A stretch of DNA of 64,000 bases, from NCBI RefSeq assembly GCF_900168005.1, contig NZ_FUYP01000008.1, forward strand, positions 62,001-126,000. Direction: 5' to 3'. The translations under genes were made by a program, and so were the position numbers. The stretch comes from Sphingopyxis flava (GTDB taxonomy: Bacteria; Pseudomonadota; Alphaproteobacteria; Sphingomonadales; Sphingomonadaceae). Of the stretch, positions 1 to 64,000 are shown in pieces; position 1 is the stretch's first letter; each line of letters starts with the position of its first letter. The notes below the pieces were generated by a model that had not been told where the DNA came from, did not search any database, and was given only the letters and a program-made list of their open reading frames with translations.

Positions 1-781
1 GCTCGAAACGGCTCGCGATCAGGTCGAGCCGCATCGTATCGGTCACCGCATAACCGAAGCGTCCGAAGAGCGAGAGCGCTTTTGAATCCATTGTTTCGCC
101 CTGCGTCAGGTTGATGCCGACCGGACGGCCTTCGCCGTCACGGAACAGCCCGCGCAGTTCGTAAGCCGCGCCGACCGAGGCGTCGAAGCGACCCGCCTTG
201 TACTGGACGAGGCCGGCAAGCTTGCCGCCCATGCCGGCATCGGAAAACGCATTGTCCGCCGTTCCCTGCAGCAGCGCGCGACCCGATACGCCTTCCTTGG
301 TCGGGGCGCCGACGGTGACCTGATTGACGATGCCGCCGGTGCCACCGATTCCCTGCAGCGCATTCGACCCGAAGATGACCTCGACCCGGTCGATAAAAAA
401 GCCGTCGATCGTGAAGCCGTCGCGGCTGCCGTCGCGCAGCGGTGTCGACTGCGGGATGCCGTTGATCGCATAGAGCGGCGAGCGCCCGCGCAGCGTCTCG
501 CCCGCGCCCGACAGTTTCTGCCGGGTCGGGGAAAAGCTGGGGACCAGCGTCGCTACTGCGTCGGTAACAGACCCCGAGATGGCGATCTGCTGGTCGAGCG
601 CTTCCTTGTCGATGACGTCGACGGTGAGCGGGAGCGCATTGGCCGGCAGGATCGAGCGCGCCGCGGTAACGACGATATTGTCTGCGTCGCTCGCCGCCAA
701 CGCACTTGTGCCGTCCTGCGCATAGGCGGGGGAGGAAAGCGCGGGGCACATGAGCGCAGCAAGAGCCAATTTGCGATTCAT
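1..781 (-). CDS. TonB-dependent receptor, N-terminal part (cut by window edge)
   Basis: About 260 residues are present; the rest lies beyond the left edge. Residues 1-22 form a Sec signal peptide (MNRKLALAALMC, ending PAYAQ). A TonB-box-like DNIVVTA follows, then plug-domain features: LRGRSPLYAINGIPQ and VEVIFGSNALQGIGGTGG, the usual TBDR plug core. The ATG at 781 is preferred over the one at 787 because AGGAG (788-792 on the minus strand) sits 6 nt from 781 but abuts 787. This is an outer-membrane importer energised by TonB. The substrate cannot be read from this part; the Fur-like box upstream suggests an iron chelate, which is inference. Confidence 0.85.
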   Translation of the reverse strand, partial: MNRKLALAALMCPALSSPAYAQDGTSALAASDADNIVVTAARSILPANALPLTVDVIDKEALDQQIAISGSVTDAVATLVPSFSPTRQKLSGAGETLRGRSPLYAINGIPQSTPLRDGSRDGFTIDGFFIDRVEVIFGSNALQGIGGTGGIVNQVTVGAPTKEGVSGRALLQGTADNAFSDAGMGGKLAGLVQYKAGRFDASVGAAYELRGLFRDGEGRPVGINLTQGETMDSKALSLFGRFGYAVTDTMRLDLIASRFE

Positions 782-809
782 TCTCATCTCCTGTTCGCTT
801 GGCCGCTAA

Positions 810-824
810 TGCGAGCGATTTGCA
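810..824. promoter_or_regulatory. Candidate Fur-like operator upstream of the TonB receptor
   Basis: TGCGAGCGATTTGCA is an imperfect inverted repeat (TGCGA / TTGCA arms around 5 bases), about 29 bp upstream of the receptor ATG. Sphingomonad Fur sites often look like TGCGAATGATTCGCA, so this is a plausible iron-responsive operator. Only the arms match well; treat it as a candidate. Confidence 0.35.
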
Positions 825-1028
825 GATGCAAGAGCTTTCGCGCGGGCGCGGGGGTTCTTGGCAGCATTCTCGTCCTTGCGTCTTGGGGGGGCCAATTGGC
901 GAAAGGCGCGACCATCACGGCGCGACCTTCCAACCCCTGACGGGCCAGCGGCATTCGCGCCGGGGACCGCCCCTGCCTTTTCCAATTAATCCTAGCCAAG
1001 CCCACGGCGTTCATTCTATGTTCCGCGC

Positions 1029-2381
1029 ATGACCCTTGTCTCGCTGCTCGCTGCCCTCGTCGCTCTTGCTGTCGGCGCCCTCATCGGATGGCTCTTTGCG
1101 GCGCGCCAGACGGGAGGGCTCAAGGCCGAGCGTGACGGACTTGCCGAGCGCTTCAAGGCCGCGGTGACCGACCTTGCGGCGGAGGCTGAGGCGCGCAAGG
1201 CGGCGGACCTCCAGCTTTCGGCGCTTCTCGCTGAGCAGAAGGCGCGCGATGCCGCACATGATGCGCAGATCGCCCAGCTCAAGGATGCGCAGGCAGCGCT
1301 GAGCGCGCAGTTCCGCGAAGTCGGGCAGGTGATGCTCGGCGAGGCGCAAAAGGCGTTTCTCGAACGCGCCGACCAGCGCTTCCGGCAGAGCGAGGAAAGC
1401 GCGGGCCAGACGCTGAAGTCGCTGCTCCAGCCGGTCCACGAGCGGCTCGCGCGCTATGAGGAGGCCGTAAGCAAGGTCGAGGCAGACCGACGCGATGCCT
1501 TCGGTTTGCTTCACGGTCAGATCGCGGCGATGCGCGAGGGTACCGAACGCGTATCAAGCGAGGCGGCGAAACTCGTCAACGCGCTGCGCAACGCCCCCAA
1601 GGCGCGCGGTCGCTGGGGCGAGCAGCAGCTACGCAATGTGCTCGAGAGCTGCGGTCTGTCCGAACGTGCCGATTTCCAGACCGAGGTCAGCGTGACCGAT
1701 GGCGATGGCGGGCGGCTTCGTCCCGATGTCGTGGTCAAGGTGCCGGGCGGGCAGAGCCTCGTCATCGACGCGAAGGTTTCGCTCAACGCTTATCAGGATG
1801 CGTTCGGCGCGGTCGATGAGAGCGAAAGGGCGGCGCATCTCGCAGCGCATGCCGCCGCGATGAAGGCGCATGTCAACACACTGGGCGCCAAGGCTTATTG
1901 GAGCCAGTTCGACGACACCCCCGATTATGTGGTGATGTTCGTTCCCGGCGAGCATTTCCTCGCCGCGGCGCTCGACCATGATGCCGACCTTTGGGACTAT
2001 GCGTTCGAGCGCAAGGTCCTGCTCGCGACGCCGACCAACCTCATCGCGATTGCGCGCACCGTGGCGGCGGTATGGCGGCAGGAAAAGCTCGCGGGACAGG
2101 CGCGCGAGATCGCGGCGCTCGGCAAGGAGCTATACGCGAGGATGGCTACAATGGGCGCGCATATCGCGCGCGTCGGCAAGAATCTCGATCAGGCGACGGG
2201 TGCGTACAATGCCTTCGTCGGCAGTTTTGAATCGCAGGTGCTCACGCAGGCAAAGCGCTTCGAGGCGCTCGATGTCGAAACCGGCGGCAAGGAGATTCCG
2301 GCATTGCCCGTCGCCGAACAGGCGGCGCGGCCGCTCGCCAAGCTTTCGGCAGCGCCGAGCGCGGTCAATGACGGCGAGTAG
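1029..2381 (+). CDS. rmuC: DNA recombination protein RmuC
   Basis: 450 residues. An N-terminal membrane anchor (about residues 3-24, LVSLLAALVALAVGALIGWL) is followed by a long coiled coil rich in Ala, Glu, Lys and Arg (to about 190). The RmuC nuclease-like core starts at ARGRWGEQQLRNVLE and continues through VIDAKVSLNAY and YVVMFVPGEHF. RmuC proteins are predicted endonucleases that limit recombination at inverted repeats. Length and order fit the family. It stands alone, divergent from the receptor gene, with no strong Shine-Dalgarno before the ATG. Confidence 0.93.
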   Translation: MTLVSLLAALVALAVGALIGWLFAARQTGGLKAERDGLAERFKAAVTDLAAEAEARKAADLQLSALLAEQKARDAAHDAQIAQLKDAQAALSAQFREVGQVMLGEAQKAFLERADQRFRQSEESAGQTLKSLLQPVHERLARYEEAVSKVEADRRDAFGLLHGQIAAMREGTERVSSEAAKLVNALRNAPKARGRWGEQQLRNVLESCGLSERADFQTEVSVTDGDGGRLRPDVVVKVPGGQSLVIDAKVSLNAYQDAFGAVDESERAAHLAAHAAAMKAHVNTLGAKAYWSQFDDTPDYVVMFVPGEHFLAAALDHDADLWDYAFERKVLLATPTNLIAIARTVAAVWRQEKLAGQAREIAALGKELYARMATMGAHIARVGKNLDQATGAYNAFVGSFESQVLTQAKRFEALDVETGGKEIPALPVAEQAARPLAKLSAAPSAVNDGE

Positions 2382-2388
2382 AGCCGCG

Positions 2389-3090
2389 TCAGATTGCCCG
2401 CTTGAGCACCGCACTTTGTCCATCGGCGCCGGTCAGAATCAGCGTGCCGTCGGAGGGAAATTCGAGCCGTACCGGTCCTGCCAGCAGCGCAAAGAAGCTG
2501 CTCTCCTGCGTCATCGCTGCGCCGGGACAGGCCATTTTTGTCGCCATCAGCGGGCCGGCGCGCAGCGTCGTGCCGTCGCTAGTATAGGTTCCTGAAAAGC
2601 GGTTGCAGCCCGCGCTGCCGCTGAGCCTCGTCTCCTCGAAGGCGAGCGAGGCCACCCGGCCGCCGGCCACGGAAACCCCGCCGATCGAGACGAAGGTCCA
2701 ACTGGTTCCCGCGAGCGCCTCGGGCGCAAGGATGCCGCCGCCGCAGCCCTTTACCGTCTTCCCGTCGGCGCTGACCGTCACCGTGTCGCGGTAGCGGCGC
2801 TCGCTCATCCCGTCGCTGCATTCGGCATGGGTGATGTCGACCGCGAGGCGCTTGCCGGTATAGCGCTCGCCATTGAAGCCCGGCCGTGCGCCGGGGTTCG
2901 GCTCTAATATCTTGGTGTCGCCATAGTCGCCGGTATAGTTGAGGAGGCCCGGCGTGATCTCGAGCGTCCATCCGGGCTCGGTGCCGAGCGCCATATAGGA
3001 TTCAGGCTGCGCATCCGGCGTCTGGGGCGGAATCGCGGTGCACGCCGCGAGTCCGAGCGGCAGGGCGAACAGGGACGGAAATCGGATCAT
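2389..3090 (-). CDS. META/HslJ-domain lipoprotein
   Basis: 233 residues from the ATG at 3090; an in-frame ATG lies at 3114. The inner start is preferred because MIRFPSLFALPLGLAAC is a complete lipoprotein signal with lipobox LAAC, and AAAGG lies upstream. The middle (about 35-120) resembles the COG3650-like segment found before META domains (GTEPGWTLEI). The C-terminal half (LAGTSWTFVSIGGV, GCNRFSGTY, MACPGAAMTQESSFFALL) is a META domain as in HslJ, linked in E. coli to heat and novobiocin tolerance. It is probably an envelope lipoprotein. It converges on rmuC with a gap of only 7 bp. Confidence 0.85.
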   Translation of the reverse strand: MIRFPSLFALPLGLAACTAIPPQTPDAQPESYMALGTEPGWTLEITPGLLNYTGDYGDTKILEPNPGARPGFNGERYTGKRLAVDITHAECSDGMSERRYRDTVTVSADGKTVKGCGGGILAPEALAGTSWTFVSIGGVSVAGGRVASLAFEETRLSGSAGCNRFSGTYTSDGTTLRAGPLMATKMACPGAAMTQESSFFALLAGPVRLEFPSDGTLILTGADGQSAVLKRAI

Positions 3091-3175
3091 CGAACGGCCT
3101 TTCTTCTTCGTCACCCTGAAACAGCTTCAGTCGAGCGAGGTTCCTGGAAGGCGCCGAATGTCCGGATCCTGAATG

Positions 3176-3994
3176 TCAACGTCGCCGCTGGTTCAGAACC
3201 TCATAGGCCATCACCGCGCCCGCAACCGCGGCGTTGAGGCTGTCGGCCTTGCCCATCATCGGCATCTTCACGCGCACGTCGGCCGCGGCAGCATAAGCTT
3301 CGGGCAACCCTTGGGACTCATTGCCGATCAGGATGAAGGTCGGCGCTGCATAGCGCACCGCCTGATAATCCTTGGTGTCCTTGCCCAGCCATGTCGCGAC
3401 CAGTTCGCCCGGGCCGGCCCGCAGCCAGGCGAGAAAATCGTCCCAGTGCGTCTGCACGAGCCGCTGGGTGAAGATCGCCCCCATGCTCGCGCGCACCGCC
3501 TCGACCGCATAGGGATCGGTCGATTCGTCGAGCAGGATCAGCCCGCCGGCGCCGACCGCATCGCCAGTGCGCAGCATCGTGCCGAGATTGCCCGGATCGC
3601 GCAGCCGCTCAGCGACGAGCCAGATCGGCGCGGCAGCCCGGTCAAGATCGCCGAGGCGCGTTTTCGGCTCCGCGTAGATGCCCACAACCGTCTGCGGATT
3701 GTCCTTACCCGACAATTTGGAGAGGATGGCCGGCGTCGTGTCGATCACCTCTCCGCCGCCTGCCAGCGTCGCCTCGACAAGCGCCTTGGCGAGCGGATGC
3801 CCCGCCGCGCCCTCGTCAGCAAGAAACAGCCATTGCGGCAGCACCCCCGCCTCGCGCGCCTCGGTCGCGATGCGCAGCCCTTCGGCGAGGAACAGCCCCT
3901 CGGCGCGGCGATGCCGCTTCTCGCGCAGCAGCCGCATTCGCTTGACGAGCGGGTTCGAAAGACTTTCGATCCGGGAACGGCGAGCGGTCGCCAT
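3176..3994 (-). CDS. TrmH/SpoU-family RNA 2'-O-methyltransferase
   Basis: 272 residues. The N-terminal substrate-binding segment (SRIESLSNPLVKRMRLLREK, EGLFLAEGLRI) is typical of the RlmB/TrmH type. The SPOUT catalytic motifs follow in order: RDPGNLGTMLRTGDAVG, ILIGNESQGLP and KMPMMGKADSLNAAVA, which build the knotted SAM site. It would methylate a ribose in rRNA or tRNA; the exact target is not readable. It lies 3' of the HPr gene on the same strand with almost no gap (stop at 3998, ATG at 3994), so it may be cotranscribed with the PTS genes. Confidence 0.9.
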   Translation of the reverse strand: MATARRSRIESLSNPLVKRMRLLREKRHRRAEGLFLAEGLRIATEAREAGVLPQWLFLADEGAAGHPLAKALVEATLAGGGEVIDTTPAILSKLSGKDNPQTVVGIYAEPKTRLGDLDRAAAPIWLVAERLRDPGNLGTMLRTGDAVGAGGLILLDESTDPYAVEAVRASMGAIFTQRLVQTHWDDFLAWLRAGPGELVATWLGKDTKDYQAVRYAAPTFILIGNESQGLPEAYAAAADVRVKMPMMGKADSLNAAVAGAVMAYEVLNQRRR

Positions 3995-3997
3995 GGG

Positions 3998-4276
3998 TCA
4001 ATCCTCGCCGAAGCTGTCCTTGACCAGCCCGACGAGCTTGAGCAGCGCCGCGTCGGCACCATGCCCTTTCGTGTGGATGGTGATCGAATCGCCTTTTGCT
4101 GCGCCAAGCATCATGAGCCCCATGATCGAGGTGCCGTTGACGCGGTTTCCGCCCTTTTCGACCTCAACGGTGACACTTTCGGGCAGGCGGCTGACAAAGG
4201 TGACGAATTTGGCGCTGGCGCGCGCATGAAGACCGCGCTGGTTGGTGATTTCGACGGTCTCCGACAATTCGCTCAA
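3998..4276 (-). CDS. HPr-family phosphocarrier protein
   Basis: 92 residues from a TTG start. TTG overlaps the stop of the upstream EIIA gene (TTGA), and GGAG lies 7 nt upstream, so the two are translationally coupled. The EIIA-phosphorylated histidine is in RGLHARAS (His17) and the serine targeted by HPr kinase is in NGTSIMGLMML (about Ser50). With EIIA-Man, HprK and no sugar permease nearby, this is the regulatory alphaproteobacterial HPr, not a transport component. The call is firm; the TTG start is inferred because no ATG or GTG fits. Confidence 0.93.
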   Translation of the reverse strand: MSELSETVEITNQRGLHARASAKFVTFVSRLPESVTVEVEKGGNRVNGTSIMGLMMLGAAKGDSITIHTKGHGADAALLKLVGLVKDSFGED

Positions 4277-4701
4277 AGGCCCACTCCCAGCATTTCCGAC
4301 GCGACCGAAATATATTTCTGTCCGGCCTCGCGCGCCGCGATGACCGCGGGGCGCAAGTCCATCGTCTTGCGCGCACTCTCGAGCCGGATCAACATCGGCA
4401 GGTTCACGCCCGCGATCACTTCGGTTCTTCCCGCTTCGAGCAGGCTGATCGCGAGATTGGACGGGGTTCCGCCAAACAGATCGGTCAGCATGATGACGCC
4501 GCGGCCGCCGTCGACGGCGCGGATCGCCTCGGCAATCTCCTGGCGGCGCATCTCCATATTGTCGTTGGGACCGATGCATACGGTCGCCACAGCGCGCTGC
4601 GGACCGACGACATGCTCCATCGCGGTGACCATCTCTTCGGCGAGGCGGCCGTGCGTGACGAGAACCATTCCGATGAGCGGCAATGCTTTATCGCTGGGCA
4701 T
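4273..4701 (-). CDS. PTS EIIA component, mannose/fructose type
   Basis: 142 residues. The active-site histidine is in GMVLVTHGRLAEEM (His17) and the family motif GVIMLTDLFGGTPSN lies near the middle. It is a single cytoplasmic EIIA domain with no IIB, IIC or IID nearby, as in the alphaproteobacterial regulatory PTS, where it is phosphorylated by HPr. A start at Met12 is also possible. Its end overlaps the HPr gene, and it follows rapZ by 14 bp in the same direction. Confidence 0.92.
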   Translation of the reverse strand: MPSDKALPLIGMVLVTHGRLAEEMVTAMEHVVGPQRAVATVCIGPNDNMEMRRQEIAEAIRAVDGGRGVIMLTDLFGGTPSNLAISLLEAGRTEVIAGVNLPMLIRLESARKTMDLRPAVIAAREAGQKYISVASEMLGVGL

Positions 4702-4715
4702 GCAGTCTGGGACCC

Positions 4716-5654
4716 TTATGCTTTACCGCCGGATGCGGGCGGGGGCTTGCCCTCAAGCCCATCTTGCGGGGCCGAGTCAAGGTTGCGATGGAGGAGATTG
4801 GGGGCGTGGCCAGCAGCGCGTAGCGTCCCGGCGACGCGCTCTGCGACATGCACGGACCGGTGCCGCCCGCCGGTGCAGCCGAAAGCAATCGTGACATAGC
4901 TTTTCCCTTCGGCGCGGTAGCGCGGCAGCAAGGTGAGCAACAAGGTCTCGATCTGCTGAACCGTCGTCTCATAGGCGGGGTCGGCTGCGACATAGGCGGA
5001 GACGTCGGCATCGAGGCCGGTGCCGGGCCGCAGCTTCGGGTCCCAGTGCGGATTGCGCAGATAGCGCATATCGAACACCAGGTCGGCATTGCGCGGAAGT
5101 CCGCGGGCGAAGCCGAAGCTCATCACGGTCAGCGACGGCTCGTCGTCGCCTGTATCGGCGAAGCGCTGGCGAATCTCCTGCTGGAGATCGTTGCTGCTGT
5201 AATTGGTCGTGTCGACGACATGCTCGGCCCAGCGGCGGAGGGATTCCATCATCTCGCGCTCGCGCGCGATGCCGTCGGCTGCGGGACGGTCTTCGGCGAG
5301 CGGATGGCGCCGCCGCGTCTCGGAGAAGCGGCGTTCGAGTTCGGCGCCGGCGCAGTCGAGGAACAGCGTCTGGATGTCGCGGCCGCCCGCCTCCCGCAAT
5401 TCCTTGATCCGTTTGACAAGTCGCGCGGGCTTGAAGCCGCGGCTTCGGCTGTCGATACCGACCGCGATCGGTCTTGCCGCCTCGCTCGGTTTGACGGGAG
5501 CTTCGATCAACGGCTCGAGCAGCGAGAGCGGCAGATTGTCGACAACCTCCCACCCCAGATCCTCGAGCACCCTGAGCACAGTCGATTTGCCTGCGCCCGA
5601 CAGGCCAGTGACGAGGAGGAGGCGCGGCTCGGCGGCAGGGAGGGTAACGGTCAT
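4716..5654 (-). CDS. rapZ: RapZ-family nucleotide-binding protein
   Basis: 312 residues. Walker A is GLSGAGKS at residues 17-24, followed by WEVVDNLPLSLL, a RapZ hallmark. The C-terminal domain carries SFGFARGLPRNADLVFDMR and AFGCTGGRHRSVHVAERV. In E. coli RapZ presents the GlmZ sRNA to RNase E and binds glucosamine-6-phosphate; in alphaproteobacteria its role is less clear. The ATG overlaps the hprK stop by 4 bp, and the gene sits inside the PTS/HprK cluster, so it is probably coexpressed with it. Confidence 0.95.
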   Translation of the reverse strand: MTVTLPAAEPRLLLVTGLSGAGKSTVLRVLEDLGWEVVDNLPLSLLEPLIEAPVKPSEAARPIAVGIDSRSRGFKPARLVKRIKELREAGGRDIQTLFLDCAGAELERRFSETRRRHPLAEDRPAADGIAREREMMESLRRWAEHVVDTTNYSSNDLQQEIRQRFADTGDDEPSLTVMSFGFARGLPRNADLVFDMRYLRNPHWDPKLRPGTGLDADVSAYVAADPAYETTVQQIETLLLTLLPRYRAEGKSYVTIAFGCTGGRHRSVHVAERVAGTLRAAGHAPNLLHRNLDSAPQDGLEGKPPPASGGKA

Positions 5655-6094
5655 GCCGCCTCGAGCCGGTCGAGCGCGAGCAGCACCTTTGCCGGTGCCG
5701 AAGCCTCAAATGCCGAGAGCGTCACCGCGGGAAGAGGATTCCCCGCCACAGTCTCGATCTGGTTAGTCGGGGGCATGCGTTCATAGCGTTCGGCGAGCCG
5801 CACCGCGAGCGCCAGCGGCACCGGCGCTGTCCAGGGTTGCTCGACGATGCCAAGGCCGCGCACTTCCATCTTGCCGGCCAATTCGGCAGGCGGGCGGCAC
5901 CAGAGCCGGCCGCGGTCGAACCAGACGTCGCAGCGGTCGTCGGCGACCAGCCGCGCTCCCCGATCGATCAGCCGCAGCGCGAGATCGGACTTGCCGCGTC
6001 CCGAGGGGCCGAGCAGCAGAATTCCCCGGCTGCCAGCCGCAACGCAGCTCGCGTGGATATTGGAGATAAGAGGGGCGGTCCGGCTCGAAAGCAT
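5651..6094 (-). CDS. hprK: HPr kinase/phosphorylase, short alphaproteobacterial form
   Basis: 147 residues from the ATG at 6094; an in-frame TTG lies at 6130. Only the C-terminal catalytic domain of the Firmicutes enzyme is present: Walker A GPSGRGKS at about 29-36, RLVADDRCDVW, and the K-subfamily segment KMEVRGLGIVEQPW. It phosphorylates or dephosphorylates the regulatory serine of HPr. The short form is normal in alphaproteobacteria. It lies 45 bp after chvG and overlaps rapZ by 4 bp. Confidence 0.93.
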   Translation of the reverse strand: MLSSRTAPLISNIHASCVAAGSRGILLLGPSGRGKSDLALRLIDRGARLVADDRCDVWFDRGRLWCRPPAELAGKMEVRGLGIVEQPWTAPVPLALAVRLAERYERMPPTNQIETVAGNPLPAVTLSAFEASAPAKVLLALDRLEAA

Positions 6095-6139
6095 GCATCG
6101 AGGCTTACCGGCGCGCGCACCGCGCCGCAAGGCGGATGG

Positions 6140-7753
6140 CTAGGCCGCCCCGCCTTCTTCCGCCGCGGGAAGGGTGATGAGCAGGCTCGCCCCGGGCTTG
6201 CCGTCATCGCGGTCGCCCGCGGCGATCGTTCCGCCATGTCCCTCGACGATGGTGCGTGCGATTGCGAGGCCAAGCCCGCTGTGACGGCCGAAAGCTTCGC
6301 CATTGGGGCGTTCGCTATGGAAACGGCGGAAAATTGCCTCGCGCTGCGCGGGCTCGATGCCTGGGCCGTCATCATCGACGCCGATATGCACCTCTTGCCC
6401 CAGCCGCGTCGCCCGTACGCAGACGAGCCCGTCCGGAGGCGAGAAGCTGATCGCATTGTCGATAATATTGTCGATCGCGCGTTCGAGCCGATGGCCATCG
6501 CCCATCACCGTTGCCGTGCCCTTGCGCGGGCGGGCGAACGCGATGCGCGGCTGCGGCTTCTCTCCCTGCTCGGCGCGGGCGGCGCGCGCGGCCAGCATCG
6601 ATTCGATCATGAGTCCGACGTCGATCGGCTCGAAAAGGGTGCGCGACAATTGCGCGTCGATCCGGCTCGCGTCGCTGATATCGCTGACCAACCGGTCAAG
6701 CCGGCGCACATCCTCGTCCGCGATCGCGAGAAGCTGCGCGCGCTGTTCGTCGGTCTTGACGCGGCCAAGTCCTTCGATCGCCGAACGCACCGAGGCGATC
6801 GGGTTCTTGAGCTCATGTGTCACGTCGGCGGCGAAATGCTCACCGGCGTCGATGCGCTCGCGAAGCGCTTGCGTCATGTCGCTGAGCGCTCGGGCAAGCG
6901 TGCCGATTTCGTCGCGGCGGCTCGGCAGGCGAGGAACCACCACTTCACGCGCGCGGCCGAGGCGGACCCGCACCGCGGCGCGCGCGAGGCGGCGCAATGG
7001 GCGCACGATCGTGCGCGCAAGGAAAAGCGAGAGAAGGACCGAGGCGATCAGAACCATCGCGAGCACGACCGCGAGGCGAAAGCGCTCGGCGCGCACAGTC
7101 CGCGTGATGTCGCGGGCATTGACCGTCATCAGCATCACTTCGGGGGCCTCAAGATCGACGACGCGCGTTGCGCTGAGCAGCGGGGTGCGCTCGGGGGCGT
7201 AACGGAATCGGCTGGTGCCCTCACCGCTTTGCTGCGTCTCCTTTACTTCGGGCCAAGCGGCGGCGCGGTCGGTCGCGGGCTCTTCGAACTCCGGATATGC
7301 GGGGGCACCGACGATCCAGTCTATGCCGCGGTCCATCGCGCGCGCCGCATCGCGCTTCCATGGCTGCAGGTCGGGATCGCGCAGCGTGTAGGTCGGCGGG
7401 CCATGCGCGAAACTGTCGTAAAGCTTGCGCCCATCGGGCGCATAGAAGCGCAGCCGCGATTCCGTCGCGCGCGTGAATTCACCGATCAGTCTCTCGCGCT
7501 GGTCGGGCCGCGCGGCTTCGAGCGCGCTATCGAGCAACGCAAGCTGATCCTCCATCACGGCGATCCGCGTGTCGACGAGGCGGCTGCGATAGGTGTCGAG
7601 ATAGAAGAAACCGCCGGCGAGCAAAGCAACCGCGAGAATGTTGACCACCAGGATGCGCGTCGTCAGCGACCAGCGCGCCGACCAGACGAGCTGCAGGTCC
7701 TCGGCCGCGGCTGCGCGATTGTCAGCCCTCGTCAGCAAAGCGGTATCCCGCGC
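6140..7753 (-). CDS. chvG: Sensor histidine kinase, ChvG family
   Basis: 537 residues. TM1 is about 33-53, a periplasmic sensor domain follows, TM2 is about 227-247 and HAMP follows to about 300. The phosphoacceptor is in [17 protein letters not shown] (His314). The ATPase domain shows [20 protein letters not shown] and [18 protein letters not shown]. ChvG/ExoS kinases sense envelope or acid conditions and phosphorylate ChvI. The ATG at 7753 overlaps the end of chvI by 32 bp; a TTG at 7735 is an alternative. Position beside chvI and hprK matches the canonical gene order. Confidence 0.93.
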
Positions 7754-8432
7754 CATAGAGGGTCGCGATGGCATCGAAATCGGGGTCGACCTCGCGGAAT
7801 TTGCGGCGCAGACGCTTGATATGGCTGTCGATCGTGCGATCGTCGATATAGACATCGTCCTGATAGGCCGCGTCCATCAGCTGGTTGCGACTGCGTACGA
7901 TTCCGGGGCGGCTGGCAAGCGTTTCGAGGATCAGGAATTCCGTGACGGTGAGTGTTACATCCTTGCCGTCCCAAGCCACCTTGTGCCGCGCCGGGTCCAT
8001 CGTCAGCCGCCCGCGCGTGATGGGTTCGGCGACTGCCTCGTCCTCCTCGCTCGGCGCGCTCCGGTTAAGCTCGACGCGGCGAAGGATCGCGCGAATGCGC
8101 GCGATCACCAGGCGCTGGGAAAAGGGCTTGGCGATATAGTCGTCTGCCCCCATGGCAAGCCCCAGTGCCTCGTCTATTTCGTCATCCTTGCTGGTGAGGA
8201 AGATAACGGGAAGCTGACTCTTCTCGCGCAGGCGGCGCAAAAGTTCAAGACCGTCCATACGCGGCATCTTAATGTCGAAAACCGCAAGGTCGGGCGGGTT
8301 GTCGATCAGGGGCTTCAGCGCCGCCTCGCCGTCCGAATAGACGCGCGTCACAAAGCCTTCGGCCTGCAACGCGATCGACAGGGACTGGAGAATGTTGCGG
8401 TCGTCGTCGACCAGCGCGATGGTTGCCGTCAT
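7722..8432 (-). CDS. chvI: Response regulator, ChvI family (OmpR type)
   Basis: 236 residues. Receiver domain: acidic pair Asp10/Asp11, phosphoacceptor Asp53 in [10 protein letters not shown], Thr80 and Lys102 (YIAKPF). A winged-helix DNA-binding domain ends with [18 protein letters not shown] and TLYGAGYRF. It is the partner of ChvG. The start at 8432 is chosen because [10 protein letters not shown] begins immediately after it and GGAAAGAG lies just upstream; codons further upstream look non-coding. It is transcribed away from pckA across a shared 281-bp control region. Confidence 0.95.
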
Positions 8433-8667
8433 GCTCTTTCCATTGGGGCGGGACCCGCATGCTCGATTAGCCGATCCCGCACCCACCGACAACTGCGCCC
8501 GCGCGTCACCGGTTCCCTTGCGGCGCACTCGTCGTGCCTCGGGCACGGGTCCCGCTTTAATCTTTGACCTCATGGGCCATCGCCGCTAACGCGACCGGGA
8601 ATTTTCGGAATCGGCGTCACCGTCGGCACCCATCACGATGCGGGCCTGCCCTTTTGCGCGGCGGGCG

Positions 8668-8683
8668 TTGCATAGGTATGCAA
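8668..8683. promoter_or_regulatory. 16-bp palindrome upstream of pckA (candidate operator)
   Basis: TTGCATAGGTATGCAA has two perfect 7-bp arms around GG. It ends 30 bp before the pckA ATG. A loose promoter, TTGCGC at 8654 and TATGCA at 8677 with 17-bp spacing, would place its -10 inside the palindrome, as expected for a repressor site. The arms are seen directly; the binding protein is unknown. The rest of 8433-8713 shows no gene. Confidence 0.5.
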
Positions 8684-8713
8684 GGGTCCGGCGAAGTAGG
8701 GAAAGGCCAGGAC

Positions 8714-10315
8714 ATGACCAAGGTGGTGATCGGTAGCGAAGCCGTCGAGACGCGTGCGGACGTGGCCGAAAACTGGGGCACGGCGCAGCTTGTCGAGGAA
8801 GCAGTGCGTCATGGCGAAGGGCTCCTCGCCAAGGACGGCCCGCTCGTTGTTGCGACGGGCAAGCACACGGGTCGCAGCGCCAAGGACAAGTTCATCGTCC
8901 AGGACGAAGAGACGCGCGACACCATCTGGTGGGGCAAGACCAACGTTGCGATGACTCCGGATCATTTTGCCGCTCTCAAGGCCGATTTCCTCGCCTATCT
9001 CGCGGACCGTCCGCGCCTTTATCGTCAACAGCTGTTCGGCGGCTCGCAGCCCGAGCATCGCGTGGGCGTGCAGGTCATTACCGAGCTTGCCTGGCACAGC
9101 CAGTTCATCCGCACCCTGCTTTGCCGCCCGACCGCAGCCGAGCTCGCGGCGTTTGCAGCGGAATATACGATTATCGACCTGCCAAGCTTTCGTGCTGACC
9201 CTGCGAAGCATGGCACGCGGACGGAAACCGTCGTCGCGGTCAATTTCACCGAGAAGCTCGTGCTGATTGGCGGAACGGCCTACGCCGGCGAGATGAAGAA
9301 GTCGGTCTTCGGCATCCTCAACTATCTGCTGCCCGTGAAAGGTGTGATGCCGATGCACTGCTCGGCGAACATTGGTCCGAAGGGCGATACGGCGGTTTTC
9401 TTCGGCCTGAGCGGGACCGGCAAGACGACGTTGTCGGCCGACGCTTCGCGCACGCTGATCGGTGACGACGAGCATGGCTGGTCGGACACGGCCGTCTTCA
9501 ATTTTGAAGGCGGCTGCTATGCCAAGATGATCCGCCTCTCGCCCGAGGCAGAACCTGAAATTTTCGCGACCACCAAGCGTTTCGGCACCGTGCTTGAGAA
9601 TGTCGTGATCGACCCCGAAACGCGCGAACTCGATTTCGACGACGCGAGCCTGGCCGAGAACAGCCGCGGCTCCTACCCCATCGACTTCATCCCGAATGCG
9701 TCGCCGGAAAATATGGGACCGGTGCCGCAGAATATCATCATGCTCACCGCCGATGCCTATGGCGTGCTGCCGCCGATCGCGAAGCTCACTCCCGACCAGG
9801 CGATGTATCACTTCCTCTCAGGCTATACGGCGCGCGTTGCCGGCACCGAGATCGGCGTGACCGAGCCCGAGGCGACCTTCTCGACCTGCTTCGGCGCCCC
9901 CTTCATGCCGCGCCATCCTTCGGTCTACGGAAATCTGCTGAAGGAGCGGATTGCAAAGGGCGGCGTCCAGTGCTGGCTTGTCAATACGGGCTGGACTGGC
10001 GGCATGGCGACGATGGATGGCATTGCGCGCATGCCGATCAAGGCGACGCGTGCGCTGCTCAACGCTGCGCTCGACGGCAGCCTGAACGATGCCGAGTTCC
10101 GCAAGGACCCGAATTTCGGCTTCCTCGTGCCCGTCGCGGTACCGGGTGTCGATTCCGCGCTGCTCGATCCGCGCGAGGCCTGGGCCGACAAGGCGGCCCA
10201 TGACCGCACGGCCGAGGCGCTGGTGCAGCAATTCATCGATAATTTCGCGCAATTTGCGGACCATGTCGATGAGGGCGTCCGCCAGGCCGCCCCTCGCGCA
10301 GCCGTCGCAGCCTGA
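8714..10315 (+). CDS. pckA: Phosphoenolpyruvate carboxykinase (ATP)
   Basis: 533 residues. It converts oxaloacetate plus ATP to phosphoenolpyruvate and CO2, the entry step of gluconeogenesis. Visible signatures are [12 protein letters not shown] near the N-terminus, [13 protein letters not shown] (about residues 232-244, kinase 1a loop), [11 protein letters not shown] with the metal-binding acidic residues, and [15 protein letters not shown]. The start follows a GGCCAGGA Shine-Dalgarno; the longer upstream reading frame has no support. It is divergent from chvI, the usual alphaproteobacterial arrangement that ties carbon flow to ChvGI and the PTS genes. Confidence 0.97.
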
Positions 10316-10327
10316 TCGCGCCCGGTG

Positions 10328-10353
10328 CTTCCGGGTGGCCCATCACCCGGAAG
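10328..10353 (+). terminator. 10-bp hairpin after pckA, overlapping the next ribosome binding site
   Basis: CTTCCGGGTG (10328-10337) pairs perfectly with CACCCGGAAG (10344-10353) across a 6-nt loop. No T-tract follows. The 3' arm contains the first three bases of the AAGGAG ribosome binding site (10351-10356) of the next gene, so the hairpin could shield it as well as stabilise or end the pckA transcript. Confidence 0.5.
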
Positions 10354-10363
10354 GAGCCGGACG

Positions 10364-10855
10364 ATGACGACCCGATTTTCACCGCGCCTTTTCGAGCGCG
10401 ACCTTGACATCCGCATGCTCGGTGAGGGGCTGCTCGCCTGCACGTTGCCGCGCGAGGCTTGGACGCATGAGGCGCATCTGGCCGCGTGCCTGTGGCTCCT
10501 GACCGAACGCCCCGACATCGACTTCGATAAAGAAATCGCGGGGCTTATCCGCCGTTTCAACGAAAGTGTCGGCGGCATAAACGACGACCAGAATGGCTAT
10601 CACGACAGCATCACGCGCGCCTTTGTCGCCGGCGTGCGTCAGTTCCTGTCCGAGACTCCCGAAACCGGACTGGTCGCGCGCGTCAACGCGCTGCTGCTCT
10701 CGGACGTCGGGCGGCGCGACTGGCCGCTGCGCTTCTACAGTCCAGATCGTCTCTTCTCGGTTGAAGCGCGGCGCGGGTTCGTCGAACCCGATCTGGCGCC
10801 GCTGCCCCGCTTTAATCGCGGGCATGGCGGCGGCGCGCTCGCACTGACGCGATGA
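10364..10855 (+). CDS. Conserved hypothetical protein
   Basis: 163 residues, soluble, with no signal peptide. The start is fixed by AAGGAG 7 nt upstream. Recognisable stretches are LPREAWTHEAHLAACLWLL, YHDSITRAFV and WPLRFYSPDRLFSVEARR. The pattern WTHxAHL...YHxS...R resembles small uncharacterised cytosolic proteins common in proteobacteria; I cannot assign a function. It lies 48 bp after pckA, behind a hairpin that covers part of its ribosome binding site. Its stop is immediately adjacent to the stop of the convergent DUF885 gene. Confidence 0.8.
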   Translation: MTTRFSPRLFERDLDIRMLGEGLLACTLPREAWTHEAHLAACLWLLTERPDIDFDKEIAGLIRRFNESVGGINDDQNGYHDSITRAFVAGVRQFLSETPETGLVARVNALLLSDVGRRDWPLRFYSPDRLFSVEARRGFVEPDLAPLPRFNRGHGGGALALTR

Positions 10856-12700
10856 TCAGCTCCTCCCGCTCGCGATATATTCATCGACATTTTTCGCCAG
10901 CACGTCGAGCGGGACGTTGCCGCCCTCGACGACCACATTGTTGAAATCGCGCAGATCGTATTTCGCGCCGAGTGCTGCCTGCGCGCGCGCGCGCTGGCGG
11001 ACGATTTCGCTATGCCCGACCTTGTATCCGCACGCCTGGCCCGCCCAGCTGCAATAGCGGTCCACTTCGCTTGCGACTTCGAGCGGGTTCGATCCGTTGC
11101 GCTCGACAAAGAAGCGGACGCCTTCCTCTCGCGTCCAGCGTTTTGCGTGGAGACCCGTGTCGACGACGAGGCGGCACGCCCGGAACGCCAGCGACTGGAG
11201 ATAGCCGAGCCGGCCCACCTCGAAATCATCATAAAGCCCAAGCTCGTCGGCGAGCTGCTCAGCGTAGAGCGCCCAGCCTTCGGAATAGGCGTTGAACGCG
11301 AGCATCGAGCGGATCAGCGGCATCTGGTTCGCATATTCGCCCTGCCAGACATGCCCCGGAATGGCCTCGTGCATCGCAAGATCCGGGAGTGAATATTTGC
11401 TGTGAAGGTCGGTCGTGCGCAGGTTGATCCAGAATTTGCCGGGAATGCTCCCGTCGATCGATCCCGCGCCGCCATAGGCGGCAGGCGCGCCGGGCTCCTC
11501 GCCGATCGGCAGGCGCTTCACCTCGACATTGCCCTTCACCAGCGTCCGGAAGGCGCGCGGCAGCTCGGCGCGAATCTTGCCGAGCCAGGTCTGGATATAG
11601 GCCTTGATCTCCTCGCGTCCCTTGTCCCCTTCGGGGAACTTGTAGCGCGGGTCCTGCGCCAGCGCGTTCATCCGTGCGCCGACCGGGCCGTCGCTATAGC
11701 CGAGCTTCTTGAGGATCGGGTCCATCCGCCCGTGAAGCTCGGCAAGCTGGTCGAGGCCCATCTGGTGCACCTCGTCGGGGGTCATGCGGGTGGTGGTCGA
11801 GGCGCGCAGCCCCCACGCATACCATTCCTCGCCGCCGGGCCGCGCCCAGAGGCCCGCATCCATCGTCGCCTTGGGCCGCTGCGCGCGCATCTCGGCGATT
11901 TGCCGCTCAAGTGCGGGCACGACCGCGCTCTTGACGATCCGCTCGGCGCGCAAACCCCAGTCTCCCCCAATCTTCAACGCCGCGGTCCGCTGCGCAAGGC
12001 TGTCGACCAGTTCGCCGCCAGCGCGCGCATCGGCAAGGCTCGCGTCCATCTGCTTGAGCGCCGCGTCGATAAGGAAGGCGGGCGCGATCAGGCCCTGCGC
12101 CCCGGCCGCCTTCAGTCGCTCGGTCTCGCCGTCGAGCGCGGCGGGATAGGCGTGGAGCCGCGCAAGATAGGCCTCGGCGTCGGCGGCGTTTCTGAGCGGA
12201 TGATCGCTGCCGAGAAAGCGGGGGATATCGAGATAGGCGCCGACATTCTGGATCACGACATAGGGCGTGTTGCGCCAGCCCCCGACCGCGACGTCGCCAT
12301 AGGGCAGCGCAAAGCCATCGAGTGCGACGCTGTAGGCGCTGTCGACCACCGCGAGGCTGGTGCGCGTCGCATGATCGAGGCCGCTCGTGTCCAGGGCGCG
12401 CACGCGCGCGAGGTCGGCCTTGAGGGTCGTAGCGAGCGCGGCGACGCCGGCGGGGGAGCGGTCGGACAATTGCCCGCGCATGTGCGCGCGATCGCCGGTG
12501 TCGATGCCAAGCGCGGTCGCGCCCTCGGGCGCGTGGGCAAGGAGATTGTCCGCGACCGAATCGAGAAGCTGCTCCGCCTCGCTCTTCGGTGCCTGCTGCA
12601 GCGCAGCGGCGGGGCGCGCGACGGTAAGCGTCGCGGCCCCGGCGCCGAGCGCAGCGAGCGTCTGGCGGCGGCTTACGGGCGTAAAAAGCGGATATTGCAC
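10856..12700 (-). CDS. DUF885-family, metallopeptidase-like exported protein
   Basis: 614 residues from a GTG start with GGGAG 6 nt upstream; an upstream in-frame start at 12775 is not supported. The N-terminus has a twin-arginine signal (VSRRQTLAALGAGAATLTVA), so the protein is probably exported folded. The family motif AMHEAIPGHVWQGEY carries HExxxGH-like metal ligands seen in DUF885 proteins, which are related to gluzincin peptidases. Substrate unknown. Length is typical. Confidence 0.88.
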   Translation of the reverse strand: MQYPLFTPVSRRQTLAALGAGAATLTVARPAAALQQAPKSEAEQLLDSVADNLLAHAPEGATALGIDTGDRAHMRGQLSDRSPAGVAALATTLKADLARVRALDTSGLDHATRTSLAVVDSAYSVALDGFALPYGDVAVGGWRNTPYVVIQNVGAYLDIPRFLGSDHPLRNAADAEAYLARLHAYPAALDGETERLKAAGAQGLIAPAFLIDAALKQMDASLADARAGGELVDSLAQRTAALKIGGDWGLRAERIVKSAVVPALERQIAEMRAQRPKATMDAGLWARPGGEEWYAWGLRASTTTRMTPDEVHQMGLDQLAELHGRMDPILKKLGYSDGPVGARMNALAQDPRYKFPEGDKGREEIKAYIQTWLGKIRAELPRAFRTLVKGNVEVKRLPIGEEPGAPAAYGGAGSIDGSIPGKFWINLRTTDLHSKYSLPDLAMHEAIPGHVWQGEYANQMPLIRSMLAFNAYSEGWALYAEQLADELGLYDDFEVGRLGYLQSLAFRACRLVVDTGLHAKRWTREEGVRFFVERNGSNPLEVASEVDRYCSWAGQACGYKVGHSEIVRQRARAQAALGAKYDLRDFNNVVVEGGNVPLDVLAKNVDEYIASGRS

Positions 12701-12867
12701 TGGCGGCTCCCTGCGACTTTGTTTCTTCTGAAACCTGTCTAAGGCGGGCGCCGCGCCGGTCAATGGGCCTGCCAACCATCCTCCCGGGGGACCGTGGTGA
12801 GCGAACGCCGGACGGCGGTGAAGCGACTATGGGCTTTGCCCCTTCAATTCCGCGCGAGACCGCTGGC

Positions 12868-12895
12868 GCTTCCCCATGCCCCCGCACGGGGAAGC
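12868..12895 (-). terminator. Hairpin downstream of the DUF3597 gene
   Basis: GCTTCCCC (12868-12875) pairs with GGGGAAGC (12888-12895) across 12 nt, beginning 10 bp after the stop of the minus-strand gene. There is no T-run, so it may be a weak or Rho-assisted end signal. The rest of 12701-12905 shows no gene. Confidence 0.4.
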
Positions 12896-12905
12896 CTGCC
12901 CTTTG

Positions 12906-13298
12906 TCAATCTGTCAGTTCGGCCGGCACCTTGCCGCCGTTCGCCGCGAGTTCGCGCATTACAGCCTTGTGCAGCCAGATATTCATCTCGGCGCTGCCGT
13001 TGAGCTCACCGGTATAACCGAGCTCCTGCGCCAATTCTTTGCGATTCTGAAGACTGGGGTCGATCTCGAGCAGCTTCATCAGGTCGACGATCGACGTGCG
13101 CCAGTTGAGCGTCTGGGTCGCATAGGCGTTCTGTGCGGTCAGGATTGCTTCGACGTCGACCTCGCTTATCGGCGTCGGCGCGGCGGGAACCGGCTGCGGG
13201 GCCGCGGGGGCGGCCGTTGCGGCTGGAGCAGCCGCCCCCTCGGCGGCGGCAGCCTTCTTGCCGAAAATCGCGTCCTTGATCTTGCCGAAAATGCTCAT
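12906..13298 (-). CDS. DUF3597 domain protein
   Basis: 130 residues. The N-terminus MSIFGKIKDAIFGKK is the usual opening of DUF3597 proteins, followed by an Ala/Pro linker (about 16-42) and a helical C-terminal domain (VDVEAILTAQNA, WRTSIVDLMKLLEID, RKELAQELGYTGELNGS, NIWLHKAVMREL). Some relatives are annotated as LysM-like or peptidoglycan-associated, but the function is unknown. The C-terminal part reads like a helix-turn-helix-type small domain. It is divergent from the DUF937 gene. Confidence 0.87.
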   Translation of the reverse strand: MSIFGKIKDAIFGKKAAAAEGAAAPAATAAPAAPQPVPAAPTPISEVDVEAILTAQNAYATQTLNWRTSIVDLMKLLEIDPSLQNRKELAQELGYTGELNGSAEMNIWLHKAVMRELAANGGKVPAELTD

Positions 13299-13457
13299 GA
13301 TGGGGACTCCCTCTCCTCATGCGACCGCAGCGGGTCGCTTGCGTGCAGATCGGCACCGGCAGACAAAAGGAGAATGAACGGCTCCCCGCCCGCCCGTGCA
13401 CTGCTATACCAACCCTTGTCGGCGCTGTTCGATCCGCGCCCCAGACGGAGAATATTC

Positions 13458-14048
13458 ATGAACCTCACCGACATTTTGCAGCAGGCCGGCGGCCTTGAAT
13501 CGATGGCGAAGGAGCTGGGCGTCTCGCCCGGCGTCGCGCAGCAGGGCGCCGACGCGCTGCTCCCCGCAATTCTCGGCGGGTTCAAGAAGCAGATACAGGG
13601 TGGGGGCCTTGAAGGGCTCGGCGGTCTGATCGGCCAGCTCGGCGGCGGGGGACTGCTCGATTCGGTGCTCGGGTCGCAGCCGACTCCGGTCGGGCAGGGC
13701 AATGAGGTGCTAGGCCAGATCTTCGGGTCCAAGGACATCAGTCGCACCGTCGCGGGTGATGCAGCGGCGAAGACCGGCCTCGACGCCGGGCTTCTCAAGA
13801 AGATGCTCCCGATGCTCGCGATGATGGTCGCAGGCTATATGGCAAAGCAGGGCGGCCAATCTCCCGGCGGCGGACTGGGCGGCATGCTCGGCAATGTCCT
13901 CGGAGGACTTGTGGGAGGGGGCAGCAGCGCGCCCGCGGCAGGCGGACTCGCGGGTAGCCTTGGAGGCCTCGGCAAGCTCATCGACATGAACGGCGACGGC
14001 AATCCGCTCGACGACATCTTGGGCATGGCGGGAAAGATGCGCGGCTAG
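13458..14048 (+). CDS. DUF937 domain protein
   Basis: 196 residues. MNLTDILQQAGGLESMAKELG and VAQQGADALLPAILGGFKKQ match the YidB/DUF937 family, a small helical domain of unknown function. The second half is Gly-rich (GGGLGGMLGNVLGGLVGGG) and ends with DMNGDGNPLDDILGMAGKM, an EF-hand-like acidic loop sometimes seen in these proteins. GGAG lies 7 nt before the ATG. Frames upstream of 13458 on this strand are shadows of the DUF3597 gene. Confidence 0.87.
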   Translation: MNLTDILQQAGGLESMAKELGVSPGVAQQGADALLPAILGGFKKQIQGGGLEGLGGLIGQLGGGGLLDSVLGSQPTPVGQGNEVLGQIFGSKDISRTVAGDAAAKTGLDAGLLKKMLPMLAMMVAGYMAKQGGQSPGGGLGGMLGNVLGGLVGGGSSAPAAGGLAGSLGGLGKLIDMNGDGNPLDDILGMAGKMRG

Positions 14049-14089
14049 GGTGCGAGGCGCCCGCTACTTCCGCCGGATGGGAAGAGGGG

Positions 14090-14704
14090 TTAGGCCGCCT
14101 CCAGTCGCCAATCGCTGCGAAGCCTATCGGGCCACCGCGCGGCGCGCGGCATGGCGACGGCCCCTTCGTCGCCGTCGCCATCGGTGCCCGGTGCCGCGAT
14201 GTCCCGGGCATATTCGATTGTCGGAGCGGCCTCGCCGCGGGCAAGGCTAGCGCGCAGCGGCCGCCGCCCGGTCTGCCGGAAGCCGAGCTTGCGTAGCACG
14301 GCGCCCGAGGCTGGATTGTCGGCGAAATGGGAGGCCATGAGCCGGCTTATGCCGAGCGTATGCGCGAGGTCGACCATGTGCCGCCCCGCTTCGGTCGCAT
14401 AGCCAAGCCCCCAATAGGGACGCGCCACCCAGTAGCCGAGCTCGAACTCGCCGCTTTCGGTCCGGTCCATCCCGACACCGCCGATCAGGCGCGGCGCACT
14501 TGCGGTGCGCTGGAGCATCAGGAAGCGGCTCGGGTGGCCTTCGGTCCAGCCCGCCAGAAACGCGCGGGCATCCTCTTCATGATAGGGCCAGGGCGCCCGA
14601 GCGAGGTTCCTCGCAATCGCCTCTTCGCCGATCGCGCGCGCAAGCGCAGGGGCATCCTCGTGCCAACCGGGCCGCAGCAAGAGCCTGTCGGTGCGTGCAA
14701 ACAT
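14090..14704 (-). CDS. GNAT-family N-acetyltransferase (RimJ/RimL-like)
   Basis: 204 residues. TDRLLLRPGWHEDAPALARAI is the RimJ/RimL-type opening, and GYWVARPYWGLGYATEAGRHM holds the acetyl-CoA loop (GLGYATEA in place of QRxGxG/A). SRLMASHFADNPASGAVLRKLGF is the conserved end of the fold. The start at 14704 has GGAG 8 nt upstream; an ATG at 14719 is possible. The last 35 residues, rich in Asp, Arg and Gly, extend past the fold. Substrate unknown. Confidence 0.88.
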   Translation of the reverse strand: MFARTDRLLLRPGWHEDAPALARAIGEEAIARNLARAPWPYHEEDARAFLAGWTEGHPSRFLMLQRTASAPRLIGGVGMDRTESGEFELGYWVARPYWGLGYATEAGRHMVDLAHTLGISRLMASHFADNPASGAVLRKLGFRQTGRRPLRASLARGEAAPTIEYARDIAAPGTDGDGDEGAVAMPRAARWPDRLRSDWRLEAA

Positions 14705-14828
14705 GTTCGTCACTCCCATTGGGGGTCGCTCTGGCGTCAGATGGTGACGCTTTGACGACAGCCGATATGCGAGGGAGATGATCGGATCCTTTTTTGCGCC
14801 CTGCGCCAAGCGGCGGATAGCGGGCAAG

Positions 14829-14866
14829 AAAAAAGGGAGTCCGGGGGCGACCCGTCTCCCTCTTTT
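14829..14866 (-). terminator. Intrinsic terminator of rplU-rpmA (also T-rich on plus strand)
   Basis: On the minus strand AGGGAG (14861-14856) pairs with CTCCCT (14839-14834) and runs into six T residues, about 80 bp after the rpmA stop. The plus strand also ends in TCTTTT, so the site could work in both directions. A second hairpin lies at 14905-14925 (GGTCGTCC/GGACGACC). Confidence 0.7.
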
Positions 14867-14942
14867 CGAACCTGGTTTCCGCTTGGGCGGAAAGGGCGGC
14901 TCCGGGTCGTCCCTGGCGGACGACCTCGGTGAAAGTCGTCCC

Positions 14943-15212
14943 TTATTCGGCGGCGTCTGCCATGCAGTCGACCGACACATATTTGCGGCCAAGCTTGCCC
15001 TCGTGGAATCGGACGCGGCCGTCGGCAGTGGCAAACAGCGTGTGGTCCTTGCCCATCCCGACGTTGACGCCCGGATAGACCTTGGTGCCGCGCTGACGCA
15101 CGATAATGTTGCCGCCGATCACTTCCTGACCGCCGAACTTCTTCACGCCAAGGCGACGGCCGGCTGAGTCGCGACCGTTGCGCGAGGAACCGCCTGCTTT
15201 CTTATGTGCCAT
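14943..15212 (-). CDS. rpmA: 50S ribosomal protein L27
   Basis: 89 residues. [20 protein letters not shown] and [19 protein letters not shown] are the L27 signature. L27 reaches the peptidyl-transferase centre with its N-terminal tail. AAGGAG lies upstream of the ATG. It follows rplU by 44 bp as in nearly all bacteria and shares its promoter and the terminator at 14829-14866. Confidence 0.98.
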
Positions 15213-15256
15213 GACTGATGCTCCTTAATCTCTTGGGCCGAGCCGCGGGATCGCGC

Positions 15257-15751
15257 TCAGGCGTCCTTCTTGGGGGCCGCCTTCTTGGCAGCGGGTTTCT
15301 TGGCCGGCGCGGCCTTCTCGGTCGCGGCGTCCTTCTTGGGAGCAGCCACCTGCTTCGGAGCGGCTTCCTTCGCAGGCGCAGCCTTGGCTTCGGCCGCCGG
15401 GGCAGCCTCTTCCTTCTTGGGCGCCGCTTCCTTCTTCGGAGCCGCCTTCTTGGCGTCGCCCACGGCGAGGATGCGCAGCAGCGTCAGCGACTGGCGGTGA
15501 CCGTTGCGACGGCGGTAATTGTGCCGACGGCGCTTCTTGAAGACGATGACCTTTTCGCCGCGCGTCTGGGCGATGATCTCAGCCGAGACGGTCAGGCCCT
15601 TGGCGTCCTTCACTTCGCCGCCGTCGCCGGCCAGCAGGACGTCGCCCAGCGACACGGTGTCACCGGCTTCACCTTCGATCTTCTCGACGGCGATCTTGTC
15701 TCCAGCGGCGACGCGATACTGCTTGCCGCCCGTGCGCACGATTGCGAACAT
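15257..15751 (-). CDS. rplU: 50S ribosomal protein L21 with Lys/Ala/Pro tail
   Basis: 164 residues; the ordinary L21 fold ends near residue 100 ([40 protein letters not shown]). Residues 101-164 are a low-complexity tail of KKAAP and PKKE-like repeats with a net positive charge of about +10. The core binds 23S rRNA; the tail is expected to be disordered. First gene of the rplU-rpmA operon, about 90 nt downstream of a good TTGACA element. Confidence 0.97.
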
Positions 15752-15840
15752 GGTCTTCCATCCAATCAGAAACTAAAGCACCCGCGCTGCCAGTTGCCCG
15801 CCGAAGCAGGCGATTTTTCCGGCATGCGGGAAAGTCAGCG

Positions 15841-15869
15841 CCACTAGCGGCCAAGCCCGATGCTGTCAA
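15841..15869 (-). promoter_or_regulatory. Candidate sigma-70 promoter of rplU-rpmA
   Basis: On the minus strand TTGACA (15869-15864) is followed after 17 bp by TAGTGG (15846-15841). The -35 is perfect and the -10 is weak. Transcription would start near 15834, giving a leader of about 83 nt before the rplU ATG. Confidence 0.4.
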
Positions 15870-15979
15870 CCGCATATTTCCGCGTTTTTCGGGCTTTCGG
15901 CCATCCCGCTTTCAGTCCTGCGCGTCCTTCCCCCGATTCGGCTTGCCGCCCGCGCCCGCGGCCCATATCAGGAGCGGCA

Positions 15980-16501
15980 ATGACGCGCATCCCCCATATG
16001 CTTCCCGCGGCGATCGCGGCCTCGCTGTCGCTGTCGGCCTGCGCCACCGCGCAGGAAGGCCAGGCGCCCTCGCTCGCCAAGCGGCCGGTCGAGGGGCGAT
16101 TCGATGTCGCGCCGCCCGCGGTCGTCGTGGCGCCTCCGGGGCCGCTGCCCACTGATCTTGCAGGACGGCTCGCTCGTTGGGAATCGGATGCCGTCGAGGC
16201 GCAGCGGGCTTTCGCCGCGGAGCGCGGCGTCACTGCACCCCTGGTCTCCGCGGCCGCGGGTTCGGGGGTTTCGAGCGAAGCGTGGGTGGTCGCGCAGCAG
16301 GCGATCTCGCGCCTCATTGCAGCGCGCGCTCCGCTCACCGGTGCGCTTGCCGAGATCGACCGTCTCTATATCGACCGCAGCGTCGAGGGGGCGATTGACG
16401 GCTTGCCCGACATCTATGCGCTGCGCGAGCGGCTCGCCGACATGGCGTCGGCGCAGAACGCGGTGATAGAGGCGCTTGAGGCCCAGCTGCCCGAGCAATA
16501 G
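15980..16501 (+). CDS. Hypothetical lipoprotein
   Basis: 173 residues. AGGAG lies 5 nt before the ATG. A lipoprotein signal (MLPAAIAASLSLSAC, lipobox LSAC) targets it to the membrane; the residue after Cys is Ala. The mature part has a Pro/Ala-rich linker (about 40-60) and then helices (LAGRLARWESDAVEAQRAF, VAQQAISRLIAARAPL, LRERLADMASAQNAVIEAL). I do not recognise the family. It is convergent with pspF and separated from it by 92 bp. Confidence 0.78.
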   Translation: MTRIPHMLPAAIAASLSLSACATAQEGQAPSLAKRPVEGRFDVAPPAVVVAPPGPLPTDLAGRLARWESDAVEAQRAFAAERGVTAPLVSAAAGSGVSSEAWVVAQQAISRLIAARAPLTGALAEIDRLYIDRSVEGAIDGLPDIYALRERLADMASAQNAVIEALEAQLPEQ

Positions 16502-16593
16502 GCGCATCGCGCCCTGCAACAAATGCGGCCGCGCGGGGCCGTTGATCGCTTGCGCTTCGGATATTGCCGGGCCGCCAGGGGCGCGGCGCCGTG

Positions 16594-17622
16594 CTATTGA
16601 TTGAGCCCATGCTTCTTCAGGGCGTGGCGGATCTGGTCGTAACTGAGCCCCAGTGCCTCCGCTGCGACCTTCTGATTGTAGCGGCAGCGCGCCATCGTAT
16701 CGGCGAGGATCTGCCGCTCATAGCTGTCGACCGCTGCGCGAAGGTCGCTGACGGGCCCGAAGGGCGGCGCGGCGGGAGCCGCGGGGGAGGGGGCGGGTGC
16801 AGATGCGGGCGCCGCGCCCTCCTTTTGCCTTGGGCGGTGGGCGGGCTGCCAGGGGCTTGCGAACGGGTCGAAGCTCAGCGCGTCGACGGGCCTTGCAGGA
16901 TCGGGCCAGCGATAGATAGCACGTTCGATTACGTTCCGAAGCTCGCGAACATTGCCCGGCCAGTCGTGACCCTCCATCTGCGCGAGTGCGCGCGGGCCGA
17001 AGCCGGGCCATTCCTCCCACCCGAGCACCGCCGCCATGCGCTGCCCGAAATAGGTTGCAAGCACCTCAATGTCGCCCTCGCGGGCGCGCAAGGGGGGCAG
17101 GGTGATGACCTCGAACGACAAGCGGTCGAGCAGGTCTGCGCGAAAGCGGTTCTCCTCGACAAGCGCCGGAAGATGCTCATTGGTCGCCGCGACAATGCGC
17201 ACGTCGACGCGGATCGGGCGCGATGAGCCAACGCGGGTTACCTCGCCATATTCGACCGCGCGGAGCAGCCGCTCCTGCGCCGCCATCGACATTGTCGCAA
17301 GCTCGTCGAGGAACAATGTTCCGCCGTCCGCCTCTTCGAAGCGCCCGGCGCGACTGCGCGCCGCCCCGGTGAAAGCGCCAGCCTCGTGCCCGAACAGCTC
17401 CGATTCGATCAGCGTCTCGGGCATCGCTGCGCAATTCATGATCAGATAGGGTTTGTCCCAGCGCGCCGACAGGCGGTGGAGGCGCTCGGCGATCAATTCC
17501 TTGCCGGTGCCGCGCTCGCCGATGACGAGCACTGGACGGTCGAGCGCGGCAGCCTGGCTCGCGCGTTCGACCGCATCTTGAAAGGCCGCCGATTGGCCGA
17601 TGAACTGCGTCTCGCGCTCCAT
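16594..17622 (-). CDS. pspF: Phage shock protein operon activator PspF (sigma-54 enhancer-binding protein)
   Basis: 342 residues. The AAA+ domain has GERGTGKE (Walker A), ESELFGHEAGAFTGA with the sigma-54-contacting GAFTGA loop, GGTLFLDELATM (Walker B) and DWPGNVRELRNVIERA. A Pro/Ala linker (about 265-295) precedes a Fis-type helix-turn-helix (YNQKVAAEALGLSYDQIRHAL). There is no N-terminal receiver domain, as in PspF, which is held inactive by PspA. It is divergent from the psp operon with its sigma-54 promoter. Confidence 0.95.
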   Translation of the reverse strand: MERETQFIGQSAAFQDAVERASQAAALDRPVLVIGERGTGKELIAERLHRLSARWDKPYLIMNCAAMPETLIESELFGHEAGAFTGAARSRAGRFEEADGGTLFLDELATMSMAAQERLLRAVEYGEVTRVGSSRPIRVDVRIVAATNEHLPALVEENRFRADLLDRLSFEVITLPPLRAREGDIEVLATYFGQRMAAVLGWEEWPGFGPRALAQMEGHDWPGNVRELRNVIERAIYRWPDPARPVDALSFDPFASPWQPAHRPRQKEGAAPASAPAPSPAAPAAPPFGPVSDLRAAVDSYERQILADTMARCRYNQKVAAEALGLSYDQIRHALKKHGLNQ

Positions 17623-17631
17623 TCCCAATGA

Positions 17632-17658
17632 TTGGCAAAATTTCCCGCTCGTTGGCAA
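17632..17658. promoter_or_regulatory. Tandem TTGGCAA repeats, candidate PspF upstream activating sites
   Basis: TTGGCAA occurs at 17632-17638 and again at 17652-17658, exactly 20 bp apart (two helical turns). They lie 64-90 bp upstream of the sigma-54 promoter and just upstream of pspF, where enhancer sites for PspF would be expected. The repeats are seen; the role is inference. Confidence 0.45.
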
Positions 17659-17721
17659 GGCAAATCGTGCGCGGACCGGCACCGGAGAGAATATTCGGAG
17701 TTTTTCCGGCCTTCTGGCCAA

Positions 17722-17738
17722 TTGGCACACCCCCTGCA
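17722..17738 (+). promoter_or_regulatory. Sigma-54 promoter of the psp operon
   Basis: TTGGCACACCCCCTGCA matches the sigma-54 consensus, with GG (-24) and GC (-12) exactly 10 bp apart. Transcription would start near 17750, about 50 bp before the 56-codon ORF. The adjacent divergent pspF makes this assignment strong. Confidence 0.85.
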
Positions 17739-17798
17739 TATCGATTGCCGAACCGGCACGACGGTGTGTCGGAGCAGCGAGAACAGGAAGGTTGACCC

Positions 17799-17969
17799 AT
17801 GAAAACGACGTTTGCCCAAGCCGCTACTTTCGCGCTCAGCGCGGTCGGAGCATTGGCCATCCTCGTGGGCGTGATCGACCAGCCGCAAATCGCCTTCAGC
17901 GCCGGACACCCCGTCGGCGTCCTGGCGGTGACCGCTGCAGCGTCCCCGGCGGTCAGTCCTTTGGCCTGA
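17799..17969 (+). CDS. 56-residue membrane or exported peptide, first ORF of psp operon
   Basis: The ORF starts with ATG after AGGAAGG (7 nt spacing) and is the first ORF behind the sigma-54 promoter. The protein begins MKTTFAQAATFALSAVGALA and has one hydrophobic stretch (about 9-26), then a stretch of Ala, Val and Pro. It could be a small membrane protein, a secreted peptide or a leader peptide. A perfect 13-bp hairpin with a T-run lies 6 bp after its stop. I do not recognise a family. Confidence 0.65.
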   Translation: MKTTFAQAATFALSAVGALAILVGVIDQPQIAFSAGHPVGVLAVTAAASPAVSPLA

Positions 17970-17975
17970 CCGGCT

Positions 17976-18025
17976 CTGGTGCCGGGGCACTCTCCCCCTT
18001 GCCCCGCCCCGGCACCAGCATTTTT
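17976..18025 (+). terminator. Terminator-like hairpin between the small ORF and pspA
   Basis: CTGGTGCCGGGGC (17976-17988) pairs perfectly over 13 bp with 18006-18018, with a 17-nt loop, and is followed by CATTTTTC. This is a near-ideal intrinsic terminator, yet it lies inside the psp operon, 35 bp before the pspA ATG. It could be an attenuator, a partial terminator or an mRNA stabiliser. Confidence 0.7.
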
Positions 18026-18059
18026 CAAGGTCTCAAGAGTTTCGACAGGAGTTAGTAAA

Positions 18060-18722
18060 ATGGGTATTTTCTCACGGACCCGCGATATCATTGCCGCCAA
18101 CGTCACCGACCTGCTCGACCGCGCGGAGGATCCCGAAAAGATGATCCGCCAGATCATCTTCGAGATGAACGAGACGCTGGTCGAAGTTCGCGCCTCGGCC
18201 GCGCGCACGATCGCGGACCAGAAGGAGATGCGCCGTCATATCGCCAAGCTCGAAGGCCTGCAGGATAGCTGGAAGGAAAAGGCGGAGCTCGCGCTGTCGA
18301 AGGACCGCGAAGACCTCGCGACCGCGGCGCTGATCGAAAAGCAGAAGGCCGGCGACATGGCCGAGCGGCTGAAGGCCGAGATTGCCGTCCTCGACGATTC
18401 GCTGAAGGGATATGAGGCCGACATCGCCAAGTTGCAGAAGAAGCTTTCGGAGGCGCGGGCGCGCCAGGCGAGCGTTGTGAACCGCCTCGAAAGCGCGGAG
18501 AACCGCTACAAGCTGCGCGAAATGACCAACGGCGACCGTGTCGAAGATGCCTTCTCGCGCTTTGAAATGCTCGAACGCCGCGTCGACGAAGCCGAGGGCC
18601 GTGCGGAAGCGCTGGGCCTGGGCTACAAGAAGTCGCTCGATGACGAAATCGCCGAGCTGCAGGCAGCTGACAAGGTCGCCGACGAACTCGCCGCGCTCAA
18701 GGCTGCGCAGGGCAAGAAATAA
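18060..18722 (+). CDS. pspA: Phage shock protein A
   Basis: 220 residues. MGIFSRTRDIIAANVTDLLDRAEDPEKM is the amphipathic N-terminal helix plus the conserved DPEK signature, followed by long coiled coils across the whole length (PspA/IM30, ESCRT-III-like). PspA binds stressed inner membrane and also inhibits PspF. AGGAG lies 9 nt before the ATG. The gene follows the terminator-like hairpin at 17976-18025 and is followed 12 bp later by pspB. Confidence 0.97.
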   Translation: MGIFSRTRDIIAANVTDLLDRAEDPEKMIRQIIFEMNETLVEVRASAARTIADQKEMRRHIAKLEGLQDSWKEKAELALSKDREDLATAALIEKQKAGDMAERLKAEIAVLDDSLKGYEADIAKLQKKLSEARARQASVVNRLESAENRYKLREMTNGDRVEDAFSRFEMLERRVDEAEGRAEALGLGYKKSLDDEIAELQAADKVADELAALKAAQGKK

Positions 18723-18734
18723 GGAGCCCGACCG

Positions 18735-19010
18735 ATGGAAGACATCATCATCGTCCCGATCGTCATCGGTACGCTCTTCCTCGGTCTGCCTTGGCTGATC
18801 CTCCACTACATCACCAAGTGGAAACAGGCCAAGACGCTGACCGGCGAGGACGAGCAACTGCTCGACGAACTCTACGACACGGCCCGGAGGCTCGAGAACC
18901 GCCTCCATACCGTGGAACGCATCATCAGCGCCGACCATCCCGACTTCCGCCCCGCGGTGCGCAGCGATGAGGACCTGGCGCAGCTCGAAAATACAAACAG
19001 GAGGAACTGA
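18735..19010 (+). CDS. pspB: Phage shock protein B
   Basis: 91 residues. One TM helix (about 4-25, IIIVPIVIGTLFLGLPWLIL) is followed by KWKQAKTLTGEDEQLLDELY and a coiled coil ending RLHTVERIISADHPDF, the PspB signature (E. coli ends in a similar ILDAEHPNW). PspB acts with PspC to relieve PspA inhibition of PspF. It overlaps neither neighbour; pspC starts 1 bp after its stop. Confidence 0.95.
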   Translation: MEDIIIVPIVIGTLFLGLPWLILHYITKWKQAKTLTGEDEQLLDELYDTARRLENRLHTVERIISADHPDFRPAVRSDEDLAQLENTNRRN

Positions 19011-19011
19011 G

Positions 19012-19392
19012 ATGTCTGCCAGCCGCACGAAATTCTATCTCGACAAGCAGAACGCCAAATGGAGCGGCGTGTGCGCAGGGATCGCGGACTATAGCGGCGT
19101 CGATGTCCTCTGGGTTCGCGTCGGCGCGGTCCTCCTGACGCTGATGGGTGGCTTCCCCTGGACGCTCATCGCCTACTGGATGGTCGCCTGGATGGGAACG
19201 CCCAAACCCTTCGCTCTCTATGGCTCGAATGAAGAAGCAAAATTCTGGCAGGGCGTGCGCTCGAACCCCAGCGCGTCGACACGCGACATCCGCTCGCGCT
19301 TCCGCGACATCGACCGCCGGCTCGCCGACATCGAGCTTTATTACACCAGCCACAACCGTCGCCTCGCCGACGAGATCGACGCGCTGCGCTGA
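19012..19392 (+). CDS. pspC: Phage shock protein C
   Basis: 126 residues from the ATG after AGGAGG. The PspC domain is FYLDKQNAKWSGVCAGIADY, VLWVRVGAVLLTLMGGFPW and LIAYWMVAWMGTPKP (two membrane segments, about 28-63). A cytosolic tail of about 60 residues follows: SRFRDIDRRLADIELYYTS and the C-terminus LADEIDALR. That last motif recurs at or near the ends of the small proteins downstream. Confidence 0.95.
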   Translation: MSASRTKFYLDKQNAKWSGVCAGIADYSGVDVLWVRVGAVLLTLMGGFPWTLIAYWMVAWMGTPKPFALYGSNEEAKFWQGVRSNPSASTRDIRSRFRDIDRRLADIELYYTSHNRRLADEIDALR

Positions 19393-19420
19393 GCGCAAGC
19401 GCGGGTCAGGGAGAAGAGAC

Positions 19421-19720
19421 ATGAGCATCGGTGCCCCTGCCTTCATCCTCGCAATCGTCGCCATGTCGATGATCGGATGGATGGCGACGACTTGGATGCG
19501 CGCGAAGCACGGCTATCCGGTCGAGAATGAATGGGGCGGCACGGTTCATCGAACCGCCCCCGACACTGATCGAAAAATCACGCTTCTTGAAAGCGATAAT
19601 GCCAAGCTAGCCGACCAGATCACGCGGCTCGAAGACCGGATTTCGGTGCTCGAGCGCATCGCGACAGAAGCGAACGGCGGCGCGGCCCAGCTCGCCGACC
19701 AGATCGAACGGCTGCGTTGA
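19421..19720 (+). CDS. PspB-like small membrane protein (psp paralogue 1)
   Basis: 99 residues. One TM helix (about 5-25), then TTWMRAKHGYPVENEWGG, a linker, and a coiled coil with RISVLERIATEA. The C-terminus is LADQIERLR. The TM plus E-R-I pattern copies PspB, and the end copies PspC. GGGAGAAGAG lies upstream of the ATG. It is in the psp operon 28 bp after pspC. Paralogue 2 shares the TTWxRxKxGYP segment. Function unknown; an envelope-stress role is inferred from context. Confidence 0.8.
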   Translation: MSIGAPAFILAIVAMSMIGWMATTWMRAKHGYPVENEWGGTVHRTAPDTDRKITLLESDNAKLADQITRLEDRISVLERIATEANGGAAQLADQIERLR

Positions 19721-19742
19721 GAGCTATGAGAGAGGATGGGAT

Positions 19743-20063
19743 ATGAACGCATTGACGGTCATCGGCGCCATTGCCCCGATCGTGACAATCATCACGGTAG
19801 TGGCGATCGGCGGCTGGGTCTTCACCACCTGGCTTCGCATCAAGAACGGTTATCCGCTCGACGGGGCCTGGGGGCAGGCGGTTTACCCCAAGACCAGCGA
19901 CGAGACGGTCGAGCGCGTCAAACTGCTCAGCCAGGAAAATGCCCAGCTTCGCGCCGAGCTAGGCTCGGTCAAGGACCGGCTGGCGGTGATCGAGCGCATC
20001 GTGACCGATGAAAGCCACCGCGTGGCGAGCGAAATCGAGGCGCTGCGGCGCCCGGCGAACTGA
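19743..20063 (+). CDS. PspB-like small membrane protein (psp paralogue 2)
   Basis: 106 residues. A TM helix (about 5-28) runs into TTWLRIKNGYPLDGAWGQAV, nearly the same juxtamembrane segment as paralogue 1. The coiled coil contains RLAVIERIVTDESHRVASEI and ends EALRRPAN. The ATG follows GAGAGAGGATGG. It probably arose by tandem duplication with paralogue 1. Function unknown. Confidence 0.8.
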   Translation: MNALTVIGAIAPIVTIITVVAIGGWVFTTWLRIKNGYPLDGAWGQAVYPKTSDETVERVKLLSQENAQLRAELGSVKDRLAVIERIVTDESHRVASEIEALRRPAN

Positions 20064-20074
20064 GGAGATAGACG

Positions 20075-20347
20075 ATGAACGGCACCTTTGTCCTCGGCTT
20101 CTTCTTCATCGTCGTCGGCATCCCGGTGATCTTCGGCATCGCCGCCGACATGTACAAGAGACACCTGAAATTCAAGGAACGGCAACTGACGGCGATCACC
20201 CATGAAGCCGCGGAAAGGGCGGCCCAATATGCGGCCCAGACCCAGCGGCTTGAGGAACGCGTCCGCGTCCTCGAACGCATCGTGACCGACAAGGGCATCG
20301 ACGTCGCCGACGAAATCGAAAGGCTGCGCGACGCGCCGCTCAACTGA
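20075..20347 (+). CDS. PspB-like small membrane protein (psp paralogue 3)
   Basis: 90 residues. TM helix about 4-25 (FVLGFFFIVVGIPVIFGIAA), a basic juxtamembrane patch YKRHLKFKERQ, then the coiled coil RVRVLERIVTDKGIDVADEI ending ERLRDAPLN. It lacks the GYP segment of paralogues 1 and 2. GAGGAG lies 7 nt upstream of the ATG. It lies 11 bp after paralogue 2. Confidence 0.8.
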   Translation: MNGTFVLGFFFIVVGIPVIFGIAADMYKRHLKFKERQLTAITHEAAERAAQYAAQTQRLEERVRVLERIVTDKGIDVADEIERLRDAPLN

Positions 20348-20381
20348 AAAACAACAAGAATCAGGCGAAAGGATCTTCCCC

Positions 20382-20645
20382 ATGAACCCCTTTGAAATGG
20401 TCATCGGCATCGTCCTCATCGTGACGATCGGCAGCATCGTCCGCGCGAAGTACGGCGTGCGGCGCGACCATCGCGGCGGCGAGTATTTCGTCGGCCAGGA
20501 CACTGCCGAGACCAAGGCGCTGCAGGCCGAGATCCGCGCGCTCAAGGAGCGCATCCAGGTTCTCGAACGCATCGCCACCGATCACAACCGGGCCGCCACC
20601 CTCGACGAAGAGATCGAGAAACTGCGCGACCGGTCTCTCCCGTAA
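20382..20645 (+). CDS. PspB-like small membrane protein (psp paralogue 4)
   Basis: 87 residues. TM helix about 5-21 (EMVIGIVLIVTIGSIV), then RAKYGVRRDHRGGEYFVG and a coiled coil with RIQVLERIATDHNRAATLDE ending EIEKLRDRSLP. It keeps both the E-R-I-A-T-D motif and the terminal EIxxLR motif. It follows paralogue 3 by 34 bp. Confidence 0.8.
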   Translation: MNPFEMVIGIVLIVTIGSIVRAKYGVRRDHRGGEYFVGQDTAETKALQAEIRALKERIQVLERIATDHNRAATLDEEIEKLRDRSLP

Positions 20646-20668
20646 CGCGACGAAGAAGGAGCCGACCC

Positions 20669-20923
20669 ATGGCCGCCATAACGTCCGACATCAGCATAAA
20701 TCTCATCACTGCCGCGATTGCGCTGAGCGCGCTCACCATCATCAGCCTTGTCGCGCTGCGCGGCTGGCGCGACTGGATCCAGCTCAAGCGCGAGGAACTC
20801 GCCGCGGGCCGCGCCCCGGCGCAGGAGGCGAGCACACAGCATGCCGGATCGCGCATCGAGATCGCCGACCTTAAGGAACGGCTGCGCAAGCTTGAGGCCA
20901 TCGCTGCTGGCGTAGATCTTTAG
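20669..20923 (+). CDS. PspB-like small membrane protein (psp paralogue 5)
   Basis: 84 residues. TM helix about 10-32 (INLITAAIALSALTIISLVA), then RGWRDWIQLKREELAAGR and a short coiled coil RIEIADLKERLRKLEAIAAG. It is the most diverged copy: E-R-I has become E-A-I and the EIxxLR tail is missing. AAGGAG lies upstream of the ATG. It is the last gene of the psp run; no clear terminator follows before sufE. Confidence 0.75.
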   Translation: MAAITSDISINLITAAIALSALTIISLVALRGWRDWIQLKREELAAGRAPAQEASTQHAGSRIEIADLKERLRKLEAIAAGVDL

Positions 20924-21071
20924 GAGCTCGCAGGATCGTCCGTACCAGGCGAAGGCGAGGCGCCGGCAGCCAGCCGCTCTGTCCACCGCCTGCCGCGCCT
21001 TCGTCCAGCCCGCATCGCGAAATGCCGGGGCTATCTTCCCACCGGACGTCAAATCTGCCACTGCCGCGCCT

Positions 21072-21479
21072 ATGCGCAGCCTCTCCGACATTTTCGACGA
21101 ATATGATTTCCTCGACGGCGACGATCGCTATCGCCTCCTGATCGAACTGGGGCGCGAGCTCGAACCGATGCCCGATGCGCTCAAGACCGACGCGACGCTG
21201 GTGCGGGGCTGCTCGGCGAGCGTCTGGGTCTATCCGGTGCCGCGCGACGATGGCCGGCTCCACTTTCTCGCCGACAGCAATGCCGCGATCACCAAGGGCA
21301 TTGTCGCGCTGGTCCTCGCCGCGGTGCAGGACAAGCCCGCGTCCGAAGTCGCCGGCATGGACATCGCCGCCGCGCTCGCCCCCTTTGAGCTTACACGCCA
21401 GCTTTCGTCGAACCGCACCCAGGGCGTGCCCAACATGATCGCGCTGGTTCAGGATACCGCCCGCCGCCTCTCGAGCTGA
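21072..21479 (+). CDS. sufE: SufE-family cysteine desulfuration protein
   Basis: 135 residues. DYRYRLLIELGREL-like (here DDRYRLLIELGREL) and VRGCSASVWVYP contain the SufE fold and its sulfur-accepting cysteine; GIVALVLAAVQDKP and LSSNRTQGVPNMI complete it. SufE takes persulfide sulfur from SufS during Fe-S cluster assembly. No suf operon is present, which is common for a stand-alone sufE. It lies 148 bp after the psp genes; upstream sequence shows no gene. Confidence 0.95.
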   Translation: MRSLSDIFDEYDFLDGDDRYRLLIELGRELEPMPDALKTDATLVRGCSASVWVYPVPRDDGRLHFLADSNAAITKGIVALVLAAVQDKPASEVAGMDIAAALAPFELTRQLSSNRTQGVPNMIALVQDTARRLSS

Positions 21480-21521
21480 CCGCGCGGCCGGGTGCCCGGC
21501 CGAGCCGCTGTCCCAACGAAA

Positions 21522-21547
21522 AAGGGCGGCCCCGCAGGACCGCCCTT
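21522..21547. terminator. Bidirectional terminator between sufE and the cold-shock gene
   Basis: AAGGGCGG (21522-21529) pairs with CCGCCCTT (21540-21547) across 10 nt. On the minus strand it ends in five T residues (reverse of 21519-21523 A-run), serving the cold-shock gene; on the plus strand it can end sufE. A GC palindrome, CGGCCGGG/CCCGGCCG, lies at 21485-21502. Confidence 0.75.
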
Positions 21548-21571
21548 CGTCTTGTCGCTGGCGCCGCGGGC

Positions 21572-22327
21572 TCAATCGCTCGCGGGCTGAAGGTTCACCG
21601 CCGCGAATTTGCCGCGGTCGTCGACCTCGATGTCAAAGGCAACGCGGTCGCCCTCTTCGAGGCCCGCCATGCCGGCGCGCTGCACCGCGCTGATGTGGAC
21701 AAAGGCGTCCGCCTGCCCATCGTCGCGCGCAATGAAGCCGAAGCCCTTCGTCGTGTTGAAGAATTTGACTGTGCCCGAAGTGCGCTCGCCGGTCAGCTGA
21801 CGCCGGCCGCGCGCACCGCCGGGGCGATCCTCGCGCTGACGCGGCGAGAAGTCCTCGACCGGTAGCGGTTCGCCTTCGATCTTGAGGTCGATCGCCGACA
21901 CCTTGCCGTTGCGTTCGACGAGCGTGAAGGCAAGCGGCTGCCCCGAGGCAAGGCCCTGCAGACCGGCCTGCTCGACTGCGCTGATATGCACGAACACATC
22001 TTCGCCGCCATCGTCGCGGGCGACGAAGCCGAAGCCCTTCGAGGGATTGAAGAATTTGACCGTGCCCTGGCCCTCGCCGACAACCTGCGCCGGCATGCCG
22101 CCGCCGCGTCCACCGCCGAAGCCGCCGCGATCGCCGCCGCCGAAGCCGCCACGATCACCGCCGAAGCCCCCGCGGTCGCTATAGCCGCCGCTGCGGTCGC
22201 CATAACCGCCGCGCGGGCCGCCGAAGCTATCGCCGCCGTAAGGCGACGGTTCGAAGCTGTCGAAATTTCCGAAATCATCGCGCTTACCGCGTCCCCGATG
22301 GCCACGGCGATCCTTGTTGAAACTCAT
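21572..22327 (-). CDS. Double cold-shock-domain protein with Gly/Arg/Phe-rich N-terminus
   Basis: 251 residues. Residues 1-78 are low complexity, with DRGGFGG-type repeats. Two cold-shock domains follow, about 88-150 (GTVKFFNPSKGFGFVARDD, DVFVHISAV) and 183-250 (GTVKFFNTTKGFGFIARDD, DAFVHISAV), each with intact RNP1 and RNP2. Two-domain CSPs are usual in alphaproteobacteria; they bind single-stranded RNA or DNA. The RGG/FGG-rich head looks like eukaryotic RNA-binding low-complexity domains. A structured stretch lies in the 261-bp upstream region. Confidence 0.93.
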   Translation of the reverse strand: MSFNKDRRGHRGRGKRDDFGNFDSFEPSPYGGDSFGGPRGGYGDRSGGYSDRGGFGGDRGGFGGGDRGGFGGGRGGGMPAQVVGEGQGTVKFFNPSKGFGFVARDDGGEDVFVHISAVEQAGLQGLASGQPLAFTLVERNGKVSAIDLKIEGEPLPVEDFSPRQREDRPGGARGRRQLTGERTSGTVKFFNTTKGFGFIARDDGQADAFVHISAVQRAGMAGLEEGDRVAFDIEVDDRGKFAAVNLQPASD

Positions 22328-22488
22328 TGCTTAGTAGTCGCTTTCGGTTCGTCCACGCCCTATTGAACCGGCTCCTTGCGCCGGACGGGGACGCAGTTCA
22401 CCACAGGCACAGACTCGCCCCGTGCCACCAAGGGCGCAATATATAACCTATAAGGGCGGCTTCTGCGAACAGAAAATTCAAGGATACT

Positions 22489-22525
22489 GTGGCGTCTTTG
22501 CCACGCTTGAACGTGGCGCGACGCC
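22489..22525. other. Competing hairpins between the cold-shock gene and RNase D gene
   Basis: GGCGTC (22491-22496) pairs with GACGCC (22520-22525) and encloses GCCACG (22500-22505) paired with CGTGGC (22512-22517). GTGGC at 22489-22493 can instead pair with GCCAC at 22500-22504. The element would be in the leader of either gene. The rest of 22328-22588 shows no gene. Confidence 0.45.
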
Positions 22526-22588
22526 GTTCCTCGCTGTTGGGGAAAACCAGTCATTGAGCGGCGGGGCAACAGGCTCTAAGGCGAGGCG

Positions 22589-23206
22589 ATGAGCGTATAT
22601 TTTCACGAAGAGGACCTGCCCGAAGGCGTATTGGGGCCGGGCCCGGTCGCGATCGACACCGAAACAATGGGTTTGAACCCGCTGCGCGACCGGCTGTGTC
22701 TCGTCCAGATCAGTGACGGAACGGGCGACGAGCATCTCGTCCGCTTCGGTCCTGGCAGCGCTTATGACGCGCCGGTGCTCAAAGCCATCCTGACCGACCC
22801 AGAGCGGCTGAAGCTTTTTCATTTCGCGCGATTCGACATTGCTGCGCTCCAGCATGCGCTCGGGGTCGTCACTGCACCCGTCTACTGCACGAAGATCGCC
22901 TCGAAGCTGGTGCGCACCTACACCGACCGCCACGGGCTCAAGGAACTCGTCCGCGAACTGCTCGGCCAGGAAGTGTCGAAGCAGCAGCAGTCGAGCGACT
23001 GGGGCGCTGCGGTCCTGAGCGAGGCGCAGCGCGATTATGCCGCGAGCGATGTGCGCTTCCTCCACGCGATGAAGGAGGTGCTTGATGCGCGGCTCGCGCG
23101 CGAAGGCCGCACGCATCTGGCGCAAGCCTGCTTCGATTTCCTGCCGACGCGCGCCGCGCTCGACCTTGCGGGCTGGCCCGAGGTCGATATTTTCTCGCAC
23201 AGCTAG
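22589..23206 (+). CDS. Ribonuclease D-like 3'-5' exonuclease (no HRDC domain)
   Basis: 205 residues. DEDD exonuclease motifs: VAIDTETMGLNPLRDRL (Exo I), LKLFHFARFDIAALQ (Exo II) and DYAASDVRFLHAMKEVL (Exo III, Y form). The HRDC domains of E. coli RNase D are absent, giving the short form usual in alphaproteobacteria. It probably trims structured RNA such as tRNA ends. It lies 21 bp before lptC and may be cotranscribed with it. Confidence 0.92.
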   Translation: MSVYFHEEDLPEGVLGPGPVAIDTETMGLNPLRDRLCLVQISDGTGDEHLVRFGPGSAYDAPVLKAILTDPERLKLFHFARFDIAALQHALGVVTAPVYCTKIASKLVRTYTDRHGLKELVRELLGQEVSKQQQSSDWGAAVLSEAQRDYAASDVRFLHAMKEVLDARLAREGRTHLAQACFDFLPTRAALDLAGWPEVDIFSHS

Positions 23207-23227
23207 GGAGCGAACCGGAAAGCGACG

Positions 23228-23866
23228 ATGTCCGAACGTGCCGAACTCGACCGGACGATGCGGCAATTGTGGGCGGCCAAGGGGTCGAGCCACGACAGGG
23301 TCGTGCGTATCCTGCGCGTGGGCTTGCCGCTCGTTATCGGGGTGGTGGCCGCGGTGCTCGTCTTTTCCCCATTTACGCAGCGCAGCGAGGTGAGCTTTCT
23401 GCTCGCGAAGGACAAGGTCGAGGTCGCGAAGGAGCGGATGCGCGTCACCCGCGCCGAATATCGGGGCCAGGATGGCAAGGGCCAGCCTTTCGCGCTGATC
23501 GCGGGAAGCGCGGTGCAGAAATCAAGCGCCGAGCCGATCGTGCGGATGACGGACCTGTCGGGTGCGATCCGGCTCGAGGACGGCCCGGCGACGATCGCGG
23601 CCAAGCAGAGCCTTTACAACATGGACACTGAAAAGGTCCTTGTCCCTGGCGAAGTGCTGGTGAAAAGCGCCGACGGCTATCGCATCGTTGCCGACGGCGT
23701 GGCGTTCGACCTCAAGAATCGCAGCCTCGCGGGCAGCAGCGGAGTCCAAGGTGCGTTGAACATCGGGCAATTTTCGGCCAACCAGCTTTATGCCGACCTC
23801 GATACGCGGATTGTGCGCCTGTCGGGCAATGCGCGGCTGCGGATCAATCAGGGAGTGATCAGATGA
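23228..23866 (+). CDS. lptC: LPS export protein LptC
   Basis: 212 residues. One TM anchor (about 30-47, GLPLVIGVVAAVLVFSPF), then a periplasmic LptC/OstA-like beta fold (RMTDLSGAIRLEDGPATIAA, RSLAGSSGVQGALNIGQF). LptC bridges the LptB2FG transporter and LptA in LPS transport across the periplasm. The ATG of lptA overlaps its stop by 4 bp. The typical LptC length is about 190-220. Confidence 0.9.
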   Translation: MSERAELDRTMRQLWAAKGSSHDRVVRILRVGLPLVIGVVAAVLVFSPFTQRSEVSFLLAKDKVEVAKERMRVTRAEYRGQDGKGQPFALIAGSAVQKSSAEPIVRMTDLSGAIRLEDGPATIAAKQSLYNMDTEKVLVPGEVLVKSADGYRIVADGVAFDLKNRSLAGSSGVQGALNIGQFSANQLYADLDTRIVRLSGNARLRINQGVIR

Positions 23867-24456
23867 ACCGCCCACCCGCGCCGCGCGCCTTTGGCTGGAA
23901 GAGCCTGGCGCTCGCAGGCGCCAGCTTCGCGGCGACCAGCCTTGCGATCCTCGCCACGGGCGGCGGCGCGCCGGCCCATGCCCAGGCGCTCGCCAATCAC
24001 AACAGTAATGCGCCTGTGGATTTTGCCGCCAATGTTATCGAGGTGCAGGACCGGTCCGACCGCGTCGTTATCTCGGGCAATGTGCGGGTGACACAGGCGG
24101 GGATGACCCTGACCGCGCAGCGAATGACCGTGGCCTACACCCGTGCGGGGGGCACTGACGTCAACAGGCTCGACGCCTCGGGCGGGGTTACCGTGACCAA
24201 GGGTGACGAGACCGCGAAGGGAAACGTCGCCATTTATGACCTGGAGCGGCGCTTGATCACCATGGTCGGCAATGTCGAGCTGCGCCAGGGAGCGAACCGC
24301 CTGTCGGGCGGGCGGATGGTGATCGACCTCAATTCAGGGCGCGCTACCGTCGATGGGCGCGGCGCGGCGCGCGGACCCGATGGAAATCCCGTGCAAGGCG
24401 GCACCGGCGGGCGGGTGACGGGCACGTTCACCGTACCGCAGCGCACGAGCCAATAG
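23863..24456 (+). CDS. lptA: LPS transport periplasmic protein LptA
   Basis: 197 residues. A signal peptide (about 1-40, ending APAHAQ) is followed by an OstA/LptA beta-jellyroll (DFAANVIEVQDRSDRVVISG, GGVTVTKGDETAKGNVAIYD, GGRMVIDLNSGRATVDG). It forms the periplasmic bridge for LPS with LptC. In many alphaproteobacteria lptB and rpoN follow; here they do not. Upstream, rnd, lptC and lptA form one gene run. Confidence 0.92.
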   Translation: MNRPPAPRAFGWKSLALAGASFAATSLAILATGGGAPAHAQALANHNSNAPVDFAANVIEVQDRSDRVVISGNVRVTQAGMTLTAQRMTVAYTRAGGTDVNRLDASGGVTVTKGDETAKGNVAIYDLERRLITMVGNVELRQGANRLSGGRMVIDLNSGRATVDGRGAARGPDGNPVQGGTGGRVTGTFTVPQRTSQ

Positions 24457-24580
24457 CGGCAATAGAGCGGTAACCAATCCGTTAAACCGGGACGAAACCA
24501 TGCGCTCTGAATATCGCGGCAGGGACCAGATTCACCGCGGCGGGCCGGGGGGCGACGCCGCTTAGCGAGGTTTGCCCCTC

Positions 24581-24739
24581 ATGCGTCTGTTCGCTCCCCT
24601 TGTCCCGCCCCGCCGTCCGAGCTTTGGCCGCCGCCAGGCTCCTCATCCCCAACCGCCTGTCCTTGCCGGACCCGATGCGGAGGCGCGGCGGCTGATCGAT
24701 CGCATTCTGCGGCACGCGGGCAAGCGCGAGAGGCGGTAG
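24581..24739 (+). CDS. Possible small basic protein of 52 residues (doubtful)
   Basis: An open frame of 52 codons, MRLFAPLVPPRRPSFGRRQA at the start and RRLIDRILRHAGKRERR at the end, lies in the 424-bp gap (24457-24880) between lptA and the ABC transporter. GAGG lies 11 nt upstream, which is far. Codon third positions are less GC-rich than in the neighbours. It may be a small DNA- or RNA-binding protein, or chance. Nothing else in the gap reads as coding. Confidence 0.25.
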   Translation: MRLFAPLVPPRRPSFGRRQAPHPQPPVLAGPDAEARRLIDRILRHAGKRERR

Positions 24740-24817
24740 GCGGCCGGCATCCACGCGTCGGCCGACATACCATAATCCATGCAGCCTACCCGGCGCCGGG
24801 TGCGCTCCTAAGGTCAA

Positions 24818-24839
24818 GCGCGGTCCTGTTTGACCGCGC
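24818..24839. repeat. 8-bp inverted repeat before the ABC transporter
   Basis: GCGCGGTC (24818-24825) and GACCGCGC (24832-24839) are perfect inverted copies around CTGTTT. There is no T-run, so it could be an operator or a weak terminator for lptA; it lies 42 bp before the transporter ATG. Confidence 0.4.
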
Positions 24840-24880
24840 CGGCTTGGCGTTCGGCTCCTCAGCTCCTACATGGCGTCTCC

Positions 24881-26695
24881 ATGCCGCCCGACACCTCCAC
24901 TTCCGCCGATGCGGCACGCGAACCGCCTGTTCTGGCGACGCTGAAGCGTTTCCTGCCCTATCTGTGGCCGGCCGGGCACCGCGAGCACAAGATCCGCATC
25001 ATCCTCGCTGCAACGATCGTGCTCGCGTCGAAGGGCGTGCAGCTTTCAATGGGTTTTCTCTATGGCGCTGCGATCGACCGCATGGCGCCCGGGATGGAGG
25101 AAGGCGCCGCGCTCGCGATCGGCCTCGTGCTCGCCTATGCCGGCGCGCGCTTTGCCGGGGTGCTGTTCGATAATCTGCGCAATGTCGTGTTCGAGCGCGT
25201 CGGTCAGGACGCGACGCGCGAGCTGGCAATCGCGACCTTCACGCACCTCCATGCCCTGAGCCTGCGGTTTCATCTCGCGCGCCGAACGGGCGAGGTTACG
25301 AAGGTGATCGAGCGGGGGACCAAGAGCATCGATACGATGCTCTATTTCCTCCTGTTCAATATCGCGCCGACACTGATCGAACTGGTCGCGGTATTGGTCA
25401 TCTTCTGGAGCAAGTTCAGCCTGGGACTCGCGGGTGCGACGGCGCTGATGGTGGTCGTCTACATCGGCTTTACGCGGCGCGTGACCGACTGGCGCAACGC
25501 GCTGCGCACCCGGATGAACGACCTCGACACACTGACCGTCGGGCGCAGTGTCGACAGCCTGCTCAATTACGAGACAGTCAAATATTTTGGCGCCGAGGAG
25601 CGCGAGGCGGCGCGCTATCGCGACGTCGCCGACCAATATGCACGTGCCGCGGTGAAGAGCGAGAACAGCCTCGCCTGGCTCAACATCGGGCAGAGCCTGA
25701 TCACCAACGCCGCGATGGCGGGGGCTATGGCCTATACAGTGTGGGGCTGGTCGAAGGGGCAGTTCGCGGTCGGCGACGTCGTGCTGGTGAACACGCTGCT
25801 CGCCCAGCTTTTCCGCCCGCTCGATATGCTCGGCATGGTGTACCGGATCATCCGCCAGGGGCTGATCGATATGGAGGCGATGTTCCGCCTGATCGACACG
25901 CCGCCCGAAATCCGTGATGCCGAGGGCGCCCCGCCGCTGGCTATCAATGGCGGCGCGGTGATTTTCGAGAATGTGGTCTTCGGCTATGAGAGCGACCGGA
26001 CGATCCTGAACGGCGTGAGCTTTGCGGTGGGCGCGGGCGAGACGCTGGCGATCGTCGGACCCTCGGGGGCAGGCAAGTCGACGATCGCGCGGCTGCTCTT
26101 TCGCTTTTATGACCCGCAGGGCGGGCGGATCCTGATCGACGGGCAGGACATCAAGGCGGTGACGCAGGCAAGCCTGCGCGCGGGGATCGGTATCGTTCCG
26201 CAGGATACGGTGCTGTTCAACGATTCCATCGGCTACAACATCGCCTATGGCTGCGCCGATGCGAGCGTCGACGAGATTACTGCGGCGGCGGAGGGCGCTG
26301 CGATCGACGGCTTCATTGCGCTCCTGCCGCAAGGCTATGAGACCGAGGTCGGCGAGCGCGGGCTCAAGCTGTCGGGGGGCGAGAAGCAGCGCGTCGCGAT
26401 CGCACGGACACTCCTCAAAAACCCGCCGATCCTGATCCTCGATGAAGCAACGAGCGCGCTCGACAGCCGCACCGAGGCGGCGATCCAGGCGACGCTCGAG
26501 CGCATCGCGGAGCGGCGCACGACGCTGGTGATCGCGCATCGCCTGTCGACGGTGGTGAATGCCGACCGGATCATCGTGCTGGAAAGGGGCCGGGTCGCCG
26601 AAACGGGTACGCACGAACAGCTGCTCGCCATGCGCGGCCTCTACGCCGACATGTGGGCGCGTCAGCAGGCGGAGAAGGAAGAGGGGACGGTGTAG
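24881..26695 (+). CDS. ABC transporter, Atm1-type half exporter
   Basis: 604 residues. Six TM helices (about 45-310) are fused to an ABC ATPase. The membrane domain has the Atm1 signatures RTGEVTKVIERGTKSIDTM and YETVKYFGAEEREAARY. Walker A is GPSGAGKS, the ABC signature is LSGGEKQR, Walker B is ILILDEATS. Bacterial Atm1 relatives export glutathione conjugates and metals and help with Fe-S or metal homeostasis. The ATG at 24881 is preferred over a TTG at 24830; neither has a strong Shine-Dalgarno. It converges on the TonB receptor gene. Confidence 0.92.
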   Translation: MPPDTSTSADAAREPPVLATLKRFLPYLWPAGHREHKIRIILAATIVLASKGVQLSMGFLYGAAIDRMAPGMEEGAALAIGLVLAYAGARFAGVLFDNLRNVVFERVGQDATRELAIATFTHLHALSLRFHLARRTGEVTKVIERGTKSIDTMLYFLLFNIAPTLIELVAVLVIFWSKFSLGLAGATALMVVVYIGFTRRVTDWRNALRTRMNDLDTLTVGRSVDSLLNYETVKYFGAEEREAARYRDVADQYARAAVKSENSLAWLNIGQSLITNAAMAGAMAYTVWGWSKGQFAVGDVVLVNTLLAQLFRPLDMLGMVYRIIRQGLIDMEAMFRLIDTPPEIRDAEGAPPLAINGGAVIFENVVFGYESDRTILNGVSFAVGAGETLAIVGPSGAGKSTIARLLFRFYDPQGGRILIDGQDIKAVTQASLRAGIGIVPQDTVLFNDSIGYNIAYGCADASVDEITAAAEGAAIDGFIALLPQGYETEVGERGLKLSGGEKQRVAIARTLLKNPPILILDEATSALDSRTEAAIQATLERIAERRTTLVIAHRLSTVVNADRIIVLERGRVAETGTHEQLLAMRGLYADMWARQQAEKEEGTV

Positions 26696-26754
26696 GGGGA
26701 GTCGCAGGGAGCGAGCCTCCGCAACCCCGCCGAGCAGCCGGCCGTGCCGTGCAG

Positions 26755-26797
26755 AAAAAAAAGGGCGCGGGAGCTGCCTCCCGCGCCCTGATCTTTT
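26755..26797. terminator. Strong bidirectional terminator
   Basis: GGGCGCGGGAG (26763-26773) pairs perfectly with CTCCCGCGCCC (26778-26788) across CTGC. Eight A residues at 26755-26762 give a long T-run on the minus strand for the TonB receptor; TGATCTTTTC follows on the plus strand for the ABC transporter. Confidence 0.85.
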
Positions 26798-26812
26798 CGG
26801 TGAGGCCGCGGC

Positions 26813-29356
26813 TTAGAAGCCGACGACGATCGAGCCGATGAACGTGCGCGGCGCGCCGATCTGCACGAAGGGGGCCGAGTTGGTCGCCAGCTGACCGTCG
26901 AAACCGCCGACATAGAGCTTGTCGAACAGATTGGAGACGTTGAACTGGAAGTAGGTCTTGTCGCCGAGACCCGCCCATTCGAGCCCAAGGCGCGCGTCAA
27001 GATCGACCAGCGTATAAGCCGGCGTCTTCGCGCCATAGACATCCACTCCGCCGATCGTCAGCGGGAGATTCTGGTCGTTCACATAGCGCGGACCGGTCCG
27101 CTTGACCTGCGCGCCGAGCTGGATCGGGCCCAGCTCGCCCTGGACGCGGCCGCCGAAGGTGTAGACCGGCGCACCCGATTCGCGTTTGCCAGCGGTCGGC
27201 GCATAGATCGGGTCGCCGTTGCCGTCGATGCCGTTCAGCACGTCGTCCTTGATCTTCGACTTCAGGTACGAACCGAAAGCATAGATCGAGAATTCGGGAA
27301 TCGGACGATAGGAGATGCTGCCGTCGATGCCATATTTGTCCACGCGACCGAGGTTGCGATAGACGTTGCGTTCAGTCTCAGGGTCAAACGAGGAGGCGAG
27401 ACGATCATTGAAGATCGTGTACCACAGTCCAACCTGCGCCTGGATCTGGCTGCTGCTGTAGCGCACACCCGCGTCGAAATTGTCGGTCGTTTCCGGGGCC
27501 GGATTCGCCGACGGCGTGTTCGCCGGGAAGTAGAAGGCGTTGTAGAGGTTGTCGGTGCCGGGGACCTGAACGCCCTTCGAATAGTTGGCAAAGATGCTGA
27601 AAGCATCGGTCAGGTCATAGGTCAGGCCGACGTTCGGCGTGAACTTGTTGTATTTGCGAACGCGGCGCTGCGGGCCCTGCGTATCAAAGGTCACACCCGC
27701 GACCGTCTGGGTCGGGTTGGCTGCGAGCCAGGCTTCGAGGCCGTCGGTGTTGGTGCCGAAGCATTCGACAAAGCCGGTCACGCTTGAGGTGGCGCAATAA
27801 TTTGTCAGGTCGCGCTTGAACATCTTGTATGCACCGCCGACCTGAATGGTCAGCGCGCCGAACTCGCCGCGATATTCACCGCCGAACATGTTCAGCATGG
27901 CGATCGACTTGCGGTCGCGCTTTTGCAGGACATGGCCGTCGACATCGGTCAGCGGATCGTTGACCGGGAAGACGTCGATCGGCGAGCCATCGAGCTTGAG
28001 GAAGCCCGTCTGACCGGTCTGGCGGTGGCTGGCGCGATCGAAGCTATAGAAGACGCGGAAGGTATTGCTGTCATCGAGCTCGTAACGGAGGCCGGCGATG
28101 ACGCCAATGCGGTCGGTCTGCGTTTGGCTGGGCGCCAGGACGCGGACGGTGTCGAGAATGTCGCCATCGCCATTGAGATCGCGGCCATAATAGGGCGAGC
28201 CCGACATGTAGCCGGTCTGCAGCGAGACGCCCGCTCCAGGATCGACGTCGCGGAAACCTTCGTTTCCGGTCGCGGTGCCGCCGCCGTTCGCCTTCACATA
28301 TTGATAGCTCGGGTCAATCGTCAGCACGAGGCCGTCCGACAGGGTGAAGCGCGAGTTGATGCGGATGTTGCCGGTGTTCGACGGGTTGAAGCGTTCGTCG
28401 AAGGTCGAACCGCAGCTGTTAGCCGTGTCACGAACGCCCGGAGTCGCTACCGTGTTGATCTGGCAGCGCGCGATCCCGTAATCGCGTTCGTCTTTCGTCT
28501 GCGGGAAGCCAGCCGGAACGTCGCGGTCATTGCGCAGCGCGACCGAACCGAAGAAGTTGTTGCGGTTCTGGTTGTAATGGCCCGAGATCGCGACGAAGTC
28601 GCCATTGTCGCCGATCGGCTGATAGATTTTGGCATTATACTGCTGCTTGTTAATCTGCCCCTTGTGCGACGGGACACCGGGCAGATCGACATTGCCGAAT
28701 ACCGTATCGTTGGTCGCGCTGCTGGCGGAGAAAAAGGCGCGCGTACCCCAGGGGGTGAAGACGCCGGTGTCCACCATTCCGAAGACGCGGAAGAAGCTGA
28801 AGTCGCCGGCCGAACCGACCAGCTTGACGCCAAACTCCTCGCCCGGGTTGCGGGTGCGGTAGTTGACGGTGGAACCCGAAGCCGCGGCGGTCGGGCTGTC
28901 GACGTCGGTCGAACCCAGGTTGACGTTCACCTGTTCGATCAGCTCGGGGTCGAGCTGCTGGTTCGAGTAGAGCGCATAGTTACCCGAGTCGTTGAGCGGA
29001 ATACCGTCGAACGTCTGGTTGATGCGGGTATTGTCGAAGCCGCGGATCGTCATCTTGCCGCCGGCCGATCCAAACGGGTCGTTGTTCTGGAAGCTGACGC
29101 CAGGAAGCTGATTGATGATGTCGTTGACGGTCTGGCCCGGCGCCTGATGCGCGATGAATTCCTGCGTCAGAACGGCCTTCGCCTTGGTCGTGTCGGGCGC
29201 GACAACGCCCGCCACGCCCTGGTTCGCACGCGAACCGGTGACGACGATCTCGTTTTCGAAGTCCTGCGAACCCGTCGACTGTGCAAAGGCGGGCGAGGAA
29301 AGCAACGCGACGGGAAGCAGCGCGCAGCTAGCGGCGAGCGAATGACGAAATTTCAT
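26813..29356 (-). CDS. TonB-dependent receptor
   Basis: 847 residues from the ATG at 29356 (GGGGA upstream; longer frames are not supported). Signal peptide about 1-25 (MKFRHSLAASCALLPVALLS, ending AFAQ). TonB-box-like NEIVVTGSRA, then the plug domain (TVNDIINQLPGVSF, GKMTIRGFDNTRINQTFDG) and a 22-strand barrel ending in SIVVGF with terminal Phe. Segments such as VRYSSSQIQAQVGLWY and DLDARLGLEWAGL are typical barrel strands near the C-terminus. The substrate is not readable. Long open frames on the other strand are shadows. Confidence 0.93.
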   Translation of the reverse strand: MKFRHSLAASCALLPVALLSSPAFAQSTGSQDFENEIVVTGSRANQGVAGVVAPDTTKAKAVLTQEFIAHQAPGQTVNDIINQLPGVSFQNNDPFGSAGGKMTIRGFDNTRINQTFDGIPLNDSGNYALYSNQQLDPELIEQVNVNLGSTDVDSPTAAASGSTVNYRTRNPGEEFGVKLVGSAGDFSFFRVFGMVDTGVFTPWGTRAFFSASSATNDTVFGNVDLPGVPSHKGQINKQQYNAKIYQPIGDNGDFVAISGHYNQNRNNFFGSVALRNDRDVPAGFPQTKDERDYGIARCQINTVATPGVRDTANSCGSTFDERFNPSNTGNIRINSRFTLSDGLVLTIDPSYQYVKANGGGTATGNEGFRDVDPGAGVSLQTGYMSGSPYYGRDLNGDGDILDTVRVLAPSQTQTDRIGVIAGLRYELDDSNTFRVFYSFDRASHRQTGQTGFLKLDGSPIDVFPVNDPLTDVDGHVLQKRDRKSIAMLNMFGGEYRGEFGALTIQVGGAYKMFKRDLTNYCATSSVTGFVECFGTNTDGLEAWLAANPTQTVAGVTFDTQGPQRRVRKYNKFTPNVGLTYDLTDAFSIFANYSKGVQVPGTDNLYNAFYFPANTPSANPAPETTDNFDAGVRYSSSQIQAQVGLWYTIFNDRLASSFDPETERNVYRNLGRVDKYGIDGSISYRPIPEFSIYAFGSYLKSKIKDDVLNGIDGNGDPIYAPTAGKRESGAPVYTFGGRVQGELGPIQLGAQVKRTGPRYVNDQNLPLTIGGVDVYGAKTPAYTLVDLDARLGLEWAGLGDKTYFQFNVSNLFDKLYVGGFDGQLATNSAPFVQIGAPRTFIGSIVVGF

Positions 29357-29673
29357 TTCAGAATGTCCCCTTGGTGGATGGCTGGCCGTAGCGTGCAACA
29401 GGCACGCGATAACCTGGCCGGGCCCCTGACGCCCCTCTATGGCATGATTGTGACAGTGCAACCCCGCCGCTGGCCTCCCGCGAACAGGACGCGGCGGAAA
29501 AGCGCGGTTTTTCCGTTACAATGACGGGGAAGCTATCCGCCGAAGGGGGCGTTTTTTCGGCAACTGTTGCTGCAATGCAACATTGCGCCAGGGCGACTCG
29601 GCCTAACCCCCATTCCCTCGTTCGAGGGTCAGATAAGCGGGTGAGGCAGCTCTTCCTCAGCGCGCCGTCCCGT
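29357..29673. other. 317-bp gap between the TonB receptor and clpX
   Basis: I see no gene. It holds small inverted repeats: GTTGC/GCAAC at 29566-29581 around 6 bases, CCCTCG/CGAGGG at 29615-29628, and a GCCGAA/TTCGGC pair around 29550. The first could be an operator for the receptor, whose leader would run through this gap. No convincing promoter or terminator is visible. Confidence 0.5.
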
Positions 29674-30942
<1,269 letters not shown>

Positions 30943-31126
30943 AAAACTTCCTTTGGCCGACGCCGAAATGAGCGCCAGCGCCTATATCCTAGCCCCCGTC
31001 CATCCAATTACAATATGGCAATTGGCTGACTTGCAGACAATGTTCCGACCCGGATCCCATCATGGGGCAGGGCGGCGAAAGACGCGTCAAGAAACGCGGT
31101 TACCGCAATCTTGTCGCGTCCACCGA

Positions 31127-31777
31127 TCAGGGCGTGGGGCCTTCGCTCAGCTCGCTCGGAGTCTCCGCGTCGGGCATGCCGGGACGGCGGTCGAATACCT
31201 GGTCGACGATGCCGAATTCCTTGGCCTCGTCAGCCTCGAGGAAAGTGTCGCGATCCATCGCTTTCTCGATCTCTTTCAGAGACTTGCCGGTATATTTCAC
31301 ATAGAGATCGTTCATCCGCTTGCGAATGCGCAGAATTTCCTTGGCCTGAATCTCGATGTCCGATGCCATGCCGCGCGCGCCGCCCGAGGGCTGGTGCACC
31401 ATCACACGCGCGTTCGCCAGCGCAACGCGCATGCCGGGCTCGCCGGCTGCAAGCAGGAAGCTGCCCATCGACGCTGCCTGGCCGATACATACCGTACCGA
31501 CGCGCGGGCGGATATATTGCATCGTATCGTGGATCGCCATGCCCGCCGTGACGACGCCGCCCGGCGAGTTGATGTACATATAAATGTCCTTTTTCGGATT
31601 TTCCGATTCGAGGAACAAAAGCTGGGCGACGATCAGCGAGGCCATCTGGTCTTCCACCTCGCCGGTCACGAAGACGATCCTTTCGCGCAGCAGACGGGAA
31701 AAGATGTCAAAGCTGCGTTCGCCGCGGCTCGTCTGTTCGACGACAACGGGAACAAGGGCGGCGAGCGGATCGATCAT
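31127..31777 (-). CDS. clpP: ATP-dependent Clp protease proteolytic subunit ClpP
   Basis: 216 residues from the ATG at 31777, which gives the normal N-terminus [20 protein letters not shown]. The catalytic triad is Ser103 (GQAASMGSF), His128 (VMVHQPSGG) and Asp177 (MDRDTFLEA). AAGGACAG lies upstream of the ATG. Works with ClpX encoded downstream. An inverted repeat CCAATT/AATTGG lies in the gap to clpX (31004-31025). Confidence 0.97.
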
Positions 31778-31955
31778 TGGAATTCTGTCCTTATATTTGC
31801 CGGGCTGTCCGGTCCAAAACCGGCGGGTGGCCCTTCCACGCTTTACATCGGCGGCAATGCCCAGCGTTTCAAGGGGGCAAAATCGCCGCGGCTGCCTCAA
31901 ACAGAAAAGGGCGGGAAGCACCCGCCCCGATCCACCTTTTCACATCGGCTGAGAA

Positions 31956-32294
31956 TCAATCGCCCTCGCCAGGCTCGGGAGAGAAGAATTTTTCAAATTT
32001 CCCATCGACGCCCTTATATTCATCGGCGTCGGCGGGGCTGTCCTTCTTGGTCGTGATGTTCGGCCATTCGGCGCTGAACTTGCTGTTGACCTCGAGCCAT
32101 TTCTCGAGCCCGCTTTCGGTGTCGGGCAAGATTGCCTCGGCCGGGCATTCGGGTTCGCAGACGCCGCAGTCGATGCACTCGTTGGGGTTGATGACGAGCA
32201 TATTCTCGCCCTCATAGAAACAGTCGACCGGACAGACCTCGACGCAGTCCATATATTTGCAGCGGATGCAGGCGTCGGTGACGACGTAGGTCAT
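31956..32294 (-). CDS. fdxA: Seven-iron ferredoxin FdxA
   Basis: 112 residues. [32 protein letters not shown] and [16 protein letters not shown] show the [3Fe-4S] and [4Fe-4S] cysteine patterns of the 7Fe ferredoxins, with the extended C-terminus ([17 protein letters not shown]). It carries electrons in the cytoplasm; the partner is not shown. It lies between the S4 protein and clpP on the same strand. Confidence 0.96.
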
Positions 32295-32407
32295 GGGTAA
32301 CGGCTCCCTTATCGCGGCGCGCCGGCGCCGTTCGACTGTACTGATTCCCCGCCTCTATGCCGCGTGGCGGCGGCGCGTCAACGCTTTCGGGCAGTTGCGA
32401 ATCACTT

Positions 32408-32767
32408 TCACTCCATAGGCTCGTCGGAGGCGTCGCGGCTAACAGCTTTTCCTTCGCCGCTGATAGCCGCGCTGGGGGGCGAAGGGGTCTCGGGGCCAAG
32501 TCGCAGATAATGCGCCTGCGCTTCGCTCGCGGGGCCCCGCCGTCCGGGAAGCGAGAGGAGGCGCAGCACCTCGATCCGTTCACCAACCGGAAGGACGAGC
32601 GTCTGGCCTGCGTGCACGGCGCACGACGCGCGCGTTACGCGCCGGCCATCAAGGCGGATATGTCCCGCTGCTATCAGAGCCTGGGCAAGGCTGCGCGAGC
32701 GCGCAAAGCGCAAATACCACAGCAGCTTGTCGAGCCTCATGCTTCCTGCCGCGCCAGGGCTCGCCAT
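32408..32767 (-). CDS. S4-domain RNA-binding protein (Hsp15-like)
   Basis: 119 residues. The S4 fold starts at MRLDKLLWYLRFARSRSLAQ and continues AGHIRLDGRRVTRASCAV and VGERIEVLRLL. Hsp15 relatives bind stalled 50S subunits that carry tRNA. The ATG at 32767 overlaps the helicase TGA (TGATG), with GGGAGGA upstream; an in-frame ATG at 32740 begins exactly at the domain. The last 35 residues are an unrelated polar tail. Translational coupling links it to the helicase. Confidence 0.88.
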   Translation of the reverse strand: MASPGAAGSMRLDKLLWYLRFARSRSLAQALIAAGHIRLDGRRVTRASCAVHAGQTLVLPVGERIEVLRLLSLPGRRGPASEAQAHYLRLGPETPSPPSAAISGEGKAVSRDASDEPME

Positions 32768-35550
32768 CAATCCTCCCGGGCGCCTGCAAGCAGGTCTGCC
32801 AGTCCCGCGAAGGGACTGTGGGGCGAGGGGCCCCGCCGCGCTGTGCGGTCGCCGCGCGCGGCCCGCGAGCCCGTGTGGGGAGCCTTGCCGCTTTTGCCTT
32901 TTTTCGCGCGGGGAGCCTTCTCGGAGCGCGGCACCTGCGTTTTGGGCGCGCCCGGGCGCGGCTCTGCGCCCTTGCGACGATGACGGGGACTGCGCCGCTT
33001 TTCGCCGCTGCGCCGCCCGAGCCAGCGCCAGCGCTCGAGCGCAGGATCGCCGACGCTGCGGAATCCGAAGCTGCCGAGCAGCGCACGCCGCGCGTCGGCA
33101 TCAAGACCAAGCGAGGTGGCGAGCGCGGGGTCGATCGCGAAGCCCGGTAGCGCTTCGGCCTGGGCTTCGCTTTCCTCGGGCGCGTCGTTGTCGTGGTGCG
33201 GCTCGCCGCCGGCAATGGGCGCGGTCGGCGGCGCGGCGGCCTGCATCCGCGCGGCATGGGCCTGGCGCGCGAGCTTTTCGGCCATGTCGATGCGCAGCCA
33301 TCCCGTCGCGCAGCGCCGAAAGCCGGCGAGGCGCAAGCCCTCGGGGCTGCCGTGCTTCTGGATGACTGCGCCATGGGGAGGAAGTTCGGGCATCGCGCTG
33401 CCCTGCTGCGCGGCCGCAAGCGCGGCGCGCCAACGCACCGCTTCGGGTTTCAGGAGCTGCGGATGAAAGATGTCGAGCGAGCCGATGGTCAGGCCGAGCT
33501 TGCGAAGTTGAGGCCGCTCCTCGGCGCTCATCGCGGTGAGCTGTTCATCGACGACGGCGCGTTCGACGAGTCCGCTGCCGTCAGCCATGGCCGCGAGCAA
33601 GGCGCGGACGCGCGGCGGCGTGAACAGGTCGCTCGCCGCCGCGCCCATGGCGGCGAGCGGTGCCGCGTGGCGCGCGAGCTGTTCAGCGACGAAGGTCTGC
33701 AGTCGCTCGGCGATCGCCTGCACCTGGGGCGGCTCGAGCCGGCGTAGCGCCGGTTCCAGGAGAATCGCGGGCTGAACGAGCGTTGTGCCCTTGGCGAGCG
33801 TCGCGATGACGTCGCCATGCCACGCAATCCGTGGCGGGGCGCCCGCTTCGCTGATCAGCGTCAGCGCGCTCCCATCGCCTTCGGCAAGCGCGGCCGCGCG
33901 CCGCGCGAGTTCGCCCCGCAGATGTTTCTCCGCGGCCGCGAGCAGCAACCGGTGATCGCTCGCCCGCGCCTGCGCATCGACCTTGAACTGGAATCCGGCG
34001 AGGGTCCCGATCGGCTCGCCGTCGACTGCAACTGTGCCGTCGGCGCCAACCGCGACCGGCAGCGCGGTGTGACGCTGCCCGGCATCGCGAATGAGAAGCG
34101 CAAGCCGGCGGTCGACAAAGCGCTGCGCCAGCGCGGCATGCAGCGCGTCGGACAGGCGCGTCTCGAGATCCTGCGTCTGCGCTGTCCAGCCTGCCGCGTC
34201 CGCGATCCAGTCGCCGCGCTGCGCGATGAAGCAGAGCGTGCGTACTGCGGCAATGCGGCTCGCAAGCTGATCGATATCACCCTCCACATCGTCGAGCCGT
34301 GCCAGCCGCCGCGCGAACCAGTCGGGGTCAATCATCCCGTTGCCGCTTGTCCGCCACTGCCAGAGCTTCAACACCGTGCGGCTGTGGTGCTCCGGGCCCA
34401 ACTGTTCAAAATCGGGGAGGCCGCATGCATCCCATAGCCGTGCGACTGCCTCCGTATCGTTGGCGCGCGCGATAACTTCGATGTCGCCCGCAAGGTGCTT
34501 CAGCACCGCAAGGTCGACCGCCTCGGGTGCCGCGCGCAGCGCCGGATGGGCTGGCGGGCGGCCGAGGTCCGCTATCAGCCGGTCGAGCGAGTCGAAGCGA
34601 GGGCTGGGCTCGCGCCAGAACAGGCTCGCCAGCGGTGGGAAATGATGTCCCTCGATCGCGGCGATTTCCTCGGGCATCATGCCGCCCTGCGGCAGGCCGA
34701 TGGTGCCGAAGCTCCCGTCCTGCTGGTGCCGCCCCGCGCGGCCCGCGATCTGGGCCATCTCGGCGATCGTCAGCCGGCGGACGCGGCGGCCGTCGAATTT
34801 CTGCAGGCTCGCAAAGGCGACGTGAGTGACATCGAGGTTGAGGCCCATGCCGATCGCATCGGTCGCGACGAGATAGTCGACCTCGCCCGCCTCGAACATT
34901 GCGACCTGGGCGTTGCGCGTTCGGGGACTGAGCGCGCCCATCACCACCGCCGCGCCCCCTGCAAAGCGGCGCAGCATCTCGGCGATCGCATAGACTTCAT
35001 CGGCAGAAAAGGCGACGATCGCCGATCGCTTGGGTAGCCGCGAAAGCTTCATCGGCCCGGCGTAGCTGAGCGTCGAGAAGCGGGGGCGGGTGATGATCTC
35101 GGCCTCGGGCACCAGATCGCGAACGAGCCCGGTAATGCTCGCCGATCCCAGGATCATCGTTTCCTCGCGCCCTCGAGCCCGCAGCATCCGGTCGGTGAAA
35201 ACATGTCCGCGCTCGGGGTCGGCGCCCAGTTGCGCCTCGTCGATGCCGACGAAGGCGACGTCGCGTTCGACAGGCAGCGCTTCCATCGTCCCGAGCAGAT
35301 AGCGCGCGCCCGCGGGCATGATTCGCTCTTCCCCCGTGACAAGTCCGACCTGGCCAGCGCCCTTGATCGCGACAACGCGGTCATAAACCTCGCGTGCAAG
35401 CAGGCGCAACGGGAAGCCCATCATGCCGCTCGCATGGGCGGTCAGGCGCTCGACCGCCAAATGGGTTTTGCCGGTGTTGGTGGGGCCAAGGACGGCCTTG
35501 ACCGGATGGGACGAGGGAGATGGCATATTCTTGTCGCGTGATGCTGGCAT
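32767..35550 (-). CDS. Suv3-like DExD/H-box RNA helicase
   Basis: 927 residues. Motif I is LGPTNTGKTHLAVERL, motif II is GIDEAQLGADPERGHVF (DEAQ), motif III is LGSASITG, and the second RecA domain has VATDAIGMGLNLDV and IAGRAGRHQQDG. This set matches alphaproteobacterial relatives of the mitochondrial Suv3 RNA helicase. The C-terminal region of several hundred residues ends in a basic Lys/Arg/Gly-rich tail (about 880-927). A start at Met9 is possible; neither start has a clear Shine-Dalgarno. It is upstream of, and coupled to, the S4 protein. Confidence 0.92.
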   Translation of the reverse strand: MPASRDKNMPSPSSHPVKAVLGPTNTGKTHLAVERLTAHASGMMGFPLRLLAREVYDRVVAIKGAGQVGLVTGEERIMPAGARYLLGTMEALPVERDVAFVGIDEAQLGADPERGHVFTDRMLRARGREETMILGSASITGLVRDLVPEAEIITRPRFSTLSYAGPMKLSRLPKRSAIVAFSADEVYAIAEMLRRFAGGAAVVMGALSPRTRNAQVAMFEAGEVDYLVATDAIGMGLNLDVTHVAFASLQKFDGRRVRRLTIAEMAQIAGRAGRHQQDGSFGTIGLPQGGMMPEEIAAIEGHHFPPLASLFWREPSPRFDSLDRLIADLGRPPAHPALRAAPEAVDLAVLKHLAGDIEVIARANDTEAVARLWDACGLPDFEQLGPEHHSRTVLKLWQWRTSGNGMIDPDWFARRLARLDDVEGDIDQLASRIAAVRTLCFIAQRGDWIADAAGWTAQTQDLETRLSDALHAALAQRFVDRRLALLIRDAGQRHTALPVAVGADGTVAVDGEPIGTLAGFQFKVDAQARASDHRLLLAAAEKHLRGELARRAAALAEGDGSALTLISEAGAPPRIAWHGDVIATLAKGTTLVQPAILLEPALRRLEPPQVQAIAERLQTFVAEQLARHAAPLAAMGAAASDLFTPPRVRALLAAMADGSGLVERAVVDEQLTAMSAEERPQLRKLGLTIGSLDIFHPQLLKPEAVRWRAALAAAQQGSAMPELPPHGAVIQKHGSPEGLRLAGFRRCATGWLRIDMAEKLARQAHAARMQAAAPPTAPIAGGEPHHDNDAPEESEAQAEALPGFAIDPALATSLGLDADARRALLGSFGFRSVGDPALERWRWLGRRSGEKRRSPRHRRKGAEPRPGAPKTQVPRSEKAPRAKKGKSGKAPHTGSRAARGDRTARRGPSPHSPFAGLADLLAGARED

Positions 35551-35680
35551 GGGCGGCCCGGCGGCGCAACCGTCGATCGCACGGAGGGCAGCCTTTTTCC
35601 GAACATGAGCCCAGAAGTCGCGCTCCTGCGCATCAACGTGCCCGCGCCACGGTTCGCCGCAGCGGCAGGCGCCATAACCC

Positions 35681-35701
35681 CCGTTAAATTGACTTTAACG
35701 G
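35681..35701. promoter_or_regulatory. Inverted repeat in an AT-rich promoter region of the M23 peptidase
   Basis: CCGTTAAA (35681-35688) and TTTAACGG (35694-35701) are perfect inverted copies around TTGAC. TTGACT here could serve as a -35 element, with AT-rich sequence (CTTTATTTACAAAAA) following. The AT content is unusual for the window. This supports a promoter here and thus a downstream start for the peptidase gene. Confidence 0.5.
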
Positions 35702-35781
35702 CCTTTATTTACAAAAACCGGCGCAGAATTTTCATCGATGGCCGCTGCGAAAGGGCAGCGCCGTCGAGCGGGGGTAATATC

Positions 35782-37353
35782 TTGTTTCAGCGCCATGAGC
35801 CCATCGCGGGGATGTCCGGCAACGCCGCCGCGCTCGCGTTGTCGCAGGCGCTTCCCCTGCAAAAGGGACATGGCGGCGCCGAGCCGCCGCTGACATGGCG
35901 CGAGCGGCTCGCCCAGCTCGATCTCGTCCCCGACCTCGGCGCCGATATCGGATCGGCCGAATGGTGGCGAGGTTTCGCCACGCTTGCGCTGCTTTGCGGC
36001 AGCGCGATCGCGACCTTCCCCGGAATCCAGCCGCTCGGCGTGGGCGGAGCGCCCGTCCTCGACGCCGCCGATTTCAACGAAGCGCGCGCGCAGATGATCG
36101 TGCCGCTCGCGCTCGGCGCCGACACCGGCCGCCACATGGCCGCGACCGATGCGGTTCGCCCGCTTGCCCAGACCCCCGAGCGGCCGCAAATCGAGCTCAC
36201 CGCGACGCTAGGCAGGGGAGACAGCTTTGCCCGTCTGCTCGAACGTTCGGGCGTGGGCAGCACCGAGGCGCAGGCGCTGGCCAGCCAGGTGGCGAGCGCG
36301 GTGCCGCTCGCCGATATTGCACCTGGGACACGCATCGACCTGATCCTCGGCCGCCGCGCGATGCGGACCATGCCACGCCCCGTCGAGGCGCTCGCGATGC
36401 GCGCGCGCTTCGATCTGCGGATCGAAATGGAACGGGAGGGCGACCGGCTGGTGATGCGCCGCATTCCGATCGCGGTCGACGCGACGCCGCTGCGTATCCG
36501 CGGCCGTGTGGGAGACAGCCTCTATCGCTCGGCCCGCGCCGCGGGCGCGCCGCCGGAGGCGATTCAGTCCTATTTGCGCGTCATCAGCCGCGAGATGCCG
36601 GTAAGGGCGATCCGCGCCTCAGACGAATATGACATCATCGTCGAGCATCGGCGCGCCGAGACCGGGGAGAGCGAGAGCGGCAAGCTGCTTTACGCAGGGC
36701 TTTGGCGCGGCGGGAAGCCGAAACTGTCGATGCTCGAATGGACCAAGGAAGGGCGAAGGCAGTGGTTCGAGGCCTCGGGTGTCGGGCAGCAGCGCGGCGG
36801 CATGGTGCGTCCGACGCACGGCCGCGTCACCTCGTCCTTCGGCATGCGCCGGCACCCGATCCTCGGATACCGGCGCATGCACAGCGGCATCGATTTCGGC
36901 GGCGGATACGGCGCGCCCATCTATGCCGTGAGTGACGGCGTCGTCACCACGGCGGGCCGTAACCGGGGTTACGGCAATTATGTGAAGCTCAATCACGGCG
37001 GCGGCCTTGGCACCGGCTATGGCCACATGAGCCGTATCGCGGTGCGCGCGGGCCAACATGTCCGCCGCGGACAGGTGATCGGTTATATTGGCAGTACTGG
37101 CCTGTCGACGGGGCCGCACCTTCACTATGAGCTCTACCGCAACGGTCATGCGGTGAATCCCGCATCGGTAAGCTTCGTCACCAGGGCGCAGCTCGAAGGC
37201 AAGGAGCTCGCCGATTTCCGCGCGCGCATCCGCCAGCTCACCGACGTAGCCCCTGGCGCGGCGCTGACGCCGATCGCGCCGAGGCAGATCGAAGGGCCCA
37301 AACTCGGGAGCCTCGCCGACGTGGCGTCGAAACGGGCCGGCGGGGGGATTTAG
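35782..37353 (+). CDS. M23-family peptidase (LytM-type), membrane anchored
   Basis: 523 residues from a TTG start (GGGGGTAA upstream). An ATG at 35605 is in frame, but a probable promoter lies between the two. One TM segment (about 75-93, GFATLALLCGSAIATFPG). The middle, about 150-330, has LysM/opacity-like segments (GDSFARLLERSGV, DSLYRSARAAGAPPEAIQSY). The C-terminal peptidase domain has GRVTSSFGMRRHPILGYRRM, HSGIDFGGGYGAPI and GPHLHYELYRNG, with the zinc ligands HxxxD and HxH. It cleaves peptidoglycan cross-bridges or activates amidases. Confidence 0.9.
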   Translation: MFQRHEPIAGMSGNAAALALSQALPLQKGHGGAEPPLTWRERLAQLDLVPDLGADIGSAEWWRGFATLALLCGSAIATFPGIQPLGVGGAPVLDAADFNEARAQMIVPLALGADTGRHMAATDAVRPLAQTPERPQIELTATLGRGDSFARLLERSGVGSTEAQALASQVASAVPLADIAPGTRIDLILGRRAMRTMPRPVEALAMRARFDLRIEMEREGDRLVMRRIPIAVDATPLRIRGRVGDSLYRSARAAGAPPEAIQSYLRVISREMPVRAIRASDEYDIIVEHRRAETGESESGKLLYAGLWRGGKPKLSMLEWTKEGRRQWFEASGVGQQRGGMVRPTHGRVTSSFGMRRHPILGYRRMHSGIDFGGGYGAPIYAVSDGVVTTAGRNRGYGNYVKLNHGGGLGTGYGHMSRIAVRAGQHVRRGQVIGYIGSTGLSTGPHLHYELYRNGHAVNPASVSFVTRAQLEGKELADFRARIRQLTDVAPGAALTPIAPRQIEGPKLGSLADVASKRAGGGI

Positions 37354-37436
37354 TCGATCATCGCCCCCGCAAGCGCGGATGATCCGGCGACCAATATCCC
37401 TTTTCACTGCCGGCAAAGCGCGGCTATGCACGCGCG

Positions 37437-38435
37437 ATGACTCACGCCGCATTCCCCGACCTGCGCCTTCGCCGCATCCGCCGCACGGGCTGGAGCCGCG
37501 CCATGGTGCGCGAGACGCAGATTTCGCCCGCCAATCTCATCTGGCCGCTCTTTGTCTGCGCAGGTGAGCGCACCGAAGAGCCGGTCGCGAGCCTTCCCGG
37601 CGTGTCGCGCTGGTCGGTCGATCTGCTCGTCGAGCGCGCGCGGGATGCGGTAGATGCCGGCATCCCCTGTCTTGCACTTTTTCCCTATACCGAGGCAGAT
37701 CGCCGCAGCGAGAACGGCGCCGAGGCGCTGAACCCCGACAATCTGATGTGCCGCGCGACCGCGGCAATCAAGGATGCGCTGGGCGACGCGATCGGCGTCC
37801 TTACCGACGTCGCGCTCGACCCCTATACCAGCCACGGACAGGACGGGCTGCTCGATGACGCGGGCTATGTGGTCAACGACCCGACGGTCGAAGTGCTGGT
37901 TGGGCAGGCCCTCAACCAGGCGCGCGCAGGCGCCGACATCATCGCACCCAGCGACATGATGGACGGCCGCGTCGGCGCGATCCGCAGAGCGCTCGAAGCG
38001 GAGGGCTTCGGCAATATCCAGATCATGAGCTACGCCGCCAAATATGCCTCGGCCTTCTATGGTCCGTTTCGCGACGCCGTCGGCTCGCGCGGGCTCCTGA
38101 AGGGCGACAAGAAGACCTATCAGATGGACCCTGCCAATGCTGAGGAGGCGCTGCGTGAAGTGGCCCAGGACCTCGCCGAGGGCGCTGACAGCGTGATGGT
38201 CAAGCCGGGGCTTCCCTATCTCGACATCGTCCGGCTGGTGAAGGAGCATTTCGCGGTTCCGGTCTACGCCTACCAGGTATCGGGCGAATATGCGATGATC
38301 GAGGCCGCGGTGGCCGCGGGAGCCGGGGAACGCGACGCGCTCGTTCTTGAAACCCTGCTTGCGTTCCGCCGCGCCGGCGCTTCGGCTGTGCTCAGCTATC
38401 ACGCGCTCCACGCGGCGCGGCTGCTCGGCGCATGA
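37437..38435 (+). CDS. hemB: Delta-aminolevulinic acid dehydratase (porphobilinogen synthase)
   Basis: 332 residues. It joins two 5-aminolevulinate molecules to porphobilinogen in haem synthesis. Visible features are RRTGWSRAMVRET near the N-terminus, DVALDPYTSHGQDGLLDD, the catalytic lysines in IMSYAAKYASAFYGPFRDA and SVMVKPGLPYLDIVRLVK, and YQVSGEYAMI. The metal site lacks the zinc-type cysteines, as in Mg-dependent proteobacterial enzymes. Its stop overlaps the next small ORF by 4 bp (ATGA). Confidence 0.97.
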   Translation: MTHAAFPDLRLRRIRRTGWSRAMVRETQISPANLIWPLFVCAGERTEEPVASLPGVSRWSVDLLVERARDAVDAGIPCLALFPYTEADRRSENGAEALNPDNLMCRATAAIKDALGDAIGVLTDVALDPYTSHGQDGLLDDAGYVVNDPTVEVLVGQALNQARAGADIIAPSDMMDGRVGAIRRALEAEGFGNIQIMSYAAKYASAFYGPFRDAVGSRGLLKGDKKTYQMDPANAEEALREVAQDLAEGADSVMVKPGLPYLDIVRLVKEHFAVPVYAYQVSGEYAMIEAAVAAGAGERDALVLETLLAFRRAGASAVLSYHALHAARLLGA

Positions 38436-38611
38436 TCGAGATCCAGGGGCTGACCATGCGGGCGGCGCGTCGCAAAGGCATCGCGCCCATCCAGCAAATC
38501 TGCATCGACCCTGGCGGCACCGCGACCTTGGGGCTCAAGCGAGCCCGCACGCATCGCTCGCGTGCGCATGTCCATTATTTTCGACACCGCGCCGCGCGGG
38601 AGGCGGCGTGA
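38432..38611 (+). CDS. 59-residue ORF linking hemB to the next gene
   Basis: The ATG overlaps the hemB stop (ATGA, 38432-38435) and its TGA overlaps the GTG start of the next gene (GTGA, 38608-38611), so it is coupled on both sides. The protein begins MIEIQGLTMRAARRKG, continues APIQQICIDPGGTATL and ends in a basic, His-rich stretch (HRSRAHVHYFRHRAAREAA). The R-A-A...I..I....GTAT pattern vaguely recalls the first strands of GNAT acetyltransferases, so it may be a relic. I cannot assign a function. Confidence 0.55.
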   Translation: MIEIQGLTMRAARRKGIAPIQQICIDPGGTATLGLKRARTHRSRAHVHYFRHRAAREAA

Positions 38612-40851
38612 CCGCTTCGCCGCACCGTTGGCTGTTCGTGCTGACGATTCTCGTCGGCAGCTTTCTGCTTTTTCTCGTCCAGCCGATGGTGGCGCGCATG
38701 GTACTGCCGCGGCTCGGCGGCGCGCCGATGGTGTGGAACAGCGCAATGCTGGTCTATCAGGCGCTGCTGCTCGGCGGCTATGCCTATGCGCACTGGCTTG
38801 GGCGCTTCGCGGTGCGGCGGCAAGCCGCGATTCACATTGCGCTGCTGCTCGTTGCATCCCTCTGGTTGCCGATCGGAATCGCCCAGATCGCACCGCCCGC
38901 GCCGGGGCAGGAGGTGCTATGGGTGCCGTTGCTGCTCACCGCGTCGATCGGCCCCGTCTTCTTCGTTGTCGCGGCGCAGGCGCCGTTGATGCAACGCTGG
39001 TTCGCACTCGATAGCCGCTCGGGCGATCCCTACATTCTCTACGCCGCCTCCAACCTCGGCAGCTTTGCCGGTCTGATTTCCTATCCCGCGCTGGTGGAGC
39101 CGGCGATGCCGCTTGACGCGCAAAGCCTCGGCTGGGCGGCCGGATATGCGTTGCTTTTCCTGCTTGTCGCCGGGAGTGCCGCGGCACGCTGGCGCGGCGC
39201 GGCAGCCACCTTTCATGGCGTGGAAGCGCCTCGCGAACCGCGCCCTGCACTCAGGCGGCAGATCCATTGGCTGCTGATCGCTGCGGTTCCCTCGGGGCTG
39301 ATGCTGTCGACGACGACGCACCTCACGACGGATATCGTCGCGATGCCGCTGCTCTGGGTTCTCCCGCTAGGCCTTTACCTTCTGAGCTTCGTCATCGCCT
39401 TTTCCACTCTCGACGGGGTCAAACAGATCTTCGCGACAATTGCCCCGGCGCTTCTTCTGATTACGGGCGGACAGGCGCTCCTCAGCACCGGCGGCGGGAC
39501 GATGCTGCTCGCGCTGATGAGCCTTGTCATGCTCTTCGTCGTCGCGACTGCACTGCATGGCTATCTCCACCATCTGCGCCCCGCGCCCGAGCATCTGACG
39601 CTCTTCTATCTGGTCATGTCGGCCGGCGGCGTGCTCGGCGGTGCCTTTGCCGCGCTCGCTGCGCCGCTGCTCTTCAACTGGGTGTACGAGCATCCGGTTC
39701 TGGTCCTCGCCGCCGCCGCATTGCTTCCGCTGCCTGCACTGCTGCCGTGGGATCATTGGCTGAAGATTGCGCGGCCCACCCCTTATGTCGCAGCGCTCCT
39801 GCTTCTTGCCGTCTTCGCCTCCTGGCAGCTCGCGTCTGCCTGGGACGGCACCCTTGGCGGAATGAGCTGGGTGTGGGCGGGGCTGCTCCTGGCGATCGGC
39901 CTGCTCGTGATCGCATGGCGCTGGGCTTATATTCCGGTCCTGATCCTGCTCATGCTCGGGATCGGCGGCCTCGACACGCTGGAAAAAGGCCGGCATGGCA
40001 TGCGCGTGCGCAGCTATTTTGGTGTGTACACCGTTACCGACGATCGCGTGCACCAGCAGCGCCGCCTTGCGCATGGCACGACCCTCCACGGACTCCAGCG
40101 CACCGACCCCGAGCATCGGCTCGAACCGACAACCTACTACGGCCCCCAATCAGGGGTCGGCTTGGCGCTGGGCGCCGCTGCCCGGCTCGCCGGACCCAAT
40201 GCGTCGGTCGGCATCGTCGGTCTCGGCGCGGGAACCTTATCCTGCTATCGCCGGGCGGGGCAGCGCTGGACGATTTTCGAGATCGACCCGGTGATGGTCA
40301 GCATCGCCCGCGATCCCGCCAAATTCACCTTCCTGTCCCGCTGTGCGGGAGACACGCCGATCATCATCGGTGATGCGCGCCTGGAAATTGCCAAGCAACC
40401 CTCCGGACGCTTCGATATCCTCGTGATCGACGCCTTCTCGTCCGATGCGATCCCGCTTCACCTGCTGACGAAGGAAGCGATCGGCATCTACGCCCGCGCG
40501 CTCAAACCCGACGGCATTCTCGTCATTCATATCTCGAACCGCTTCTTTGATCTTGAACCCGTGCTCGCGACGGAGGCAAAGGCGCGTGGGTGGGCGGCGG
40601 CGATTCGCATGGACCCGGCGGGGCACGACGATAGCTACAGCGCGCTCACTGCTTCGAACTGGGTCGCGCTCACCGCGAGGAAAGAGCGTATGGATCAGTT
40701 GACCGGCGGTCTCAGACCGCGCGACGAAGCGCAGGAAGACGGCGCCTGGGTGCCTCTGGAGGGGCGGGCGCATTTCGATCGCTGGACCGACGATTATGCC
40801 TCGACGCTGCCCGTCCTGCTCTGGAAACATCTTATCGGAGGCCGCGAATGA
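38608..40851 (+). CDS. Fused MFS/spermidine-synthase-like membrane protein
   Basis: 747 residues from GTG, with GGAGG upstream and a GTGA overlap. The N-terminal half has about 12 hydrophobic segments (HRWLFVLTILVGSFLLFLVQ and following) typical of fused spermidine-synthase transporters. The C-terminal half is a Rossmann methyltransferase-like domain: VGIVGLGAGTLSCY, TIFEIDPVMVSIA and DILVIDAFSSDAIPLHLL. Most of these lack proven polyamine activity. Its end overlaps the gamma-carbonic anhydrase gene (ATGA). Confidence 0.9.
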   Translation: MTASPHRWLFVLTILVGSFLLFLVQPMVARMVLPRLGGAPMVWNSAMLVYQALLLGGYAYAHWLGRFAVRRQAAIHIALLLVASLWLPIGIAQIAPPAPGQEVLWVPLLLTASIGPVFFVVAAQAPLMQRWFALDSRSGDPYILYAASNLGSFAGLISYPALVEPAMPLDAQSLGWAAGYALLFLLVAGSAAARWRGAAATFHGVEAPREPRPALRRQIHWLLIAAVPSGLMLSTTTHLTTDIVAMPLLWVLPLGLYLLSFVIAFSTLDGVKQIFATIAPALLLITGGQALLSTGGGTMLLALMSLVMLFVVATALHGYLHHLRPAPEHLTLFYLVMSAGGVLGGAFAALAAPLLFNWVYEHPVLVLAAAALLPLPALLPWDHWLKIARPTPYVAALLLLAVFASWQLASAWDGTLGGMSWVWAGLLLAIGLLVIAWRWAYIPVLILLMLGIGGLDTLEKGRHGMRVRSYFGVYTVTDDRVHQQRRLAHGTTLHGLQRTDPEHRLEPTTYYGPQSGVGLALGAAARLAGPNASVGIVGLGAGTLSCYRRAGQRWTIFEIDPVMVSIARDPAKFTFLSRCAGDTPIIIGDARLEIAKQPSGRFDILVIDAFSSDAIPLHLLTKEAIGIYARALKPDGILVIHISNRFFDLEPVLATEAKARGWAAAIRMDPAGHDDSYSALTASNWVALTARKERMDQLTGGLRPRDEAQEDGAWVPLEGRAHFDRWTDDYASTLPVLLWKHLIGGRE

Positions 40852-41405
40852 CCCGCAGCGACATTTCTATCATCAGCGTGAATGGCAAGACGCCGCGGAT
40901 CGATCCCAGCGCCTTCATTGCCCCCGGGTGCCGCATCATTGGCGATGTAGAAATCGGGCCAGATGTCAGCATCTGGTACAATTGCGTGCTGCGCGCCGAT
41001 GTCAGCCACATCCGCGTGGGAGCGCGGAGCAATATCCAGGATGGCAGCATTGTCCACTGCGACGGCCCGATGCCCCATCGCCCGGACGGCTATCCGACGA
41101 TCATCGGCGAAGATGTGCTCATCGGTCATCTCGCGATGGTGCACGGCTGCACACTCGCCGACCGAGCATTCGTCGGATTGAAGGCGACGGTGATGAACGG
41201 CTGCCACATCGGAAGTGACGCGATGCTTGCAGCGGGCGCGCTCTTGACCGAGCATAAGGAAATCCCCTCGCGCGAGCTATGGGCAGGAGCGCCCGCGCGC
41301 CGGGTACGCGAGATCGACGACGCGCAGGCCGCAGGGATGCAAGCCGGCGTTGCGCATTATGTGCTTAACGGACGGATGCACAAGGCCGCGATCGAAGAGC
41401 GTTGA
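40848..41405 (+). CDS. Gamma-carbonic anhydrase family protein
   Basis: 185 residues. A left-handed beta helix of hexapeptide repeats (IIGDVEIGPDVSIWYNCVLR, IIGEDVLIGHLAMVHGCTLA) with histidine ligands in IVHCDGP, GHLAMVHGC. YrdA/CaiE-type gamma-CA proteins bind metal; catalysis is not certain for each member. The ATG overlaps the preceding stop by 4 bp, making it the last gene of the hemB run. Its end is 25 bp from the convergent septation protein gene. Confidence 0.93.
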   Translation: MTRSDISIISVNGKTPRIDPSAFIAPGCRIIGDVEIGPDVSIWYNCVLRADVSHIRVGARSNIQDGSIVHCDGPMPHRPDGYPTIIGEDVLIGHLAMVHGCTLADRAFVGLKATVMNGCHIGSDAMLAAGALLTEHKEIPSRELWAGAPARRVREIDDAQAAGMQAGVAHYVLNGRMHKAAIEER

Positions 41406-41430
41406 AACGCCGCCCTTCCAGCGGCGAGAG

Positions 41431-42102
41431 TTATTTTGCTTCGCTTTCGGACACCGCAAGGCCGTTCTTCATCATCACCGGTAATTGGGTCAGCGTGAAG
41501 AGGAAGGATAGCGCGGTGACGCCCCAGACCTTGATCGTCAGCCAGAGGTCGAAGCTCATCTCGCCCGCCTGGATCAATTCGTACATGACGTGATTGGCGA
41601 TGCCGAGCGCTGCAAAGAAGAGGCCCCAGTTTCGCGAAAGCGCAAGCCAACCCTTTTCGGTCACGCCCTCGAGCGCCGACTGCAGCAGATATTTGAGCAT
41701 CGGCTTCTTGAAGAACCATCCGCCGAGGAGCAAGGCCGCGAAACCGGCGTAGATGATCGTCGGCTTCATCACGATGAAGCGCTCGTCGTGAAACCAGACG
41801 GTCAGCGCCCCGAAGCCGAGAACGAGGATGCCTGACATCCACAGCATCGGCGAAATTTTGCCGAGTTTCCATTTCGACACCGCCATCGCGATGACGATCG
41901 CGACCATGAAGGCGAGCGTGCCCTTGATCGCGCCCGCCGTCGCCGCGAAGGCGCCCTCGCCGCCCGAGGTGAATTTATAGGTGATGAAGAAGATGAGCAG
42001 CGGCCCGAAATCGATCGCGAAGTTGAGCCAGCCATGCTTGGCAGGCGGCGGTGCGGGCACCGTCTCCGGGCCGGCGGGCAGTTGGTCGAAAGTCTCGCTC
42101 AT
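41431..42102 (-). CDS. Septation protein A (YciB/IspZ family)
   Basis: 223 residues. About five or six TM helices: FAIDFGPLLIFFITYKFT, AFMVAIVIAMAVSKW, MLWMSGILVLGFGALTVW, PTIIYAGFAALLLGGWFF and LSFLFTLTQLPVMMKNG. The segment SRNWGLFFAALGIANHVMYE is a family hallmark. YciB-type proteins act at the inner membrane in cell envelope and division. The Pro-rich N-terminal 23 residues are an extension. It follows ftsY, overlapping it by 4 bp. Confidence 0.93.
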   Translation of the reverse strand: MSETFDQLPAGPETVPAPPPAKHGWLNFAIDFGPLLIFFITYKFTSGGEGAFAATAGAIKGTLAFMVAIVIAMAVSKWKLGKISPMLWMSGILVLGFGALTVWFHDERFIVMKPTIIYAGFAALLLGGWFFKKPMLKYLLQSALEGVTEKGWLALSRNWGLFFAALGIANHVMYELIQAGEMSFDLWLTIKVWGVTALSFLFTLTQLPVMMKNGLAVSESEAK

Positions 42103-43025
42103 CGGATATTTCCTGCAATAATGCCCGCGATCTCATCGGCATCGAAGGGCCGGAGGTCGTCAATCGTCTCGCCGATCCCGATCGCGTGGATCGGCAGGCC
42201 GTGGCGCTCGGCCGCGGCGACGAGCACGCCGCCGCGCGCCGTGCCATCGAGCTTGGTCATCACAAGACCCGTTACGCCTGCCACCTCGCGGAACACGTCG
42301 ATCTGCGAAAGCGCATTCTGTCCCGTCGTCGCGTCGAGCACCAGAACGACGTCGTGCGGCGCCGCCGGATTGAGGCGGCCCAAGACGCGCTTGATCTTGG
42401 CAAGCTCGTCCATGAGCTCGCGCTTGTTCTGAAGCCTTCCCGCGGTATCGACGATGAGCACGTCGATGCCGGTCGCTGTTGCCTGCTTGACGGCGTCGAA
42501 AACGATGCCCGCGGCGTCACCGCCCTCAGCTCCCGCCATGATCGGCACCCCAAGCCGCTCGGCCCAGACTCTCAGCTGCCCGATCGCGGCGGCGCGGAAG
42601 GTGTCGCCCGCGACGAGCATGACCCCATAATCCTGCTCCTGAAAGAGATGCGCAAGCTTGGCGATCGTCGTGGTCTTGCCCGAGCCGTTGACGCCGATCA
42701 CCAATATGACCTGCGGGCGCGGAAAGGCGTCGATCTCCAGCGGTTCGGCGACCGGGCGGAGCACGGCAGCAATCTCACCGGCGACGATCTTCCTCAATTG
42801 TTCGACATCGCCCTCGCCCGCGTCGCGCCGCTCGGCAAGGCGGTCGCGGATACGCGCCGCCATCCCGGGCCCAAGGTCGGCGGTGATCAACGCCTCCTCG
42901 ATCCGGTCGAGATCCTCGTCGTCGAGCCGCGACTTGCCGGTGAGACCAGCGAGATTCTCGCCGAGCCGCTCCGACGTCCGCTTGAGACCGCCGAATAGCC
43001 GCTCGCTCCAGCTTGCGCCGCTCAT
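42099..43025 (-). CDS. ftsY: Signal recognition particle receptor FtsY
   Basis: 308 residues from the ATG that overlaps the mtaB stop. The NG domain is complete: DRIEEALITADLGPGMA (N domain), GVNGSGKTTTIAKLAHL (G1), LVAGDTFRAAAIGQL (G2), LIVDTAGRLQNKRELMDEL (G3), MTKLDGTARGGVL (G4). The acidic N-terminal A domain of E. coli is missing, so it is a short form. It receives SRP-ribosome complexes from Ffh (encoded at 47094) at the membrane. Confidence 0.97.
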   Translation of the reverse strand: MSGASWSERLFGGLKRTSERLGENLAGLTGKSRLDDEDLDRIEEALITADLGPGMAARIRDRLAERRDAGEGDVEQLRKIVAGEIAAVLRPVAEPLEIDAFPRPQVILVIGVNGSGKTTTIAKLAHLFQEQDYGVMLVAGDTFRAAAIGQLRVWAERLGVPIMAGAEGGDAAGIVFDAVKQATATGIDVLIVDTAGRLQNKRELMDELAKIKRVLGRLNPAAPHDVVLVLDATTGQNALSQIDVFREVAGVTGLVMTKLDGTARGGVLVAAAERHGLPIHAIGIGETIDDLRPFDADEIAGIIAGNIR

Positions 43026-44287
43026 GCCGCGATCCTTTCGGCGATCATCCGCTCGCCGTCTCGCGCGGAGAGGCGCACCGGAACGATGCTTCCCGGCGCC
43101 GCAGGGGCGACGAGGGCGAGCGCGGCGAATGTCTCGCCATGTCCGGTTAGACCATCGCGCTCGACGAGCATCGATGCCCGGAGGCCTTTTTGAGCATCCA
43201 TCCACGCATGACGCCGCCGCGCATTGGCTTCGCGCAGGATCGCTGCGCGCTCGCGCGCCACGGCGCGGGGAACTTGCGGCATGCGCGCGGCGGGGGTTCC
43301 GGCACGCGGGCTGTAAGGAAAAATATGGCCAAAGACGATGTCGGCCTCGTCGATCAGGGCCAGGCTGTTGGCGAACATCTCGTCATCCTCGGTGGGAAAT
43401 CCGGCGATCAGGTCGGCGCCAATCGCAATGTCGGGCCGCGCGGTCTTGAGGCGTTCGACCAGACGCACTGCATCGGCGCGGCGGTGGCGGCGCTTCATTC
43501 GCGTGAGCACCATATCGTCGCCGGCCTGCAGCGACAGATGGACGTGAGGCATCACCCGCCTTTCCTCGGTGATCAGCGCGAAAAGAGCGTCGTCGAGGCG
43601 GTGAGGATCAAGCGACGAGAGGCGCAGGCGCTCGACGGGCAGCTCCAGCAGTGCCGCGACCAGCGCAGCGAGGCTGGTGCCAATATCGTCGCCATAGCTT
43701 GCAAGATCCACCCCCGTCAGCACGATCTCGCGCTGGCCGCGCTCGAGCGCCGTGCGGGCGGCATCGACTACGGCTTCGACCGACGAGGAGCGCGCGGTGC
43801 CGCGGGCGAGCACGGTGGCGCAAAAGGTACAGCTGTGCGAGCAGCCGGTCTGCACGCCCAGGAAGGCGCGGGCGTGATCGGCGCCAGAGAGGGCTGGGGT
43901 GTACCCGTTCTTTGTCTGGTCGAGGGCAAGAGGCTGATGAAGAGTGTCGGCTTTCACGCCCGGTTGGGGCGCGCTGGCGGCACGATAGCTCGCGGCGAGG
44001 TTCTTGGCGTCGTTGGCAACCACCCTTGCGCCCATGTCCGCAAAGCGCTGCCCCTCGAGCTCGGCGGCGCACCCCGTGACCACGACATGGGCGCCGGGCC
44101 GCTCCCGCAGTGCGCGGCGCACGGCCTGCCGTACCTGTCGCAGCGCTTCCTCGGTCACGGCGCAGCTGTTGAAGACGATCGTGTCGCCCGCATCTGCACG
44201 CGTCGCGGCGACGCGCACGGCCTCACCCTCGGCGATGTTGAGCCGGCACCCGAAATTGACGACATCGACGCATCCGGCAGCGCTCAT
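43022..44287 (-). CDS. mtaB: tRNA t6A37 methylthiotransferase MtaB
   Basis: 421 residues. The N-terminal UPF0004 domain has VVNFGCRLNIAEGEAV, NSCAVTEEALRQ and VVTGCAAELEGQRF with three cluster cysteines. The radical SAM domain has VQTGCSHSCTFCATVLARG (CxxxCxxC). EIVLTGVDLASYGDDIG and LQAGDDMVLTRMKRRH are MtaB-type segments, and a C-terminal TRAM domain follows. It adds a methylthio group to t6A37 of tRNAs. The start overlaps the dapF stop (ATGA). Confidence 0.95.
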   Translation of the reverse strand: MSAAGCVDVVNFGCRLNIAEGEAVRVAATRADAGDTIVFNSCAVTEEALRQVRQAVRRALRERPGAHVVVTGCAAELEGQRFADMGARVVANDAKNLAASYRAASAPQPGVKADTLHQPLALDQTKNGYTPALSGADHARAFLGVQTGCSHSCTFCATVLARGTARSSSVEAVVDAARTALERGQREIVLTGVDLASYGDDIGTSLAALVAALLELPVERLRLSSLDPHRLDDALFALITEERRVMPHVHLSLQAGDDMVLTRMKRRHRRADAVRLVERLKTARPDIAIGADLIAGFPTEDDEMFANSLALIDEADIVFGHIFPYSPRAGTPAARMPQVPRAVARERAAILREANARRRHAWMDAQKGLRASMLVERDGLTGHGETFAALALVAPAAPGSIVPVRLSARDGERMIAERIAA

Positions 44288-45090
44288 CCGAAGCGCGCCC
44301 AGTCAGTTTCGCCCTCGAACACGCGCGTCGCGGCGCCGCTCATCACGATCGGCTCGCCTTCCGCCCAGCGGATCACGAGATCGCCGCCGGGCAGCGAAAT
44401 GGTGACTGGGGACTGGACAAGGCCGGCGCGGATCGCGGCGACCGCGGTGGCGCAGGCGCCGGTTCCGCACGCCTGTGTCAGCCCGACCCCGCGCTCCCAG
44501 ACGCGCAGCTGCAGCTGATTTTCGCCATCGAGGCTCGCGACGTTGACGTTGACGCGTTCGGGAAACAGGGGGTCGGTCTCGATCCGGGGTCCAAGGTCAG
44601 CGAGCGGGACCGCATCGGCTTCGGGAACAAAGAAGATAATATGCGGATTGCCGACATTGACCGCGGCGCCATGCTCAAGCTCGTCCCAAGCAACGGGCAT
44701 GTCACGCGTATCCATCGGCATTGCGAGCGGGATCTGCTCCCAATCGAAGGCGGGTTCGCCCAGCGTCACCTCGGCGCCGCCATCGGCCGGGCTGACACGC
44801 AGCATGCCGCCCAGCGTCTCGATCACGGCAGCCTTTCCGATCAGCGTCGCGACGCAGCGCGTCGCATTGCCGCACGCCTCCACCTCGCCGCCGTCGGCGT
44901 TGAAGATACGCATCTTCAGATCGGCCTTCTCGGACGGCTCGAGCAGGATCAGCTGGTCGCAGCCGATACCATGGCGCCTGTCGGCGATCGCATGCGCGCG
45001 CGCCGCCGTCATCTCGACGGGGCATATCCGCGCATCGATGACGACAAAGTCGTTGCCGAGGCCATGCATTTTGGTGAAGCGATCCGCCAT
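44284..45090 (-). CDS. dapF: Diaminopimelate epimerase
   Basis: 268 residues. Active-site cysteines lie in GGEVEACGNATRCVA and LTQACGTGACATAVAA; MHGLGNDFVVIDAR is the N-terminal signature. It interconverts LL- and meso-diaminopimelate for lysine and peptidoglycan synthesis. It heads the dapF-mtaB-ftsY-septation protein run, all joined by 4-bp overlaps. Confidence 0.97.
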   Translation of the reverse strand: MADRFTKMHGLGNDFVVIDARICPVEMTAARAHAIADRRHGIGCDQLILLEPSEKADLKMRIFNADGGEVEACGNATRCVATLIGKAAVIETLGGMLRVSPADGGAEVTLGEPAFDWEQIPLAMPMDTRDMPVAWDELEHGAAVNVGNPHIIFFVPEADAVPLADLGPRIETDPLFPERVNVNVASLDGENQLQLRVWERGVGLTQACGTGACATAVAAIRAGLVQSPVTISLPGGDLVIRWAEGEPIVMSGAATRVFEGETDWARFG

Positions 45091-45177
45091 GTTCGCGCAT
45101 GTAAGGGCGCGCAGGCGGGAAGTCTAGCGAGGCGGGACGGGCAGCCTCGTCTGCTTACGATATCGGGCGCGACGTGC

Positions 45178-46815
45178 CTACGCCGACTTGCGCAGCGGTG
45201 CGCTCTCGCCGTCGGGGGCGTTCCGGGCTTTGAGCGGCGTCCGCAGGAGCCCGCGCTCGGCGAGCATTTCGGCGGTGTCGACGGCCGACATCGCGCGGCC
45301 GTAATGCCAGCCCTGGCCCTTGGCGCAGCCGAGCCGCGTCAACTCGGTCGCGGTTGCAGAATCCTCGACCCCCTCGGCGGTGATCGGCATGCCGAGGCTT
45401 TCGCCGAGGCGGACGATTGCAACGACAATCGCCTGCGCATCGGCGCTTCCGCGCATCGCCGCGACGAAGCTCTTGTCGATCTTGATCCGGTCGAACGGCA
45501 GCGCACGCAGATGCGACAGCGAACTATAGCCGGTACCAAAGTCGTCGAGTGCGAGCGAAACGCCCTGATTCTTGAGGCTGGTGACGATCGAGCGCACCAA
45601 GGCAAGATTCTCAAACAAGGAACTTTCGGTGATCTCGACTTCGAGCTGACCTGCCGGAAATCCTGTTTCGGCGAGGAGCTTGGTCAGCTTCTGGCTGAAC
45701 CAGGGGTCTTTCAGTTGCTGGGGCGAGATGTTGACGGCCAGCACGATCGACGGGTCCCAGCCCTTGGCAATCTCCATGGCGGCGCGAATGACGCGTAGCG
45801 ACAGTTCGCCGATCAACCCGCTTTCCTCGGCAATGGGGATGAACCGTTCGGGCGGGATCATGCCGTGCTCGGGCGAATCCCACCGCATCAGCATCTCGAA
45901 GCCGACGAGCCGCCCGCTCGCGATGTCGACTTGCGGTTCGAAATGGGGAACGAATTCGCCGCGCGGCATGCCGTTGCGGATGCCTGTCTCAATCTGATTG
46001 CGGGCCTGCATGGCCATTTCCATGCCGGGTTCGAACCAGATGTGGCGATGCCGGCCCTTCTCCTTGCCGTGATACATGGCGATGTCGGCCTGGCGCACGA
46101 GCATTTCCATCGTCACATTTTGTCCGGTCGCAAGAGCGATGCCGAGCGAACTGCCGATCCGGATCCGCTGGCCTTCATATTCGACCGGCTCTTCGAGCGC
46201 GGCCACGAGCGCTGCGGCCAATGCATCGATCTGGTGCCGCGCGGCGGGTTCGAACGCAATCATTGCGACGAACTCGTCGCCGCCAAGCCGCGCCTTGGTC
46301 GCGTTCGGGGGCAGGATCGCGGTGATCCGCTCGGCAGCGACCTGCAGCACATGATCGCCTGCGACATGGCCGTGGATGTCGTTCACCCTCTTGAAATGAT
46401 CAAGGTCGAGGAGCAGCAAGGCGACATGGCGCCTTTCGGCAGCCGCTGCGGCGACCAGCGAGGGACCGGCGGCGAGCAGCGCACGCCGATTGAGATAGCC
46501 TGTTAAGGGGTCGGTATCGGCAAGGAAACGCGCCCGCTTCTCGGCAAGGGTGCGCTCACGAATTTCGCGGTTGAGATCATCGTAGCGGCGCCAGCCAAAC
46601 AGGATCAGCGCGATATTGAGGATCAGCGTTGCCGCGAGCACCCGATCGGTGCCGCCACCCGCTCCCGCAAGCGCGCGCACCACCGATTGCATCACATTAC
46701 TGCCCGTGCCGACGAACAGCAGGATGGCGGCGATGACGATGCCGCCCGCGACGATGTCGCGCTTGGCCCCCTCGCTGCGATCCCATTCTTTCGGCACGAT
46801 CGTTTCGGCTCTCAT
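45178..46815 (-). CDS. GGDEF/EAL-domain cyclic-di-GMP protein
   Basis: 545 residues from the ATG at 46815 (GGGGACA upstream). Two TM segments (about 22-41 and 59-77) precede a GGDEF domain with an intact ARLGGDEFVAMI site and RHVALLLLDLDHFKRVND. The EAL domain reads LVGFEMLMRWDSPEHGM (EML in place of EAL), VNISPQQL, VEITESSLFEN, LDDFGTGYSSLSHL and RIKIDKSF. The key glutamate and DDFGTGYSS motif remain, so phosphodiesterase activity is possible. It probably makes or breaks c-di-GMP at the membrane. Confidence 0.93.
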   Translation of the reverse strand: MRAETIVPKEWDRSEGAKRDIVAGGIVIAAILLFVGTGSNVMQSVVRALAGAGGGTDRVLAATLILNIALILFGWRRYDDLNREIRERTLAEKRARFLADTDPLTGYLNRRALLAAGPSLVAAAAAERRHVALLLLDLDHFKRVNDIHGHVAGDHVLQVAAERITAILPPNATKARLGGDEFVAMIAFEPAARHQIDALAAALVAALEEPVEYEGQRIRIGSSLGIALATGQNVTMEMLVRQADIAMYHGKEKGRHRHIWFEPGMEMAMQARNQIETGIRNGMPRGEFVPHFEPQVDIASGRLVGFEMLMRWDSPEHGMIPPERFIPIAEESGLIGELSLRVIRAAMEIAKGWDPSIVLAVNISPQQLKDPWFSQKLTKLLAETGFPAGQLEVEITESSLFENLALVRSIVTSLKNQGVSLALDDFGTGYSSLSHLRALPFDRIKIDKSFVAAMRGSADAQAIVVAIVRLGESLGMPITAEGVEDSATATELTRLGCAKGQGWHYGRAMSAVDTAEMLAERGLLRTPLKARNAPDGESAPLRKSA

Positions 46816-47093
46816 TGCTATGTCCCCACAGTCGCACCTCCTTGCACCCCAAGCGGTGAAATTTGCGTTAAGTGAGGGCCCGGCGGCGCTCCATGGGCTT
46901 GCGACACGCAGGATTGCGCAGACTTGCCTTCTTGCCCGCTTTCCCTTAAAGGCGCCCCGTTCGGCCGCATCTTGCGGGCGGGCATATCGACATCCGCGAC
47001 GGGAAAATCTGTCCACGGATAGCCGCTGGTTGGCGAGGTTTCGCTCACCGGCGTCTTTTGCGTTGCGGCCTGTCAGAAGGGATTTTGGGCCAC

Positions 47094-48563
47094 ATGTTCG
47101 ACAGTCTGAGCAATCGGCTTGGCGATGTTTTCGGGAAGCTCCGCGGCCGCGGCGCGCTGACCGAGGCCGATGTGCGCGCCGCGATGCGCGAAGTTCGAAT
47201 CGCGCTTCTCGAGGCCGATGTCGCGCTCCCTGTCGTGCGCAGTTTCGTCGACCAGGTGACCGAACTCGCCATCGGCCAGAATGTCCTGCGTTCGGTCACA
47301 CCGGGTCAGCAGGTGGTCAAGATCGTCAGCGACGCGCTGACCGAAATGCTTGGCTCTGAAACCGCCGAGCTTGACCTCAATGTCACGCCGCCCGCGGTCA
47401 TCATGATGGTGGGTCTGCAGGGGTCGGGTAAGACGACCACCACCGCGAAGATCGCGAAGCGCCTGAAGGACAAGGAGCGCAAGAAGGTGCTGATGGCGTC
47501 GCTAGACGTCAATCGCCCTGCCGCGCAGGAGCAACTCGCAGTTCTCGGTCAGCAGATCGACGTCGCGACTCTTCCGATCATCGCCGGGCAGCAGCCGGTC
47601 GAGATCGCGCAGCGCGCGATGCAGGCCGCGAAGCTGCAGGGCTTCGATGTGCTGATTCTCGATACCGCGGGCCGCCTCCACGTCGACCAGCAGCTGATGG
47701 ACGAGATGCAAGCGGTGTCGCGCGCAGCGAATCCTGCCGAGACCTTGCTCGTCGTCGATAGCCTGACCGGCCAGGATGCGGTGCAGGTCGCGCAGCGCTT
47801 TACCGACCAGGTGCCGCTAACCGGCGTCGTGCTCACCCGCATGGATGGCGATGCGCGCGGCGGCGCTGCGCTCTCGATGCGCGCGGTCACCGGCAAGCCG
47901 ATCAAGTTCGCGGGCACGGGTGAAAAACTCGACGGTCTTGAACTCTTCCAGCCCTCGCGCATCGCGGGCCGCATCCTCGGAATGGGCGATGTCGTCAGCC
48001 TCGTCGAGCGCGCTGCCGAGACGATCCAGGCCGAAGAGGCCGAGGCGATGGCGAAGAAGATGGCGAAGGGTCAGTTCGACCTCGACGATCTTCGCACGCA
48101 ATTGAACCAGATGCGCCGCATGGGCGGCCTTGGCGCGCTCGCGGCCATGATCCCCGGTCTCAAGAAAGCGCAGGCCGCGATGGCGCAGAGCGGTGCCGAC
48201 GACAAGATGCTCGTCCACTTCGATGCGATCATGGGCTCGATGACTCCCAAGGAGCGCGCAAAGCCCGAAATCATCAACGCCAAGCGCAAGATCCGCATCG
48301 CCAACGGGTCGGGGACCAGCGTGCAGCAGGTGAACAAGGTGTTGAAGATGCACCAGGAAATGTCCACCGCGATGAAGCGCATCCGCAAGATGGGCGGGCT
48401 CAAGGGGCTCGGTGCGCTGTTCGGCAAGGGCGGCGGCATTCCTGGAATGCCGGGCCTTGGAGGCGGGGGACTAGGCGGCGGCGGGGGCATGGGCAGCCTG
48501 CCCGGTCTCGGCGGCGGAGCGATCCCACCCGATCTCGCTAACCTGATGAATAAAAAGAAATAA
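47094..48563 (+). CDS. ffh: Signal recognition particle protein Ffh
   Basis: 489 residues from MFDSLSNRLGDVFGKLRG. N domain, then GLQGSGKTTTTAKIAKRL (G1), DVNRPAAQEQL, DVLILDTAGRLHVDQ and LTRMDGDARGGAALS. The M domain has GSMTPKERAKPEIIN and SGTSVQQVNKVLKMHQEM, which bind 4.5S RNA and signal peptides, and ends in a Gly/Met-rich tail. It heads the ffh-rpsP-rimM run. The 278-bp gap upstream (46816-47093) shows no gene. Confidence 0.97.
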   Translation: MFDSLSNRLGDVFGKLRGRGALTEADVRAAMREVRIALLEADVALPVVRSFVDQVTELAIGQNVLRSVTPGQQVVKIVSDALTEMLGSETAELDLNVTPPAVIMMVGLQGSGKTTTTAKIAKRLKDKERKKVLMASLDVNRPAAQEQLAVLGQQIDVATLPIIAGQQPVEIAQRAMQAAKLQGFDVLILDTAGRLHVDQQLMDEMQAVSRAANPAETLLVVDSLTGQDAVQVAQRFTDQVPLTGVVLTRMDGDARGGAALSMRAVTGKPIKFAGTGEKLDGLELFQPSRIAGRILGMGDVVSLVERAAETIQAEEAEAMAKKMAKGQFDLDDLRTQLNQMRRMGGLGALAAMIPGLKKAQAAMAQSGADDKMLVHFDAIMGSMTPKERAKPEIINAKRKIRIANGSGTSVQQVNKVLKMHQEMSTAMKRIRKMGGLKGLGALFGKGGGIPGMPGLGGGGLGGGGGMGSLPGLGGGAIPPDLANLMNKKK

Positions 48564-48600
48564 CCCAAGACAACCGAGTTCAGACTAGAAGGATATTATC

Positions 48601-49182
48601 ATGGCTACCTCTATTCGCCTTTCGCGCGGCGGTTCGAAAAAGCGCCCCTATTACAAGATCGTCGTCGCCGACTCGCGCAGCCCGCGCGACGGCCGCTTCA
48701 TTGAGCGCATTGGCAGCTACAACCCGCTGCTCGGCAAGGACAATCCCGAGCGCGTGAAGCTCGACACCGAGCGCGCTGCCCACTGGCTCTCGGTGGGCGC
48801 GCAGCCGACCGACCGCGTCGCCCGCTTCCTCGACGCTGCAGGCATCAAGGAACGCGCCGCGCGCAACAACCCCAAGAAGGGTGAGCCGGGCGAAAAGGCC
48901 AAGGAACGCGCCGAAGAGAAGGCTGCGAAGCTGGCCGAGGCCGAAGAGGCTGCGAAGGAAGCCGCCGCCGCTCCCGCTGAAGAAGCTGCTGCTCCCGAAG
49001 CCGCCGAGTCCGACGCGACCGGGTCGGTGAAGAGCGAGGAGACCGCTGAAGCCGTTGCCGACGCCGTGGCTGAAGACGTCCCGGCCGAAGCGACCGCCGA
49101 GGACGCGGCTGCGATCGCCGAGGAAGTCGCCGAAGGCGGCCCGGTGGCCGAAGACGCTGGCGAAGAAAAGGCCGAAGGCTAA
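48601..49182 (+). CDS. rpsP: 30S ribosomal protein S16 with long acidic tail
   Basis: 193 residues; ordinary S16 is about 80-90. The fold is [40 protein letters not shown] and [17 protein letters not shown]. Residues from about 100 on are low complexity, with Ala and Glu dominating ([17 protein letters not shown]) and strong negative charge. A tail of this sort occurs in S16 of many alphaproteobacteria. It lies 37 bp after ffh. Confidence 0.97.
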
Positions 49183-49185
49183 GCC

Positions 49186-49695
49186 TTGGCGCATCGCGAC
49201 CGCCCTGTCACCCTCGCCGCCATCGCCGGCGCGCATGGGGTGCGGGGTGAGGTGCGCCTCAAACTGTTTGGGGAAGGCGCGGACGCCTTGCGCGCCTTTT
49301 CCACGTTCGACGCCGGTGAGCGCAAGCTGACGCTGGAAGCGGTTCGACCCGCGAACCAGGGCGCGGTTGCGCGCTTTGGCGAAATCACCGACCGCGCGGC
49401 GGCCGAGGCGCTGCGCGGGACGCTGCTCACCGTGCCGCGCTCGGCGCTACCGCCGCTTGGCCCCGGCGAATATTATCATCACGACCTGATCGGCCTTGCC
49501 TGCACCTCGACCGAGGGCGAGGCGCTGGGCATTGTGGTCGGGGTCGAGAATTTCGGGGCCGGCGACATCCTCGAGGTCGAGCGGCCGGCGGAGCCCGGCA
49601 AGAAGCCGAAGCGCTTCATGGTGCCGATGACCCCGCAAGCGGTGCCCGAATGGAGCGACGCGGGGATCATCGTCGCCGCGGCTTTCGCCGAATAG
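49186..49695 (+). CDS. rimM: 16S rRNA processing protein RimM
   Basis: 169 residues from a TTG start (AAGG 7 nt upstream; 3 bp after rpsP). VTLAAIAGAHGVRGEVRLKL is the N-terminal signature, and PGEYYHHDLIGLAC and GAGDILEVERP mark the PRC-barrel. RimM helps mature the 30S head with S19. TrmD and L19 normally follow directly; here 1.66 kb of other genes intervenes. An inverted repeat lies 22 bp after its stop. Confidence 0.95.
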   Translation: MAHRDRPVTLAAIAGAHGVRGEVRLKLFGEGADALRAFSTFDAGERKLTLEAVRPANQGAVARFGEITDRAAAEALRGTLLTVPRSALPPLGPGEYYHHDLIGLACTSTEGEALGIVVGVENFGAGDILEVERPAEPGKKPKRFMVPMTPQAVPEWSDAGIIVAAAFAE

Positions 49696-49716
49696 GTCTT
49701 TCGTTCGATAGCGGTT

Positions 49717-49792
49717 GGACGGAAATCCCGCCGCAAGGGGGAGCGGCCGGCGTGCGGCGCGCGCAGCGGCACGGTCGACGGGATTTCCGTCC
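49717..49792. repeat. 14-bp inverted repeat with 48-nt loop
   Basis: GGACGGAAATCCCG (49717-49730) and CGGGATTTCCGTCC (49779-49792) are perfect inverted copies between the convergent rimM and the 53-residue gene. The 48-bp interior is GC-rich and could fold. No T-run follows either arm. It may be a terminator-like hairpin or a small extragenic palindromic element. Confidence 0.7.
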
Positions 49793-49795
49793 GTC

Positions 49796-49957
49796 TCAGT
49801 GCGCCCCGGCGCAGGGCTTGGAGCTGGTCACGGGGCGTGCGCTGCGGCCGCGCCAGTCGCGCCACGCCTGCGCAATTTTTCCGAAGCCGCGGTCGAGGTC
49901 GGCGCTGAAACGGCCGTGGTTTTCTTCCCAGCCGCGCATCCACATTTCGTCGAGCAT
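49796..49957 (-). CDS. 53-residue protein divergent from a LysR regulator
   Basis: AGGAG lies 7 nt before the ATG at 49957, a good site. The protein begins MLDEMWMRGWEENHGRFSAD, continues RGFGKIAQAWRDWRGRSA and is rich in Trp, Arg and Asp. It has no TM segment and no recognisable family. It starts 102 bp from the divergent lysR gene and ends 4 bp from the inverted repeat. It is plausibly controlled by that regulator. Confidence 0.6.
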   Translation of the reverse strand: MLDEMWMRGWEENHGRFSADLDRGFGKIAQAWRDWRGRSARPVTSSKPCAGAH

Positions 49958-50035
49958 CGATTGTCTCCTGCTGCGTGATGGCCTCTGAATGCGCCTCGCG
50001 CGGCAAATGGGCCAACAAAAGCTTTGCGGGATATC

Positions 50036-50050
50036 ATAAGGCTGGCTTAT
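50036..50050. promoter_or_regulatory. LysR-type palindrome before the regulator gene
   Basis: ATAAGGCTGGCTTAT has perfect 5-bp arms around 5 bases and contains a T-N11-A core, the classical LysR box. It ends 9 bp before the lysR ATG (50060). It could control both the regulator and the divergent 53-residue gene. Confidence 0.55.
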
Positions 50051-50059
50051 AGAGTGCCG

Positions 50060-50983
50060 ATGTCCAGACTGCCGCCTCTTGCCGCCATCCGGGCCTTTGA
50101 AGCTGCTGGAAGACTGGAGAATTTCTCGCGCGCTGCCGAAGAGCTCGGGATGACGCAGGCCGCGGTGAGCTATCAGATCCGCCAATTGGAAGACCGGCTC
50201 GGTCATGCGCTCTTCGTGCGGGAAAAGGGCCGGGTGCGGCTGTCCGAGACGGGGCAACGGCTGCTCCCTGCGATCCGCGCCGCCTTCGCCTCGATGGGCG
50301 ATGCCTTCGCGTCGCTCGACAGCGACGAGGCCGAGGTGCTGACGATCAACGCCGCGACCAGCTTCGGGGGAACGTGGCTCAGCGCCCGGATCGGCAGCTT
50401 CCAGCTGCAATATCCCGACCTCGCGGTGCGCATGGCGATGAGCAATGTGCTTGTGGATTTCGATGCATCGAATGTCGACGTCGCAATTCGCATTGGCGGG
50501 GGGCATTGGCCGGGTCTGCGCGCCGATTTCCTGATGCGCCAATATCTGGCCCCCATCGCTTCGCCCGCCTTCATCGCGGAGCATGACATCCGCGAGCCGG
50601 CCGACCTCCTGCGCGTCCAGCGGCTCGCCCCGAACGACAGCTGGTGGGCCGACTGGTTCGCCGCCGCGGGGGTCGCGACGCCCCCGGCTCCATCGCGGCG
50701 CGGGATCGAGCTCGACAGCCAGCTGCAGGAGGCGAGCGCCGTGCAGGCGGGGTTCGGCGTCGCGATGATGACGCCGCTCTACTGGCGGGCCGAACTCGCG
50801 AGCGGGCGCCTCGTACAGCCCTTCGACACCCTCTATGTGTCGGAGGCGTCGGGCATGTGGCTCGTCCACCGCGAAAACCGGGTCGGCGTGCGCAAGATCG
50901 AACGCTTCCGCGAATGGCTGCACGCCGAGATCGAGAAGGATCGCCACATCCTGCCCGAGGCGCTATGGCGGCCGCTGCCATGA
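50060..50983 (+). CDS. LysR-family transcription regulator (GcvA-like)
   Basis: 307 residues. A winged helix-turn-helix ([40 protein letters not shown]) precedes a substrate-binding domain ([50 protein letters not shown]). The GcvA-type subfamily often controls small metabolic or resistance genes. The ATG at 50060 is preferred over a TTG at 50024. It interrupts the rimM-trmD order. Confidence 0.93.
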
Positions 50984-51027
50984 TGCGAGTGGGCTTCGGC
51001 GGCGGAGCCAAGAAAGGACTGCCAGCG

Positions 51028-51357
51028 ATGTCAGATATCTCGTTTCTCACCCTGCTGCTGGGATCCGCGATCTCGTCCGGAATAGTGGGCTATGGTCTCG
51101 CCAACTTCCGCCCTCGCTGGTCGAAACGACGCATTGTGCATCTGTCGGCCTCACTTGTTCCGGGACCCTTGGTTACGCTCCTCGCCTTCGCATTTCTTCA
51201 TTCGTTCATCGCGGGCCTGAGGGCGCCCGGGAGATGCGGGATCGATGTCTGCGGCATGCTGATGGCAGGCTCGACGATAGGGCTCGTGGCCGTGCTGTTA
51301 TCGTTCGGTGCGGCCGCTCTTATTGCTTCTCTTATTATTGGGCGCAGGCACCCATGA
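51028..51357 (+). CDS. Small membrane protein before trmD
   Basis: 109 residues; an ATG at 50980 overlapping the lysR stop is in frame and possible. Three hydrophobic segments: [40 protein letters not shown] and [26 protein letters not shown] lies upstream of 51028. I do not recognise a family. Its stop overlaps the trmD start by 4 bp, so it is coupled to trmD. Confidence 0.7.
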
Positions 51358-52091
51358 CCTTCACCGCCGTTCCCCTGACGCTTTATCCCGACATGTTTCC
51401 CGGGCCTCTGGGCCACAGCATGGCGGGGCGCGCGCTCGAGAGCGGGACATGGGCGTGCGCGCCGGTGCAGATCCGCGACTTTGCCATCGACCGGCACCGC
51501 ACCGTCGACGATACGCCCGCGGGCGGCGGCGCGGGGATGGTGCTGAAGGCCGACGTGCTGGGCCGCGCGATCGACCATGCGGTCGCCGCGCATCCGGGGC
51601 TGCCCCTGCTCGCGATGACGCCGCGCGGCGCCCCCGTCACCCAGGCGCGGGTGCGCAGTCTCGCGGCGGGTCCCGGGGCGATCATCCTCTGCGGCCGGTT
51701 CGAGGGGTTCGACGAGCGGATTTTCGACGCGCGCCCTATCGAGCAGCTGTCGATGGGCGACATAGTCCTGTCGGGCGGAGAGATGGCGGCGCTGCTGCTT
51801 CTCGACGCTTGCATTCGGCTGCTTCCCGGCGTAATGGGCGCGGCTTCTAGCGGAGACGACGAATCGTTCGAGAACGGTCTGATCGAATATCCGCATTATA
51901 CCCGACCTGCTACATGGGAAGGGCGCACGATCCCCGAAGTGCTGCGATCGGGGGATCATGCGAAGATCGCCGCCTGGCGGAAACAAAGGGCGGAGGAAGA
52001 CACACGGTTACGCAGGCCGGACCTTTGGGAGCGCCATGAGGGCGCTCGGGACCGACCTGCCTCTGGCGCGCGGCAACAGAAGAAGGACTAG
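51354..52091 (+). CDS. trmD: tRNA (guanine37-N1)-methyltransferase TrmD
   Basis: 245 residues. [35 protein letters not shown] and [20 protein letters not shown] carry the SPOUT knot and SAM pocket; the C-terminal [19 protein letters not shown] is also typical. It methylates G37 next to the anticodon. The ATG overlaps the previous stop. It is separated from rimM by a LysR gene and others, unlike the usual operon. Confidence 0.96.
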
Positions 52092-52096
52092 GGGCC

Positions 52097-52474
52097 ATGA
52101 ACCTCATCCAGACGATTGAAGCCGAAGAAATCGCCAAGGCTGGCAAAGACATTCCGACCTTCCGTCCCGGCGACACGCTGCGTGTCGGCGTGCGCGTCGT
52201 CGAAGGCGAACGCACCCGCGTTCAGAATTTCGAGGGCGTGTGCATCGCGCGCTCGAACAAGGGCATGGGCTCGAACTTCACCGTGCGCAAACTGTCGTTC
52301 GGTGAGGGCGTCGAGCGCGTTTTCCCGCTCTATTCGCCGAACATCGACAGCATTACCGTCGTCCGCAAGGGCGCCGTCCGTCGTGCAAAGCTCTACTATC
52401 TGCGGGGCCGCACCGGTAAATCGGCGCGTATTGCGGAGCGCCGCGATTACCGGTCGGAAGCCGGCGAAGGCTAA
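52097..52474 (+). CDS. rplS: 50S ribosomal protein L19
   Basis: 125 residues. [60 protein letters not shown] and [15 protein letters not shown] are the L19 core. L19 sits at the 30S-50S interface. It lies 5 bp after trmD and is followed by a strong terminator. Confidence 0.98.
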
Positions 52475-52511
52475 GGAGAGCTTTCTCCCGACAAAGCCGA
52501 AACAGCTTTCC

Positions 52512-52553
52512 AAAACGACCGGTTCCGCCAAAGCGCGAAACCGGTCGTTTTTC
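52512..52553 (+). terminator. Intrinsic terminator of trmD-rplS
   Basis: A 13-bp stem (AAAACGACCGGTT, 52512-52524, with AACCGGTCGTTTT, 52539-52551) ends in TTTTTC. It lies 37 bp after rplS and 30 bp before asd. Confidence 0.9.
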
Positions 52554-52584
52554 GTTTCAGACACCAGCATCAAAGGACAAATTC

Positions 52585-53610
<1,026 letters not shown>

Positions 53611-53927
53611 GCTCCTGACCGCTCTTTCCGAAGAGACGAGGCTATTTTGCTGCATCGAGACTCCTGAGCGAGGCACGATCGATGGCCTCCCTGCCGCCCA
53701 GCGGTGGGGAGGCTGCAGCCCGCAGGGTTGATCAGGGCGCGCGCGGGGGCGCTGCCCCCTTGCATCCTCTCTGCCGCGGCTTCGCGGCGGGCCGCAAGCC
53801 AGGGGCATTGCCGCGGGGTGGACATGCCAAACGTCGCAGCCAATGCGCCCTGCTCGCCGCCAGTGCGTCACGCGGCACCAGGGGGAGATTTGGACCCGCC
53901 ACCGCTTTGCTGATAGGCTGCGGCACG
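53611..53927. other. 317-bp gap between asd and the DUF4336 gene
   Basis: I see no convincing gene. The stretch is GC-rich with small hairpins such as GGGGGC/GCCCCC near 53745 and the start of a CCGCGG cluster near 53770. A reading frame passes through in line with the downstream gene, but it has no supporting start. Confidence 0.5.
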
Positions 53928-54662
53928 ATGGAGAGCTTCACGCCCTACGCGCCGCTTAATGTTCCCAAGCCCTTTGGGGAAGCGATCTGGACCGTCGATG
54001 GGCCCGAAATCCGCATGGATTATGCCTTCGGCTCGATTCCCTTCCCGACGCGAATGACGGTTGTACGGCTCGCTGACGGCGGTCTTTGGCTTCATTCGCC
54101 GATTGAGCCAGACGATGCGCTGTTCGCCGCGGTCGACCTGCTGGGGCCCGTGACGTGGCTCGTCGCACCCAACAGCATCCATTACTGGTACGTCGCCGAC
54201 TGGCAGCAGCGCTATCCCCGCGCGAGGACCGCCGCGGTGCCGAGGCTCGCTGAAAGGGCCAAACGCCCCTTCCGGGTCGATGCGGTGCTGGAGGGTGGCG
54301 CGCCGTGGCCGCGTGAAGAGATCGCCTTGGTGCTGGTCCCTGGCACCGCGGTCAACGAGGCGGTCTTCTTTCACACCGCATCGCGCACAGTGATCCTCGC
54401 CGACCTGATCGAGAATTTCGAGCCGGCGCGCGTGCGTCATCGGCTCTATCGATGGTTGATCCGCCTTTCAGGGGCCGCCGCGCCGCACGGTAGGGCGCCG
54501 ATCGACCTTCGTGTGACATTCTGGCCCAAACGGCGCGCCGTACGCGCAGCGGTCGCGTCGATCCTCGCCTGGCCCTGCGAGCGCATCATCATGGCGCACG
54601 GTCTGCCCCATGCCTCGAACGGCGCCTCCGAGCTGCGCCGGGCGCTGAACTGGGCACGGTGA
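53928..54662 (+). CDS. DUF4336 domain protein
   Basis: 244 residues. ESFTPYAPLNVPKPFGEAIW, RMTVVRLADGGLWLHSPIEP, LVAPNSIHYWYVADWQQRYP and VNEAVFFHTASRTVILADLI match DUF4336, a relative of the metallo-beta-lactamase fold. The usual metal histidine cluster is only partly evident (NSIHYWY). Its role is unknown. The ATG at 53928 has no strong Shine-Dalgarno. It converges on the emrB-like gene. Confidence 0.87.
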   Translation: MESFTPYAPLNVPKPFGEAIWTVDGPEIRMDYAFGSIPFPTRMTVVRLADGGLWLHSPIEPDDALFAAVDLLGPVTWLVAPNSIHYWYVADWQQRYPRARTAAVPRLAERAKRPFRVDAVLEGGAPWPREEIALVLVPGTAVNEAVFFHTASRTVILADLIENFEPARVRHRLYRWLIRLSGAAAPHGRAPIDLRVTFWPKRRAVRAAVASILAWPCERIIMAHGLPHASNGASELRRALNWAR

Positions 54663-54713
54663 CATCGTCCGCCGCCGCTTCGCCGCAGATAGGACGGTCG
54701 CCGGACCCCTCCG

Positions 54714-56303
54714 TCAATGCCCCATATCCGCTGCCGACGCCTTCGGAGCACCGCGCGCAGGCGGGCGCAGCAGCATGACGAGCGGTACCGAGAGCAAGGT
54801 CACCCACATCATTGCCCAGAAATCGTCGATATAGGCGACCATCGCCGCCTGCCGGTTGATCTCCGCGTTCACCATGGCCATCGCGCTCGCGCCGAGCGCG
54901 CCAAGGCGGTCGGAGGTCGAGGGGTCGATCAGCGGGACTGCGCTGCTCGTGATATGCGCGGCCAAATCCTCATGGCTGCGCTGGGTATTCGCGCCGAGCA
55001 GCGTCGTCACCACCGAAATGCCCACCGACGCACCGACGCTGCGCACAAGATTGAGCAAGCTTGCAGCGTCGGTGCGGTGAGCGGGTGACAGCGTTGCGAA
55101 GGCCATGGTGTTGAGCGGGATGAAGATCAGCCCCATGCCGAGCCCTTGAACCAGCCCGCTGACCACGACCGGCCAGGCGCCCATCATCAGCGACCATTGG
55201 CTCATCTGGTAAAGCGAGTAGGCAGCGATCAGCAACCCCGAGCCGACCAGCCAGCGTGCGTCGATCCGCCCCAGCAACTGTCCGGCAATCCACATGCTGA
55301 TAAAGATACCGATGCCCCGCACCGCGAGCACCCAGCCTGTATCGATCACCGGCCAACCGAACAACCGCTGGAGCATCGGCGGAAGCAGCGCCATCGATGA
55401 GAACATGACGATGCCGCTCACCACCATGAAGCCGAGCGCGATGAGCAGGTTGCGGTCGGCGAGCATCTTGCGGTCGAACAGCGTGTTGCGCCCCGTCAGG
55501 AGGTGAACGAGGAAGATCCACAAACAGGCGGCGGCGACGCCGGCCTCGATCCAGATCTCGGCACTGTCGAACCAGTCCTTCTGCGCCCCGCGGTCGAGCA
55601 TCAGCTGTAGCGCGGCGAGCCCGAGGGCGAGCATCGAGAAACCGAACAGGTCGAACTTGCGGTCGAGACGCGGTGTCGCGGGCAGCAGCGCCCACATGAG
55701 CGCAAGCGTTGCGAGCCCCACCGGCAGATTGACGTAAAACACCCAGCGCCAGTTGGCCGCTTCGGTCAGCCAGCCGCCCAAGATCGGCCCCATGATCGGA
55801 CCAACCATGATCCCCATGCCCCAGATCGACATCGCGCGCGCGTGGCGCTCGGGCGGATTGATATCGAGCATCACCGATTGCGACAGCGGGCCAATGAAGG
55901 CGGCGCTGACTCCTTGAAGGAAGCGGAAGGCCACCATTTGCTCGAGGTTCTGGGCCGCCCCGCAGGCCATCGACGTGATGATGAAGCCGATGACCGAGGC
56001 TAGGAAGAGATTGCGGCGCCCGATGCGGTCGGCAAGCCAGCCGGTGATCGGCATTGCGATTGCCGAGGCTATGATATAGCTCGTCAGAACCCAATTCACC
56101 GTCTCGCTTGTTGCGCCGAGGCTCGACTGCATATGCGGAATGGCGACATTGGCGATCGTCGTGTCGAGGATCTGCATCACCGAGGCGCCCATGACCGCAA
56201 CGGTCAGCAGGCCGCGGTAGCGGACCTGCTCGTGGAGCGGCCGATCTGCGTGGACGCGGGTCGCTGCGGGCGCGCTGCGGCGGGAAAAGGCGCGGCTGGC
56301 CAT
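54714..56303 (-). CDS. DHA2-family multidrug efflux MFS transporter (EmrB-like)
   Basis: 529 residues, about 14 TM helices. Motif C (IMVGPIMGPILGGWLTE), motif A (GWLADRIGRRNLFLASVIG), MQILDTTIANVAIPHMQSSL (family opening) and NWRWVFYVNLPVGL are EmrB/DHA2 hallmarks. It pumps drugs or other toxic compounds with the EmrA-like adaptor encoded just upstream (15 bp). Confidence 0.95.
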   Translation of the reverse strand: MASRAFSRRSAPAATRVHADRPLHEQVRYRGLLTVAVMGASVMQILDTTIANVAIPHMQSSLGATSETVNWVLTSYIIASAIAMPITGWLADRIGRRNLFLASVIGFIITSMACGAAQNLEQMVAFRFLQGVSAAFIGPLSQSVMLDINPPERHARAMSIWGMGIMVGPIMGPILGGWLTEAANWRWVFYVNLPVGLATLALMWALLPATPRLDRKFDLFGFSMLALGLAALQLMLDRGAQKDWFDSAEIWIEAGVAAACLWIFLVHLLTGRNTLFDRKMLADRNLLIALGFMVVSGIVMFSSMALLPPMLQRLFGWPVIDTGWVLAVRGIGIFISMWIAGQLLGRIDARWLVGSGLLIAAYSLYQMSQWSLMMGAWPVVVSGLVQGLGMGLIFIPLNTMAFATLSPAHRTDAASLLNLVRSVGASVGISVVTTLLGANTQRSHEDLAAHITSSAVPLIDPSTSDRLGALGASAMAMVNAEINRQAAMVAYIDDFWAMMWVTLLSVPLVMLLRPPARGAPKASAADMGH

Positions 56304-56318
56304 GGTCGCGGCCGCCGT

Positions 56319-57437
56319 CTACTTGCAGCCGCCCGACGTGATCACCTTTACCTCGCTCGACAGGCCGGCGATCATCGCACGCCTTGGCACTTCGTCGAAC
56401 GCGATGTGAACGGGGACGCGCTGGGTCACCTTGACCCAGTTGCCGGTCGCATTCTGAGCGGGCAGCACCGAAAATTCGCTCCCGGTTCCGGCCCCGATCG
56501 TCTGGACATGGCCGCGTACGACGAGCCCCGGATAGGCGTCGAAGCGCATTTCGGCCGGCTGACCGATGCACATGTCAGCAAGGTCGGTTTCCTTGAAATT
56601 GGCCTCGACCCATGGATGCGCTGTGTCGACCAAGGTGACCGCGGGCAGCCCCGCCACCATCATTTGCCCGACCTGTAACCGATCCGACTCGGCAACCCGG
56701 CCCGCGCTTGGCGCGCGCACCTCCGTGCGGCCCAGATCGACCTCGGCCTGCGCGCGCTGGACGCGCGCGGCCTCGACCTGCGGATTGGTGCCGCTCGCGC
56801 CTGTCGCGAGTTTGGCGCGGGCTTCGGCCGCGTCGGCTCGGGCCTGAGCCAGACGTGCACGCGCCTGTTCGACCGCGTGCTTCGCGGCGTCATAGGCAGC
56901 CTTGGTTGTGAACCCCTTGTCCATGAGCGCCGCTTGCCGCTGGAAATTGGCCTCGGCAAAGGCGATATCTTCCTGGGCCGCCTTGATACTGACCTGCGTT
57001 GCAGCGAGGCTGGCCGACAGATTGCCGACATCGACCTTTGCCGCGTCGATTGCAGCGCCCGCCTGCGCGACCGTCAATTTATAAGGGCGCCTGTCGATAC
57101 GGAAGATCAGGTCTCCTGCTTTCACCTCCTGACCCTCGCGCACGGCGACTTCGGTGATCAGCCCGCCGACTTCGGCCGCGATCGACACCTTGTCCATCTG
57201 GACATAGGCGTTGTCGGTCGACACCGACCCGCCGCTCGCAAGCCACCAGACGCCGCCCGCGATCGCGAGCGCCGCGGGCACGCCGAACATCAGTGCGCGC
57301 GCATGCCAGCTCGGTTTCGCATCGCTTTCGGGAAGGGCGGGTGCGGAAATTGCGGGCGGCACCGGATCGGCCTTCGGGGCGGCACGAGGCGGCTTGGCCT
57401 CTTCGGCCTTGGGACGGGATGGGGAGAGCTGGGTCAT
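56319..57437 (-). CDS. HlyD/EmrA-type membrane fusion protein
   Basis: 372 residues from the ATG that overlaps the marR stop. A Pro/Ala-rich cytosolic start (about 1-42), one TM helix (about 48-68), then STDNAYVQMDKVSIAAEVGG, VAVREGQEVKAGDLIFRID (biotinyl-lipoyl), a coiled-coil hairpin, and VRAPSAGRVAESDRLQVGQM. It connects the EmrB pump to an outer-membrane channel not seen here. Confidence 0.94.
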   Translation of the reverse strand: MTQLSPSRPKAEEAKPPRAAPKADPVPPAISAPALPESDAKPSWHARALMFGVPAALAIAGGVWWLASGGSVSTDNAYVQMDKVSIAAEVGGLITEVAVREGQEVKAGDLIFRIDRRPYKLTVAQAGAAIDAAKVDVGNLSASLAATQVSIKAAQEDIAFAEANFQRQAALMDKGFTTKAAYDAAKHAVEQARARLAQARADAAEARAKLATGASGTNPQVEAARVQRAQAEVDLGRTEVRAPSAGRVAESDRLQVGQMMVAGLPAVTLVDTAHPWVEANFKETDLADMCIGQPAEMRFDAYPGLVVRGHVQTIGAGTGSEFSVLPAQNATGNWVKVTQRVPVHIAFDEVPRRAMIAGLSSEVKVITSGGCK

Positions 57438-57889
57438 TCTGCGGCCTCTGCTTGGGTCTCGTTGTGCGCGTCGCGACGCGACAGGTTGCACCGGATGCGC
57501 CCGACGAGCGCGATCAGTTGTTCCCGTTCGGCATCGTTCAGTCCGTCGGTGGCTTCCTCGTTCAGCCGGTTCGTCGTCTGGCGCATGACGTCGAGAAGAT
57601 CGCGCGCGCGGGGTGTGAGGTGGAGCCGCCAGGCGCGCCGGTCGGCGGGGTCGGCGCGGCGCTCGACGAGCCCCGCCTCCGCCAGCCGGTCGACCATGCG
57701 CGAGAGGGTGATCGGCTCGACCTCGATCAATTCGGCGAGCGGGCCCTGCCGGATGCCCTCGTGCCGCTTCAGATAGCTGATCAGCCGCCATTGGAGCGCG
57801 GTTACCCCGCTGCCCTTCGTGCGCGCGTTGAACGCCCGGCGGAACAGCCGCGCGGTATCGTTCATCAGGAAACCGATCGTCTCGTTCAT
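57434..57889 (-). CDS. MarR-family transcription regulator
   Basis: 151 residues. TALQWRLISYLKRHEGIRQG, LIEVEPITLSRMVDRLAEAG and LVERRADPADRRAWRLHLT form the winged helix with its wing. It is the first gene of marR-emrA-emrB and probably represses it. A perfect palindrome lies 15 bp upstream of the ATG. Frames extending upstream are shadows. Confidence 0.95.
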   Translation of the reverse strand: MNETIGFLMNDTARLFRRAFNARTKGSGVTALQWRLISYLKRHEGIRQGPLAELIEVEPITLSRMVDRLAEAGLVERRADPADRRAWRLHLTPRARDLLDVMRQTTNRLNEEATDGLNDAEREQLIALVGRIRCNLSRRDAHNETQAEAAE

Positions 57890-57903
57890 GGCAGGGCATA
57901 TAA

Positions 57904-57915
57904 TAGCAATTGCTA
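57904..57915. promoter_or_regulatory. MarR-type operator between marR and the isomerase gene
   Basis: TAGCAATTGCTA is a perfect 12-bp palindrome flanked by AT-rich sequence. A TATAAT (57914-57919) on the plus strand overlaps its end and could be the -10 of the divergent isomerase gene; the minus strand also has TATTAT. A repressor here could control both sides. Confidence 0.65.
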
Positions 57916-58027
57916 TAATGGGCAACAGAATGCCCGGCGCTTCTGACACTGCGCTGCGATGACCTTCTCTTCCGGAGCAAGGTGCTCCGACACTTGCGCC
58001 CGGCCGCAATATGGGCAGGATACCGCC

Positions 58028-58681
58028 ATGACTCTCACTGCCGACCTCTTCTGGTCCTTTCGATCGCCCTATTCCTATCTTGCAATCGGCCGCTATCGCG
58101 CGCTCGCTGCGAGCCATGCGCTCGACATCAATTTGCGTCCCGTCTATCCGCTCGCGATCCGCCAGCCCGACTTTTTCGAGCGCAACCATCCTAACTGGCT
58201 GAGCTACACGATGCGCGACATGATCCGCGTCGCGCAGTTCCACGGCATCCCCTTCGGGCCGCCACGGCCCGACCCCATTGTCCAGAATGTGAAGACGCGG
58301 GAGATTGCTGCCGAGCAGCCCTATATCTATCGCCTCACCCGGCTCGGCCAGGCGGCCTCGCGCCGCGGCAAGAGTCTCGCCTTCTGTGATGAGGCGGCGC
58401 AGCTCATCTGGGGCGGAGTGCAGAATTGGCATCTTGGCGACCATCTCGCTGGCGCCGCAAAACGCGCGGGGCTCGACCTCGCCGAACTCGATGCAGAAGC
58501 CGAGCGCGACGCTGAGGCGCTCGATACGGAAATCGCCGCCAACCAGCTGGCGCTCGAAATTGCCGGCCACTGGGGCGTGCCGACGCTCGTTTTCGACGGC
58601 GAGCCCTTCTTCGGGCAGGATCGCATCGACATGGCGCGCTGGCGTATGGAGCAGAAGGGGCTGGAGGCTCGCTCCGGCTGA
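58028..58681 (+). CDS. DsbA-family 2-hydroxychromene-2-carboxylate isomerase-like protein
   Basis: 217 residues. LFWSFRSPYSYLAIGRYRAL replaces the CxxC of DsbA with serine, as in HCCA isomerases and kappa-class glutathione transferases. GHWGVPTLVFDGEPFFGQDR is the typical cis-Pro end. It may isomerise aromatic degradation intermediates; the exact substrate is unknown. It is divergent from the MarR operon and may be coregulated with it. Confidence 0.9.
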   Translation: MTLTADLFWSFRSPYSYLAIGRYRALAASHALDINLRPVYPLAIRQPDFFERNHPNWLSYTMRDMIRVAQFHGIPFGPPRPDPIVQNVKTREIAAEQPYIYRLTRLGQAASRRGKSLAFCDEAAQLIWGGVQNWHLGDHLAGAAKRAGLDLAELDAEAERDAEALDTEIAANQLALEIAGHWGVPTLVFDGEPFFGQDRIDMARWRMEQKGLEARSG

Positions 58682-58725
58682 CTCGTGCCTTGCGCCGCCG
58701 CCCCGTCGGCGCCTAGTAACGCTCC

Positions 58726-59481
58726 ATGGCGATAGAAGCACGATTTTTCGAGGCGCGCGACGGCGTGCAGCTGGCGTGGCGCGAAACGGGCGAGGGGGCA
58801 CCGGTGGTGCTGCTCCACGGCCTCTTTTCGAGCGCGGAGGTCAACTGGATCAAGTTCGGAACTGCCGAGCGCGTTGCGGCCGAGGGCTTTCGGGTGATCA
58901 TGCCAGACCTTCGTGTCCATGGATCGAGCGCCGCGCCGCACGATGTCGGACATTTTCCGCCCGACGTGCTCGTCGACGACCTAGAAGACCTGGTCGCCCA
59001 TCTTGGTCTTTCCGATTTCGACCTCGGAGGCTTCTCGCTCGGCGCCCGGACCAGCGTGCGCGCCGTCCTCGCCGGGATGTCGCCCAGGCGGCTGATTCTC
59101 GGGGGGATGGGACTTGCGGGGCTCGCCGGGTGGAAGCGCCGCGGGGAGTTCTTCAAACGCGTGATCGCCGAATATGAAAGCGCGAAGCGCGGGGACGATG
59201 TCTGGTTGTCGGTCCAGTTCATGAAGACGATGAAGGTCGACCGCATCGCCGCTGGGCATTTGCTCGACAGCTTCACCGACACGGCCCCCGATGCGCTCGC
59301 GGCGCTGACGATGCCGGTTCTCGTTGTGTGCGGCGACAAGGACCATGACAATGGCTCGGCCGAGGAACTCGTCGCGGCGCTGGCCGATGCGCGGCTTGCG
59401 ATGATCCCGGGCACGCACATGTCGAGCGTGACCGAGCCCGCGCTCGGCGAGGCGATTGCTCGCTTCCTGGCCACCGCTTGA
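58726..59481 (+). CDS. Alpha/beta-hydrolase
   Basis: 251 residues. VVLLHGLFSSAEVN (oxyanion region), the nucleophile elbow LGGFSLGARTSVRA (GFSLG), an acid in VVCGDKDHDNG and a histidine in IPGTHMSSV form a complete triad. It is a cytosolic esterase-like enzyme; substrate unknown. It lies 44 bp after the isomerase gene in the same direction and may be cotranscribed with it. Confidence 0.92.
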   Translation: MAIEARFFEARDGVQLAWRETGEGAPVVLLHGLFSSAEVNWIKFGTAERVAAEGFRVIMPDLRVHGSSAAPHDVGHFPPDVLVDDLEDLVAHLGLSDFDLGGFSLGARTSVRAVLAGMSPRRLILGGMGLAGLAGWKRRGEFFKRVIAEYESAKRGDDVWLSVQFMKTMKVDRIAAGHLLDSFTDTAPDALAALTMPVLVVCGDKDHDNGSAEELVAALADARLAMIPGTHMSSVTEPALGEAIARFLATA

Positions 59482-59555
59482 CCCGACTGGCCGTGCGGTC
59501 CAGACTGGCGGCCATCGCGCCAGAGAGCGCCATGATCATCCAGAGGACGCACTCC

Positions 59556-61409
59556 ATGAAAGCCATGATTTCGACCCTGTCGCTTGCGATATCGCTTGCT
59601 TTTGCCGCAAGTCCGGCAATGGCCCAGGACGCTACGCCTGCCGCGGCAGAGACAGCGCGCGCCACTGCTCCCACCGCCGCCGATGCCGATGCATTCATCG
59701 CCGCCGCAGAGAAGGATCTCTTCGACTATTCGGTCGAGGCGAGCCAGGTGAACTGGGTCAATTACAACTTCATCACCGAAGACACCGATGCAATGGCCGC
59801 GAGGATCAACGCCATCGGTACAAAAAAAGCGGTCAAATATGCGCTTGAAGCTGCCAAATATCGGAATGTGCCGGGGCTGAGCGCCGATACGAAGCGCAAG
59901 CTCGACATTTTGCGCAACGGCATCGTGCTGCCGGCTCCGACGACGGAGGGCGCCGCGGCCGAGCTCAACCGGATCGCGACCCACCTCTCGTCGCAATATG
60001 GCAAGGGCAAGGGGGCGCTCGACGGAAAGCCGATATCGGGCTCCGACATCGAGGCCGAGATGGGCAATCTCGAGCATACGCCGGCCCAGTTCGCGGAGAT
60101 GTGGACGAGCTGGCACGACAATGTTGGTGCGCCAATGAAGGACGATTATGCCAAGATGGTCGGCATTGCCAATGAGGGCGCAAAGGAACTGGGCTTCAGC
60201 GACGTCGGTGCGATGTGGCGCTCGGGCTATGACATGCCTCCCGAGGAATTTGCGAAGACGACCGAGCGGCTCTGGCAGGAAGTGAAGCCGCTCTACATGG
60301 CGCTCCATACCTATGTCCGCTGGAAGCTGAACGAGAAATATGGTGACGCGGTGCAGCCCAGGACGGGTCCGATCCGCGCCGACCTGCTCGGCAACATGTG
60401 GGCGCAGGAATGGGGCAATATCTATCCGCTCGTTGCGCCCGCAGGCTCGGGGGACCTCGGCTACGACATCGGCGATCTGCTGAAGGCCCAGGGCAAGACG
60501 CCGCTCGACATGGTGAAGGCCGGCGAGAATTTCTATTCCTCGCTCGGCTTCGCGCCGCTACCCGAAACCTTCTGGAAGCGCAGCCTGTTCGTGAAGCCCG
60601 CCGACCGCGAGGTCGTGTGCCACGCCTCGGCATGGAACATCGACAACAAGGACGACATCCGCATCAAGATGTGCACCAAGGTGAATTCGGACGATTTCGT
60701 CACGATCCACCACGAGCTGGGCCACAATTATTACCAGCGCGCGTACAACAAGCAGCCTTTCCTCTATCTGAATGGCGCCAATGATGGCTTCCATGAGGCG
60801 ATCGGCGATTTCGTCGCGCTGTCGATCACCCCGCAATATCTGGTCGACATCGGCTTGCTCGATAAGGCGCAGGTACCGGGTGCCGACAAGGATATTGGCC
60901 TATTGTTGCGGCAGGCAATGGACAAGGTTGCCTTCTTGCCCTTTGGCTTGCTGGTCGACCGGTGGCGTTGGGGCGTGTTCGACGGGACGATCCAGCCCGC
61001 CGATTACAACAAGGCCTGGACCGACCTGCGCCAGCAGTATCAGGGCATCGTCCCGCCCGGCGAACGGCCGGCCGATGCCTTCGACCCGGGCGCCAAATAT
61101 CATATCCCCGGCAATACCCCTTATTCGCGCTATTTCCTCGCACGCATCCTGCAGTTCCAATTCTATCAGGCGGCGTGCAAGCAGGCAGGCTGGAAGGGGC
61201 CGCTCCACCGCTGCTCCTTCTATGGCAACAAGGCCGTCGGCGCGAAGCTCAATGCGATGCTCGAGATGGGTGCGTCGAAGCCCTGGCCCGACGCGCTCGA
61301 AGCGTTTACGGGAAGCCGCGAGATGTCGGGCAAGGCGATGGCCGCCTATTTCGCGCCGCTCAAGACGTGGCTCGACGGACAGAATAAGGGCAAGCCGTCC
61401 GGCTGGTAA
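59556..61409 (+). CDS. Exported M2-family peptidyl-dipeptidase (ACE-like)
   Basis: 617 residues. A signal peptide is about 1-24 (MKAMISTLSLAISLAFAAS, ending AMAQ). The zinc motif is HHELGHNYYQ (HExxH at 386-390), with the third ligand in NDGFHEAIGD 24 residues further on. AMWRSGYDMPPEEFA and GNTPYSRYFLARILQFQFYQ are M2 hallmarks. It removes dipeptides from peptide ends in the periplasm. AGAGGA lies upstream of the ATG. A terminator follows 30 bp later. Confidence 0.96.
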   Translation: MKAMISTLSLAISLAFAASPAMAQDATPAAAETARATAPTAADADAFIAAAEKDLFDYSVEASQVNWVNYNFITEDTDAMAARINAIGTKKAVKYALEAAKYRNVPGLSADTKRKLDILRNGIVLPAPTTEGAAAELNRIATHLSSQYGKGKGALDGKPISGSDIEAEMGNLEHTPAQFAEMWTSWHDNVGAPMKDDYAKMVGIANEGAKELGFSDVGAMWRSGYDMPPEEFAKTTERLWQEVKPLYMALHTYVRWKLNEKYGDAVQPRTGPIRADLLGNMWAQEWGNIYPLVAPAGSGDLGYDIGDLLKAQGKTPLDMVKAGENFYSSLGFAPLPETFWKRSLFVKPADREVVCHASAWNIDNKDDIRIKMCTKVNSDDFVTIHHELGHNYYQRAYNKQPFLYLNGANDGFHEAIGDFVALSITPQYLVDIGLLDKAQVPGADKDIGLLLRQAMDKVAFLPFGLLVDRWRWGVFDGTIQPADYNKAWTDLRQQYQGIVPPGERPADAFDPGAKYHIPGNTPYSRYFLARILQFQFYQAACKQAGWKGPLHRCSFYGNKAVGAKLNAMLEMGASKPWPDALEAFTGSREMSGKAMAAYFAPLKTWLDGQNKGKPSGW

Positions 61410-61438
61410 TCGGGAAAGCCTGTCACGAATGGGGCTGG

Positions 61439-61464
61439 AGGGGCGACTCTTTCGCCCCTTTTTC
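61439..61464 (+). terminator. Intrinsic terminator of the M2 dipeptidase gene
   Basis: AGGGGCGA (61439-61446) pairs perfectly with TCGCCCCT (61452-61459) over a 5-nt loop and is followed by a T-run. Confidence 0.88.
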
Positions 61465-61495
61465 CTGGCAACAGGGAAGGGGTCAACTTTTCCCG

Positions 61496-61822
61496 TCACT
61501 TGGCTTCCACTGCCCGCTTGAACCGCGCCAGACGCGATGCCGCCGCGGCGGCGTAGGGGCCGATCCAGCGATCGTGGATGTCGTGGATCGGCATCGCGTT
61601 GAGGTGGTTCCAGCGCTCGCGGCCGCGCCGCTCGGCGATCACGAGTCCTGCCTCTTCGAGCACTTTGACATGCTGCATGACGGTGCAGCGGTCGATGTCT
61701 GGAAAATGCGCGCACAATGTGCCGGTGGTGAGCGGCTGATCCTTAAGGTCGTCCAGAATCTGGCGCCGCACCGCATGCGCGAGCGCTTTGAAGACGCGGT
61801 CGTAATCATCGTGGATTGACAT
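61496..61822 (-). CDS. ArsR-family transcription regulator
   Basis: 108 residues. VFKALAHAVRRQILDDLKDQ, LTTGTLCAHFPDIDRCTVMQ and HVKVLEEAGLVIAERRGRER form the winged helix; no metal-binding ELCVCDL motif is present, so it senses something other than arsenic-type ligands. It is divergent from the SRPBCC gene, a common arrangement, and a perfect 20-bp palindrome covers its start codon. Confidence 0.93.
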   Translation of the reverse strand: MSIHDDYDRVFKALAHAVRRQILDDLKDQPLTTGTLCAHFPDIDRCTVMQHVKVLEEAGLVIAERRGRERWNHLNAMPIHDIHDRWIGPYAAAAASRLARFKRAVEAK

Positions 61823-61840
61823 GTTATAAATTTATAACAT
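61821..61840. promoter_or_regulatory. Perfect 20-bp palindrome, candidate ArsR operator
   Basis: ATGTTATAAATTTATAACAT reads the same on both strands. It overlaps the arsR start codon (61820-61822) and ends 30 bp before the SRPBCC ATG, so a bound regulator could block both genes. It is far more AT-rich than its surroundings. Confidence 0.8.
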
Positions 61841-61870
61841 AATTGGCGCCGACTCAAGTGGAGAGCGACG

Positions 61871-62353
61871 ATGGAGCTGAAATTCCGAGTGGCGGCCCGG
61901 ATCGCAAAGCCGGTGCACGAGGTGTTCGAGGCGGTGGCAGATCCCGCCAAGCTTTCACACTATTTCACGACCGGCGGCGCAAAAGGGCGGCTCGAGACCG
62001 GCGCCACGGTCGAGTGGGACTTTCATGACTTTCCCGGCGCCTTTCCCGTCTATGTGATCAAGGTCGTTCCCGACGAGAAAATCATTCTCGAATGGCAGGC
62101 GAACGAAGGCGAAGCGCCCAATGTCGAAGGCGGCGAGCTTGTCGATGCCGATTACCGCACGCGGGTCACGATGCGCTTCCAGGAGTTGGACGATGGCCGT
62201 ACCCTCGTCGAGATCACAGAGGAAGGCTGGCGCGAGAACCAGGGGGCGCTCAGCGCCTCATATGGCAATTGCCAAGGCTGGTCGCAAATGCTCTGCGCGC
62301 TCAAGGCGTGGATGGAGCATGGCATCAATTTGCGCGAGGGCATGTACATATAA
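61871..62353 (+). CDS. SRPBCC (AHSA1-type) domain protein
   Basis: 160 residues. FRVAARIAKPVHEVFEAVAD, YFTTGGAKGRLETGATVEWD and ILEWQANEGEAPNVEGG plus ELDDGRTLVEITEEGW match the Activator of Hsp90 ATPase homologue 1-like START fold. It probably binds a hydrophobic ligand. ArsR/SRPBCC pairs are common and often controlled by the paired regulator. Confidence 0.92.
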   Translation: MELKFRVAARIAKPVHEVFEAVADPAKLSHYFTTGGAKGRLETGATVEWDFHDFPGAFPVYVIKVVPDEKIILEWQANEGEAPNVEGGELVDADYRTRVTMRFQELDDGRTLVEITEEGWRENQGALSASYGNCQGWSQMLCALKAWMEHGINLREGMYI

Positions 62354-62354
62354 G

Positions 62355-62385
62355 CGGCCCTTCCCGCCATGGGCGGGAAGGGCCG
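62355..62385. terminator. 14-bp hairpin between convergent genes
   Basis: CGGCCCTTCCCGCC (62355-62368) and GGCGGGAAGGGCCG (62372-62385) form a perfect stem with a 3-nt loop, 1 bp after the SRPBCC stop. No T-run follows. Probably stops or protects both transcripts. Confidence 0.65.
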
Positions 62386-62418
62386 AGGTTAATGGCAAAT
62401 CTTTGAGTCCTGGCGGCT

Positions 62419-63294
62419 TTAAATGCCGTCGACGGCCTTGCTGACGAGAATGTTCACCGCGACGCGGCGGTTCTGAGCCTTCCCTTCCGCTGTGCTGTTA
62501 TCCGCCGCCGGATCGGCCTCGGCCATACCAGTCGGTGTCAGCATCCGGTAAGGCTTCCACCCGCAGGCTTGCTGGAGGTGATTGACGACGCGCGCCGCGC
62601 GCTTTTCGCTAAGCACCTGGTTGAACTCCTGGCTACCCGTCGAGTCGGTATAGCCGACAACGAGCAGCAACGCATTGTCCATCGCCTCGGCCTGGCTCGC
62701 TGCGGCGCAAAGATCGGCCTTGGCCTGTTCCGACAGAACAGCCTTGCCGGTATCGAAGTTCACATTTGTCGTGCCCTTCACATTATACTGGTCGATGTCG
62801 CCCACCCGGCCACGCAGCGCCTCGGTCGCGGCCTCCTGGGCGGTGAAACGCTGATTGGTGCCAGTGTGGATCATCGAGGCCGTACGAAGATCCTTGTTCT
62901 TAAGAGCGATCTTGCTTGCGACCAAGCCGCCTTCCCACTGTAGCGTTTCGACGCTGACCGGCAAACCGTTGAGCAGCGCATCCGCGGCAAGCTTGTCGCT
63001 GTCGAGGCCAAGGAAACCGCCACTGCTCTTGATCTTCGTGCCTTCGGCAAGGGCGATCGTGGTATTGGTCCCATCGGCGCCTGTAACCTGCATCGCCCCG
63101 TCGCTGCGCGCAGAGATGATGCCTTCGACTTCGGGGCCTTTGGCCATTTGAGACAGATCGGGCATGAGCTGTCCGTTGACGATCACATTGTCGCTGGCGG
63201 GCGCCCCCTGCTCCTGCGCCGCGAGGCTGATCGATGCTGTTCCTGCCAGCATCGCCAGCAGCATCATCCTCGAACTTTTGGAAACCGCTCCCAT
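62419..63294 (-). CDS. OmpA-family protein
   Basis: 291 residues. A signal peptide is about 1-25 (ending SLAAQ), AAGGAG lies 6 nt before the ATG. About 30-150 is a unique domain (DNVIVNGQLMPDLSQMAKG). The C-terminal OmpA domain has NVNFDTGKAVLSEQAKADL, VVGYTDSTGSQEFNQVLSEK and RRVAVNILV, which bind peptidoglycan. It is likely to tether the envelope. Confidence 0.93.
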   Translation of the reverse strand: MGAVSKSSRMMLLAMLAGTASISLAAQEQGAPASDNVIVNGQLMPDLSQMAKGPEVEGIISARSDGAMQVTGADGTNTTIALAEGTKIKSSGGFLGLDSDKLAADALLNGLPVSVETLQWEGGLVASKIALKNKDLRTASMIHTGTNQRFTAQEAATEALRGRVGDIDQYNVKGTTNVNFDTGKAVLSEQAKADLCAAASQAEAMDNALLLVVGYTDSTGSQEFNQVLSEKRAARVVNHLQQACGWKPYRMLTPTGMAEADPAADNSTAEGKAQNRRVAVNILVSKAVDGI

Positions 63295-63431
63295 ACACTA
63301 CTCCTTCAAACGCGTTAGGTAGGGTCCCGCAGTTCATATGGCCCCTTCCGGCACAGAATTACGCGCAGACGGAGCAGGGGTTGCGCAGATCGTCGACCGC
63401 CTTGCACGGCTTGGCTAATCTGGAAAACAGG

Positions 63432-63460
63432 CAAAAAACGCATGAATCCGAGGGATTCAG
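63432..63460 (-). terminator. Intrinsic terminator of the SDR gene
   Basis: On the minus strand TGAATCC (63459-63453) pairs with GGATTCA (63449-63443) over a 3-nt loop and is followed 4 nt later by six T residues (63438-63433), about 20 bp after the SDR stop. Confidence 0.7.
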
Positions 63461-63479
63461 AAGATTAATCGGGCAATAT

Positions 63480-64000
63480 TCAGGCGTTACGCGCCATCAG
63501 TCCGCCGTCGACCGGTATGATAGCGCCTGTGATGTAACTGGAGGCAGGAAGCACGAGGCTGAGCGTCACATGCGCGACTTCTTCGGGCTCGCCATAGCGG
63601 CGAAGCGCCGTGCGGCGCCGGGCAAAGACGGCCTTGTCTGCTTCTGGAACCGCGTCGGTCATGCCGGTGCGGATCGGACCGGGGCAGATGCAATTGACTG
63701 TGATCCCCTCCTTGCCGAGATCCACCGCGAGCCCGCGGGTCAGCCCTGTGACGCCGGTCTTTGCGGCAACATAAGGGGTGTCTCCCGGCGTTGCGCCGAG
63801 CCCCTCGGTTGAAGCGATGTTGACGATGCGTGCGGCGTCGCTTTGCCGCAGGAACGGCAGCGCGGCGCGCACCATGCGCTGATGCGCGGTCAGCATCACT
63901 GCGATCGCGCGGTGCCAGACCGCCTCATATTCCTCGCCGGCGTCGAGCGAGGCAAAGCTCGAGACGCCGGCATTGTTGATCAAAATGTCAATGCGGCCGA
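63480..64000 (-). CDS. Short-chain dehydrogenase/reductase (cut by window edge)
   Basis: About 173 residues are visible; the N-terminal NAD(P)-binding glycine motif lies beyond the right edge. GRIDILINNAGVS is the NNAG structural motif, ARIVNIASTEGLG holds the catalytic Ser, and TPYVAAKTGVTGL holds the Tyr-xxx-Lys pair. NCICPGPIRTGM and SYITGAIIPVDGGLMARNA are classical. This is a 3-oxoacyl-ACP reductase-like SDR; the substrate is unknown. Confidence 0.93.
   Translation of the reverse strand, partial: GRIDILINNAGVSSFASLDAGEEYEAVWHRAIAVMLTAHQRMVRAALPFLRQSDAARIVNIASTEGLGATPGDTPYVAAKTGVTGLTRGLAVDLGKEGITVNCICPGPIRTGMTDAVPEADKAVFARRRTALRRYGEPEEVAHVTLSLVLPASSYITGAIIPVDGGLMARNA

Follow-up and report, generated by a model that had tools for sequence, protein, structure and literature searches.

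A conserved array of small membrane-tail genes behind pspABC in the Sphingomonadaceae, with solitary relatives in PspB-bearing bacteria

In Gammaproteobacteria, PspG and PspD are small membrane proteins with an accessory part in the Psp response, and the PspG gene lies away from the operon. The five proteins described here, encoded in tandem after pspABC and called classes A to E (copies 1 to 5), resemble them by description as small accessory Psp membrane proteins. Another counterpart is PspB (PF06667/TIGR02976), with which A–E share a predicted single N-terminal transmembrane segment (TM), a predicted cytoplasmic helix with an ERI-type motif and a place in the psp operon, whereas none of them has the PWlilHYxTKWK segment that marks PspB of the family, A–D have an added EIxxLR end, and E has a low-confidence linker and a RKLEAIAAGVDL end. 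The PspC tail (TIGR02978 positions about 39–121) is similar in that a TM is followed by a tail ending in EIxxLR, and copy 3 matches positions 39–121 below the cut-off. However, the PspC domain PF04024 gave no match at E≤1 in A–E.

Ravi et al. (2024; PMC11237479) describe duplicates of PspB within psp operons, with AOL22920.1 as the example, and also PspC proteins whose C-terminus is a divergent PspB. Operon duplicates of PspB are thus already in print, and on this point an earlier note on this DNA, in which known Psp systems have one or two such proteins, is not supported. The passages of that paper on these duplicates and fusions mention neither a five-class array and the order of its classes nor an exchange of tails or solitary genes of this kind. 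New here are the modular-looking tail and the solitary unlinked TM-tail genes that co-occur with PspB.

The psp locus and its array

The window analysed is a 64,000-nucleotide stretch of Sphingopyxis flava, and the features of its psp locus are shown in Table 1. All five array ORFs are intact and lie between pspABC and sufE, with intergenic gaps of 11–34 bp and a purine-rich stretch before every start. The five consecutive small genes that the earlier note had described are real, and they are kept across the family; its V-L/I-E-R-I motif in four copies, with L-E-A-I in the fifth, was seen as VLERI in A, C and D, VIERI in B and KLEAI in E. Copies 1 and 2 share a segment (TTWMRAKHGYP in A, TTWLRIKNGYP in B) that had been taken to indicate recent duplication, but A and B are separate classes present in many genera, and this distribution across the family rules out such an origin.

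Table 1 Features of the psp locus in the window
Feature	Position	Strand	Evidence
pspF, divergent sigma54 activator	16594..17658	-	TIGR02974 471.8 bits, cut-off 443.55
sigma54 (-24/-12) promoter-like site	17722..17738	+	exact TGGCACNNNNNNTGCW match
pspA	18060..18722	+	TIGR02977 271.7 bits, cut-off 242.95
pspB	18735..19010	+	PF06667 98.3 bits, cut-off 25.6
pspC including C-terminal tail	19012..19392	+	TIGR02978 117.5 bits, cut-off 104
class A tail protein (copy 1), 99 aa	19421..19720	+	B/C/D paralogue; class in 101/125 loci
class B tail protein (copy 2), 106 aa	19743..20063	+	A/C/D paralogue; class in 109/125 loci
class C tail protein (copy 3), 90 aa	20075..20347	+	TIGR02976 2.6e-5, TIGR02978 2.1e-5, both below cut-off; class in 114/125 loci
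class D tail protein (copy 4), 87 aa	20382..20645	+	A/B/C paralogue; class in 115/125 loci; row 1 of solitary-gene model
class E tail protein (copy 5), 84 aa	20669..20923	+	last gene of array, C-terminus highly conserved; class in 119/125 loci

Within the 64-kb window, TGGCACNNNNNNTGCW is matched exactly only at the sigma54-type site of Table 1 (a mean of 0.21 matches is expected by chance), and A–E are linked to pspFABC behind this site. Of 80 named loci, 64 carry exact TTGGCACNNNNNNTGC in the 600 bp preceding pspA, and none of 125 complete loci has it on the coding strand between pspC and sufE. A coding-strand scan of positions 17600–21600 for sigma70 promoters and terminators gave a single candidate of each kind, at 18042 and 17682, respectively, both located upstream of the array genes. 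From the single promoter-like site and the tight spacing, we infer that A–E are probably switched on together with pspABC by PspF and sigma54.

In each of the five proteins, hydrophobicity over 19 residues peaks near the N-terminus, and the peak stretch has no K/R on its N side and 2–5 in the 15 residues on its C side; the predicted topology is a single span with the N-terminus out and the C-terminal helix in the cytoplasm. The AlphaFold models are plain helices (residues 2–47 and 60–79 in E, mean pLDDT 81.8, pTM 0.44; 3–73 and 77–86 in C, mean pLDDT 73.3, pTM 0.29). Among solved structures, the window's PspB and PspC had no match at E≤1, and class C had seven (E 0.1–0.94), all unrelated proteins.

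To define the distribution of the array, 143 loci were collected via PspC or E matches: the window, 80 loci (the best 80 of 219), loci from 55 of the 62 genomes with E (the window's own genome, five congeners and G155 being left aside), the six second-locus partners, and G091. Once two loci that were exact duplicates and 16 that lacked sufE had been removed, 125 distinct complete family loci remained, in which array genes were counted by domain envelopes. In all 125, pspB was present and 1–7 genes of classes A–E (mode 5) lay between pspC and sufE, and class E was the last gene wherever it occurred (119/119); the gene order is conserved in the family. Class E was matched in 62 of 64 family genomes and in 0 of 83 other genomes of an order draw, in which 65 unlisted non-matching genomes were assigned to other families by listing order. 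Within the genus, copy 3 was matched at E≤0.001 in 39 of 40 genomes, although in one 88%-complete genome the match covers just a portion of the tail; the single genome without a match is 85% complete. The median dN/dS of A–E was 0.17–0.36 in Sphingopyxis-type loci, and A–E are maintained genes under purifying selection. Single copies nevertheless look dispensable, because 12 of the 125 loci have only 1–3 array genes and the dN/dS of array genes is 2–6 times that of pspABC. The idea that E replaces PspB, based on pspA-pspC-E loci without pspB in five g12 genomes and G169, was rejected, since all six own another psp locus with pspB and A–D-type genes and no E.

Relationship to PspB, PspC and solitary genes

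By profile comparison, A–D are clear paralogues (mutual HH probability 98.5–99.9 over 75–91 columns; mirrored-target control ≤14.4), and for these four the proposal of a tandem family related beyond generic coiled coil holds. They seem to be related more weakly to PspB and the PspC tail than to each other, and E appears linked only to C, D and the wider solitary family. None of A–E passed the PspB cut-offs (PF06667 25.6 bits, TIGR02976 51.7 bits); C scored best (17.2 and 24.4 bits, respectively), and E had no match to either model at E≤1. PspB was the top-scoring Pfam family for none of the five; for C, Phage_holin_6_1 reached 18.3 bits against 17.2 for PspB, both below cut-off. The HH values of A, B, C and D were 89.6, 37.7, 95.1 and 93.2 to PspB of other lineages, and 30.9, 59.0, 75.7 and 16.2 to the family's own PspB. 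Against the family's PspC they were 94.4, 94.7, 80.5 and 93.3 (mirrored controls 4.6, 60.5, 3.5 and 5.1), and against PspC of other lineages only 74.6, 76.2, 61.3 and 60.4. No direct link was detected by HH for E, either with PspB (5.9 for other lineages, 0.8 for the family's) or with PspC (0.3 and 2.0), and no PspC cut-off was reached by any of A–E. Thus, the better partner was PspC for A and B and PspB of other lineages for C, D being the same for both. The earlier description of five PspB-like proteins is therefore retained in part: A–D appear weakly related to PspB, but all five score below its cut-offs, the C-termini of A–D are a PspC-type EIxxLR helix, and E shows no direct link to PspB.

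In a phylum draw that covered genomes outside the window's family, solitary unlinked TM-tail genes were identified in 27 of 57 PspB-positive and 0 of 322 PspB-negative genomes (threshold 1e-4 for the solitary-gene model A4; counts uncorrected for kinship), and in 20 of 50 PspB-positive genomes once the 7 model-seeding genomes were removed. Six A4 matches coinciding with pspB itself (G444, G778, G781, G795, G774 and G694) were left uncounted, and G769 (50.5 bits against a cut-off of 51.7) was scored as PspB-negative. The solitary family matched A–D at 98.9–99.4 by HH, PspB at 96.5 (other lineages) and 71.2 (the family's), and PspC at 95.1 and 26.5, respectively, with an unrelated-coil control (PspA against the solitary family) of ≤4.1. 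It may thus bridge A–D with PspB and PspC, as an indirect link. In a second draw of 64 genomes from the class of G679, five were PspB-positive over the cut-off, and A4 matches, few and weak, occurred in four: G679 itself (a seed), G822 (25.6 bits, PspB-positive), G835 (23.7 bits) and G868 (47 bits). The G868 match falls in a reading frame of 287 aa, about 0.5 kb past pspB, and may be the tail of a PspC. The weak match in G835, which is PspB-negative, runs opposite to the phylum-draw trend.

Upstream of solitary-family genes, sigma54-like sites are only suggestive. Among 41 stretches, which include two true L286 pspB genes and second genes of pairs, 16 reached 8/12 positions (random stretches 16.2%), 10 reached 9/12 (random 5.6%; binomial 7e-5), 4 reached 10/12 (random 1.3%; 0.0018) and none reached 11, the random stretches being unmatched in base composition and several sites lying >200 bp from the start.

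The Psp tail looks modular, because the class C tail is kept while its membrane segment switches, and because G091 has a tail-less 88-aa PspC together with separate C and D genes. In class C (alignment A2), the tail beside the switching segment is strongly conserved, with a dN/dS of 0.10 versus 0.49 for the N-part, a value inflated by aligning two unlike N-terminal types together; on a tree built from pspA and pspF, these types are interleaved, with 7 changes among 45 rows. G091 has no pspB over cut-off, and its regulation may simply be decaying, since no pspF match was found in 7.5 kb at the locus.

Proposed role and alternative readings

On the reading that we slightly favour, A–E would be inducible single-span membrane subunits with PspB/PspC-type tails that dock PspA/PspBC. 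It builds on the operon structure, the A–D paralogy, the conservation, the class C tail beside different membrane segments and the co-occurrence of solitary genes with PspB, and extends these to PspA/PspBC docking, topology, induction and sensing. Induced by PspF and sigma54 together with pspABC, these proteins would place relatives of the PspB/PspC regulatory tail at the inner membrane, where the tails may dock to the partners of the PspC tail, namely PspA and the PspBC complex. Each would then be an extra or alternative subunit recruiting PspA to the membrane and/or tuning PspF release, and its own membrane and juxtamembrane segment would determine the place, or the state of the membrane, at which it works. 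Interaction with PspA in E. coli is reported to require the leucine zipper of PspC, and a PspB leucine-zipper mutant to keep PspC binding and lose ArcB (PMC3068692), so that partners other than PspA/PspBC are possible for the tails. We counted against this reading that other Pfam coil families score equal or better and that the mirrored control for B versus PspC is high (see above).

A–E might also be small, unrelated proteins with a TM and a coil, similar to FtsL/FtsB/DivIC or to others, and resemble PspB only by generic coiled coil, as the weak below-cut-off matches to coil families, among them FtsL, DivIC and holin, could suggest (DivIC cut-off 28.9, A 12.5 bits and D 11.3; FtsL_COG5462 cut-off 50, D 18.5 bits). 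We consider this very improbable, and for A–D it appears already disfavoured by profile matches over nearly the full length, for which the controls used (mirrored targets and the PspA coil) stayed low, and by the fixed psp linkage; in addition, the distribution of charges suggests that the tail is cytoplasmic, which is opposite to the topology of FtsB/FtsL. The A–D paralogy and operon data would fit equally a set of silencers, in which coil-to-coil binding of PspB/PspC by the additional tails holds the sensor off (negative feedback or a higher threshold) with no PspA recruitment, and the title of one paper states that PspB–PspC cytoplasmic interactions silence the Yersinia response. This seems unlikely to us, as silencers by themselves leave unexplained the tail-less PspC and separate tails of G091 and the solitary unlinked members, although both are compatible with silencing. 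Little probability is also given to direct protection, whereby the array proteins would stabilise the membrane or particular membrane proteins and have little role in PspA/PspF control. Such a role could accommodate the report that in Yersinia PspBC are sufficient to counteract the toxicity of secretins (PMC5596341), the six genomes in which E lies next to a second pair of pspA and pspC that lacks pspB, and the constraint in pspB and pspC, where the tail is the looser part, and in class A, where it is no more constrained than the rest; however, the tails of B, C, D and E are more constrained than the membrane part.

Returning to the docking of PspA/PspBC by shared tails, a wider and more tentative proposal is that PspB, the PspC tail, the A–E array and the solitary VLERIVTD genes belong to one detachable Psp tail-module family. 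The Psp membrane sensor of many PspB-bearing bacteria might then be a combinatorial set in which many anchors share a single tail that docks PspA/PspBC, and the solitary genes, though unlinked, might be overlooked Psp components. A tail that is kept while anchors multiply or are exchanged would amount to a natural swap experiment on what PspB and PspC sense and on the number of Psp inputs, and the co-occurrence with PspB nominates unannotated genes outside psp operons as testable Psp partners.

Layout and conservation of the array

The products of pspF, pspA, pspB and pspC in the window all scored above curated cut-offs, and pspC is followed by a row of five small genes, A to E, with gaps of 11-34 bp. 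The coordinates, lengths and motifs that the earlier note gave for these five genes were confirmed. Each product has a hydrophobic stretch near its N-terminus that is preceded by no K/R and followed by two to five, so the long helix that follows is predicted to be cytoplasmic. AlphaFold modeled C as a long helix spanning residues 3-73 with a short one at 77-86 (mean pLDDT 73, pTM 0.29), and E as helices 2-47 and 60-79 (mean pLDDT 82, pTM 0.44).

Features of the psp locus in the window
Feature	Position	Strand	Remark
pspF	16594-17658	-	divergent; above curated cut-off
sigma54-type site	17722		upstream of pspA, pspB, pspC
A	19421-19720	+	array gene after pspC
B	19743-20063	+	array gene
C	20075-20347	+	array gene
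D	20382-20645	+	array gene
E	20669-20923	+	array gene
sufE-like gene	21072-21479	+	148 bp after array; named by eye

An ORF of 56 aa (17799-17969, + strand), placed between the sigma54 site and pspA, starts like a signal peptide and may encode an exported peptide belonging to the psp operon. It had 49 phmmer matches across the fetched loci, and short ORFs resembling it precede the second pspA in loci L230, L241 and L246. Nearby, we take 15257-15751 (-) to be a gene for an L21-like ribosomal protein, extended at its C-terminus by a long segment rich in Ala, Lys and Pro, and 21572-22327 (-) presumably encodes what appear to be two cold-shock domains preceded by an N-terminal region rich in Gly and Arg.

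Removal of two exact duplicates from 143 loci of the window's own family left 141, 125 of which span pspC to sufE. All 125 complete loci contain pspB, with one (1 locus), two (2), three (9), four (24), five (68), six (18) or seven (3) array genes. Class A occurred in 101, B in 109, C in 114, D in 115 and E in 119 of them, and E was the final array gene in all 119. The order ABCDE was the commonest (54 loci), followed by CABCDE (11). A sufE-like gene, named by eye, follows the array in 125 of the 141 distinct loci, and most of the other 16 stop short of sufE or are second loci. Among the named loci (the best 80 of 219), which include Sphingopyxis, Sphingomonas, Sphingobium, Rhizorhapis, Stakelama and Sphingosinithalassobacter, 64 had an exact sigma54-type match within 600 bp upstream of pspA; none of the 125 complete loci had one on the coding strand between pspC and sufE. 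Within the genus, 39 of 40 genomes had a match to C. The E model (24 rows) matched 62 of 64 family genomes and none of 83 others in an order-level draw (n=147), and four genomes, all of the window's family, in a class-level draw (n=289). The two family genomes without an E match in the order-level draw were G091 and G180, the latter having no PspB at E<=0.01.

Relationship to PspB and PspC

None of A-E passed the PF06667 or TIGR02976 (PspB) cut-offs. In HH profile comparison, A-D matched one another with probabilities of 98.5-99.9 over 75-91 columns, versus 0.7-14.4 for mirrored targets, and E matched C (91) and D (92) better than A (32) or B (14). PspA from the same loci, a real coiled coil used as control, reached at most 4.1 against A-E, PspB and PspC.

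HH comparison of array classes with PspB and PspC (mirrored target in brackets)
Target	A	B	C	D	E
Family's PspC	94 (4.6)	95 (60.5)	80 (3.5)	93 (5.1)	0.3
Other-lineage PspC	75	76	61	60	2.0
Family's PspB	31	59	76	16	0.8
Other-lineage PspB	90	38	95	93	5.9

A-D share the consensus element R(I/V/L)..(V/L)(L/V)ERI.TD, then EI..LR, and the PspC consensus reads RRLadiE.yYtS.N.RLadEId.LR; PspB and E both lack the EI..LR end seen in A-D. On the profile comparison and these consensus lines, A-D are best called paralogues with a PspB/PspC-type tail, and E a more distant member. This reading agrees with PMC11237479, according to which a divergent PspB can form the C-terminus of PspC.

Solitary relatives and modular tails

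A phylum-level search with TIGR02976 gave weak second matches distant from pspB. Some of these proved to be small TM-tail genes, with two consecutive ones in locus L279, a pair in L278 and single genes in L280, L282, L284, L285 and L288. A mixed model of 15 rows, A4 (threshold E<=1e-4), gave matches in 52 of 398 genomes, of which 19 belong to the window's family and 33 do not. The match was pspB itself in six of these 33; in the other 27 it was a short stand-alone gene, located either on a contig separate from that of pspB or no closer to it than about 79 kb, and all 27 had a PspB above cut-off. Outside the family, the solitary gene was found in 27 of 57 PspB-positive genomes versus 0 of 322 others (Fisher 9e-26, kinship uncorrected), or 20 of 50 versus 0 of 322 without the seven genomes contributing A4 rows (7e-20, kinship uncorrected). 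A second sample, of 64 genomes from a single class, held five PspB-positive genomes and gave A4 matches in four, among them G679, which had supplied an A4 row, and the PspB-negative G835, with a weak match of 23.7 bits. The 27 genomes are spread over seven families, with 13 in f183; the gene was found in none of 14 PspB-positive genomes of f192 and one of nine of f196. We guess f183 and f219 to be Gammaproteobacteria. A profile of 37 solitary sequences scored 98.9-99.4 against A-D, 91.5 against E, 96.5 and 71.2 against other-lineage and family PspB, and 95.1 and 26.5 against other-lineage and family PspC (mirrored, at most 5.1). In family f153 (L278:1727-2209, L283), two solitary tail genes stand in a row about 80 kb from pspB, those of L278 encoding 76 and 64 aa. 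In one f183 genome (L286:2360-2817), pspB appears to be truly duplicated in tandem, the two copies encoding 77 and 75 aa.

The tail appears to be modular. Two different N-terminal types stand ahead of one kind of tail in the class C genes of Sphingopyxis-type loci, and both types are adjacent in L063. The type switches seven times on a quick pspA+pspF DNA tree (45 rows; 16 of 42 inner branches unsupported), on which supported mixed-type groups include L022/L061 (SH-aLRT 97) and L067 with the window and L070 (99). Types are likewise mixed in the 138-base tail DNA (nine changes), where some tails, such as that of L027, are nearest to species neighbors of opposite type and others, such as that of L043, are not. 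This mixing could have arisen by domain exchange, by tail gene conversion or by loss from an ancestral pair.

In G091, a genome that is 100% complete, the locus consists of pspA, an 88-aa tail-less PspC, C (8 bp after pspC) and D, with no pspF match within 7.5 kb; the D gene is the sole PspB-model match in the genome (23.7 bits). Six genomes (L230, L237, L239, L241, L246, L254) have a second operon, pspA2-pspC2-E, without pspB, and another locus with pspB and A-D-type genes and no E. Family f58, within the class, has what looks like an independent array: in L192 and L193, pspC is followed by two short genes with similar membrane segments, one with a PspC-type and one with a PspB-type tail. In L193, the former matched TIGR02978 (PspC) at 1.1e-6, below cut-off, and the latter passed PF06667 (39 bits; cut-off 25.6) and failed TIGR02976 (43.2; cut-off 51.7).

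Constraint and likely role

Across 46-48 Sphingopyxis-type loci, median pairwise dN/dS was 0.17 for A, 0.24 for B, 0.36 for C, 0.27 for D and 0.17 for E, compared with 0.06-0.08 for pspA, pspB and pspC. Given also the conservation of the array, A-E are therefore maintained genes under looser constraint than the pspABC core.

PspB duplicates in the operon have been published, as one sentence with one accession in the available text of PMC11237479. The Psp distribution survey, in its available text, reports PspA and PspC paralogues and does not describe a PspB array (PMC9239133). In the accessible parts of the open-licence literature searched, no description of the five-gene array, tail exchange or solitary genes was found.

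In E. coli, according to the available text of PMC3068692, interaction with PspA requires the PspC leucine zipper, PspB binds both itself and PspC, and two topologies may exist for PspC. The role of A-E may be to amplify, silence or protect, and their sequence is compatible with all three. Docking by the tail is favored as their shared function because B, C, D and E are more constrained in the tail than in the membrane part; against this, the two parts are equally constrained in A, the last 42 codons of pspB and pspC are looser than the remainder, and for C the alignment of unlike N-terminal types inflates the contrast. Encoded in the same operon, A-E would present a PspC-like tail from other membrane anchors, and most simply may be added docking sites or alternative subunits.
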